Positions 1 through 41,096 of a stretch of DNA of 41,096 nt are shown one piece after another; the first letter of the stretch is position 1; each line of letters starts with the position of its first letter. The DNA comes from Spirochaetota bacterium (GTDB taxonomy: Bacteria; Spirochaetota; Brachyspiria; Brachyspirales; JACRPF01). The notes under the pieces were generated by a model. The model was not told the origin of the DNA, searched no databases, and saw nothing but the letters and a program-made list of their open reading frames with translations. Position numbers and translations under genes: made by a program. The stretch spans positions 1 through 41,096 of the forward strand of contig JBBTBY010000020.1 of the NCBI GenBank assembly GCA_038043445.1, given 5' to 3'.

Positions 1-65
1 CTCCGCGAAACAAACACTCACCCCTCGGCTAATAAAGCGTTGTGCAGAAGAAAATGTATTTGCCT

Positions 66-153
66 CTCCCCTCTCTCACAGGGATCGGCGCAAATCGGCA
101 TCCGTGCCTCGCGCCGACCGCAACATCCTTGTTGTACGAGTGAGAGAGGGGAG
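66..153. repeat. Long inverted repeat with nested stem
   Basis: Perfect 14-bp arms, CTCCCCTCTCTCAC at 66-79 and its complement at 140-153, enclose 60 bases. Inside lies a second 7-bp pair (TCGGCGC at 85-91, GCGCCGA at 111-117) and a small CAAC/GTTG stem at 121-134. There is no T-run, so it is not a classical terminator. It could be a non-autonomous element end, a structured RNA or a cruciform. I see no coding potential across it. Confidence 0.6.
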
Positions 154-187
154 AACATATCGGTATGCAAAAATACTTTCAGGCTGA

Positions 188-370
188 TTATTGATTTATT
201 CCGTGTTTAATATTATGTGCAGCAAGCTCATGCGGAAGAATTTCTACTGGCATAGACCGGCGCTCAATGACCTGTCACGCATGGCTTGGGATTGTATCCT
301 TGCTTTCATGTGCAATACGCTGCAGCAAGATGGACGCCCCGGAGCAGTACTGTCGATAGAAAGTGCATGA
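188..370 (+). pseudogene. Fragment of Y2 (IS91-like) transposase, truncated
   Basis: The plus-strand frame opens after TGA at 185-187 and reads YSVFNIMCSKLMRKNFYWHR, then PALNDLSRMAWDCILAF and PGAVLSIES. This resembles the conserved part of IS91-like Y2 transposases, where a 'VFTIPKxLRxxFxxDRxLLxxLxRxAW' stretch is followed by 'PGAVxxIQTFGDF' and then the metal-binding HPHLH motif. The reading stops being transposase-like at about 363, just before the 182-bp repeat starts at 364, and a stop follows at 368-370. The HUH motif and catalytic tyrosines are absent, so it cannot be active. The family call comes from recalled motif similarity only; a profile search would settle it. Confidence 0.5.
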
Positions 371-545
371 GAGTATCGTACGGAAGAGGTGTATGCGCCG
401 AAAATAAAATAACGCGGGAAATGCCCGTTGGGTTCCCAAACAGCACGCAAAAGCGGGGCGGGTGAGATAGAATGACACGATGCAGGAACGCAGCGGATGG
501 GGATGCGGTCCGATTTGACAGGAATTCGGCGGGTAATATACTGGC
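364..545. repeat. 182-bp direct repeat, copy 1
   Basis: It matches 5116-5297 over its full length without gaps; I count four mismatches. It begins TGCATGAGAG and ends in a promoter (TTGACA, 16 bases, TATACT). Inside are small potential stems, for example TTGGG-TT-CCCAA. Antisense open frames exist in both copies, but they carry no recognisable domain and seem to be a by-product of the sequence identity. The left edge coincides with the end of the transposase fragment. Confidence 0.85.
515..542 (+). promoter_or_regulatory. Sigma70-type promoter in repeat copy 1
   Basis: TTGACA at 515-520 and TATACT at 537-542 are separated by 16 bases. It would drive the orphan C-terminal frame at 566 and the membrane protein at 744. 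Copies 2 and 3 have the same -35, the same spacing and the same -10. Confidence 0.6.
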
Positions 546-565
546 GTTTATGGTAGGAATCTGTG

Positions 566-727
566 GTGAAAAATGCAAAGTACTATCCTTCTTTCGTTAC
601 AGCACATCCTGATTTTGGTCCAATTTGGCGAGAACATATTTCAGACGCTTTTAGCGGATTGACTACTCCTAGTTCTACTTTTTTCGAAGGTTCACTTTTA
701 AATTATACATGGCCGGATAGTAAATGA
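566..727 (+). pseudogene. Orphan 53-aa C-terminal fragment
   Basis: A GTG-started frame encodes a polar peptide containing HPDFGPIWREHISDAF and ending NYTWPDSK. It has no signal or membrane segment and looks like the C-terminal tip of a larger protein. The bases upstream belong to the promoter repeat, with an in-frame TAG at about 554-556, so any N-terminal body is missing. The stop lies 16 bases before the next start. A short orphan C-terminus directly followed by a small gene is the layout of displaced toxin-tip/immunity pairs in polymorphic toxin loci. I do not recognise a toxin fold, so that reading is inference. Confidence 0.35.
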
Positions 728-743
728 TTCATAAGGTGGTAAA

Positions 744-1004
744 ATGGTCGTATTTGCTTTAATATTATCTATAATTCTTGGGTTAATTTTGTTTTTTGCA
801 ATGGTGGTGTTCGCCCCCTCCGCACGACAAAACATTAGCGATCGCCTTATTATTACATTTTTTATATCAGTTGGCATTATCGGGTATTACCTCGCGGCAA
901 GCTTGGGTAGTGCTATAAGAGCTATCGTTATTTTTATTATTGTGCTACTCCCTTTTCTATTGTTATATATATTTCTAATAATTAAAAAGTATAAGAAAAA
1001 ATAA
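744..1004 (+). CDS. Small three-helix membrane protein
   Basis: 86 aa, with a good ribosome site (AAGGTGG, 4 bases before ATG). It has three hydrophobic segments at about residues 2-24, 34-50 and 57-79, and ends in the basic tail KKYKKK, which would stay in the cytoplasm. It is strongly AT-rich compared with the core genes beyond 6 kb. It follows the orphan C-terminal frame by 16 bases and the repeat-borne promoter by about 200. Function is unknown. An immunity protein for a lost toxin is possible from position and size, but no family is recognised. Confidence 0.6.
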   Translation: MVVFALILSIILGLILFFAMVVFAPSARQNISDRLIITFFISVGIIGYYLAASLGSAIRAIVIFIIVLLPFLLLYIFLIIKKYKKK

Positions 1005-1081
1005 GCTGAAATGTGAATCTATATAAATATATTAGTCGAAGTAAACCACAGTTTTATTTACATCACTTTAACTCGACACAT

Positions 1082-1438
1082 ATGCTAATGCCATCTCGAT
1101 TCTATTGGTAACAGAATGAGATATTTTCTGCTAAATGGAATAGATATCCCGCTTGAGCCTTTACAGGCAAACACTCTGACAGTTAAATCGTCGGCGTTTT
1201 AATAACGAGGAAGTATGGAATTAACGATTGGCCGGTATTCGCCTCGCTCAGCAATGACATGAAAAACGAGTATTTTGCGGTGTATTTCACGAATAAAATT
1301 GTCTTCTCGAAGATTCAAGTGAAGCCTGAGCTTGATACTGTTGATGCTGATCTTGTGCGGCGAATAACGAATGACGGGATTCTTGACGGGTATGATGCGG
1401 TACGGTTGCGGAACAACGGGGCGGTGGAAATATTATGA
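1082..1438 (+). pseudogene. Decayed N-terminal copy of the ~550-aa tandem family
   Basis: The clear part is 1214-1438, which reads YGINDWPVFASLSND, then NEYFAVYFTN, LVRRITNDGILDGYDAVRL and a stop. It aligns with both downstream paralogues (for example KRITNNGILDGYDVMRL). Upstream homology is weaker and split between frames: about 1082 (MLMPSRF, like the LLPIDSRL start) and about 1128 (ending LTVKSSAF), with stops between. The match ends where the paralogues continue as xTLQTWYLSND. It is therefore a frameshifted and truncated relict lacking the whole barrel-like part. It shows that the tandem array once had at least three members. Confidence 0.7.
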
Positions 1439-1480
1439 TGGATGTGTTATGATTGTATATCATACATTCTGTGGTGAGTC

Positions 1481-3160
1481 ATGAAGAAGCATATCTTTGT
1501 CGGTTTATTGGTAATTGCTATATCGGGTGGATGTTTAACAGGGAAATCCTTGGTATTATTGCCGATTGATTCACGATTGACGGAAGAACGGTTTATGATC
1601 GGCAATGTATGGCAATTAGTTACAAATCGCCCAAGTATAATTGAGGTTGAAACAATATATGGGAAAATGGTCGGGGTACGAACAAATTCGGATAAAGTAT
1701 TAACGATTGAATCTGCAAGTGCGGCAATTAGCATTAATTACCACTACAATGAATGGACGATCCTAAAATATCTCAGTAATGATAATGCGAATGAATATTT
1801 CAGCGTGTATTTGACCAATATGCTTTTATGTTCAAACTATATAATTACTGGCAGCTTGGAAAAAAATGATAAGGAACTATTACATCGTATAACAAACGAC
1901 AGGGTTTTGGACGGATATGATTCGCTTCGATTAAGTGCTGCAAAAGGACGTGGAAGCGCTATTCAGATATGGTACATTAGTAATGACACTGCGTTTATTG
2001 GCGTATTTTCCAGCAACATGAATTTCTCAAATCAAGTAAGCAAAATATATATCCCAGTTTATTTTACGGATAAATATACAGCGCAAGAGTTTAATCTTGC
2101 TCTTGGGATCGGGTTAGGATACAGACATAAAACTGAATGGGGGGTGCTGGGCGGAAATGTGATACCGTTCATTTATAATTATCAGAACAACAAACAAATA
2201 CCATATTTAGTATTTGAAAGTGATTTTATGTGGCATTCGATGGGGGAAGTATATCTTAGAGCCGGTGATTTCCTATTTTATGATAAAATCATGTACAGCA
2301 GAGCGCCAATTACATTGGGGACGTACCTTGATCCGGTAATTGATGGTTACAGACTAGTATCATATTCGAAATTGATTGAAAGCGCCAAATACACAAATGA
2401 TACGATATCAAATCAAACACGGCTTGGAATGCGTTTTGGATTTGTTCGTTTATTCTATACACTGGATCAGATATGGGATTCAAGCAGTTCCGTTGTATAT
2501 AACTATAGTACAAATGGAACCGTGACAAACACTAATTTTTTCAATTACCCATGGTCTTTTGGACTTAGAAATACTATCGAGATAATATGTACCGATAAAA
2601 AGATGGCATATGGCAATAATAATACATATTTCTTAAGCGCGCGGTGGTCGTGGCCGAGCCTTAATGTGGAATCATCAAGATTTTCATATAAAGGATTTTT
2701 CAATTATAACATAGATGAGGTGTTTTCGTTAACTCTTTTTGGAGAATTCCAACACTATTTGAACCCCAATGAGTACTTTTTTAAATCATTGGATAACTCA
2801 TCCAGTTCATTTGGGTATCGTCCAGTTCAACTAATGCAAGGATATGACTATTTAGCATTTGCCGGAATAAACTATTGGGGATTCGGTATCATATCGCTCT
2901 ATCTGTTATCGACAAGGATGAATGAAGTCTATGCCGGGAAAGTTGTAGTATATCCGGAATATCGGATTGGGTTTTCCTTGAATGCATTGCAAATTAAATG
3001 CGCCGTGGAGTTTCGGCTGAACCGCGGGAATGAGCTTTTCGCATCTAAAGATTGCTGGTGGAACAATTTCATTTTTAAAATGGGATATTATTTGATGCTT
3101 GGAGATGAATCTGATTATGAACGGTATGATATAGTTCGTGTATTTATGGATACAATGTAA
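1481..3160 (+). CDS. Tandem paralogue A, predicted exported beta-rich envelope protein
   Basis: 559 aa starting MKKHIFVGLLVIAISGGCLTG, an export signal that may be a lipobox (ISGGC, Cys18). After a mixed N-terminal third with the family motif HRITNDRVLDGYDSLRL (about 130-147), the rest is a run of alternating aromatic/polar strands with many Tyr, Phe, Trp and Asn, as expected for an outer-membrane barrel. It ends in a YERYDIVRVF motif shared with paralogue B. The start has a GGTGAG site. I do not recognise a named family. It is AT-rich, unlike the core genes. Paralogue B follows 74 bases later in the same direction, and a decayed third copy lies just upstream. Surface antigen, porin or adhesin are possible roles; none is shown. 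Confidence 0.75.
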   Translation: MKKHIFVGLLVIAISGGCLTGKSLVLLPIDSRLTEERFMIGNVWQLVTNRPSIIEVETIYGKMVGVRTNSDKVLTIESASAAISINYHYNEWTILKYLSNDNANEYFSVYLTNMLLCSNYIITGSLEKNDKELLHRITNDRVLDGYDSLRLSAAKGRGSAIQIWYISNDTAFIGVFSSNMNFSNQVSKIYIPVYFTDKYTAQEFNLALGIGLGYRHKTEWGVLGGNVIPFIYNYQNNKQIPYLVFESDFMWHSMGEVYLRAGDFLFYDKIMYSRAPITLGTYLDPVIDGYRLVSYSKLIESAKYTNDTISNQTRLGMRFGFVRLFYTLDQIWDSSSSVVYNYSTNGTVTNTNFFNYPWSFGLRNTIEIICTDKKMAYGNNNTYFLSARWSWPSLNVESSRFSYKGFFNYNIDEVFSLTLFGEFQHYLNPNEYFFKSLDNSSSSFGYRPVQLMQGYDYLAFAGINYWGFGIISLYLLSTRMNEVYAGKVVVYPEYRIGFSLNALQIKCAVEFRLNRGNELFASKDCWWNNFIFKMGYYLMLGDESDYERYDIVRVFMDTM

Positions 3161-3234
3161 TGAAATGTATATTGAGTCTTACTTGTGGTGAATAGGAATT
3201 GACGATAATACAAGTTAGTCTTTGGAGATATTAT

Positions 3235-4848
3235 ATGCATAGAATAGTTACTCATGTAATCGTTATTATAATGTGTTTGGGTATATCCTTTGGGGATATA
3301 ATCATTCACCCAATAGACAACAGGCTAACGTCCGGGGTATTTCTTGGCAGCAGTAATAGATGGGATTTGATCCAAAAGACTTCGTGCTTATCCAATATAG
3401 AGTCTGCGGCAAATACAATTCAATGGGTATATGGTTTCAACGAATGGGCGGTATTTACTCTTCAGAGCAATGATGCGAAGAATGACTATTTTACTGTGCA
3501 TTTTGCCAACAATGTCGGTTTCAAAGATATACACATTGCATCAAACATAACAGAATATGACACCGATCTTGTGAAAAGAATTACGAATAACGGCATATTG
3601 GATGGGTATGATGTAATGCGGCTGCAGCAAGCAGTGTCTCGCGAGAGTACGCTGCAAACCTGGTATCTAAGTAATGATTCCGTCTATTTCGGAACATTCG
3701 CAGAAAATCCTGTGACAAATATACCTACAAATATTTCATATGGGTCGCTACAGATACCTTTGTTCTTGACTGCATTTGGGAATCCATACAATTATCAGTG
3801 GGGCATGGGCATTGGTGCTGGGTATCAGCATACGTTCGATTGGGCTGTTATTGGAGCGAATATCATCCCATTCACGGGAATAAGCCAATACATGAAAGTT
3901 GCATCGAATACCTATCTGTATAGCGACAGCGCATGGCAGATGTCAGGTGAGTTTTACATCAGGACCGGACTATTTCTGATACATGACAGGCTATCCTATT
4001 TTCATTCCGATGTCACTGAGAAGATGAATAGTGTCGTGACATCTGGCGGTATGAGGAATCTTGTCTTGTTGCGAATGACCAATGATGTAATATCCAATAG
4101 CGTTATCGCCGGGCTTCGCATCGGTCCCTTCCGATGCTTTTATACTTTTGAAAGCACTTGGACGACCGGAAAGGCCGTTGCATTTTCCTATGATACGAAT
4201 GGAAACCTGACTGGTTCGTCCCCATACACAAATCCATGGCAAATGACAACGCTCAATTCACTTCGTTTGGTTTTGACCGATAAAAAGATGTCATTCGGCA
4301 ATAATACCACATACTATTTGGATAGTACTTGGAAGCTCCCAGATTTTCAGTTCACTAACTCTCTATTTATTCATCGTATGTTTGGCAATCTTAATATAGA
4401 CGAGTTGTTCTCAATATATGTATACGGTTATATGGCTCACTCTCTTAAGTTGTTGTACATTAATAAAATAGCCGATAGTTCTTATTTCACCTATACCACA
4501 TCACAAAGGGCGGAGCTGGCTCTGCTTAGTAGTGATATGCATTTAGAAGGAGGGATCAATTATTGGAATCAATTGGGAACTATATCATTAAGCGCAGCCA
4601 TGACGAGAATGCATATTGGATTCAATGAAAATGCGATAAAAATGGGCGTCTCAGAGTATAGAGTAGGTCTGACTTTTCGCAGCGCTTGGAACATTTTTGC
4701 ATGCGGGGCAGAATATCGATTCAATTTTCAACCACAATATATAAAGGAAAATTGGTATGATGGAATATTACTAAAAGCAAAGATAACACTTCCGTTTACC
4801 GACAGCGATTTTGAAAAGTACGATATTGTTCGCGCATACATTGAATAA
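3235..4848 (+). CDS. Tandem paralogue B, predicted exported beta-rich envelope protein
   Basis: 537 aa from the ATG at 3235, chosen because GGAG lies 7 bases upstream and a typical signal (MHRIVTHVIVIIMCLGISFG) follows; the frame is open up to a TTG at 3199. It shares with paralogue A the start IIIHPIDNRL, the KRITNNGILDGYDVMRL block, the SND and DKKMSFGNN motifs, a long aromatic-rich beta region and the ending FEKYDIVRAY. No lipobox Cys is seen, so A may be lipid-anchored and B not. Strong divergence between A and B with conserved blocks suggests an old duplication with selection on exposed parts. Function is unknown; a barrel or surface protein is inferred. Confidence 0.75.
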   Translation: MHRIVTHVIVIIMCLGISFGDIIIHPIDNRLTSGVFLGSSNRWDLIQKTSCLSNIESAANTIQWVYGFNEWAVFTLQSNDAKNDYFTVHFANNVGFKDIHIASNITEYDTDLVKRITNNGILDGYDVMRLQQAVSRESTLQTWYLSNDSVYFGTFAENPVTNIPTNISYGSLQIPLFLTAFGNPYNYQWGMGIGAGYQHTFDWAVIGANIIPFTGISQYMKVASNTYLYSDSAWQMSGEFYIRTGLFLIHDRLSYFHSDVTEKMNSVVTSGGMRNLVLLRMTNDVISNSVIAGLRIGPFRCFYTFESTWTTGKAVAFSYDTNGNLTGSSPYTNPWQMTTLNSLRLVLTDKKMSFGNNTTYYLDSTWKLPDFQFTNSLFIHRMFGNLNIDELFSIYVYGYMAHSLKLLYINKIADSSYFTYTTSQRAELALLSSDMHLEGGINYWNQLGTISLSAAMTRMHIGFNENAIKMGVSEYRVGLTFRSAWNIFACGAEYRFNFQPQYIKENWYDGILLKAKITLPFTDSDFEKYDIVRAYIE

Positions 4849-4865
4849 ATGAATGCTTAGTCACC

Positions 4866-5087
4866 ATGAAAAACATCTATAGAACTGTAGCGATTGCTTT
4901 TTCACTTTTCGTTCTTTTCTTTTCTTTATTATTCCTCCAGTTTCCGCTATCTAATTCATTGCCTGGCAATTGCGACTCATTGCTTGTGATCGCTTTATCA
5001 AACAGCTATATCGTAAAGATCAGTAGTCTTATTTCTGCAGTTCCGATAACAACTGCTATGTATCCGGCAATGAATACCCATGCATAG
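4866..5087 (+). CDS. Possible small membrane protein
   Basis: A 73-aa frame starting MKNIYRTVAIAFSLFVLFF has one strong hydrophobic segment (residues 8-28) and a second weaker one (40-65). It has no convincing ribosome site. An opposite-strand frame over the same bases also encodes a hydrophobic stretch (YAWVFIAGYIAVVIG), so the hydrophobicity may come from base composition. It ends 28 bases before repeat copy 2 and may be a gene cut by that repeat on either strand. Confidence 0.25.
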   Translation: MKNIYRTVAIAFSLFVLFFSLLFLQFPLSNSLPGNCDSLLVIALSNSYIVKISSLISAVPITTAMYPAMNTHA

Positions 5088-5115
5088 ATGTCCGCTACGT
5101 GGACGAATTTGCCGA

Positions 5116-5297
5116 TGCATGAGAGTATCGTACGGAAGAGGTGTATGCGCCGAAAATAAAATAACGCGGGAAATGCCCGTTGGGTTCCCAAACAGCACGC
5201 AAAAGTGGGGCGGGTGAGATAGAATGACACGATGCAGGAACGCAGCGGATTGGGATGCGGTCCGATTTGACAGGAATTCGGCGGGTGGTATACTGGC
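5116..5297. repeat. 182-bp direct repeat, copy 2
   Basis: It has the same orientation and length as 364-545 and is about 98% identical. Identity starts at TGCATGAGAG and ends at TATACTGGC. Beyond it come a GGAGGAGG ribosome site and a gene starting ATGAAAACT. The RBS and start part is shared not with copy 1 but with the third, short copy near 37.7 kb. With copy 1 it brackets a 4.6-kb AT-rich segment. Confidence 0.85.
5267..5294 (+). promoter_or_regulatory. Sigma70-type promoter in repeat copy 2
   Basis: TTGACA at 5267-5272, 16 bases, TATACT at 5289-5294. It is followed by GGAGGAGGCGATG and, 10 bases on, the ATG of the exported protein at 5325. The -35 to -10 block differs from the copy at 37708 only next to the -35 and downstream of the -10. 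Confidence 0.65.
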
Positions 5298-5324
5298 TGG
5301 TATCGGAGGAGGCGATGTCGGCGA

Positions 5325-5936
5325 ATGAAAACTACTGTTCTTTTTATCACTTTTAGTATTTCAAATCTTTTTTCTTTTCCAGATGCAATAGTCAGCACAA
5401 ATGAATTAATCTCTCAAGATTATTCTATATTAGATCTACAAATGGCTGACATCGACTCGAACGGTACAATTGATATTATTGCTGTGGCACAAATAAAAAA
5501 TGAAATAAATGAGAAAAGATGCCTGCTTCTGTATACCGGTACAGATAATTACTATTTAAAAAAAGTTGAAAATTCCAACGCAATACATTTATCAGATGAA
5601 GATGGCATGCTCGGGGACCCATTTCGAGGAATAAAAATTACAAACGGTTCAATAGTATTATCTTTTTATGGAGGAAGTTATTGGCGATGGGCGCTGTCAT
5701 TTCAATTTAGATTTAAAGAAGACAATTGGTATCTGATAAGATACGATTTAAATAACCTTAGCAGTGTGAACTCTGAAGGTTTTGAAGAAAGTTATGATTT
5801 TTTATCAAAGAAAATGAAAAGAATTGATACGGATAAAAATAAAAAAAGAAAAGAGATTTGGAGATCATTAGAAAACAAGAAATTGGTTTCTATATCCGAT
5901 TTTGATATATATAATAAAGGGAAATACTTGAAATAA
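5325..5936 (+). CDS. AT-rich exported protein of unknown function
   Basis: 203 aa with an N-terminal hydrophobic signal (MKTTVLFITFSISNLFSFPD) and then an FG-GAP-like stretch (MADIDSNGTIDIIAVAQ, about 43-59). A middle block reads GDPFRGIKI, FYGGSYWRWALSFQFRF and NWYLI (about 98-147), an arrangement I associate with uncharacterised exported proteins of many bacteria. The tail is lysine-rich. The start follows GGAGGAGG by about 12 bases. It is expressed from the repeat-borne promoter, is AT-rich like the island, and converges on glmS. An orphan effector-immunity or surface role is conceivable, but nothing in the sequence proves one. Confidence 0.6.
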   Translation: MKTTVLFITFSISNLFSFPDAIVSTNELISQDYSILDLQMADIDSNGTIDIIAVAQIKNEINEKRCLLLYTGTDNYYLKKVENSNAIHLSDEDGMLGDPFRGIKITNGSIVLSFYGGSYWRWALSFQFRFKEDNWYLIRYDLNNLSSVNSEGFEESYDFLSKKMKRIDTDKNKKRKEIWRSLENKKLVSISDFDIYNKGKYLK

Positions 5937-5969
5937 GAATTATGACACGATGGATAAACCACACATGCG

Positions 5970-6003
5970 TGCGCCTTTGGCGCAGCCCGGCGGCGAAGCC
6001 GCT
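5970..6003. repeat. Paired hairpin element between convergent genes, copy 1
   Basis: Two adjacent stem-loops: TGCGCC-TTT-GGCGCA (5970-5984) and GCGGC-GAA-GCCGC (5990-6002). The reverse complement resembles the element at 10113-10145, with the same stem order, spacing and TAGCGGCTTCGCCGCC core. It lies between the 3' ends of the 5325 gene and glmS, where it could act as a two-way terminator or an mRNA-end protector. No U-run follows. Confidence 0.6.
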
Positions 6004-6044
6004 ATAGGTAGGTTGCGATGGTGGCAAATGAAAAGTCCTATCCC

Positions 6045-7871
6045 TTATTCCACCGTCACGCTCTTCGCCAGATTCCGCGGCTGATCTATCTCGCATCCCC
6101 TGCGTGCGGCGATGTAGTATGACAGGAGCTGCAGCGGTATAACGTTCACTATCGGCGAGAGCTCTTCGGGCACATCGGGGACATAGATGATGTCGCTCGC
6201 GTGGTCGCGTATCTTCGTGTCCCCCTCGGTGGCGACCGCGATGATGATGCCCTTGCGCGCCTTCACTTCCTGCATATTGCTTATCACCTTGTCGAGAATT
6301 GACGACATGGTGGCGATGACGACGACGGGCATGGCTTCGTCGATGAGCGCTATGGGCCCGTGCTTCATCTCGGCTGCGGGGTACCCCTCCGCATGGATGT
6401 ACGATATTTCCTTGAGCTTAAGCGCGCCCTCGAGCGCCACCGGATAATTGTATCCGCGGCCGAGATAGAGCGCGTTCTCGTAATTGAAATATTTTTCAGC
6501 AATAGACTTGATATGTTCAGCCTGTTTCAATACGATGCGAACTTTATCCGGCAGCGAGCGGAGATTTTCTATATACGAACGGCCTTCTTTTTCAGAGAGA
6601 TGCCGCCTGCGCCCGAAGAGGATGGCGAGGAGCATGAGCACGGTTATCTGCGACGTGAACGCTTTCGTCGATGCGACGCCTATTTCGGGACCGGCATGTA
6701 TGTACACGCCGCCGTCGGTCTCGCGCGCTATGGTCGAGCCCACGACGTTCGTAATACCGAGCACTTTCGCACCGTGGCGCCGAGCCTCACGGAGCGCCGC
6801 AAGCGTATCGGCCGTTTCGCCGGATTGACTAATGGAGAACACGAGGGTGCCGTCCTCGATGATGGGGTTGCGGTAACGGAACTCGGATGCGTATTCGACG
6901 GCAACGGGAAGCTCTGCGATATCTTCAATGAGGTATTTGCCGACAAGCCCCGCGTAGAAGCTCGTCCCGCAGGCGACGATGAGCACACGCTTTATGTTCT
7001 TGAATTCATCTTCCGTGAGGTTAAGCCCCCCGAGCTTTATCGTCGCTTCTTCGTCGAGGAGGCGGCCGCGGAACGCGTTCTCTATCGTTTCCGGCTGTTC
7101 GAATATCTCCTTCAGCATGAAATGCTCGTAGCCGCCCTTCTCTATCTTCTCGATGTCCCAGTCGACCGTATGTATCTTCTTCTCGATATGCTCGGAAGCG
7201 ATGGTCGTAGTCTTATACATGTCGCGTTTGACGGTGACCATTTCATTGTCTTCGAGATAGATGACGTTGCGCGTATAGGCGACCACCGCCGATACGTCGG
7301 AGGCGATGAACATCTCATCCTCGCCCACGCCGACGATGAGCGGCGAACCCTTGCGCGCGGCCACGATGATGTCGGGGTGGTGCGCCGAAAGCACCGCAAT
7401 GCCGAACGTACCTTCCACATCGATGAGCGCCTTCTGTACCGCTTTCTCAAGATCGCCCTGATAATAATGCGCGATGAGATTGGGCAGCACCTCGGTATCC
7501 GTCTCGCTCTTGAAAACGATGCCGTGCGCGGAAAGATGTTTCCTCAGTTCACGGTAGTTCTCTATGATGCCGTTATGCACGAGCGATATCGTATTGCCGT
7601 TGTCGTGATGCGGATGCGCGTTCACTGCCGACGGGGCGCCGTGCGTGGCCCAGCGGGTATGCGCTATGCCTATGGTCGCAGCATCCATGGAAGCGGGGAT
7701 CATGTTCTCAAGCGCGGCGATCTTCCCTTTTTCTTTCGCCGTGACAATGGAATTGTTCAGTATCACGGAAATGCCCGACGAATCATAGCCGCGGTATTCG
7801 AGGCGCTTGAGCCCCTCGATAAGAAGCGTCCGTGCGCTTTTTTTTCCGACATAACCGACGATGCCGCACAT
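6045..7871 (-). CDS. glmS: Glutamine--fructose-6-phosphate aminotransferase (isomerizing)
   Basis: Makes glucosamine-6-phosphate from fructose-6-phosphate and glutamine, the first step to UDP-GlcNAc for peptidoglycan and surface sugars; cytoplasmic. 608 aa, the usual length. The start MCGIVGYVGK places the catalytic N-terminal Cys at residue 2. A class II glutamine amidotransferase domain (about 1-220, with HTRWATHG and HNGIIENY) is followed by two SIS sugar-isomerase domains (about 290-430 and 460-600, with CGTSFYAG and SQSGETADT), ending LAKSVTVE. AAGGAG lies 10 bases before the ATG. It is divergent from the WbpE-like aminotransferase, which fits a shared UDP-amino-sugar role. The leader is about 80 bases; I see no glmS ribozyme core in it. 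Confidence 0.97.
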   Translation of the reverse strand: MCGIVGYVGKKSARTLLIEGLKRLEYRGYDSSGISVILNNSIVTAKEKGKIAALENMIPASMDAATIGIAHTRWATHGAPSAVNAHPHHDNGNTISLVHNGIIENYRELRKHLSAHGIVFKSETDTEVLPNLIAHYYQGDLEKAVQKALIDVEGTFGIAVLSAHHPDIIVAARKGSPLIVGVGEDEMFIASDVSAVVAYTRNVIYLEDNEMVTVKRDMYKTTTIASEHIEKKIHTVDWDIEKIEKGGYEHFMLKEIFEQPETIENAFRGRLLDEEATIKLGGLNLTEDEFKNIKRVLIVACGTSFYAGLVGKYLIEDIAELPVAVEYASEFRYRNPIIEDGTLVFSISQSGETADTLAALREARRHGAKVLGITNVVGSTIARETDGGVYIHAGPEIGVASTKAFTSQITVLMLLAILFGRRRHLSEKEGRSYIENLRSLPDKVRIVLKQAEHIKSIAEKYFNYENALYLGRGYNYPVALEGALKLKEISYIHAEGYPAAEMKHGPIALIDEAMPVVVIATMSSILDKVISNMQEVKARKGIIIAVATEGDTKIRDHASDIIYVPDVPEELSPIVNVIPLQLLSYYIAARRGCEIDQPRNLAKSVTVE

Positions 7872-7959
7872 ATGATACGAACTCCTTGGGATCCGATGAC
7901 CGGTATAACGCTCGCCGGAAAAAACCGTGAAATTACGTGTCGGTCAAAGGGCGAGAAGC

Positions 7960-7988
7960 AGTATATCACGGATGCCGCACAGTGTAAA
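7960..7988 (-). promoter_or_regulatory. Promoter of glmS
   Basis: On the minus strand TTTACA (7988-7983), 17 bases, TATACT (7965-7960). The leader to the glmS ATG is about 80 bases. It sits back to back with the plus-strand promoter at 7996. Confidence 0.55.
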
Positions 7989-7995
7989 CTGAAAA

Positions 7996-8023
7996 TTGCA
8001 TTTTGCCCCCTTCGTGGTATACT
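7996..8023 (+). promoter_or_regulatory. Promoter of the WbpE-like gene
   Basis: TTGCAT (7996-8001), 16 bases, TATACT (8018-8023). Only 7 bases separate its -35 from the -35 of the divergent glmS promoter, so the two could compete or share a regulator. Confidence 0.6.
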
Positions 8024-8064
8024 CGATCCGCCGGGGAGAATACCTGTCCGGCAAGGACATACGC

Positions 8065-9168
8065 GTGGGCATGCAATTCGTCGATCTCGCACGGCAATAC
8101 CGGGAATACAAGGATGCCATCGATGCGAGCATTCGCGGCAACATCGAGCGGACATCGTTCATCGGCGGCGATGGAAAGAAACTTGAGGAAACGCTTGCTG
8201 CATATGTCGGCGTGAAGCACGGTATCGGCTGCGGTTCGGGGACCGATGCGCTCCTCCTGCCGCTCCTGGCCATCGGCATACAGCCCGGCGACGAAGTGAT
8301 AACGACGCCCTTTACCTTCATCGCCACCGCGGAGGTCATCGCCTTCATCGGGGCGAAACCGGTTTTTGTCGACATCGATGAATCGACGTACAACATCGAT
8401 GTGAAAAAGATCGAAGCGGCCGTCACGAAAAGAACAAAAGCGATGATCCCCGTGTCGCTGTACGGGCAGGCAGCCGATATGGACGCGATCAATGCGATCG
8501 CCGCAGAGCACAGGCTTGTCGTCATCGAGGATGCGGCCCAGTCGTTCGGCGCTGTGTACAAAGGGAGAAAGTCCTGTGCGCTGTCAGCCGTCGCGGCGAC
8601 ATCGTTCTTCCCGTCAAAGCCGCTCGGCGCGTACGGCGATGCCGGCATGGCGTTCACCAATGACGATGATATCGCTGCGAAAATGCGGAGCCTGCTCAAT
8701 CACGGGCAGACGGAACGCTATGTGCACAAGTATATCGGCCTTAATTTCCGTCTCGATTCGATACAAGCGGGTATACTTCTTGCCAAATTCGGCGGCTTCG
8801 AGAAGGAAGCGGAAAGCCGTGCGCGCATCGGAAAGCGCTACACCGAACTCCTCGCGGGTGCGCCGCTCATAACACCGAAACTCGCTCCGTATACCGACCG
8901 CTCCGTGTTCGCACAGTATTCGGTGCGCGTGAAGGGACGCGAGAAGGTCATTGCGCATCTGACATCGAAGGGGATACCCACCGCCGTCCATTATCCCATT
9001 CCCGTACATCTGCAGGAAGCGTACCGCACGAAGGAATACGGCGAAGGGTCGATGCCCGTGAGCGAAATGGTCGCCAGAGAGATAATGAGCGTGCCCATGC
9101 ACGCTTTCCTTACCGATGATGAACAGCGTACGGTGGCAGATGCGCTCCGCGAGGCGGTGACGGTATGA
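8065..9168 (+). CDS. wbpE: DegT/DnrJ/EryC1 sugar aminotransferase, WbpE-like
   Basis: PLP enzyme that transfers an amino group from glutamate to a 3-keto sugar nucleotide; close to WbpE, which acts on UDP-2-acetamido-3-keto-glucuronate. 367 aa. I chose GTG 8065 because AAGGA lies 7 bases upstream; ATG 8071 is the alternative, and the frame upstream runs through the promoter. Visible are QFVDLARQY at the start, GSGTDAL (58-64), the PLP-ring Asp in VVIEDAAQS (Asp156) and the Schiff-base Lys in FFPSKPLGAYGD (Lys185). It overlaps the next gene by 4 bases (ATGA). With glmS alongside, the UDP-GlcNAc branch is likely. No WbpA, B or D partner is in the window, so the exact substrate is inferred. Confidence 0.85.
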   Translation: MGMQFVDLARQYREYKDAIDASIRGNIERTSFIGGDGKKLEETLAAYVGVKHGIGCGSGTDALLLPLLAIGIQPGDEVITTPFTFIATAEVIAFIGAKPVFVDIDESTYNIDVKKIEAAVTKRTKAMIPVSLYGQAADMDAINAIAAEHRLVVIEDAAQSFGAVYKGRKSCALSAVAATSFFPSKPLGAYGDAGMAFTNDDDIAAKMRSLLNHGQTERYVHKYIGLNFRLDSIQAGILLAKFGGFEKEAESRARIGKRYTELLAGAPLITPKLAPYTDRSVFAQYSVRVKGREKVIAHLTSKGIPTAVHYPIPVHLQEAYRTKEYGEGSMPVSEMVAREIMSVPMHAFLTDDEQRTVADALREAVTV

Positions 9169-9902
9169 TGCGCATCATTGCACTTGTTCTTCTCTGCGGT
9201 ATCGCTCTCTTCGCAAAGCCGCTGGTGAAGAAAGCCGCGTCGGCCGCTCCCGATAATGCAACGGAAATGTATGCGCTTGAGCTCACGTATAACGGCAAAA
9301 GCGTCGGGGCGACACACGTGACCATAGAACATCCGCATCCGACCGCCGCCGATTACATCATCGAGATGTCGATGAAGGTGCCCGGCATGTTCCCCATCGC
9401 CCGTTCGGTGCGATACACGCTCACCAATGACCGCGACATGATGCATTACTACTGCAATTCGCAGATCGATTTTGCGTTCTATAAATACGTGCTCTATGCC
9501 ACCAATTTCGGATCAAAGGTCTATATGCGGAAAATATTCACCGGCGGGCTTGAGAACGAACGCTGGATACCGAAGAGCGAATTCGATTTCATCACCGGCA
9601 CCCATTACCGTGACTATCTCATCCCCGGCAGCATCGTGAGCCGCAGGATGCGCGTCCTTGACCTTGAAAGCTCGGAGCTCTATACCGCCGATTTCATGCT
9701 CTATTCGAACTATACGCGCATGGTCAACGGAAAAAAAACCGATATCTACGGCATGGCGATACGATCGGATTTTATCACGCAGGTGCTCGAGGTCATGACG
9801 AAGAACGAGGTGCCGCTTACGCTCGATATTTCCCTTCCTGTGCTCGGCATGGTCTACACAAAGCTCACCAATGCGTCGATAGGGCCCGTTACGAACGAGT
9901 AG
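9165..9902 (+). CDS. Exported protein, DUF3108-like
   Basis: 245 aa with signal MMRIIALVLLCGIALFAKPL, then a soluble beta-rich domain: LTYNGKSVGATHVTIEH (about 42-58), a middle WIPKSEFDFITG stretch, and SLPVLGMVYTKLTN near the end. The pattern resembles DUF3108-type periplasmic proteins, which resemble lipid-binding LolA/LppX folds. The call is tentative. Its ATG overlaps the WbpE-like stop by 4 bases, so the two are translationally coupled, which hints at a role in handling an envelope glycan or lipid. Confidence 0.6.
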   Translation: MMRIIALVLLCGIALFAKPLVKKAASAAPDNATEMYALELTYNGKSVGATHVTIEHPHPTAADYIIEMSMKVPGMFPIARSVRYTLTNDRDMMHYYCNSQIDFAFYKYVLYATNFGSKVYMRKIFTGGLENERWIPKSEFDFITGTHYRDYLIPGSIVSRRMRVLDLESSELYTADFMLYSNYTRMVNGKKTDIYGMAIRSDFITQVLEVMTKNEVPLTLDISLPVLGMVYTKLTNASIGPVTNE

Positions 9903-9924
9903 CGGCGGCGAAGGAGACATCCCC

Positions 9925-10113
9925 ATGGAATGTTCGATACAGAAGAACGCGAAGGATTGTTCGTGCACCTACCCCTGCTCACGCAAGGGAAAATGCTGCG
10001 ACTGTGTGTCGTATCATAATGAGCGCGGGGAGATACCCGGCTGTTTTTTCAGCAAGGCCGGTGAACGGAGCTATGACCGATCATTGGATGCGCTTGTACG
10101 CGACCGCGCGTAG
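9925..10113 (+). CDS. Small Cys-rich protein, DUF6485-like
   Basis: 62 aa with AAGGAGA before the ATG. It has seven Cys in the pattern MECSIQ, CSCTYPCSRKGKCCDCV and GCFFSK, followed by ERSYDRSLDALVRD. This matches the short DUF6485 proteins of anaerobes, which probably bind a metal such as zinc or an iron-sulfur cluster through the Cys set. It follows the DUF3108-like gene by 22 bases in the same direction. Its stop codon is at the edge of the hairpin element. Function is not known. Confidence 0.75.
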   Translation: MECSIQKNAKDCSCTYPCSRKGKCCDCVSYHNERGEIPGCFFSKAGERSYDRSLDALVRDRA

Positions 10114-10145
10114 CGGCTTCGCCGCCAGGCAGCGCCCTTCGGGCG
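10113..10145. repeat. Paired hairpin element between convergent genes, copy 2
   Basis: GCGGC-TTC-GCCGC (10113-10125) followed by CGCCC-TTC-GGGCG (10133-10145), then further GC-rich repeats to about 10181. It is the inverted counterpart of 5970-6003 and lies between the 3' ends of the DUF6485 gene and the transglutaminase gene. Confidence 0.6.
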
Positions 10146-10202
10146 TACGCATAGACGCAGCGAAGCGCGAGGCGTAGCCGCAATATCGTTCCCTTCGCCC
10201 CT

Positions 10203-13130
10203 CTACTTCCACTGAGCGAGCTTCGCGATCTCGCCTTCACTTAAGGCCTTCTCGAACACGCGCACATCGTCGAGCGTCCCAAGGAAATACGTTTCCCCGT
10301 CCCCGCGGCCGATGCGGAGCGCTCCCGTGCCCTCGGAGCGTTCACCCGAAAGCGTGCCGGATGCGGCGAGTGTGCCGTCGATATACACGGCGATCGTATT
10401 GCCGTTCACAACAGCGGCCGCATGCATCCATTTCCCGCGCTCGACATCCTTCGTTGTCGCGCGCTTCCCGCTGTTCGCATCGCTCACGCCGAAGGATACG
10501 GCCCCGGTGGGCGTTACGCCGAGTATGAACTCATAGCCGCCGCCGTCGGGGGCAAGCGTCTTCGAGAATATCATGCGCGGTCTGTTCTCCGCATCCGTGC
10601 CGATGAGGCACCAGGTGCTGATCGTAAAATCTCCCTTAATAGCGGTAAGCGGTGTTTCGATGAAGTCGCCTGAGCCGCTGAACGCATACGCGCCGCCCCT
10701 GCCGAGACGATCGGGAGCGGGTGCGGCCCCGCGGACTACGCCCATCGGTGCGAACTGCTTGCCGGAGGCATCGACACGGCGGAAGGGATAATACGTCGTC
10801 GTGACGAGATTATCCGGGTACCCGCCCTCACGGTAGAGCTTGTCCGCTTCGACCGACGGCAGTGCATCCGCAAAGATGCGTATGTCATCGAGTATGCCGC
10901 GGTAGTACATCGTTTCCCCGAACGCATTGCCGATGACAAGATGACTGTGCTCGCCGCCGCTCGCGTTCTTCCGGTACGCCTTCGCCGCTTCCGGCGTGCC
11001 GTTGACGACGAAGGTATAGGTCATCTTCTGCGCATCGCGGATGAGGACGATATGCGTCCATTTGTCCGCCGGTACCGACGTATCCGAGGAGACCATCGTC
11101 TTCTCGCCGAGGGCGCTCTCATGCACGGCGAGGAGTTTCCCGCTTCGGATGTAGAGCCCCCAGAGCGCATTGTCCTTCTCGAGCTTGCCGTTCCCCTTGA
11201 ACGTTGCGAGTGCGGTAAGCCCGTCGACGGAGGCGGGCTTCACCCAGAGCGATATGCTCACGCTCCCGGTTATCGAGTTCCCGCCGCGTTCCTTCGGCAC
11301 CAGTATCGAATCGTCCGTACCGTCGAAATTGACCGCGCATACGCGGCGGCCGAAGCGGTCGATGGCCATTGCGGGTGAGCCGGATATCTCCACTTTATTC
11401 TTGTACGAGCTCTGGTCGCGGCCGGTTGCGTCGAAGGATTGATAGAGTATCGGTTCGAAGGTCTTTATCGGCGGGCGTTTTTCCTTTTTGGTCGCATCGT
11501 ACCGTATGGTATAGGTAAAGAGGAATTTCCACTCCTTCGTTCCCTTCTGGCGTGCCCACACATGCATGAGATAGTCGCCCATGGCGGGGAGCGCAACGGC
11601 GATGCTGTGTCTGCCGTTCTCCGCTTTGTATGTACCCCACTGTGTTTTCTTCTCGCCCGTTCTGATGAGATTGTGGGTGAGCTCGGTGTCCGCGCGCGAT
11701 GTGAAGATGAATTCCTCCTTCCCGTCGGAATCGACCTTGAGGAATTGATGGCTGAATTCCGCCACGTTCATGCCGAGCGCGGCGAGCGTATCGGACATGG
11801 GTATGCGCTCGCGCACTTCCACCTCGCCGAGTACCGCGAAGTTCTTCGATTCATAGTCCCCCACGGCGAGCCTTGGCTGAAGGAGCTGATAGCGTTCGTA
11901 TTTCGGATAATGATAGTTCTGTCGAATCATGAGCTTGGGGTGCGTGAAGAACATATGCCAGGTCGCATCGAGCACGCGCCAGACACCGTCGGCCATGACG
12001 AGCGAATAGGCGTGCGCGCCGTCGTGTGAGAGCACCCATTTCGCGCGCATGCCCATGGCGGTGGCGAGCTCATGGAAGAGCTTCGAGTAACCGTCGCACT
12101 GCGTCACGCGCGACTTGAATATCTGGTTCACCTCGCGCGGCCCCTCGCGCACATACGTGAGATTGAGCTGCTCCCACTTGAATATCGCGCGGGCCTTCTC
12201 GCGTTCATTGCGTGCGCCCTTCATGAAGTACGCTGCGAGCGACGCTATGGTCGATTCGACATCCTTGGGCGTCTTCTTCACATGATCGTCGATGTAGGTG
12301 TAATCGTATTCGTAATCGGCGGCGATGAGCTCTTCCGTCGGCATGGCAGACCCGAGGAAGAAGCGTTTCTCATATTCCTCATCCGACAATGTCTGCTTTG
12401 CGTAGAAATTCACGGTGAAGAGCGTCTGGAATTCCGATTCGCTCCGCAATCGTGCGCGTATCGAAACAGCATGCAGGCCTGTTTCGATGAACCGAAGATC
12501 GAAATATCGCTTCCCGTCCAGCTGATACACGAAGCCGCCTTCGCGCTCGCTGTAGTAGCTTATCTGCGGCGTCTCGAATTCGATGTCGTCCTTCGCCGTT
12601 ATGATGACGCGTGCGGTGCCGTCGCATACGACGGAGCTTTCCTTTATGTTGACATCGGACGGCGTGAATCCCAGGCGGGAGAACGCCTTGGTGAAGCTGA
12701 GCGGTGTCGATGCGCCGGCGCGGCCCAATGCATCGGCGGCCTCTTCGTCGCTTACCGTCTTGGTGACCTTGATGACATAATAGAAAACACCGTTGTAGGT
12801 GGAATTCTTCTGCTTGGAAGCGAACACCCAGACGGTGTATGTCCCCGCGTTCCTGGCGAAGAAGGTGAGCGTATGTTTTCCGTCGCTCGATGCGAGATTG
12901 ACGGTAGCGCCCGGGGGGCTTTCCCTTGATGCGTTCGCCATGAGATACGTCGACGGCGAGCATGAGAACGATGCGGTGAATATATTATCCGCCGTTACCT
13001 CGGCGTTCTGTTCCGTGAAGCTTTCGATGGAGAACTCATGCTGCCGGAAGAAGTTGTTCTGCTGTACCGGCCGTGCGAACACGATGCCGATGGAAGCGAT
13101 GACGACAAGGACCGTTCGAAGTATGCGCAT
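10203..13130 (-). CDS. Exported transglutaminase-like protein with two LamG domains
   Basis: 975 aa with signal MRILRTVLVVIASIGIVFA. Two N-terminal beta domains are followed by a transglutaminase-like core (about 300-390): catalytic Cys345 in TQCDGYS, His in GAHAYSLV and Asp in RVLDATWH. Next come an Ig-like stretch and two concanavalin/LamG domains (about 555-760 and 770-970; VNFDGTDDSI, SISLWVKP, DDIRIFADAL, then FSGSGDFIETP, DDVRVFEKAL). The core resembles the KY/kyphoscoliosis peptidase type. GGAG lies before the ATG. It is probably an extracellular or periplasmic protease or cross-linker that binds glycan through LamG. It has its own promoter and stands alone on the minus strand, convergent with the gene set ending at 10113. 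Confidence 0.85.
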   Translation of the reverse strand: MRILRTVLVVIASIGIVFARPVQQNNFFRQHEFSIESFTEQNAEVTADNIFTASFSCSPSTYLMANASRESPPGATVNLASSDGKHTLTFFARNAGTYTVWVFASKQKNSTYNGVFYYVIKVTKTVSDEEAADALGRAGASTPLSFTKAFSRLGFTPSDVNIKESSVVCDGTARVIITAKDDIEFETPQISYYSEREGGFVYQLDGKRYFDLRFIETGLHAVSIRARLRSESEFQTLFTVNFYAKQTLSDEEYEKRFFLGSAMPTEELIAADYEYDYTYIDDHVKKTPKDVESTIASLAAYFMKGARNEREKARAIFKWEQLNLTYVREGPREVNQIFKSRVTQCDGYSKLFHELATAMGMRAKWVLSHDGAHAYSLVMADGVWRVLDATWHMFFTHPKLMIRQNYHYPKYERYQLLQPRLAVGDYESKNFAVLGEVEVRERIPMSDTLAALGMNVAEFSHQFLKVDSDGKEEFIFTSRADTELTHNLIRTGEKKTQWGTYKAENGRHSIAVALPAMGDYLMHVWARQKGTKEWKFLFTYTIRYDATKKEKRPPIKTFEPILYQSFDATGRDQSSYKNKVEISGSPAMAIDRFGRRVCAVNFDGTDDSILVPKERGGNSITGSVSISLWVKPASVDGLTALATFKGNGKLEKDNALWGLYIRSGKLLAVHESALGEKTMVSSDTSVPADKWTHIVLIRDAQKMTYTFVVNGTPEAAKAYRKNASGGEHSHLVIGNAFGETMYYRGILDDIRIFADALPSVEADKLYREGGYPDNLVTTTYYPFRRVDASGKQFAPMGVVRGAAPAPDRLGRGGAYAFSGSGDFIETPLTAIKGDFTISTWCLIGTDAENRPRMIFSKTLAPDGGGYEFILGVTPTGAVSFGVSDANSGKRATTKDVERGKWMHAAAVVNGNTIAVYIDGTLAASGTLSGERSEGTGALRIGRGDGETYFLGTLDDVRVFEKALSEGEIAKLAQWK

Positions 13131-13176
13131 AGCGAACTCCGGTGAAAGGATTTGAAATCGCCAGACTTGTCCTTAT

Positions 13177-13204
13177 AGTATAGGCTATTTCATGGGGGAA
13201 TCAA
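13177..13204 (-). promoter_or_regulatory. Promoter of the transglutaminase/LamG gene
   Basis: Minus strand TTGATT (13204-13199), 16 bases, TATACT (13182-13177); the leader to the ATG at 13130 is about 40 bases. Confidence 0.5.
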
Positions 13205-13277
13205 GTCATGGCGCGCAGCGCTTTGCGTGATGACGGGCTGCCGCGAAACGCATCGCCGCGTCCGCCGAAAAATGCGC

Positions 13278-13305
13278 TTGCAATCGGCGATATGCACTAT
13301 ATAAT
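13278..13305 (+). promoter_or_regulatory. Promoter of carB
   Basis: TTGCAA (13278-13283), 16 bases, TATAAT (13300-13305). It lies inside the upstream extension of the carB frame, which argues for the GTG start at 13358. Confidence 0.6.
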
Positions 13306-13357
13306 GCCCTCCCGACTTGACAATCATATCGATCTTTGCCCCCCAACGGATACCCAC

Positions 13358-16300
13358 GTGCCAAAAAGAAAAGATATCAATAAGATCCTCATCATCGGGG
13401 CCGGGCCTATCGTCATCGGCCAGGCGTGTGAATTCGACTATTCCGGTTCGCAGGCATGCAAGGCCATACGCGAAGAGGGCTACAAGGTCATCCTCGTCAA
13501 TTCCAATCCCGCCACCATCATGACCGACCCGGAAATGGCGGACGCCACCTACATAGAACCGATAACGCCGGAATTCGTCGAGAAGATAATCGCCAAGGAG
13601 CGCCCGGATGCGCTCCTCCCCACCGTAGGCGGGCAGACGGCGCTCAACACGGCGAGCGCGCTTTTCGAAAGCGGTGTGCTCAAGAAATACGGCGTGGAGA
13701 TGATCGGTGCGAACTATGCCGCCATCAAGAAGGCCGAGGACCGCGACGAGTTCAAGAAGGCCATGCAGAAGATAGGCCTCGGGATGACCGAGAGCGTGTA
13801 TGTGAAGACGTTCGATGAGGCGATGGAGATAACGAAGAAGATACCCTTCCCGCTCATCATCCGTCCCTCGTACACGCTCGGCGGTTCGGGCGGTTCCATC
13901 GCCTATAACATGGAAGAGTATCGTCTCCTCGCACGCCGCGCGCTCGATGAATCGCCGGTGCATGAGGCGATGATAGAAGAGTCCATCATCGGCTGGAAGG
14001 AATACGAGCTTGAGGTGATGCGTGATAAGCTCGATAACGTCGTCATCATCTGTTCGATAGAGAACTTCGATCCCATCGGCATTCACACCGGCGACTCGGT
14101 GACGGTGGCGCCGCAGCAGACATTGTCGGACACGCAGTATCAGAAGCTCCGCGATCATTCGGTGGCCGTCATACGCGAGATAGGCGTCGATACCGGCGGC
14201 TCGAACATTCAGTTCGCCGTCAATCAGTACACGGGAGAGATCAAGGTCATTGAGATGAACCCGCGCGTGTCGCGCTCATCCGCGCTCGCGTCCAAGGCCA
14301 CGGGATTCCCCATCGCGAAGATCGCGGCGAAGCTCGCCGTGGGCTACACGCTCGATGAGATACCCAATGACATCACCCGCGAGACGCCGGCGTCCTTTGA
14401 GCCGACGATAGACTACTGCGTGGTGAAGATCCCGCGGTTCGCGTTCGAGAAATTCAAGGGTGCGAAGGATACGCTCGGCATACAGATGAAAAGTGTCGGC
14501 GAGACGATGTCCATCGGGCGCACGTTCAAGGAAGCGCTCCAGAAGGGATGCCGATCGCTCGAGATAAAGAAAGACGGCCTTGACGGCATGTTCCTCAACT
14601 ATGAGAACAAGAACATCGTCCCTGACATAGAGAAGCCCGCGCTCATCGAGAAGCTCAAGCAGTATCTCACCTCGGCGAATTACAATCGTCTTTTCTATAT
14701 AAAGGATGCGATGCAGCTGGGCCTTTCCATCGACGAGATCTACGATCTCACCAAGATAGACAAATGGTTCCTGTTCAATATGAAGGAGATCATCGATTTC
14801 GAAGGGACGCTCAAAGGCCATCTCAGGAAAATAGACCGCGACACATTGCTCCGCGCCAAGCAGATGGGGTTCTCCGATAAACAGCTGGCATATCTGACGA
14901 ACACCAATGAGCGCGAGGTGCGCGAGTACCGCAAGTCGCTTTCGATACTGCCGACGTACAAGCTCGTCGATACCTGCGGCGGCGAATTCGAGGCGAGGAC
15001 GCCGTACTACTATTCGACCTACGATGTCGAGGATGAGATCGTCGAGCTTGCCGGTAATAAGAAAGAAAAGGTCATCATACTCGGCGGCGGACCCAACCGC
15101 ATCGGGCAGGGGATCGAATTCGATTACTGCTGCGTGCATGCCGTGTTCGCGTTGAAGAAGCTCGGCTATGAAACGATAATGATAAACTCGAACCCGGAAA
15201 CGGTATCGACCGACTACGACACATCGGATAAATTGTATTTTGAGCCGCTCACGCTCGAGGATGTGCTCAATATCGTCGAGAAGGAAAAGCCCAAGGGCGT
15301 GGTGATACAGTTGGGCGGTCAGACGCCGCTCAATCTCGCGCTCAAGCTCGAAGCGCACGGCGTTCCGATACTCGGCACATCGCCCACATCAATCGATATC
15401 GCGGAAGACCGCGACAAATTCAAAGAGCTCATCGAGAAGAACAAATTCCTCCAGCCGAAGAACGATACCGCGTATTCCGCGGAGCAGGCGCTCAAGATCG
15501 CCAATCACATCGGCTATCCTGTCGTCGTGCGGCCGTCATACGTGCTCGGCGGACGCGCCATGCAAATAGTGTACGCGGACGCGGAGCTAAAGGATTACAT
15601 GACGCATGCCATCATGGCATCGCCGGAACACCCCATCCTTATCGATAAATATCTTGAGATGGCCACCGAGATAGACGTTGACGCGGTATGCGACGGGGAG
15701 AACGTCATCGTCGCCGGCGTCATGGAACATATCGAAGAGGCGGGCATACACTCGGGAGACAGCGCCTGTGTGCTGCCGGCGTACACGCTCACCAAAGAGG
15801 TCATCGCGCTCATAGAAAAGCAGACGACGCTCATCGCGAAGGACCTCAAGGTCATAGGCCTCATCAATATACAGTTCGCGCTCAAGGACGGAGACCTCTA
15901 CTTCCTCGAAGTGAACCCCCGCGCCTCGCGTACGGTGCCCTTCGTGTCGAAGGCGACGGGCATTCCCTGGGCGAAGGTCGCCGCGAACGTCATGGTGGGC
16001 AAAAAACTTTCCTCGCTCGACCTTCCGCCGGTGAATATGCGCTATGTATCGGTGAAGGAAGCGGTGCTCCCGTTCAATAAATTCCCCGAAGTGGACATCA
16101 TACTCGGGCCGGAAATGCGCTCAACCGGCGAGGTCATGGGCATCGATGTGTCCTTCGGCGTAAGCTTTACGAAATCGCAGATAGCGGCCAATCAGGCATT
16201 GCCGTTCAAAGGGAGCGCCTTCATCAGCCTGAAAGAAAAGAACCGCGAATTCCTCCTCAATCACGTGAAGCTCCTTGCGGAGCTCGGCTTCAAGATTCTT

Positions 16301-16630
16301 GCCACCGAAGGCACGCAGAAGCATTTCGCGGCCAACGGCATACCCGCGGAAATAGTGCCGAAGTACAGCGATGCGGTACGGCCGAACATCGTCGATAAGA
16401 TAATCAACGGCGAAGTGTCCATTGTCTTTAACACACCCATCGGCAAGGGCGCGCATGACGACGATATACCCATACGCCGAGCCGCGGTGAACAATCGCGT
16501 GCCGTGCGTGACGACGATACCGGGCATCATCGCGTCAATAGAGGGGATAGCGCAGGCGAAGAAGACGGATATGGTCGTGCGGAGTCTTCAGGAGATACAT
16601 GGGGATATATTGGGGAAGATAACGATATAA
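13358..16630 (+). CDS. carB: Carbamoyl-phosphate synthase large subunit
   Basis: Makes carbamoyl phosphate from ammonia (passed on by CarA), bicarbonate and two ATP, for pyrimidines and arginine. 1090 aa from GTG 13358, which gives the family start [20 protein letters not shown]. Earlier codons in frame overlap the promoter. It has two homologous synthetase halves: the first with [25 protein letters not shown] and an ATP-grasp with [11 protein letters not shown]; the second from about 565 with [17 protein letters not shown] and [11 protein letters not shown]. Oligomerisation lies between them, and a C-terminal MGS-like allosteric domain starts at about 945 ([17 protein letters not shown]). 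The small subunit carA is not in the window. The GH43 lipoprotein follows closely in the same direction. Confidence 0.97.
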
Positions 16631-16654
16631 GTGAAAAAAGGTTTTTGGGGATTG

Positions 16655-17677
16655 ATGAAAAAGAATTGCATTTCAAATCCGCTTGTTCCCCTCGTATCAG
16701 CGATAATGATGCTGTTCGTTATCTTGTCTTCGTGCGATTATCCGGCTTATATAAAGCCGGGGATGTTCATGAACCCGATCAATCATGGTGCCGACCCATG
16801 GATGACCTATTACGAGGGGAATTATTATCTTTCCACAACGCAGGATGATTCAATACGGATATGGAAGGCACCGACACTCGCGTTGCTGGGCATTGTAAGT
16901 CCGGTGACGGTATGGCGGGATGATGACCCAAGCCGTTCGCGCGGCATGTGGGCGCCGGAATTCCATTTCATAAGCAATCGCTGGTACCTGTACTATACCG
17001 CGACAACGAGCGACAACAGCGACGATGATCACCGTATGTATGTGCTCGAAAGCACCGGTACCGATCCGCTCGGGCCGTACAGCTACAAGGGCCGCCTCTT
17101 CGACCCGGCGAACGATAATTATGCTATCGACGGAACCGTCTTTCAAAAACCCGACGGTACGCTGTATTTTCTCTGGGCGGCTCGCCCGGGGCATGTCATA
17201 ACGATCGCGCAAATGGCGAATCCCTGGACATTGACGGGCAATGGTGTCGTGCTCCCGGCATCGGGATTCGGGTGCACGGAGGTCCGCGAAGCGCCCGTTG
17301 TCTTGAAGCGTAACGGCAGCCTGTTCCTTGTCTATTCTGCATGCGATACCGGCGGACCGGATTATAAGCTCGGCATGCTGGTGGCGAATGAAAATGCCGA
17401 TGTGATGAACACTAATTCCTGGCTGCAGTATCCGGTCCCCGTTTTTGAGAGGAACGATGCGAACGGCGTTTTTGCCCCCGGACATAACGGGTTCTTCCGC
17501 TCGCCGGATGGTGCCGAGGATTGGATCGTCTACCTTGCAAAGACGACTTCGGTCTACACCTACGGAGGCAGAACGACGCGCGCGCAGAAATTCACCTGGA
17601 ATTCCGATGGTACACCAAACTTCGGGTCGCCGCTCCCGCTGCATACATTGCAGCATGAACCATCTGGGACCCGTTAG
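16655..17677 (+). CDS. GH43-type glycoside hydrolase lipoprotein
   Basis: 340 aa from ATG 16655, chosen over GTG 16631 (which abuts the carB stop) because GGGGA precedes it and the signal is then standard. The lipobox is VILSSC with Cys27. A five-bladed propeller of the GH43 type follows: base Asp47 in GADPWM, then MWAPEFHFISNRWYLYYTA, the modulating Asp in IDGTVFQKPDG, and the acid Glu in TEVREAPVVLK. These enzymes cut arabinose- or xylose-containing side chains of plant polysaccharides. Asp follows the lipid Cys, which in enterobacteria means inner-membrane retention; the rule may not hold here. It is probably transcribed with carB and the barrel-like gene downstream, an unexpected pairing. 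Confidence 0.85.
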   Translation: MKKNCISNPLVPLVSAIMMLFVILSSCDYPAYIKPGMFMNPINHGADPWMTYYEGNYYLSTTQDDSIRIWKAPTLALLGIVSPVTVWRDDDPSRSRGMWAPEFHFISNRWYLYYTATTSDNSDDDHRMYVLESTGTDPLGPYSYKGRLFDPANDNYAIDGTVFQKPDGTLYFLWAARPGHVITIAQMANPWTLTGNGVVLPASGFGCTEVREAPVVLKRNGSLFLVYSACDTGGPDYKLGMLVANENADVMNTNSWLQYPVPVFERNDANGVFAPGHNGFFRSPDGAEDWIVYLAKTTSVYTYGGRTTRAQKFTWNSDGTPNFGSPLPLHTLQHEPSGTR

Positions 17678-17737
17678 ATGTTCATTCGCATGCAAGCAGC
17701 AAGAGCGATAGAGGGGATGAAGGGGAGCGGATAACGT

Positions 17738-18301
17738 ATGGGAAAGATCGAAATACTCACTACGATAATGCTGACGGCGGTCCTGAGCGGCGCATTCGTA
17801 TTCGCGGGACCCATGAACAGGATAGAACTTCGCGATGAGAATGTGATATCCTTCGTTCCGTTCCTATATCTCCCGGGTGTGGGCATCGGTTACGAGCGAA
17901 CACTAGATGATAGGTTCACGATCCGAGGTCATATGACATGCCTTTTCGTCAGCGGTACTGCGGACTTCGCCATTGCCGCCGGCATGAATTATTACCCGCA
18001 CATACTCGGCACCGGGAACAACGGATTGTTCATAGGCGTCTCCCCCGTCGGGAATTTTCAATTCGTCGGAACGGCGGGGTATTCACTTGCCGTCATGGCG
18101 ATCGGATTGCTTCCCGAGGCGGGATACCGATATACGTTCGGGAATGACGGCGGGTTCTATTTCGCGGCCCATGTCGGCTATCAAATGTCGTACCTGTTGA
18201 TATATGCCGGTTCGATCGGCGGTACGCCGATGGCAACGGCAGTGAGGTTCGGGTTCAACGGCTCGATCAATTTCGGTGCATCGATCGGGTACGCCTTTTG
18301 A
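17738..18301 (+). CDS. Small barrel-like outer-membrane protein
   Basis: 187 aa with a signal (MGKIEILTTIMLTAVLSGAFVFAG) and then short alternating strands rich in Gly and Tyr: VGIGYERTLDDRFTIRGHMT, MNYYPHILGTG, GYRYTFGNDGGFYFAAHVGY and a final FGASIGYAF ending in Phe. That terminal aromatic and the strand pattern fit a small eight-stranded outer-membrane barrel. The start has GGGAG upstream. It lies 60 bases after the GH43 gene and its stop is 12 bases from the convergent panC stop. No specific family is recognised. Confidence 0.65.
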   Translation: MGKIEILTTIMLTAVLSGAFVFAGPMNRIELRDENVISFVPFLYLPGVGIGYERTLDDRFTIRGHMTCLFVSGTADFAIAAGMNYYPHILGTGNNGLFIGVSPVGNFQFVGTAGYSLAVMAIGLLPEAGYRYTFGNDGGFYFAAHVGYQMSYLLIYAGSIGGTPMATAVRFGFNGSINFGASIGYAF

Positions 18302-18313
18302 GGCCATGCAACC

Positions 18314-19198
18314 CTATGCCAGCCTCATATTATCGATAAGCCTCGTCTTTCCGCAATACACCGCCATGATCATACGCGTGCGATTATCGGCACGGGTATG
18401 CGGCGCAAGCGTTACCGGATCAACGAATTCGATATAGTCGAGCTTCAGGCTTTTCCCTTCGGCAAGAACGGTCTTCATGCTGTCCTTCAGGCGTGCGGGG
18501 TCGCGAACGCCCTCGCGGTATGTTTTCCGTGCCGTGATAAGCGATCGATAGAGGAGCACGGCGTCCTTACGCTCGGTCGGCGAGAGATAGACATTGCGCG
18601 AGCTCATCGCAAGCCCGTCGGGTTCACGCACGATGGGGCAGGCGCGTACGGTCACCGGAATGTTGAGATCTTCCGTCATGCGGGAGATGATGGCCGCCTG
18701 TTGAAAATCCTTTTCCCCGAAATAGGCTTTGTCCGGCGCCACGATGATGAAGAGTTTTGCGACGACGGTCGCGACTCCGCGGAAATGCGTCGGGCGGCTC
18801 ATGCCGCAGAGCATCGAGGAGAGGCTGTCGACGCTTACCGCGGTGGCGAAACCCGACGGGTACATCATGCGTGCGGACGGATAGAACACGGCATGTGCGC
18901 CGATGGTCTCAAGAAGCGCACGGTCGTGCTCAAAGGTCCGCGGATATTTGGAAATGTCCTCGTTCGGTGCGAACTGTGCGGGGTTGACGAAAATGCTCAC
19001 GATGACGATATCGCATTCCTTTCGTGCCGCGCGTACGAGCGACGCATGGCCTTCGTGAAGAGCGCCCATGGTCGGCACGAATCCGATGATACGCCGTTTG
19101 CCGCGCATCCCTTTCACATAGCGGCGCATCGCATCGATGGTATCGAGCACGGCGATATCGCGCGGATGCGGCCGCTTTTTCGAGGGTGATCGTTTCAT
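18314..19198 (-). CDS. panC: Pantothenate synthetase
   Basis: Joins pantoate and beta-alanine with ATP, the last step to pantothenate for CoA; cytoplasmic. 294 aa. The nucleotidyltransferase motif PTMGALHEGH is at 42-51. YFGEKDFQQ (about 160), GLAMSSRNVYLS (the KMSKS-like loop, about 193-204) and FVNPAQFAPNEDISKYPRT bind the substrates. About ten extra basic residues precede the usual start. Its ATG overlaps the stop of the sensor gene upstream by 4 bases, so translation is coupled. coaBC, a later step in the same route, lies about 5 kb away. Confidence 0.96.
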   Translation of the reverse strand: MKRSPSKKRPHPRDIAVLDTIDAMRRYVKGMRGKRRIIGFVPTMGALHEGHASLVRAARKECDIVIVSIFVNPAQFAPNEDISKYPRTFEHDRALLETIGAHAVFYPSARMMYPSGFATAVSVDSLSSMLCGMSRPTHFRGVATVVAKLFIIVAPDKAYFGEKDFQQAAIISRMTEDLNIPVTVRACPIVREPDGLAMSSRNVYLSPTERKDAVLLYRSLITARKTYREGVRDPARLKDSMKTVLAEGKSLKLDYIEFVDPVTLAPHTRADNRTRMIMAVYCGKTRLIDNMRLA

Positions 19199-21444
19199 GC
19201 GTCGCCTTTCCTGCGGTCAGAAAGCCTGCGAATGAGCGTGACCTGATTGCCGGATTCATTATAGCGTATCTCCGAGAACACATCGTTCGCCATGCGTATG
19301 CCGCGCCCGTGCGAGAGGCCCGCTTCGTTCTCCTTTTCTGCGCTCACCGCAAGGCGCTTCTTCCAGTCGAAGCCGACCCCCTCGTCGCGTATGACGAAGG
19401 TTATCGCCATGGGGTTGACGTCATAGCGCACCGTGACCCGCCGTGCGCTGTAGCGTTCATCGTCCTTGCGTTCGCATATGAACTCGACGTAGCGGTCGTT
19501 CATCTGCGCCTCGGTCTTCTCATCGAAGGTTATGTTGAGGTTCCCGTGTTCCATTGCGTTGATCATCATCTCCCGGAGTGCCAAGCGTATGAGCGATATC
19601 GTGTTGAAATCGACGTAGCGGCGGAGGTTCTTCGTAAGGCGGCGCGTTACATCCTCCACGAGCGCAAGGTGGTTCTCGATGCGGTAAATGCCCGCCTCCT
19701 CGGCGAGATATTTCCCGAGCGTATCCTCGCCCACCGGCACGGCGCGCACGAGTATCTCGGGCGTTCCCTCGATGGTCACATGCTCGAAGCGAACCTGCAT
19801 CTCACGCGGTTCATTGAACGCAGCGGTCGCGAATTCGAGATCGAGCGTGAGCGCTTCCTTCACGGCGGCGAATTCCCTGAGGCGTTCGTTGATGACCGCC
19901 TGCGAGAGCGTGTCGTCCCCGGCACGCATGTAGATGAGCGAGGTGAACGGCATGCCGATGACATTCTCAGGGCGGTGTTTGAGATGTGTCGCGACGGCGG
20001 CGTTCGCCGAGCGTATCGTGAGGGTCTCGTCGAGCATGAGGATGATGTCCGAGGAGCCTTCGAAGAGACGCCGATAGCGCACTTCCGAAATGGACGCATT
20101 GCGGCTTGCCTTTGCAAGCTCGGTGACCTTCCCCGCGAGATCGACGTTGAGCGCCTCGTTCATCGTCGCGAGCGAGATGAAGCGGTTGGTGATGACGAAC
20201 GTGGTCCCGGTGACGAAGAGGAGGAACCCGTAGGTGGTGAGCACCAGGTTGTAGGCGAGCGCCATGGAATCCACGATATCGAAGATGGCGCATCCGACGA
20301 CCACCAATGCGCCGATGATAAGATTCCCCGGCACGGTCCTGATAAGCGCATGGATGGACCGACGGATGAGAGGCGGCCGCGGCTGAACATCGGCGAACGC
20401 ACCGCGCACTTCTTTCCGGAATGCATTGCCGATGCGGAAAAAGATGAAGAAGAGCATTGCCGGTATCGCGGAGATCTGCCAGATGCGCAGAAGGTCGATC
20501 CGGAAGGCGCCGCTCGGCGCGACGAACGAGACGGCGGCGATGAGCGAGACAATGACAGAGTACACGATGGTCGCAACGGTGATCTTCCTGAGAAAGAGCG
20601 TATCGAAGAACATCGCAATGAGCGGGAGGAGCAGATACAGGCTTGTGAGCTCGACGGAGAGCATGAGATCGGAATGTATCGGGAGCTCATACATGAACGG
20701 GGTGCGGCTGAAGAGATAGATGAACAATGACATCGAGAAAAGGCCGTAAAAGAGATTGTAGCGTTCGGACATGCGGCGAAAAAAGATGAACAGATGAAAG
20801 AGCCCGACGAAGGCGTAGAGCACGATGAGCGAGAGGGCGAAGGGATTACGCACTTCCTTGATGAGCCTCGAGTAGTAGTCGATGCGCGGGTGCGGCACGA
20901 TGCTCGTATCGATGTATGACGGCTCTCCGATGAGGACGAAGGTGAGCATGTTCTCCCCGCGCTTGAGCACTCCGAACGGTATGGACGCGATGAGATTGCG
21001 GTACATGAGCGGAAAGACGACCTGGCCGAGCGCGTTCGTCCCGAGGTAATGATGGATACGATGAGCGTTCACGTACACTTCGTAATTGAGGCCGAGCTGC
21101 GGTACGAAAAGTGCGCGCGGTTTTTCCGAGGAGAGGAATGCATCGTCGGCAACGAACGGCATGGCCGCCGTATAGATCTTATCCGGGCTGCGCTTGAGCG
21201 AGAGGAATGCATGTGCTGCGTCAGGATCGTTCAATACGACCCCGGGGATGAGCATGCCGGGGCGCTTCTCGGCGTGTATGCGCATGCCGTTGGATAATAT
21301 GCGTGTATCGGTGAGCCAGCGCGCATCGAAGCCGTTCGTCACGAACACCGGGACTTTTGTGAGATCGAGGCCGCGGGCGTATGCGGACGCGGCGAGCGTG
21401 ACCATGGCCGCGGTCAGATATATCGCGCGTGCGAAATGCTGCAT
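19195..21444 (-). CDS. 7TMR-DISM sensor with PAS and RsbW-like ATPase domain
   Basis: 749 aa from ATG 21444, where a signal (MQHFARAIYLTAAMVTLAAS) begins; 21 further codons are open upstream. An N-terminal extracytoplasmic 7TMR-DISM-type beta domain (about 35-180, with RALFVPQLGLNYEVYVNAH) is followed by seven membrane segments (about 190-400), a PAS domain (about 440-550) and a GHKL ATPase domain (about 600-735): N box REMMINAMEHGN, G1 DEGVGFDW, G2 HGRGI. No phospho-His box is seen, and the ATPase is closer to RsbW/SpoIIAB anti-sigma kinases than to classical histidine kinases. It probably senses a ligand and phosphorylates or binds an anti-sigma antagonist, none of which is nearby. Coupled to panC. 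Confidence 0.85.
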   Translation of the reverse strand: MQHFARAIYLTAAMVTLAASAYARGLDLTKVPVFVTNGFDARWLTDTRILSNGMRIHAEKRPGMLIPGVVLNDPDAAHAFLSLKRSPDKIYTAAMPFVADDAFLSSEKPRALFVPQLGLNYEVYVNAHRIHHYLGTNALGQVVFPLMYRNLIASIPFGVLKRGENMLTFVLIGEPSYIDTSIVPHPRIDYYSRLIKEVRNPFALSLIVLYAFVGLFHLFIFFRRMSERYNLFYGLFSMSLFIYLFSRTPFMYELPIHSDLMLSVELTSLYLLLPLIAMFFDTLFLRKITVATIVYSVIVSLIAAVSFVAPSGAFRIDLLRIWQISAIPAMLFFIFFRIGNAFRKEVRGAFADVQPRPPLIRRSIHALIRTVPGNLIIGALVVVGCAIFDIVDSMALAYNLVLTTYGFLLFVTGTTFVITNRFISLATMNEALNVDLAGKVTELAKASRNASISEVRYRRLFEGSSDIILMLDETLTIRSANAAVATHLKHRPENVIGMPFTSLIYMRAGDDTLSQAVINERLREFAAVKEALTLDLEFATAAFNEPREMQVRFEHVTIEGTPEILVRAVPVGEDTLGKYLAEEAGIYRIENHLALVEDVTRRLTKNLRRYVDFNTISLIRLALREMMINAMEHGNLNITFDEKTEAQMNDRYVEFICERKDDERYSARRVTVRYDVNPMAITFVIRDEGVGFDWKKRLAVSAEKENEAGLSHGRGIRMANDVFSEIRYNESGNQVTLIRRLSDRRKGDA

Positions 21445-21485
21445 GACGTCCGCCGTTCCCCGATAGGATCGAGCAAAGATACGCC

Positions 21486-21514
21486 ATTGTAGACTTTCCC
21501 CCGGCACCTGTCAA
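21486..21514 (-). promoter_or_regulatory. Promoter of the 7TMR sensor-panC unit
   Basis: Minus strand TTGACA (21514-21509), 17 bases, TACAAT (21491-21486). The leader to ATG 21444 is about 35 bases. Confidence 0.6.
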
Positions 21515-21536
21515 CAACGGCACCGTGCGCGGCTCA

Positions 21537-21565
21537 TTGACATTTTTGACAAGCGATGGTAGTAT
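21537..21565 (+). promoter_or_regulatory. Promoter of tRNA-Asn / fabH
   Basis: TTGACA (21537-21542), 17 bases, TAGTAT (21560-21565). The tRNA begins 14 bases after the -10. It is divergent from the sensor promoter. Confidence 0.6.
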
Positions 21566-21579
21566 CGGCGCACATTTTT

Positions 21580-21652
21580 TCCGGGATAGCTCAGTCGGTA
21601 GAGCAGGTGACTGTTAATCACCGGGTCGCTGGTTCGAGTCCAGTTCCCGGAG
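21580..21652 (+). tRNA. tRNA-Asn (GTT)
   Basis: A 73-base cloverleaf. The acceptor stem TCCGGGA (21580-21586) pairs with TCCCGGA (21645-21651). The anticodon stem GGTGA/TCACC flanks loop CTGTTAA with anticodon GTT at 21613-21615. The T arm is CTGG-TTCGAGT-CCAG. Discriminator is G; CCA is not encoded. fabH starts 69 bases later. Confidence 0.96.
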
Positions 21653-21721
21653 CATGAGCCCTCTGTACGGGCAGTATCGCGTGAACAGACGCGGTACGAA
21701 ATCGATCGCAAGGCAATCGCA

Positions 21722-22708
21722 TTGGAACGTTACACCGCATCCATCCGTGCTGTGGCGAGTTATGTCCCCAAGCGCACGATGACCAACCGTGACCTTGAAA
21801 AAACGCTCGATACATCGCATGAGTGGATCTATGAGCGTACGGGTATCGCCGCACGGCATATCGCCGCGGAGGACGAACCCGCCTCAGCACTCGGCGTACG
21901 GGCGGTGCGGGACCTCATGGCAAAACACCCGATAGCCCCCGAGGATATCGATCTCATCATCGTGCCGACATCGACGCCGGATATGGTGTTCCCGGCCACC
22001 GCGTGCATCGTTCAGGCGGCCATCGGCGCCCGCAATGCCGCGACCTTCGATCTTTCTGCCGCCTGCACCGGGTATATCTATGCGCTCAATACCGCTGCGA
22101 CGTTCATCGAATCGGGTTTCTATCGGAACGTGCTCGTCGTTGCGACGGAAAAATACTCGAGCATACTCGACTGGACCGATCGTACGACGGCGGTGCTGTT
22201 CGGCGACGGGGCTTCCGCCACGCTCCTTACGCGTTCGTCGGACGCAAGCGGCATACTGGCCATGGACAGCGGCACCGACGGCGGCAAGTGCGAACAACTG
22301 TACATACCCGCCGGCGGATCACGCAGCCCCGTGACGAAAGAGACCGTTGAAAAGAAATTATCCACAGTGCACATGAAGGGCACGGAAGTGTTCAAGAACG
22401 CCGTGCCCCGCTTTCGTCAGACGATCGAACGTGTCCTCGCAGCGGCGAAATGTTCCATCGATGACATAGCGCTCATCATTCCGCATCAGGCGAACGTGCG
22501 CATCATCAATGCGGTCGCCAAGGACATGAAGGTGCCGCAGGAGAAATTCTTCTCGAATATCGAGCATTATGCGAACACATCGTCGGCGTCCATCGGCATT
22601 GCCATCGTGGATGCGCTCGCGCAGGGGAAGATAAAGAAGAATGACCTCGTGCTGCTCACCGCATTCGGTGCCGGTTATTCCTGGGGCTCAACACTCGTCC
22701 GCTGGTAG
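21722..22708 (+). CDS. fabH: Beta-ketoacyl-ACP synthase III
   Basis: Starts fatty-acid synthesis by condensing acetyl-CoA with malonyl-ACP; cytoplasmic. 328 aa from a TTG start with AAGG 8 bases upstream. The catalytic set is complete: Cys115 in SAACTGYIYAL, His255 in IIPHQANVR and Asn285 in HYANTSSAS; GDGASATLL and the ending FGAGYSWGSTLVRW are family features. It is probably co-transcribed with tRNA-Asn from the promoter at 21537. No other fab gene is adjacent. Confidence 0.96.
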   Translation: MERYTASIRAVASYVPKRTMTNRDLEKTLDTSHEWIYERTGIAARHIAAEDEPASALGVRAVRDLMAKHPIAPEDIDLIIVPTSTPDMVFPATACIVQAAIGARNAATFDLSAACTGYIYALNTAATFIESGFYRNVLVVATEKYSSILDWTDRTTAVLFGDGASATLLTRSSDASGILAMDSGTDGGKCEQLYIPAGGSRSPVTKETVEKKLSTVHMKGTEVFKNAVPRFRQTIERVLAAAKCSIDDIALIIPHQANVRIINAVAKDMKVPQEKFFSNIEHYANTSSASIGIAIVDALAQGKIKKNDLVLLTAFGAGYSWGSTLVRW

Positions 22709-22740
22709 CCTTCGGCATACCGACGAGCCTTCGGCATACC
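22707..22740. repeat. Short tandem repeat at the fabH 3' end
   Basis: A 15-base unit AGCCTTCGGCATACC occurs at 22707-22721 and 22726-22740, the first overlapping the fabH stop. It fills the gap between convergent fabH and rfbA. It is not a perfect hairpin. Confidence 0.6.
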
Positions 22741-22755
22741 AATGCGGTTTCCAGA

Positions 22756-23634
22756 TTACGTCGGCATATCGGTCTCGGCCACTTGCTTGAGATATTCGCC
22801 ATATTGGTTCTTCGCATAGAGCCGTGCGCGCTCAAGCAGTTTCTCTTTCGTGATGAATTTCATCCGATATGCTATCTCTTCGATGCAGGCTATCTTCAGA
22901 CCCTGGCGATGTTCTATCGTCTCGACGAAATTCCCCGCTTCAAGAAGACTTTCATGCGTACCCGTATCGAGCCACGCCATGCCGCGTCCGAGAACCTCGA
23001 CAGAAAGCGCGCCCTTCTTGAGATAGACCTTGTTCACATCGGTTATCTCAAGCTCTCCGCGCGGCGACGGTGCAAGGTGCTTCGCTATCGAAACGACTTC
23101 GCGGTCGTAGAAATATAATCCGGTGACCGCATAGTTCGACCGCGGCTGTTTGGGTTTCTCTTCGATCGAAAGGACTTTCCCGCGCGCATCGAATTCTGCC
23201 ACGCCGTAACGTTCCGGATCACGCACATAATAGCCGAACACGGTGGCGCCGTTCGTGATGGCGCCCGCTTTCGTCAGTATCTCGGACAGGCCGTATCCGT
23301 AGAAGATATTATCGCCCAATATGAGCGCACAGGTGTCGCCGCCGATGAAACGCTCCCCGATAATGAACGCCTGTGCAATGCCGTCGGGCTTGGGCTGTTC
23401 CGCGTAGGAAATGGAAAGGCCGATGTCCGTGCCGTCGCCGAAGAGGTCCTTGTAGAGCGGCAGATCGCGCGGCGTGGAAATAATGAGTATCTCGCGAATG
23501 CCCGCGAGCATGAGCACCGAGAGCGGATAGTATATCATCGGTTTGTCGAATACCGGCAGTATCTGCTTTGAAATGGAAACGGTGAGCGGATAGAGCCGCG
23601 TGCCGCTGCCGCCGGCGAGAATGATGCCTTTCAT
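22756..23634 (-). CDS. rfbA: Glucose-1-phosphate thymidylyltransferase
   Basis: Makes dTDP-glucose from glucose-1-phosphate and dTTP, the first step to dTDP-rhamnose and other deoxysugars of surface glycans. 292 aa, the normal length. The nucleotide-binding start is [17 protein letters not shown], followed by [28 protein letters not shown] holds the metal Asp, with [20 protein letters not shown] and [13 protein letters not shown] further on. GGAGG lies before the ATG. rfbB, C and D are not in the window, so this gene is detached from the usual cluster. Confidence 0.96.
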
Positions 23635-23663
23635 GATGCCTCCGCGCTGTGGATAGTTACGTG

Positions 23664-23691
23664 ATTGTATCTATCCGTCGGGAAAATGCAA
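23664..23691 (-). promoter_or_regulatory. Promoter of rfbA
   Basis: Minus strand TTGCAT (23691-23686), 16 bases, TACAAT (23669-23664). The leader is about 23 bases and includes the GGAGG site. Confidence 0.55.
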
Positions 23692-23750
23692 ATGAACGGC
23701 CGTCATTGGAACGAAATGAATGATACGAAGGGCAATGTTTCCGCAGGGGG

Positions 23751-23801
23751 GCAGGCCGGGTCACGTGGTCCCCGAGCCTGTCGAGGGGTGACCCGGCCTG
23801 C
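23751..23801. repeat. 51-base palindromic element between rfbA and coaBC
   Basis: Perfect 14-bp arms GCAGGCCGGGTCAC (23751-23764) and GTGACCCGGCCTGC (23788-23801) enclose CCCCGAGCCTGTCGAGG. The core GAGCCTGTCGA resembles a palindromic repeat I recall as common in many unrelated bacterial genomes. It lies between the two divergent promoters and is followed by no T-run. Confidence 0.7.
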
Positions 23802-23866
23802 ATTTCATATGGATAGTATTTTGTAATGTATGCCTGATTGTGATAATGCATCGAACCGGAGATCGA

Positions 23867-23894
23867 TTGCATTATCATCGCCAATGGATATAAT
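23867..23894 (+). promoter_or_regulatory. Promoter of coaBC, predicted leaderless
   Basis: TTGCAT (23867-23872), 16 bases, TATAAT (23889-23894). Only six bases separate the -10 from the ATG at 23901, so transcription would start at or next to the A of the start codon. Confidence 0.6.
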
Positions 23895-23900
23895 CTTTCC

Positions 23901-25052
23901 ATGCGCATCATCCTCGGCATCACGAGCTCCATATCCGCGTATAAAACGCCCGATCTTGTAAGGCGTTTCTGCAAACGCGGCACCGAAACGTTCTGCGTCG
24001 TTACGAAGAACGCGCGCCATCTCGTCGGCATAAAAGCGCTCGAAACGGTGAGCGGCAACCGCGTTATCGTCGATCTCAATGAGGCGAAAGACCCCCTTAC
24101 GCACATCAATCTATCCCGCGATGCGGACGCATTCCTTATCGCGCCCGCCACTGCGAACATGATAGCAAAGCTCGCCGCCGGCATCGCCGACGATGCGGTG
24201 AGCACCATGGCGCTTGCGTTCACCGGCGCACGGTTTTTCGCCCCTGCAATGAACAGCGAGATGTGGAAGAACGCGGCCACTGTGCGCAATGTCGCATCGC
24301 TCCTTCGGGACGGCTGGCGCATGATACCACCGGAAGAGGGCGATCTTGCCTGCGGTGTCACCGATGTGGGCAGGCTTGCGGACCTCAATACCATCGTCGA
24401 TACCGTTCTCGGCAGCGTGAGCGATCTTGCCGGCAAGCACTTCATCGTTACCGCCGGCAGCACGCGCGAATGGATAGACGATATACGCTTCATCGCCAAC
24501 CGCTCGAGCGGTAAAATGGGCAGGGCGATACATGACGAGATTCGGAAACGCGGCGGTGTCGTCGTGTATATCGAAGCGCAGGTGAGCGCGCGCGTACACG
24601 GGCCGCATGTCATCGGTGTCGACACCACGAAGGAATTACAGGACGCGGTGTTGCGCTCGCTCCCGAACGCCGACTGCCTTATCATGGCGGCGGCCCCGCT
24701 CGATTTCCGCCCGAAGACGCGTGCGGAAGGCAAGCTCAAAAAAGGCGGCATGAACGCGATAGAGCTTATCGAGAACGACGATATACTGAAACGCGTGCGC
24801 GAAGCCGATGCGAAGATAGCCGTTGTCGCATTCGCCGCCGAATCGTCCGATCTTGCCGAGAATGCGAAGGCGAAGCTTTCCGCGAAGGGCGCCAACATCA
24901 TCATCGCGAACACCGTCAGCGACGGTTTCGGCACCGATGACGACCGCATCACCGTCATACGTACGGACGGTACGAGCACCGAACATAAGAAGATGAGCAA
25001 ACGGGACTGCGCTAAAGAGATCGTGAACGAAGCACGCGCGCTTATCGGCTGA
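23901..25052 (+). CDS. coaBC: Bifunctional phosphopantothenoylcysteine decarboxylase/phosphopantothenate--cysteine ligase
   Basis: Joins cysteine to phosphopantothenate and decarboxylates the product, two steps of CoA synthesis. 383 aa. The N-terminal CoaC flavoprotein (about 1-175) has GITSSISAYK, catalytic His68 in THINLS, the substrate motif PAMNSEMW (116-123) and Cys151 in LACGVTDVGRL. The C-terminal CoaB (about 180-383) has TAGSTREWIDDIRFI, NRSSGKMG, AAAPLDFRP and the KLKK lysines. There is no ribosome site, and the -10 lies six bases before the ATG. The stop overlaps the next start (TGATG). Confidence 0.95.
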   Translation: MRIILGITSSISAYKTPDLVRRFCKRGTETFCVVTKNARHLVGIKALETVSGNRVIVDLNEAKDPLTHINLSRDADAFLIAPATANMIAKLAAGIADDAVSTMALAFTGARFFAPAMNSEMWKNAATVRNVASLLRDGWRMIPPEEGDLACGVTDVGRLADLNTIVDTVLGSVSDLAGKHFIVTAGSTREWIDDIRFIANRSSGKMGRAIHDEIRKRGGVVVYIEAQVSARVHGPHVIGVDTTKELQDAVLRSLPNADCLIMAAAPLDFRPKTRAEGKLKKGGMNAIELIENDDILKRVREADAKIAVVAFAAESSDLAENAKAKLSAKGANIIIANTVSDGFGTDDDRITVIRTDGTSTEHKKMSKRDCAKEIVNEARALIG

Positions 25053-25381
25053 TGGACATCATCGCTGCGTGCGTCATCGCTGCTTCCATCATCATCCTTG
25101 CTGCGGTGCGCATCCTCGACGCGCTCATGCGACGACGTGCAGCGGATAGATTCCATGCACGGCAATTCGCCGCTGAGCGCATCTATACCGTCGATGAGGT
25201 CGCAGCGGCGTTCCATCTTGAGCGGCATCAGTTCCTGTCGCTTATCAAGGTGCTCGAGGACTTCGATCATTTCCGTTTTTTCAACAAGCGCGGCGTTGTG
25301 TTCGCCAAGGATTACTATTCGCCGTTCGAGCTGAAAGCGCTGGTGCGTCTTGTGTCGCGGAAGAACAGATTACCGGTGTAA
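25052..25381 (+). CDS. Small membrane-anchored protein of unknown function
   Basis: 109 aa. One N-terminal helix (MDIIAACVIAASIIILAAVRIL) is followed by a basic, soluble part with a possible winged-helix-like region (YTVDEVAAAFHLERHQFLSLIKVLEDFD, about 44-73) and FFNKRGVVFAKDYYSPFELKALV. The start overlaps the coaBC stop by one base, so the pair is coupled. Its 3' end overlaps the end of the convergent DUF58 gene by 12 bases. I do not recognise the family. Confidence 0.65.
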   Translation: MDIIAACVIAASIIILAAVRILDALMRRRAADRFHARQFAAERIYTVDEVAAAFHLERHQFLSLIKVLEDFDHFRFFNKRGVVFAKDYYSPFELKALVRLVSRKNRLPV

Positions 25382-26248
25382 CGATCCGCGCCGCCTGAAA
25401 AATCGCGCAAGAAGCGGCGCATAATCAGTGCCGGTAGAAAGCGTCACCGTATCCACCGCATGCCGGCGGAAGAACAGTGTGCGCGCCTCGCTGCGCTCTG
25501 TGCACGCGCGCTCGTAGCGTTCCCGGGCACGGCGATCGAAGGTGTCTATCCGTGCGATCTTCCCGGTCTCAGCGTCCGCACATTCCAATATGCCCACGGC
25601 GGGGAGGGAGCACTCCCGAGGGTCGGACAGCCGTACCGCGACAAGGTCATGCGTGCGATTGGTCATATCGATCTCACGCTCCGGCAACGGCGCATGAAAA
25701 TCGGAAAGAAGGAATATGACAGCGCGCTTCTTCTGTATGCGGCTTATGTATGAGAGTGCTTTTGCAAGGTCCGTCCCGCGTCCGCGCGGCGTGTGGTAGA
25801 CGGCGGTGCGCAGTATCGCAAGGACGTGATTGCGCCCCTTTTTCGGCGGCAGGTATTCCTCGACCTCGTCGGAGAAGAGGGCAAGCCCGACCTTGTCATT
25901 GTTCTTCATCGCCGAGAAGGCGAGCACGGCGCCCACTTCCGCGGCAAGATGCGAGGTGAGCTTGTTCGTGCTCCCGAACACCGTCGAGGGCGATACATCG
26001 ACGAGGAGCATGACGGTGAGTTCGCGTTCCTCGCGGAATCGCTTCACATGCGGGACGGCGTACCGCGCGGTGACGTTCCAGTCCATATCGCGCACGTCGT
26101 CGCCCGGTATGTACTGGCGAACCTCGTCGAATTCCATGCCGCGGCCCTTGAACGCGCTGTGGTACTGGCCCGAGAAATATTCGTTGACGATGCGCGACGT
26201 CGTTATCTCGATGCGGCGTATGTTCTTCAATATTTCGCTGTGCGTCAT
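25370..26248 (-). CDS. DUF58 protein with VWA-like domain
   Basis: 292 aa from ATG 26248; an earlier in-frame ATG at 26326 lies upstream of the promoter and is rejected. The DUF58 signature GRGMEFDEVRQYIPGDD, then DMDWNVTAR (36-62), is followed by a von Willebrand A-like fold with the metal motif DVSPS (84-88) and LLSDFHAP. Such proteins usually sit beside a MoxR-type AAA ATPase and take part in assembly or envelope stress, but no MoxR is in the window. The promoter lies about 10 bases before the ATG, so the transcript is nearly leaderless. Divergent from citrate synthase. Confidence 0.88.
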   Translation of the reverse strand: MTHSEILKNIRRIEITTSRIVNEYFSGQYHSAFKGRGMEFDEVRQYIPGDDVRDMDWNVTARYAVPHVKRFREERELTVMLLVDVSPSTVFGSTNKLTSHLAAEVGAVLAFSAMKNNDKVGLALFSDEVEEYLPPKKGRNHVLAILRTAVYHTPRGRGTDLAKALSYISRIQKKRAVIFLLSDFHAPLPEREIDMTNRTHDLVAVRLSDPRECSLPAVGILECADAETGKIARIDTFDRRARERYERACTERSEARTLFFRRHAVDTVTLSTGTDYAPLLARFFRRRGSLHR

Positions 26249-26258
26249 GACGAGGGGA

Positions 26259-26286
26259 AGTATACAGCGGGCAATGACGTTTGCAA
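26259..26286 (-). promoter_or_regulatory. Promoter of the DUF58 gene, predicted leaderless
   Basis: Minus strand TTGCAA (26286-26281), 16 bases, TATACT (26264-26259). Ten bases separate the -10 from the ATG at 26248, leaving a leader of about 0-4 bases and no ribosome site. Confidence 0.55.
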
Positions 26287-26307
26287 TATCACGCCGCGGG
26301 CGGTTTA

Positions 26308-26336
26308 TTGACAAATCGACATCCATCGGGTACTAT
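26308..26336 (+). promoter_or_regulatory. Promoter of citrate synthase
   Basis: TTGACA (26308-26313), 17 bases, TACTAT (26331-26336). The leader is about 30 bases with a GGAG site. Confidence 0.6.
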
Positions 26337-26372
26337 GCCTCGACCGTGACAATAATATGCGTGGAGTCGTCC

Positions 26373-27755
26373 GTGGCAAAAGCAAAGCGATCGAGCAGCG
26401 AAAAAAGTTTTTTTGATGCCATGGCGGGCGTTGTGGCGAAAAGCGATCATATCGCGCCGGACCAGTATGTCCGCTACAATGTCAAGCGGGGGCTGCGCAA
26501 TCCCGACGGCACCGGCGTGCTCGTGGGTCTCACCGACGTCGGCGATGTACACGGCTATATCATCGATGAAAAGGAGAAGAAGCCCGTCCCGGGTCGGCTT
26601 TCCTATCGCGGCATCGATATCAAGGAGATAACCCGCGGATTCCACAAGGAGAAGCGGCACGGTTTCGAAGAGATAGTGTTCCTCCTTCTGTTCGGCATGC
26701 TCCCGACGAAAAAAGAGCTCGCTGCGTTCACCGCCATACTCGACGAACGGCGCATGCTGCCCGACGGGTTCAAGGAGAACATGATACTTCGCCATCCGAG
26801 CAAAGACCTCATGAACCTCATCGCGAGGAGCGTGCTCAATCTTTACTCGTTCGATGAAGCAGCGGAAGATCGAACGCTTGCGAACGTGCTCCGCCAGAGT
26901 GTCGAGCTCATCGCGCGCATACCCGCCATCGCCGCGTACGGATATCAGGCGAAGATGCATTATCACAATGACGGGAGCCTGTACCTGCATAAGCCCAAGC
27001 ATTCGCTTTCGACATCGGAAAGCTTCCTGCATCTTCTGCGCCCCGATTCGAACTACTCGCCGCTCGAGGCCGACCTCCTCGATCTCGCCTTCGTGCTCCA
27101 TGCGGAACACGGCGGCGGGAATAATTCCACCTTTGCGGTGCACTGCATCGCCTCGACGGATACGGATACGTATTCGTCCATCGCCGCTGCTGTCGGATCG
27201 CTTAAGGGGAAGAAGCACGGCGGGGCGAACATAGAAGTGATACAGATGATGGACGATATCAAGAAGCACGTGCGCGACTGGTCGAGCGAGAAGCAGGTCG
27301 AGAAGTATATCGTGAAGATAATCGAGAAGAAGGCGTTCGACCGCACCGGCCTTGTGTACGGCATGGGGCATGCGGTGTATACGCTCTCCGACCCGCGCGA
27401 GGAGATACTGCGAGAACGCGCGGAGGCGCTCGCCGCCGAGAAGAAGCGTTCGGACGAGTTCAATCTTTATCGCCTCGTGCAGACGCTCACCCCGAAGGTG
27501 TTTGCGGACGTGAAAAGATCGGACAAGCCCATCTGTGCGAACGTTGATTTCTATTCCGGCTTCGTCTACAGCATGCTCGGTATACCCACCGATCTCTTCG
27601 CACCGATATTCGCCATCTCGCGCATGGCCGGGTGGACGGCGCATCTGCTCGAGGAGCATGTGAGCGGCGGACGCATCATACGCCCTGCGTACAAATACAT
27701 CGCCGGCGAACGGTCATATATGCCGCTCTCGATGCGTGTACCGTCGGAGCGATGA
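26373..27755 (+). CDS. Citrate synthase
   Basis: Condenses acetyl-CoA and oxaloacetate to citrate; entry to the TCA cycle. 460 aa from GTG 26373 (GGAG 6 bases upstream; the frame is open far upstream but crosses the promoter). Family landmarks are RLSYRGIDIKEI (75-86), His246 in HAEHGGGNN, His282 in KKHGGANIEV, His333 in GMGHAVY and Asp392 in NVDFYSG. The first 70 residues are longer than in short bacterial forms. A 2-methylcitrate synthase is less likely but not excluded. The HAD gene follows 7 bases later. Confidence 0.93.
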   Translation: MAKAKRSSSEKSFFDAMAGVVAKSDHIAPDQYVRYNVKRGLRNPDGTGVLVGLTDVGDVHGYIIDEKEKKPVPGRLSYRGIDIKEITRGFHKEKRHGFEEIVFLLLFGMLPTKKELAAFTAILDERRMLPDGFKENMILRHPSKDLMNLIARSVLNLYSFDEAAEDRTLANVLRQSVELIARIPAIAAYGYQAKMHYHNDGSLYLHKPKHSLSTSESFLHLLRPDSNYSPLEADLLDLAFVLHAEHGGGNNSTFAVHCIASTDTDTYSSIAAAVGSLKGKKHGGANIEVIQMMDDIKKHVRDWSSEKQVEKYIVKIIEKKAFDRTGLVYGMGHAVYTLSDPREEILRERAEALAAEKKRSDEFNLYRLVQTLTPKVFADVKRSDKPICANVDFYSGFVYSMLGIPTDLFAPIFAISRMAGWTAHLLEEHVSGGRIIRPAYKYIAGERSYMPLSMRVPSER

Positions 27756-27762
27756 ACGCATC

Positions 27763-28365
27763 ATGAGCGTGCTTCGTGCCGTGTTCTTCGACTGGGGGGG
27801 CGTCGTCATCGATGATCCCGCCCCGGGTTTCATACGGACGTTCGCGGACCATTTTCATATCGATGCCGACCGAATGAAGGCGTTCTTTTCGCCGTACGAA
27901 CACCTGTTCCAGACCGGGCGGATGACGGAGCGTGAGCTCTGGGAGAAAGCATATCTCGCGTTCGGGAAAAAAGTGCCGGAAGGGATATCGCTCTGGAAAG
28001 AAGCGGTGCGTGCGGTGTTCATCGATAAGCCCGGAACGATAGCGCTCGTGCACACGCTCAAGTCCCGCGGGATACGGACGGCGCTCGTGACGAACACCGA
28101 AGTGCCGACGCGCGACTATTATTTCGAGAAGGACTATCCGTTCGACAGAGCCGTATTCTCCTGCGACGAGGGTTCGGCCAAGCCCGATGAGCTCATATAC
28201 CGGCGGGCGCTTGAACGCGTATCGGTAACCGCTGCGGAAGCGGCCTTCATCGATGATAAGCCGGCGAACGTGGAAGCGGCCGTATCGCTCGGCATGCGCG
28301 GCATTCTCTTCACCACGATAGAGGATGTGACGCGCTCGCTTGCCGATGTGCTTTCAGAGCGGTGA
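27763..28365 (+). CDS. HAD-superfamily hydrolase
   Basis: 200 aa from ATG 27763. HAD motifs in order: FFDWGGVVID (nucleophile Asp10; Gly stands where many have the second Asp, as in the YihX-like group), LVTNTE with motif II Thr, the Lys in SAKPDELIY, and AFIDDKPANVEAA (motif IV Asp pair). The cap is helical, subfamily IA. A small-molecule phosphatase is likely; the substrate is unknown. It is probably co-transcribed with citrate synthase. Its stop directly abuts the stop of the opposite lipoprotein gene with no base between. Confidence 0.88.
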   Translation: MSVLRAVFFDWGGVVIDDPAPGFIRTFADHFHIDADRMKAFFSPYEHLFQTGRMTERELWEKAYLAFGKKVPEGISLWKEAVRAVFIDKPGTIALVHTLKSRGIRTALVTNTEVPTRDYYFEKDYPFDRAVFSCDEGSAKPDELIYRRALERVSVTAAEAAFIDDKPANVEAAVSLGMRGILFTTIEDVTRSLADVLSER

Positions 28366-28902
28366 CTAGCGGCGTCCGGCGTAGCGCAATGATGCGAGTA
28401 TGGTATCGAATTTACCCGAGGCGGACGGCGCTTCGCCCTCCGACGATTCGGCGGTGATGAAGAGCACGGCATTCCCCGAATATCCGCGCCAGTATACACG
28501 GGTGTACGGCACCGGCTTCTCCTGGTACATACGGGTAAAATGCTCCACGAGATGCATGTATTCCGCGCTCCGCTCAATGCTCCCGAATACAGAATTACCC
28601 ACAGCCGGGGCCGCCGATCCGCCGGAGAGCCGGTCGTACTGCGATGCGAACGCCTCAAGTGTCGGCGCCTTCTCTTCGGGTATCAAGAGCACCGTGAAAA
28701 GCGCGGTGGCCGGCGAACGCACAGCGATAAAACGTACTGTGTTGGTCTCGTCGCGAATGACCTTCCAGCCGTCCGGATAACTGAACGATATGCCGGCATT
28801 GCGGTAGATATTCGGGTATGTCATGCGCGGATCGTTGCCGCAGGACGCTATGGCAAGAAGAACGGCACCGGCAAGGAGCATGGATCGATATGTGTTTTCC
28901 AT
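28366..28902 (-). CDS. Lipoprotein of unknown function
   Basis: 178 aa from ATG 28902. The signal runs to a lipobox AIASC (Cys about 21), then a soluble domain with ISFSYPDGWKVI and residues such as FIAVRSPATALFTVLLIPEE, YTRVYWRGYSGNAVLFITAES and FDTILASLRY. This resembles PsbP/DUF1795-like lipoproteins that start with a 'y.fsyP.gW' phrase. A GTG three codons upstream is in frame but closer to the -10. The promoter is about 9 bases upstream, so it is nearly leaderless. Confidence 0.75.
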   Translation of the reverse strand: MENTYRSMLLAGAVLLAIASCGNDPRMTYPNIYRNAGISFSYPDGWKVIRDETNTVRFIAVRSPATALFTVLLIPEEKAPTLEAFASQYDRLSGGSAAPAVGNSVFGSIERSAEYMHLVEHFTRMYQEKPVPYTRVYWRGYSGNAVLFITAESSEGEAPSASGKFDTILASLRYAGRR

Positions 28903-28911
28903 AGTGCGCAC

Positions 28912-28940
28912 AGTATAAACCGATTTATGGGGATTGACAA
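28912..28940 (-). promoter_or_regulatory. Promoter of the lipoprotein gene, predicted leaderless
   Basis: Minus strand TTGTCA (28940-28935), 17 bases, TATACT (28917-28912). Nine bases separate the -10 from the ATG at 28902; there is no ribosome site. Confidence 0.55.
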
Positions 28941-28958
28941 GGGAACATATCGTTCATC

Positions 28959-28987
28959 TTGCTTTTTTCGCTGAAAAACTGTACATT
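28959..28987 (+). promoter_or_regulatory. Promoter of tRNA-Ala and the pseudokinase
   Basis: TTGCTT (28959-28964), 17 bases, TACATT (28982-28987); the tRNA starts 18 bases after the -10. A better -35 (TTGACA, 28934-28939) lies upstream but has no good -10 at the right distance. Confidence 0.4.
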
Positions 28988-29004
28988 CCCTGCACTCGCT
29001 GCGC

Positions 29005-29077
29005 GGGGCTGTAGCTCATCTGGTAGAGCGCTTGAATGGCATTCAAGAGGCGACGGGTTCGATCCCCGTCAGCTCCA
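29005..29077 (+). tRNA. tRNA-Ala (GGC)
   Basis: A 73-base cloverleaf. The acceptor GGGGCTG (29005-29011) pairs with CAGCTCC (29070-29076) with one G-U. The anticodon stem CTTGA/TCAAG flanks loop ATGGCAT, anticodon GGC at 29038-29040. The T arm is CGGGTTCGATCCCCG. Discriminator is A; CCA is not encoded. The next gene's ATG is only 9 bases after the tRNA. Confidence 0.96.
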
Positions 29078-29086
29078 CAGAACTAT

Positions 29087-31006
29087 ATGGAACAGACCGC
29101 TCTTATTTCAGTATCGTCCCGCAGCATCGGCAGATTGCTCGAATCGATACTCACGCGTATGGGATATGCCGTACGCAACACCCGCCGTTACTACGATGTC
29201 ATAGCGGAAAGCAAAGCCCCGACGACGGGGCTCATCGTCATCTCCGATTCCGTGGGCAACCGCGACGGCTACGACCTTGCGCGGCGCATCAAGAACTTCG
29301 ACGCCAACAATACGAAACGCGTCATCGTCGTCAATATCAATAGGCGCAATGCGGACGCCCGGACGCTTGAGCGGCAGCTCATCTATCCTTTGACGGTGCC
29401 CTTCCGCGAGGAGGACATACGCAATATCATTCAGCGCACCGCTCGAAGACGCCGCAGTATCGCCGCTGCGAAGGATAAGCAGGTAGCCGTGTTCTCGCCG
29501 AAGAAGGAGAGCGCGTCCTCACTCGAGGCGATGCTCCGTGCGGAGCATTTCCGTGCGTATGCAGTGACAAGTCTTGCGACGTTCAGGGAGCGCGTGACCT
29601 CCCGGCGGCCCGACGCCGTCATCATCGATGCCGACAGCGTACGCCGCGAGGCATATGCGCTCGCACGCGAGCTTCGCACGCAGAAACAGTACACGCAGAT
29701 ACCGATCATGTTCGTGACCGGGCGCGACATCCTGCACGAGCATGTGCGCGGGTTCGACAACGGCATCACCGATTATCTGCGCAAGCCCGCGGACGGCAGA
29801 CGGCTCTTCGACCGGCTCACGGTGCTCTTCGATAATATCGCCTCGCCGGGGAAAGCGGTGACGCTTGCCGTCTCCATCGACCCGTCGGTCCGTCATACCA
29901 TCGCTTATACGCTCGCGAAGAACCGCTTCGCGTTCCGCACGGCGGGGAGCGTCGATGAAGCGATGCGTGCGCTCCGGAGCCAGCGCATCGATGCGGTGGT
30001 CGCCGACCTCGAATCCGACCGCATGAAGATACTCCCCCTTATCGGCGCGATACGGCGCAATCACAAGTACGACGATGTGTCCATCATGACCATCGTCGAG
30101 CGGGAGACCATCGGCCTCATCGACACGGAAAGCTCCGCGGGCATCACCGATTATCTCCTCATGCCCTTCGACGAGACGCCGTTCATACGGCGGCTCAGGA
30201 ACAATCTCATCATGAAGAACGTCATCGACAGCATCGAGTACCAGAACAAGCAGCTCATGCTCGTCAACAAGCGGCACAACGACCTCTTGACGTTCACCGG
30301 GTACGATATCAAAGGCCCCTTGTCGCTGATACGCAACTATACGAAATTCTGCCTGGAAAAACCCGAGCTCCCGCGCGAGGAGATAGTGCGCTCGGTGAAC
30401 GCTATCGACCGGCAGGCACGGCTCGCCACACGCATCATCGATACGACGATGCATTACAAGAGCATAGAGACGGGGCGCATATCTCTCGAGAAGACGGACG
30501 AGGACGTGGTCGAGCTCCTCAACCGCTGCATCGAGGACAACATGATATTCATGGAGAACCGCGGGCTGAAACTCCGCGTCGAAGTGCGCGATGTCATACC
30601 CCCGATGCGCATCGATAAGCTCAAGATATACGAGGTATTCAACAATCTCCTCCATAACAGCGTCAAGCACAGTGCGCAGGGCGGGAGCATCGTGGTCACC
30701 GTGGGGCTTCTCGATTATCAGGACGAGTTCTATTCTCTCTTCTCCGAACTCGGCGAGGCGGGCAAGCGCCTCAATAAATTCGTCGAGATACGCTTCATGG
30801 ACGAGGGGCGCTCGCTCAATGACCGCGTGCAGTCGCGCATATTCGATCTTATCATCAAGAACACGCAGGGGCAGAACGATGATAAGAACCTCAATATCGC
30901 CCTCTATATCGTGAAGGCCTTCGTCGGCGCGCACGGCGGCAAGGTGTGGGTGGAGAGCGAGACCGAGGGCGGCAACGCGTTCATCATACTGCTCCCGGTT
31001 TCATAG
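29087..31006 (+). CDS. Three-receiver protein with a degenerate histidine-kinase module
   Basis: 639 aa from ATG 29087, nine bases after tRNA-Ala; earlier codons lie inside the tRNA. Three receiver-like domains (about 1-118, 130-255, 260-380) precede a HisKA/HATPase-like region (about 395-639). The usual kinase His box SHELRTPL appears as GYDIKGPL, with Tyr406 in place of His. G1 is DEGRSLN (second Gly lost) and G2 is KNLNIALYIV (both Gly lost); the N box EVFNNLLHNSVKH is kept. Among the receivers only the second keeps Asp (VIIDAD), Thr and Lys (YLRKP); the others have Val or Met for Lys, and the N-terminal acidic pair is missing in all. It is probably a non-catalytic scaffold or sensor. No partner kinase is adjacent. 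Confidence 0.8.
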   Translation: MEQTALISVSSRSIGRLLESILTRMGYAVRNTRRYYDVIAESKAPTTGLIVISDSVGNRDGYDLARRIKNFDANNTKRVIVVNINRRNADARTLERQLIYPLTVPFREEDIRNIIQRTARRRRSIAAAKDKQVAVFSPKKESASSLEAMLRAEHFRAYAVTSLATFRERVTSRRPDAVIIDADSVRREAYALARELRTQKQYTQIPIMFVTGRDILHEHVRGFDNGITDYLRKPADGRRLFDRLTVLFDNIASPGKAVTLAVSIDPSVRHTIAYTLAKNRFAFRTAGSVDEAMRALRSQRIDAVVADLESDRMKILPLIGAIRRNHKYDDVSIMTIVERETIGLIDTESSAGITDYLLMPFDETPFIRRLRNNLIMKNVIDSIEYQNKQLMLVNKRHNDLLTFTGYDIKGPLSLIRNYTKFCLEKPELPREEIVRSVNAIDRQARLATRIIDTTMHYKSIETGRISLEKTDEDVVELLNRCIEDNMIFMENRGLKLRVEVRDVIPPMRIDKLKIYEVFNNLLHNSVKHSAQGGSIVVTVGLLDYQDEFYSLFSELGEAGKRLNKFVEIRFMDEGRSLNDRVQSRIFDLIIKNTQGQNDDKNLNIALYIVKAFVGAHGGKVWVESETEGGNAFIILLPVS

Positions 31007-31100
31007 TCATCTCCGGTCATTTCCCCAATTCCTCATGTAAGAAAAATGCAACCGGTGGTTTTCTTTATCCTTATGTGATGCATTGGGTTTACACGGCGTG

Positions 31101-31130
31101 TTGACAATTACCGACGAAATGTAATATACT
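31101..31130 (+). promoter_or_regulatory. Promoter of the PQQ-propeller gene
   Basis: TTGACA (31101-31106), 18 bases, TATACT (31125-31130); a TAATAT two bases upstream gives a 16-base spacing. AAGGAG follows at 31142-31147. Confidence 0.6.
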
Positions 31131-31152
31131 GAAGTCATCACAAGGAGTGCAT

Positions 31153-32394
31153 ATGAAGCACATCATCATCCTTATATCGTTCGCTGCGATGCTGACGGCA
31201 GCCGATTGGCCGCAATTCCTCGGTCCCGACCGGAACGCTGTTTCATCCGAGACGAAATTGATACGCTCGTTCCCCGAGGGCGGCCCTGCGATAGATTGGA
31301 AGACCAGCACCGGGGATGGGTTCGGCGGGGCGGCGATAGCGGCGGGGAAACTGTATTTCCTCGACCGCGCGGGCGATAATGATGCCGTCCGCTGTCTTGA
31401 TGCCGCATCCGGCAAAGAGCTCTGGCGGTATGCGTATCCTGCGCCGGCGAAGATATCGTATCCCGGTTCGCGCGCAACGCCGACCGTCAACGGGGTGCTC
31501 GTGTATGTCGTCGGCCCGAAGGGGCATTTCACCTGTCTCGACAAGGAGACCGGCAAAGTCGTCTGGCAGAAGAATATCATGGACGATTACGGATCGAAGC
31601 TGCCGACGTGGGGTTATTCTCAGAACCCGCTTGTCTATAAGAAGACGGTCATTGTATCCGTGTTCGCCGATTCGGCAGGATTGGTCGCATACGATCTTGC
31701 GTCGGGAGATGTGGTCTGGAAATCCCGCACGCTTTCCGGCGGCGCATGCTATGTTTCGCCGGTTCTCGCCGAGGTCGACGGTATCGAGCAGGTGCTCATT
31801 ATCAGCGCCAAGACGAAGAGCGGCTCGGGAGAGATAGCGGGTTTCGATCCGAACACCGGTGCTGATCTCTGGTCGTATGACGGCTGGCAGTGCACGATAC
31901 CCATATCGTTCCCGCTCGCTGTCGGCGACGGGAAATTCTTCATCACCGCCGGGTACGGTGCGGGCTCGGTCATGATACAGGTGAAAAAGAGCGGGTCGTC
32001 ATTTTCCGTTTCGAAAGTGTTCGCAACACAGGATTGCGGGGCACAGATACATCTCCCGCTCTTCATCAACGGCTATCTCTATGCGCACAGCAATGACAAC
32101 AGCCGCCGTGACGGACTTGTATGCCTCTCGCTTGACGGCGAGAAGAAATGGGGCACCGGGAAGGAGCCGAATTTCGAGAAGGGCGGCATGCTCTCTGCGG
32201 ACGGCGTCATCTACAGCGTCGACGGTGACAGCGGTATACTCTATATCATCGACCCCTCGCCGGACGGCTATAAACCGCTTGCGCAGGCGAAAGTGCTTAC
32301 AACGAAGACGGCGTGGGCGCCGCTCGCGATAGCCAACGGCAAGCTGTATCTCCGCGACCAAAAGACGATATACTGCGTATCGATAGCGCAGTAA
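31153..32394 (+). CDS. Exported PQQ-like beta-propeller protein
   Basis: 413 aa from ATG 31153 (AAGGAG 5 bases upstream; an in-frame GTG at 31147 overlaps the site). A short signal (MKHIIILISFAAMLTAA) is followed by DWPQFLGPDRNAVSSET, the usual opening of PQQ-binding-like quinoprotein-fold proteins, and several W-motif blades such as VRCLDAASGKELWRYAY, FTCLDKETGKVVWQKN, VAYDLASGDVVWKSR and GFDPNTGADLWSYD. It lacks an obvious catalytic set for an alcohol dehydrogenase, so a structural or binding role is as likely. The promoter stands immediately upstream. It converges on the lipoprotein at 32403 with 8 bases between. Confidence 0.85.
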   Translation: MKHIIILISFAAMLTAADWPQFLGPDRNAVSSETKLIRSFPEGGPAIDWKTSTGDGFGGAAIAAGKLYFLDRAGDNDAVRCLDAASGKELWRYAYPAPAKISYPGSRATPTVNGVLVYVVGPKGHFTCLDKETGKVVWQKNIMDDYGSKLPTWGYSQNPLVYKKTVIVSVFADSAGLVAYDLASGDVVWKSRTLSGGACYVSPVLAEVDGIEQVLIISAKTKSGSGEIAGFDPNTGADLWSYDGWQCTIPISFPLAVGDGKFFITAGYGAGSVMIQVKKSGSSFSVSKVFATQDCGAQIHLPLFINGYLYAHSNDNSRRDGLVCLSLDGEKKWGTGKEPNFEKGGMLSADGVIYSVDGDSGILYIIDPSPDGYKPLAQAKVLTTKTAWAPLAIANGKLYLRDQKTIYCVSIAQ

Positions 32395-32402
32395 CGGATA
32401 CC

Positions 32403-33269
32403 CTACTCGGACGTATCCCCGGTCGCCACATCGACAGTAATGGAAATGCCGTCCGCGGTCACGGTCACCGTGCGCGTGCCGCTCATGGAGAGCGCCGCCG
32501 AGCGGTCTATCGTCCGTGTGCCGCGCGGTCCCGTATAGGTCCCGAGCAGCGTCATCGCGATGGTGCCAGTGAACGCCGCGTATACGACGCCGTCTGCTGA
32601 CACGCTCCGCTTTACATCGAGGGCGCTGAATGTCTGCGTCGTTGTCCAATCGCCGGTGTAGAGCGATGACCCCGTTGCATGGTTCGACGCCGTGCGCGAA
32701 CCGCTCAGGGTAACACCCTGTGAACCGTCATTGATGCCGGTGGCCGTGAACACGGTCGCCGTCGACATGGTACGCTCGATGGCACGCCTGATGTTATTGA
32801 GCGAAACCGCGGACGCCCGGCTGTACTTGAGCGAGCGTATGGACGCGTTCGCCGCGTCGCCGAGCGATTTCGCGACATTGGGGAGCGGCACCGGTACGCC
32901 GCTGGCGTCCAGTGTCGTGAAGAACCAGACATATATGGTTGCCGACTGTATCGTCCCGCTGTAGCGCCCCGGTATGGATACACCGAGATTCGACACGGTG
33001 CGCTTGTAGCCGTTGGTCGTCGCATCCCAGCTGAAACCGGTGAGCGTGCCGTTGGAAGCGGTTATCTGTACCGTTGCCGACACGGTCGTAGTGCTCGTGC
33101 CTGAATCACCGCCGATGAAAAGATTCATGGTATCGTTCACTTCGGTGGCGGTGCCATTCTCCTGGCTGGCGAAGTCTTCGGCCAGTTCGTTCGCGACGAA
33201 TGCCTCATCGGACAGGCTGCAGGAGATGAATGTGAGCGCGGCGAGCGCCGCAGCAAGAAAATATTTCAT
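32403..33269 (-). CDS. Thr/Ser-rich lipoprotein of unknown function
   Basis: 288 aa with signal MKYFLAAALAALTF and lipobox FISC (Cys17). The mature part is rich in Thr, Ser, Ala and Val, with beta-rich repeats like ATVQITASNGTLTGFSWD, TRTIDRSAALSMSGTRTVTV and GSRTASNHATGSS. The N-terminal linker is acidic and polar (LSDEAFVANELAEDFASQENG). AAGGAGGG lies before the ATG. No named family is recognised. Surface exposure is likely. Confidence 0.65.
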   Translation of the reverse strand: MKYFLAAALAALTFISCSLSDEAFVANELAEDFASQENGTATEVNDTMNLFIGGDSGTSTTTVSATVQITASNGTLTGFSWDATTNGYKRTVSNLGVSIPGRYSGTIQSATIYVWFFTTLDASGVPVPLPNVAKSLGDAANASIRSLKYSRASAVSLNNIRRAIERTMSTATVFTATGINDGSQGVTLSGSRTASNHATGSSLYTGDWTTTQTFSALDVKRSVSADGVVYAAFTGTIAMTLLGTYTGPRGTRTIDRSAALSMSGTRTVTVTADGISITVDVATGDTSE

Positions 33270-33386
33270 CGAGATCCCTCCTTCGGGGAAAATGGAATTA
33301 CCTGAATGTACCCCGCATCCCGGGGATTTGTTACAGGGTACTATCGATGCCTAGCCGCAGATGACTGCCCGCGATCGGGGAAAGGA

Positions 33387-34265
33387 TCAAGATCTGCGTT
33401 CGATGATATACCGCGCAAGGCCGGTCAGCTGTTCGGCGCCTTTGCACGAGGCTATCGCTTCGAGGGCTGCGTCCACCGCGGCGGCCGCTTTCTTCTGCGC
33501 GCCGTCCAGCCCAAAGAATTTCACATACGTCGATTTATCGTTCTTCTCATCGCTCCCGACGGGCTTTCCAAGGGACGCAGTGTCGCTCGTTACATCGAGT
33601 ATGTCGTCCTGGATCTGGAAGGCGAGGCCTATCGCTTCGCCGTAACGGGTGAGCGCTGTGAGCGTGTCGTCATCCGCACCCCCCGCAACGGCCCCGATGC
33701 GTACCGCGGCGCGTATGAGCGCCCCCGTTTTGAGCGCATGTATCGATGTGAGCAGTTCGAACGCGATCGCGCTCCCCTCGTTGCACAGGTCAAGGAATTG
33801 CCCGCCCACCATACCGCTGCATCCCGCGGCATCTGCCAATTCGCCTGTCACCGCACGCACCGCGCTGTCCGAAAGCGGCGATCGTGCTGCGAGCGAAAAG
33901 GCGTACGTGAGAAGCGCATCGCCCACGAGTATGGCGTTCCCCTCGCCGTAGCGGATATGCACCGTGGGCTTGCCGCGGCGAAGTTCATCATCGTCCATGG
34001 CAGGGAGATCGTCATGTACGAGTGAGTAGGTATGGATGAGCTCAAGCGCGCATGCCGTGTCGAGCACGGATGCATCCGCACCGCCGAACGTATCGTTCAC
34101 CATGAGCACGAGCACGGGGCGCAGGCGCTTGCCGCCGGCATCGATAGGATAGCGCATCATTCTGTAGAACGGCGCGAGATGAGGCGGTGCATCGGTAAAA
34201 AGCCTCGACAGATGCGCTTCGACGGATCTCTGTTTCAGCGAATAATAGGACTTAAAATCCGTCAT
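33387..34265 (-). CDS. ispA: Polyprenyl diphosphate synthase, IspA-type
   Basis: Adds isopentenyl diphosphate to make farnesyl or geranylgeranyl diphosphate; cytoplasmic. 292 aa. The first aspartate-rich motif is HDDLPAMDDDELRRGKP (Asp85, 86 and 91, with the two-residue insertion of the bacterial type), the second QIQDDILDVTSD (220-224). GGKRLRPVL (44-52) binds the homoallylic substrate. The ATG overlaps the stop of the sialate O-acetylesterase gene by 4 bases. Product length cannot be fixed from these motifs, so a GGPP synthase is also possible. Confidence 0.9.
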   Translation of the reverse strand: MTDFKSYYSLKQRSVEAHLSRLFTDAPPHLAPFYRMMRYPIDAGGKRLRPVLVLMVNDTFGGADASVLDTACALELIHTYSLVHDDLPAMDDDELRRGKPTVHIRYGEGNAILVGDALLTYAFSLAARSPLSDSAVRAVTGELADAAGCSGMVGGQFLDLCNEGSAIAFELLTSIHALKTGALIRAAVRIGAVAGGADDDTLTALTRYGEAIGLAFQIQDDILDVTSDTASLGKPVGSDEKNDKSTYVKFFGLDGAQKKAAAAVDAALEAIASCKGAEQLTGLARYIIERRS

Positions 34266-36283
34266 TTATTGTTTATCGTCAGCCCCGGCCAGGAATCGGT
34301 GCGGAACGGTGAGGCGGGGAGATACGCCGTGTTGTACAGCGACACATCGGGATTGTTCGCCCAGCCGTAGCGCACTGCCACCGGGTTCGGCACGCGCGGG
34401 CTCTTTACGACCACGGTATTCGATTCGATGACGGCTGTCGCCCAGTGGAATTTCTTATCATCACCGGCGATGCTGAACCCGTAGAGATCGTTCGTGCCGT
34501 ATACGGAAAGACCGCCGGATACATAGTCAAAATTGATGCGTATCGCGGAACCCTCGACGGACATGGAGCGATAGAGGGGCCCCGAGCTCGATACACGCAT
34601 ACCGTAGATATTCTTAAGCGCGGGATACGCGAGACGTCTGCCCACCGCCTGTTTGTTCCAGGGATGTATGTTCGACGCTTCGCCGACATCGATGATGACG
34701 GCCATGGCGGTCGCCGGGAGCGAGAGCGTCATCGTCTGCGCTTCACGGAGCTCCGCCCATGCGCATTCCCCCGGTGCCGGTGTCTTCGCCATATAGTTCG
34801 CGAGCTGCACGAAATAGAACGGGAAATCGCCGATGCCCCAGCGCTTACGCCAGTCCTTTATCATCGCGGCGAAGAGCTTGCGGTATTGATACGCGCGCCC
34901 GGCATTCGATTCGCCCTGATACCACACGGCGCCGCGTATGACGAAATTGGTGAGCGGTGCTATCATCGCATTGAAGAGCGACGAAGGGATGTTCTGCGGA
35001 CGTGATATGTCCGCGGGACCGACCGGCCGCTGCCCGCGCGGCTCACGGGGCTTTGCCTGCATTTCGATGAAGTATCTCCAGGTGCCGGTAAGCGCTATCG
35101 CATCCTTCGGTGCATCTTTCGGGAATATCTTCATCTCGCCCGCCGGGCCTACCAATCCGCCGCCGCCGTAATTATCGAATGCGCGGACGGCGATGATCGC
35201 CTTCCCCTGCTTCACCTGCGTTGCGGGAACGGAGTAGCGTCGCGGGTATGCCCACCAGTTCGTCACGTTCGTGCCGGTGGCGCCCACCTCGAAATTATTG
35301 AAATAGGTCACATCGAAATCATCAACGGCGCCGATGGCAAGCACGAGGTCTTTATTGTTCCACGATGCGGGGATATCGATGGTCTTTCTGAACCAGAGCG
35401 CACCGTCGATGGCAAGCCCTGCGTTTTCCCAGGCCTGCGGGAGCATCATGGTCTGCCACGATGCGTCGTCGAGGTCTGCGCGGGCATAGCCCCTGCCGAA
35501 ACCTTTATTGCCCGGGTCCTTCAGGCGCTGCGAATCCTCCCAGGCGGCGAGCTTCTTCTGATAGACGATCATCTCCTGTTTATTGTCCTTCTTCGTGAGC
35601 GCGTTCGTCATCTGGACAAAACGCGTTCTGAATATCGCGAGTTCCGGATCGTCATCGAATCCTTCCATGCTCGTCCACGATTCTGCCGGCGTGCCGCCCC
35701 ATGAGGTGTGAACGAGCCCTACGGGCACCTTGAGCCGTTCATGGAGCTCACGGCCGAAATAGAAGAGCGTCGCCGAGAAACCGCCGACATTGCTCGGCGA
35801 GCAGGATGCCCAGCCGATGACATCCGCATCGTTGGTGGGCGACATGAGCACTTTCTTTTTTACGGTGAACAATCTGAGCGCCGGGAAGTTGGCGTTCGAT
35901 ATCTCATTGGAGAAATCGATGGTGCGTATCACCGGCCATTCCATGTTCGACTGCCCGGAGCCGATCCACACCTCGCCGAAGAGCACGTTCGTGAGCGTAA
36001 TGGTATTCGAGCCTTTCACCGTCACCGTGAACGGTCCGCCGGCGGGACGCGGTTTGAGAACGGCGGTGAAGCTGCCGTCGTCCGCGGCTGTCACCGATAC
36101 GGTCTCCTTGCCGATGGTAACGCTCACGCTCTCGCCGGGTGCGGCGAAGCCGAAAACACGTACGGGCTTTTCGCGCTGGAAGACCATATTATTGCCGAAT
36201 ATCGACGGGAGTGAAACGGCAGGGAAGGCGGAAGAAGCGACTAGGAGAGAGAGGATGACCGGGAGCATATGGCGGGATATCAT
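34262..36283 (-). CDS. Sialate O-acetylesterase-like SGNH esterase
   Basis: 673 aa from ATG 36283 (GAGGAG 6 bases upstream; a TTG two codons earlier is in frame). It has a signal peptide, then an Ig-like domain and an SGNH esterase split by a jelly-roll. Landmarks are the block I Ser112 in GSGQSNMEW, VHTSWGGTPAESW, WYQGESNAGR and NIHPWNKQAVGRRL. A galactose-binding-like domain with WFRKTIDIPASWNNK lies between (about 290-390). The family removes acetyl esters from sialic acid or from plant polysaccharides; given the nearby GH43, xylan- or pectin-type substrates are as likely. Coupled to ispA by a 4-base overlap, an odd partner. Confidence 0.88.
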   Translation of the reverse strand: MISRHMLPVILSLLVASSAFPAVSLPSIFGNNMVFQREKPVRVFGFAAPGESVSVTIGKETVSVTAADDGSFTAVLKPRPAGGPFTVTVKGSNTITLTNVLFGEVWIGSGQSNMEWPVIRTIDFSNEISNANFPALRLFTVKKKVLMSPTNDADVIGWASCSPSNVGGFSATLFYFGRELHERLKVPVGLVHTSWGGTPAESWTSMEGFDDDPELAIFRTRFVQMTNALTKKDNKQEMIVYQKKLAAWEDSQRLKDPGNKGFGRGYARADLDDASWQTMMLPQAWENAGLAIDGALWFRKTIDIPASWNNKDLVLAIGAVDDFDVTYFNNFEVGATGTNVTNWWAYPRRYSVPATQVKQGKAIIAVRAFDNYGGGGLVGPAGEMKIFPKDAPKDAIALTGTWRYFIEMQAKPREPRGQRPVGPADISRPQNIPSSLFNAMIAPLTNFVIRGAVWYQGESNAGRAYQYRKLFAAMIKDWRKRWGIGDFPFYFVQLANYMAKTPAPGECAWAELREAQTMTLSLPATAMAVIIDVGEASNIHPWNKQAVGRRLAYPALKNIYGMRVSSSGPLYRSMSVEGSAIRINFDYVSGGLSVYGTNDLYGFSIAGDDKKFHWATAVIESNTVVVKSPRVPNPVAVRYGWANNPDVSLYNTAYLPASPFRTDSWPGLTINNK

Positions 36284-36310
36284 AACCAACTCCTCACGAA
36301 TGATGGTGTG

Positions 36311-36338
36311 ATTATATCGCTAAAATCACATGACGCAA
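36311..36338 (-). promoter_or_regulatory. Promoter of the esterase-ispA unit
   Basis: Minus strand TTGCGT (36338-36333), 16 bases, TATAAT (36316-36311). The leader is about 22 bases and contains GAGGAG. Confidence 0.6.
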
Positions 36339-36444
36339 GGCCTGGCGCCGGAAGCAATGATCACGCATGATAAAGTGCATTTATCGTACGAGATAGTATG
36401 TTTTTCGCATCCGAGAGCACTCACCCCCGCGGGTCCCCCTTCTC

Positions 36445-37470
36445 TCACCATTCTGCTCGTTTCAGATGGTGGTAAACGGCGAATAGGTTCTCATCAGGAG
36501 CGCCGTAATCGATATCAGTGATGTTGAGGGAAAGCCGATGCCATTGACCCTTCGTTGTATCAAGCAACGCGTAAATCTTCTCACCGACTTGTGCCGGAGA
36601 ACCGTTATTCATGATTTTAGCGTCAATGATCTGAGAAATATCTGCCTCGGGAAATCCAGCCATCGCCTTTCGCGTATTGGAATCATGCCCGATATCGAGC
36701 GTCTTAATCTTTGGCGAAAGCTGCCGATACAGACCGATGTAGTCATCGAGCCTTCCGCAATGATGGATCGAAAAATCCCAATGCTGTGCTGTGCATACGT
36801 CGGCGATCTCGCGATCCATCGGCAACAGCCATTCCGCATAGGTTTGGGGGCCCACGAGGGGAATGGTGCAATTGAAAATCATGCATCCTGCAGCATTCAA
36901 TGCCAGCTGCTTTAAAATCAGGTTGGAACTGAAATCCAGAACTGCCCGGGCTTTCTCCGGCGATTCGAACATATCGACGAAGAGGGCATCTCCCCGCAAA
37001 ATGACCGCTTCATTTAAAACGCCGCGGATCGGCACGGCTGGTATAATGTCTGTGTTAAAACGGCGATTCATGTAGTGGATCTGTCGGGCCAGTTCGTTGT
37101 ATGGATAGACCGACCACAGATCATCAGGCACACGCAGGGCTGCAGTTTCTTCTTCCGGCAGGTGATGTCCTTGCGGACAATTATCGATGGGGTATTCCAC
37201 CTTAGCGCCGACTAATGCGGAGGTAATGGCATTTTGCCAATCCGGCAAAACAGGATACGGCTGGGGGGATTCTTCTCCAATATGGATGGTGCTGAAACGC
37301 TTGTGTAATAAGCGTCGCATCTCCTGGTGCATGGCTATCCTGTAGTCCGGATCCTTGATCATTTTCTCGCCATATTCGATGCCATAGTTGCGATACCACC
37401 ACGATGGCATGAAATTGAATTTAACGCTCTGTATGCAGAGTGAATCGTTAATTGCCGCACTGAACCACAT
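36445..37470 (-). CDS. URO-D/MtaA-like superfamily protein
   Basis: 341 aa from ATG 37470 (GGAG 6 bases upstream; a GTG five codons earlier is in frame). It is built like uroporphyrinogen decarboxylase: an N-terminal KFNFMPSWWYRNYGIEYGE, then PAVPIRGVLNEAVILRG, AAGCMIFNCTIPLVGP and SIHHCGRLDDYIGLYRQL (the His/Cys pair seen in metal-binding methyltransferase members), and a C-terminal NITDIDYGAPDENLF. It lacks the arginine-rich start of true HemE. Such proteins often serve as corrinoid methyltransferases in anaerobes, but no corrinoid protein is adjacent. It looks less GC-rich than its neighbours, which suggests acquisition. Confidence 0.75.
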   Translation of the reverse strand: MWFSAAINDSLCIQSVKFNFMPSWWYRNYGIEYGEKMIKDPDYRIAMHQEMRRLLHKRFSTIHIGEESPQPYPVLPDWQNAITSALVGAKVEYPIDNCPQGHHLPEEETAALRVPDDLWSVYPYNELARQIHYMNRRFNTDIIPAVPIRGVLNEAVILRGDALFVDMFESPEKARAVLDFSSNLILKQLALNAAGCMIFNCTIPLVGPQTYAEWLLPMDREIADVCTAQHWDFSIHHCGRLDDYIGLYRQLSPKIKTLDIGHDSNTRKAMAGFPEADISQIIDAKIMNNGSPAQVGEKIYALLDTTKGQWHRLSLNITDIDYGAPDENLFAVYHHLKRAEW

Positions 37471-37820
37471 AAAGTCTCCTGTCACTATAATATGACCGGG
37501 AAACTCTCAGGGCTTGCAGAATTCCATAGGGTGAAATTGTATACATTAAGGAGACGAGAGATGATTGAACACAATCAGTATCGTTGGTTGGAATACGAGT
37601 TGTGAAGTAGCGAAGTGCAGTAAAAAGATGCAGATTGTCGAATATGCGCGGCGGGGGGGCAAGGTATGGATTATGAACGATTCGTGCCGCTCACACCCCT
37701 TTTGTAATTGACAGAGATTCGGCGGGTGGTATACTGCACATCAGCGGAGGAGGCGATGATGGTGGATGAAAACTATAATCCCTCTATCCCTCATATCCGA
37801 TGCCAGCGAGTGGAGTTCTC
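37471..37820. other. 350-base intergenic region with relict small frames
   Basis: Between the URO-D-like gene and the sensor. An AAGGAG at about 37549-37554 precedes a 14-codon frame (37561-37605, MIEHNQYRWLEYEL); a second 13-codon frame reads MDYERFVPLTPLL near 37669. Both may be remnants or leaders. From 37708 the third promoter copy appears, then GGAGGAGG (37746-37753) and ATG codons at 37756 and 37766. These open only short frames (37766: MKTIIPLSLISD, stopping inside the sensor gene). They look like a transplanted start region not joined in frame to the real gene. Confidence 0.5.
37708..37735 (+). promoter_or_regulatory. Third copy of the repeat promoter
   Basis: TTGACA (37708-37713), 16 bases (sharing ATTCGGCGGGTGG with repeat copy 2), TATACT (37730-37735). 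It is followed by GGAGGAGGCGATG, as at 5305-5317, then a spacer and ATGAAAACT, as at 5325. The upstream 150 bases of the repeat are absent here. It would drive the sensor gene. Confidence 0.7.
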
Positions 37821-40800
37821 ATGCGAGCCATTATCATCGCGATCATCGCCGTCGCACCGGTGTTCTCGGCGTCGATGGCAGCCCTGCCGCGGACGAATTC
37901 GATCACTATCGATGGCGATCTGTCGGATTTTGATCGATCAGCACCGGTACGGATGAATGAACGGACGAATGTTGCGTTGGAAATGGCGCCCGGGGCATGG
38001 CGAGGGACGAACGACCTTTCCGCAGAGGTGTGCGTCAATTATGATGACGAATATCTTTACATCGGATGCATCGTGCGCGATACTATGCGCAGGCATAAGC
38101 ACCGCACCGGCGCGTACTTCGACGGCGACGGCGTAGAGCTGTTTCTGTCATCAAGGTATTTGGTGAACCGGACGAATGCAGCATCGGTGCCGGGCGATTT
38201 TCAGATATACCTCCTTCCGCCCACCGCCCCCGGTGAGAAACTGCTCGTGTACAAAGCGAGAGGCGGCGGCTCGGTACCCGTGCTGACACTGTTCGGCATA
38301 ACCGCGGCATCGAAGGAACACGGCGATCATTATACGATGGAGATTCGCGTCCCTCTCCATCTGGTTTCGGCAGGCGTTGTCCATGATATCGGCATCAACG
38401 TGGCCGTTGATGACGCAGACGAAGATGGATACAGAAAAACGCAACTCTCTATCAATGGGAGTTCAAAGGCGTATGTCTCGGCGCGTTATCTTCTTCCTCT
38501 TTCGTTCAAGGGGTTCTTCTGGCGGCCATTGCGCTTCAAATTCCCGATGCCGCTCGCAGCCGCGTTCATCATCGGTTTCGTTCTGTATGTCGGCTACTGC
38601 ATTGCGCTCGAGCGCATTGTCGCGCTGCCGTTTCGCTCAAAGGTCAAAGCGGCGGTCATATCCATCGGTGCGCTTGTCCTTTGCACCGTTCTTTACGGCG
38701 CAGTGTTTTTCGTTCTTGAATTTCAAAGGGGGATGCTCGTCTCGCGTATTCAAGAGATAGACCGCGGTGTCGTGTCCAATGCAAAGGCGTTCTTTGAAGG
38801 AAAAATGGACAGCGACGATATTGCCCGGAGGATGTATGCGGCAGTCACGGGTGGAACACAGTCTGCATTTTTTCCCTATTACTCAGTTCCCCTCGCTCCC
38901 GAGCTGCCCGTCATTACGAGCAGGCAGGGGACACCGTTCCGCTTCGAGGCGATGATCCCGAATACATCGTCCATCGCGCAGGGTATCGCCCCGGTCAGGG
39001 CGACTGGTGTGCGGCTCATCATCAACGGCACATCGGCTTATCCGACCGTAAAGGAGATAGCTCCCGCATACCGGCTCTCATTTCTAAGCTCCGCTGGCCG
39101 GCGTTTTGATCTGGTACTTACCAACGGCGTGAATCTGTTTTTGGGACAGTATCGCCTGCAGAACCGTACGAATATCTCAGGAGACGCGAAGGAAGGGCTT
39201 TTACTCATCAATACCGATTCAAAAAAGGTGGTGTCGCTGATAGGTGAGTATGCGCTGGATTTTGGCGGTACCGCGGATATCGTGAGGATAGAAGGCTCGA
39301 ATATGCTTCCGGCAGCAGGGGCGATGGTCCGTGCCGTCACGTTCGTCGATACGATCCGTGCAGTGAACCATCCCGGTCCGTTCGTGATGGTGTCCACGAG
39401 CCCGCTTAACCACAGCTGGCAGGGTACCGTATACTATCGATACTATCCGCTGATACAGCACATTGCCGGTTTTCCGGAGATGAAGTCGGTGAGATATCCG
39501 GTCAGCATGCACATGGACGAGGTGCGTGTGCAGTATTCCGGCAGCCGTGACAGTATGTCGCACAGCGCTATCCGTTTCGCCGGCATGATCGCCCGCATCG
39601 ATGTTCGGTATGCGGATGGCACCGTGGAGAGCATACCCATAATTGACGGGCTTTCCTACAGCTCAGGGTCCGATCTGTTCGGCCACGGATTTCCGCCGCA
39701 CTTCATATCGGAAGTGTCGCGTCGGGCGACCGGTCTGAGCGGTCTTGTATCACATGAACATGAGCTTATCGTACCCGTTCGTCCGGAAAAGCAGACAGCT
39801 GATGTTATCGTTACGATAAAGGAATCATCCGCGCAGTTCACGCCTTTCGGCGTTACCGCGATCCGCCGTATTCCCGGGCCGGCATCGAACATATCCCTTC
39901 GTGCGCATGATCTGAACATACTGTCGCATGCCGTTCCCTTCGTGTCAGTGAACGGTGCGTGTATCGGTGCCTCCAATGCGTCAGAGGAGGCGACTGCTGC
40001 TGTTCGGTCGTTTAACATCAGGCATCGGCAGCACGATGCTGACTACACGGCAGAGCGCGTTATGTCGACCGCGTTCGGGGATGTCATCGCTTCTCCGGTA
40101 GAGTACGGGGACGGGACTTCTTCGGTCGTGCTCCTTCATGTTCTGCCCCGAAAGGATGCATTTGTTCTTTCCTTCATACGCGTCCTCATCTTCGTTGCAC
40201 TGTTCTTCGCGCTGATATCGCTCATCCTTATTGCCGTGCACCGTATCATCGAAGCCCGTCACCTCTCGGTCAAGATGCTTGCGGTGACCGTATCGCTTGC
40301 GGTCATGCCGCTCATCGCAGGGGTGATACTGTTCCTTGTCGTGTACAATCAGAGCGCGGTGCACGACATGATAATGAGCCGCACCTCCGCGGCGGAGAAT
40401 TTCATCCGAACGGATATCAGTGATCGGCTTACGGCGCTCGCGAAAGCGTCCGCTCGGCGCTGTGATGCGCTCATTGCGCACGGCGATCCCGGGTCAAGCG
40501 ATGATGCGTACTACCTCATGCACGATGTCAAAGGCGATAGATCGATGTCGCTCACGTATTCGAAAGGGACGCCGGAACGCTTCATCATCCCGGAAAGTCT
40601 CCGGCTGCTCAAGCGCTCGGGTCCGCTTATGAACTCGGTGTTCGGTTTCTGTCTCGCCTGGACCACGGTGCGCGTTGTCGGGGACAGGGTGGTGAGCGTT
40701 ACCGCCTTCCGTGATATCGATGCATCGGTGCTTGAGCATTGGAACAAGCGGACACTGAGCCTTCTTAGCCTGCATTTCCCCAACGGGTATCAGGCCGCCC

Positions 40801-41096
40801 CGTTCGCCGTTCCCTACAACATCCGGGTACACACGGAAGCGGGCGATGTCACAAGAGAGAGCGGGGAACGTGATATCGGCGGGGCCAGATACTATGTGCG
40901 TGCGTTCCCGGTCGAGAACGAAATGATGGAACCACAGCTCCTTATCGGCATCGCCGTCAATGTGGACCATCTTTCTGCGACGAGGCTCATCATCATGATG
41001 GGGGGCGTGCTGTTCGCGGCGATATTCGGGGCGCTTGCCTTCGTCATAGCCCGCTGGTTCTCGCGCCGCATCGCTGGCGCGGTGCTGGCGGTCGCC
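37821..41096 (+). CDS. Large membrane sensor with CBM9-like domain (partial, runs off the window)
   Basis: 1092 codons open to the end with no stop; ATG 37821 has GGAG 5 bases upstream. Order: signal (MRAIIIAIIAVAPVFSASMA); CBM9/DOMON-like domain (about 30-215, with IDGDLSDFD, WRGTNDLSAEVCVNYDDEYL and FDGDGVELFLS); two helices (about 245-265 and 275-301); a long extracytoplasmic region; helices at about 781-806 and 818-843; a second extracytoplasmic, dCache-like domain (about 845-1050); a last helix (about 1055-1078); then a HAMP-like start (RWFSRRIAGAVLAV). The C-terminal output, possibly a SpoIIE phosphatase or kinase, lies beyond the window. It probably senses a carbohydrate, fitting the GH43 and esterase genes. 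Driven by the third promoter copy. Confidence 0.8.
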   Translation, partial: MRAIIIAIIAVAPVFSASMAALPRTNSITIDGDLSDFDRSAPVRMNERTNVALEMAPGAWRGTNDLSAEVCVNYDDEYLYIGCIVRDTMRRHKHRTGAYFDGDGVELFLSSRYLVNRTNAASVPGDFQIYLLPPTAPGEKLLVYKARGGGSVPVLTLFGITAASKEHGDHYTMEIRVPLHLVSAGVVHDIGINVAVDDADEDGYRKTQLSINGSSKAYVSARYLLPLSFKGFFWRPLRFKFPMPLAAAFIIGFVLYVGYCIALERIVALPFRSKVKAAVISIGALVLCTVLYGAVFFVLEFQRGMLVSRIQEIDRGVVSNAKAFFEGKMDSDDIARRMYAAVTGGTQSAFFPYYSVPLAPELPVITSRQGTPFRFEAMIPNTSSIAQGIAPVRATGVRLIINGTSAYPTVKEIAPAYRLSFLSSAGRRFDLVLTNGVNLFLGQYRLQNRTNISGDAKEGLLLINTDSKKVVSLIGEYALDFGGTADIVRIEGSNMLPAAGAMVRAVTFVDTIRAVNHPGPFVMVSTSPLNHSWQGTVYYRYYPLIQHIAGFPEMKSVRYPVSMHMDEVRVQYSGSRDSMSHSAIRFAGMIARIDVRYADGTVESIPIIDGLSYSSGSDLFGHGFPPHFISEVSRRATGLSGLVSHEHELIVPVRPEKQTADVIVTIKESSAQFTPFGVTAIRRIPGPASNISLRAHDLNILSHAVPFVSVNGACIGASNASEEATAAVRSFNIRHRQHDADYTAERVMSTAFGDVIASPVEYGDGTSSVVLLHVLPRKDAFVLSFIRVLIFVALFFALISLILIAVHRIIEARHLSVKMLAVTVSLAVMPLIAGVILFLVVYNQSAVHDMIMSRTSAAENFIRTDISDRLTALAKASARRCDALIAHGDPGSSDDAYYLMHDVKGDRSMSLTYSKGTPERFIIPESLRLLKRSGPLMNSVFGFCLAWTTVRVVGDRVVSVTAFRDIDASVLEHWNKRTLSLLSLHFPNGYQAAPFAVPYNIRVHTEAGDVTRESGERDIGGARYYVRAFPVENEMMEPQLLIGIAVNVDHLSATRLIIMMGGVLFAAIFGALAFVIARWFSRRIAGAVLAVA

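Follow-up and report, generated by a model that had tools for sequence, protein, structure and literature searches.

A receiver-bearing putative pseudo-histidine kinase with tyrosine at the phospho-histidine position in a member of the Brachyspirales, and its receiver-less relatives in Brachyspiraceae

The window analysed here is the whole 41,096-nt stretch (positions 1 to 41,096, forward strand) of contig JBBTBY010000020.1, from the assembly GCA_038043445.1 of a Spirochaetota bacterium in the order Brachyspirales (genome G000 in our comparisons). A gene for a histidine-kinase-like protein lies directly downstream of a tRNA gene, with the following features:

29005..29078, + strand: tRNA-Ala(GGC), its 3' end 8 nt upstream of the start codon
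29087..31006, + strand: pseudo-histidine kinase gene, 639 aa (ORF, Pfam; AlphaFold mean pLDDT 81.8)
29096..29449, + strand: receiver 1, a pseudo-receiver without Asp, Thr or Lys; 34% identity to the homologue in genome G024, the highest among the receivers
29477..29830, + strand: receiver 2, D181, T211 and K233 present, acidic pair absent (sequence)
29852..30199, + strand: receiver 3, D307 the sole key residue left (sequence)
30173..30274, + strand: signalling helix, continuous into DHp helix 1 (model helix 363-424)
30275..30472, + strand: DHp (HisKA-like) helical hairpin (Pfam, AlphaFold model)
30302..30304, + strand: Tyr406 codon TAC at the phospho-His position (sequence and alignment)
30638..30670, + strand: N box FNNLLHNSVKH, intact (N524; alignment)
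30686..30796, + strand: lengthened segment between N box and G1, with the family motif LDYQDE (Y544; motif codons 30710-30727)
30797..30817, + strand: G1 box MDEGRSL, half degraded (alignment)
30887..30904, + strand: G2 box NLNIAL, every glycine gone (alignment)

A longer frame from 29036 would start within the tRNA-Ala gene, so that the ATG at 29087 is the sensible start; the homologue in G024 starts at the equivalent place. No Shine-Dalgarno sequence was visible between the tRNA-Ala and this ATG (29005-29087), and the mRNA would be nearly leaderless once the tRNA 3' end is processed. Elsewhere in the window, positions 1-6000 have a GC content of 38-41%, vs. 51-60% over the remaining window, and contain two large ORFs (1481-3160 and 3199-4848) with no Pfam match; this low-GC stretch is possibly acquired DNA.

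Pfam and the AlphaFold model place the domains in the order of three receivers, signalling helix, DHp, and CA. Specifically, Pfam detected the three receivers (94.9 bits summed) and HATPase_c (50.3 bits), while HisKA scored 22.5 bits, under the Pfam cut-off of 26.9; no PAS domain was found by Pfam, and receivers stand in its place. Sequence profiles and predicted models agree on the two-helix DHp followed by a Bergerat-fold CA that defines the histidine-kinase fold. The protein is predicted to be soluble, with no transmembrane segment in its hydropathy profile. Residues 378-396 of the signalling helix are 47% identical to the G024 homologue.

The residues needed for catalysis are largely missing. 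The initial annotation had placed Tyr406 in the H box GYDIKGPL, and its reading frame, start and residue numbers were confirmed along with this Tyr, which takes the place of the phospho-His that an active kinase carries. The N box is kept, as had been proposed, with N524 present. The proposal that both glycine boxes are degraded stands for G2, which reads NLNIAL vs. GTGLGL in most canonical relatives, and stands in part for G1, where DEGRS retains the Asp and first Gly of DxGxG. The intact N/G1/G2 set of an active histidine kinase is thus reduced to a kept N box, half of G1 and a lost G2. The claim that only the middle receiver keeps Asp, Thr and Lys was also borne out; this receiver reads VAVFSPK where canonical receivers read ILLVDDE and has lost the acidic pair, and receiver 3 keeps D307 and lacks Thr and Lys. 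A full receiver active site (Asp, Lys, Thr, and acidic pair), as expected of an LvrB-type protein, was found in none of the three receivers.

Taken by itself, the substitution at the H site might be due to chance or error, considering that a published survey found His absent from 0.9% of HisKA domains (722/76,471; PMC12632262). A single C-to-T change turns CAC into TAC at codon 406, the assembly is a draft, and one genome of the genus was compared, all of which would suit one copy in decay, or a His codon altered by sequencing error. We nevertheless consider this reading extremely unlikely: the 639-codon frame is intact, the coding GC3 is 0.80, a full-length homologue exists, and the Tyr is conserved across the related family under purifying selection there, so that related genomes already contradict it. 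Conservation of the Tyr among relatives indicates more than chance.

Relatives were sought in the order (31 genomes including the window genome; 29 in Brachyspiraceae), with one genome per species and search E-values given per genome. The first scan, with the window protein as the query against genome contigs, gave no match, and stand-alone copies of the kinase part were first seen with a two-row profile search. An alignment of the short forms, used as the query, matched contigs of B. pilosicoli, B. alvinipulli, B. hampsonii, and B. innocens. Genome G024, from a separate Brachyspiraceae genus, encodes a full-length co-linear homologue of 600 aa (per-genome E 7.6e-44; pairwise 1e-46) with Ser at the phospho-His site, in which Pfam detected neither HisKA nor HATPase_c. 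Besides G024, a receiver-less short form occurs in 26/28 Brachyspiraceae genomes (25 complete, and one, in G030, cut by a contig end); its length is 229-285 aa as read mechanically, with some starts uncertain. Overall, 27/29 Brachyspiraceae genomes carry the gene, and the two others are a fragmented assembly (G025) and a genome with the locus masked by N (G011). Pfam recognises nothing in the short forms, which model as a kinase core and match HK853 (E 2e-11). Across 393 genomes of the phylum we found no closer relative; matches outside the order were canonical kinases, the nearest of them receiver-kinases of ~370 aa.

It is necessary to ask whether the window gene and the short forms are one lineage. 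An HMM built from 13 short forms only ranked the window protein first (77 bits) and the G024 homologue second (52 bits); no canonical kinase scored above 32 bits. A faster search with the short-form profile omitted the window gene in G000 and ranked an unrelated kinase first; we take this omission as a pre-filter miss, given that the full-sensitivity HMM puts the window protein 45 bits above the best canonical kinase. In a tree with an assumed root position and long branches, the 14 sampled pseudokinases fell on one side of a branch (support 100/99), and they were grouped as one change in all 200 bootstraps.

The residue counts cover the 27 complete sequences (window, G024, and 25 short forms). 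The phospho-His site is Tyr in 26/27 and Ser in the G024 homologue, and the following residue is acidic in all 27, with Tyr then Asp/Glu in all 25 short forms. His was found in 0/27 and an intact G2 in 0/27. The second G2 glycine position is Asn throughout, and the third is Ala in the window protein, Tyr/Phe in 25/25 short forms, and Thr in G024; Leu606 and Tyr607 are invariant. The N-box Asn, present in the window protein, is Phe/Tyr/His in the other members, and the adenine-binding Asp of G1, kept in the window protein, is Phe in 25/25 short forms and Leu in G024. Because it keeps both residues, the window protein is the least changed member. The short-form ATP pocket is filled with bulky residues, yet structure prediction clearly gives a kinase core. 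Family members have 48-60 residues between the N box and G1, vs. 30-44 in canonical kin. The lengthened segment (a hairpin) holds an invariant Tyr (27/27), which belongs to a [D/N/E/H/Y]-Y motif with mostly acidic residues after it; one canonical kinase (L032) gave a single, chance-like match to this pattern.

The 40 closest pairs, all from Brachyspira, gave dN/dS values of 0.03-0.19, which indicates purifying selection on the Brachyspira gene and not decay. The initial annotation had reasoned that a conserved Tyr with degraded G boxes among orthologues would mark a selected pseudokinase, and that His with intact G boxes would point to a single decaying copy; the alignment showed the former, a conserved non-His residue at the site, with selection measured in Brachyspira. 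Judging by the sequences, the gene very probably encodes a selected, catalytically dead kinase. The initial annotation further held that the whole protein was kept as a non-catalytic module. The non-catalytic part is well supported by the absence of His and the broken G2 in all 27 sequences, together with the purifying selection in Brachyspira; the whole length was retained in the window and G024 proteins and lost in the short forms without receivers.

With N524, D572, and G574 retained, weak nucleotide binding by the window protein is possible. These residues, the 50-bit HATPase_c match, and the Asp/Thr/Lys of receiver 2 are what a residual enzyme would build on, one that still binds ATP and either transfers phosphate to Tyr406 or works on receiver 2. 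Such an enzyme seems very improbable considering that G2 reads NLNIAL, that receiver 2 is without its metal-binding acidic pair, and that the short forms keep the Tyr despite the loss of the N-box Asn and G1 Asp.

The closest analogue of this probably dead kinase is DivL of Caulobacter crescentus (PDB 4q20), likewise a HisKA-type pseudokinase in which Tyr replaces the phospho-His. DivL has Tyr550 at the site, shows neither kinase nor phosphatase activity, and has a weak affinity for TNP-ATP (57 uM; PMC4211667); its Y550H variant shows growth and shape defects, and DivK~P binding is not lost (PMC4211667). DivL is thus a precedent for a protein of this kind that functions with no catalysis of its own, and for the importance of the Tyr. 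The two differ in that DivL has PAS domains, DTGRG in G1, and GLGL in G2, whereas the window protein carries receivers, has lost G2, and lacks the N-terminal PAS of the DivL family proper, whose members also bind a phosphorylated DivK-type receiver and control CckA. The shared Tyr, compared by similarity only, is likely convergent. One alternative is that the window protein is a DivL-type phospho-sensor, whose Tyr-bearing DHp surface docks a phosphorylated response regulator and signals allosterically to another kinase without catalysis. DivL 4q20 was the best sequence match among solved structures (E 2e-11, Tyr aligned with Tyr), DivK~P binding by DivL provides the precedent, and the window protein retains Pro411 and, next to the H site, the acidic residue that follows it. 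The margin of the DivL match over other kinases is small, however (46 vs. 40 bits), the short forms replace the Pro with Tyr/Ser, and the linked gene encodes a membrane LuxR regulator, neither a receiver nor a kinase. We therefore see this alternative as rather unlikely, though clearly less so than residual catalysis.

By fold, the window model matched Leptospira LvrB (PDB 8vc9) best (E 9.7e-18), and LvrB has the same soluble receiver-helix-DHp-CA order; the LvrB-type signalling helix itself is present in the window model. LvrB is an active kinase controlled by its phosphorylated receiver (PMC13269768), whereas the window protein has two extra receivers and is without catalytic residues. This fold match and the same layout in the nearest canonical kin make an LvrB-type receiver-controlled kinase the likely starting point. 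Stepwise loss in this lineage would have a parallel in the degeneration of DivL in Rhodobacterales (PMC9430884). The chloroplast sensor kinase (CSK) has also lost the His, with Tyr/Gln at the site in green algae and Glu in that of higher plants, and its CA domain is changed (PMC5054060), but CSK bound TNP-ATP at about 1 uM and the G boxes of the window family are far more altered. Pseudo-receivers can dock partners or ligands (PMC12632262), and receivers 1 and 3 of the window protein resemble them in having lost key residues; the difference is that here a kinase core, itself probably dead, carries three receivers.

To the question of a scaffold or ligand sensor, raised in the initial annotation, gene order adds a candidate partner. 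Wherever the Brachyspiraceae locus could be read (26/26), the pseudokinase gene is followed at -8 to +12 nt by a LuxR gene, and the two overlap by 4 nt in 17/26. The LuxR gene product combines several transmembrane segments with a LuxR (GerE) helix-turn-helix at its C-terminus. A gene for this membrane-anchored regulator occurs in 29/31 genomes of the order. In the window genome the orthologue lies on a different contig from the pseudokinase (C58:3407-4297; per-genome E 4.8e-53), so that the partnership is hypothetical for the window organism. The genome G001, of the same family as the window genome, has the regulator with no detectable pseudokinase, and the regulator thus does not strictly need it. 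Related regulators of other spirochaete families had no adjoining kinase in the neighbourhoods read, and the pair is, as far as sampled, specific to Brachyspiraceae. Our literature search found no paper on this gene pair in Brachyspira.

We propose that, in an ancestor of the order, a soluble receiver-controlled histidine kinase would have lost catalysis and been retained as a dimeric, phosphorylation-independent adaptor, its ATP pocket being progressively replaced. The DHp-CA body would dimerise, bind the LuxR regulator directly or via a third protein, and set its DNA-binding or dimer state. The pseudo-receivers of the window and G024 proteins may serve as input or docking arms, a job that Brachyspira could have dropped or passed on with the receivers. 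We lean slightly towards the view that a histidine kinase was converted once to a dimeric adaptor devoid of catalysis, which in Brachyspiraceae is now tied to the LuxR regulator. That the pseudokinase acts through this regulator has about an even chance. A stronger version is more tentative, and we would not favour it at present: the dead core, without any ATP use, might be a dedicated, translationally coupled regulator of the membrane LuxR factor across Brachyspiraceae, replacing phosphorylation as the control step.

DivL is the main model among the few pseudo-histidine kinases that are understood. The present family would add a second lineage, which seems to have arisen once, whose ATP pockets range from half-degraded to fully replaced, and whose gene partner is fixed. 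A fold and a candidate partner can now be assigned to a Pfam-invisible protein in nearly all Brachyspira-family genomes searched, including pig and human species.

Three further observations were made around these loci. G002 encodes a stand-alone 115-aa degenerate receiver (L113 14180-14527), with Asn for the expected Asp, ~4.5 kb from the pseudokinase pair, which could be a relic or a partner receiver. In another spirochaete family (L143 2402-5168; L146, L147, L150), a related membrane LuxR gene comes directly after a pair that resembles, as judged by eye, an RloA-type ATPase and an RloB-type protein. In several Brachyspira genomes (L054, L055, L058, L103), a small FlgM-like anti-sigma gene, also recognised by eye, lies tail-to-tail with the LuxR gene.
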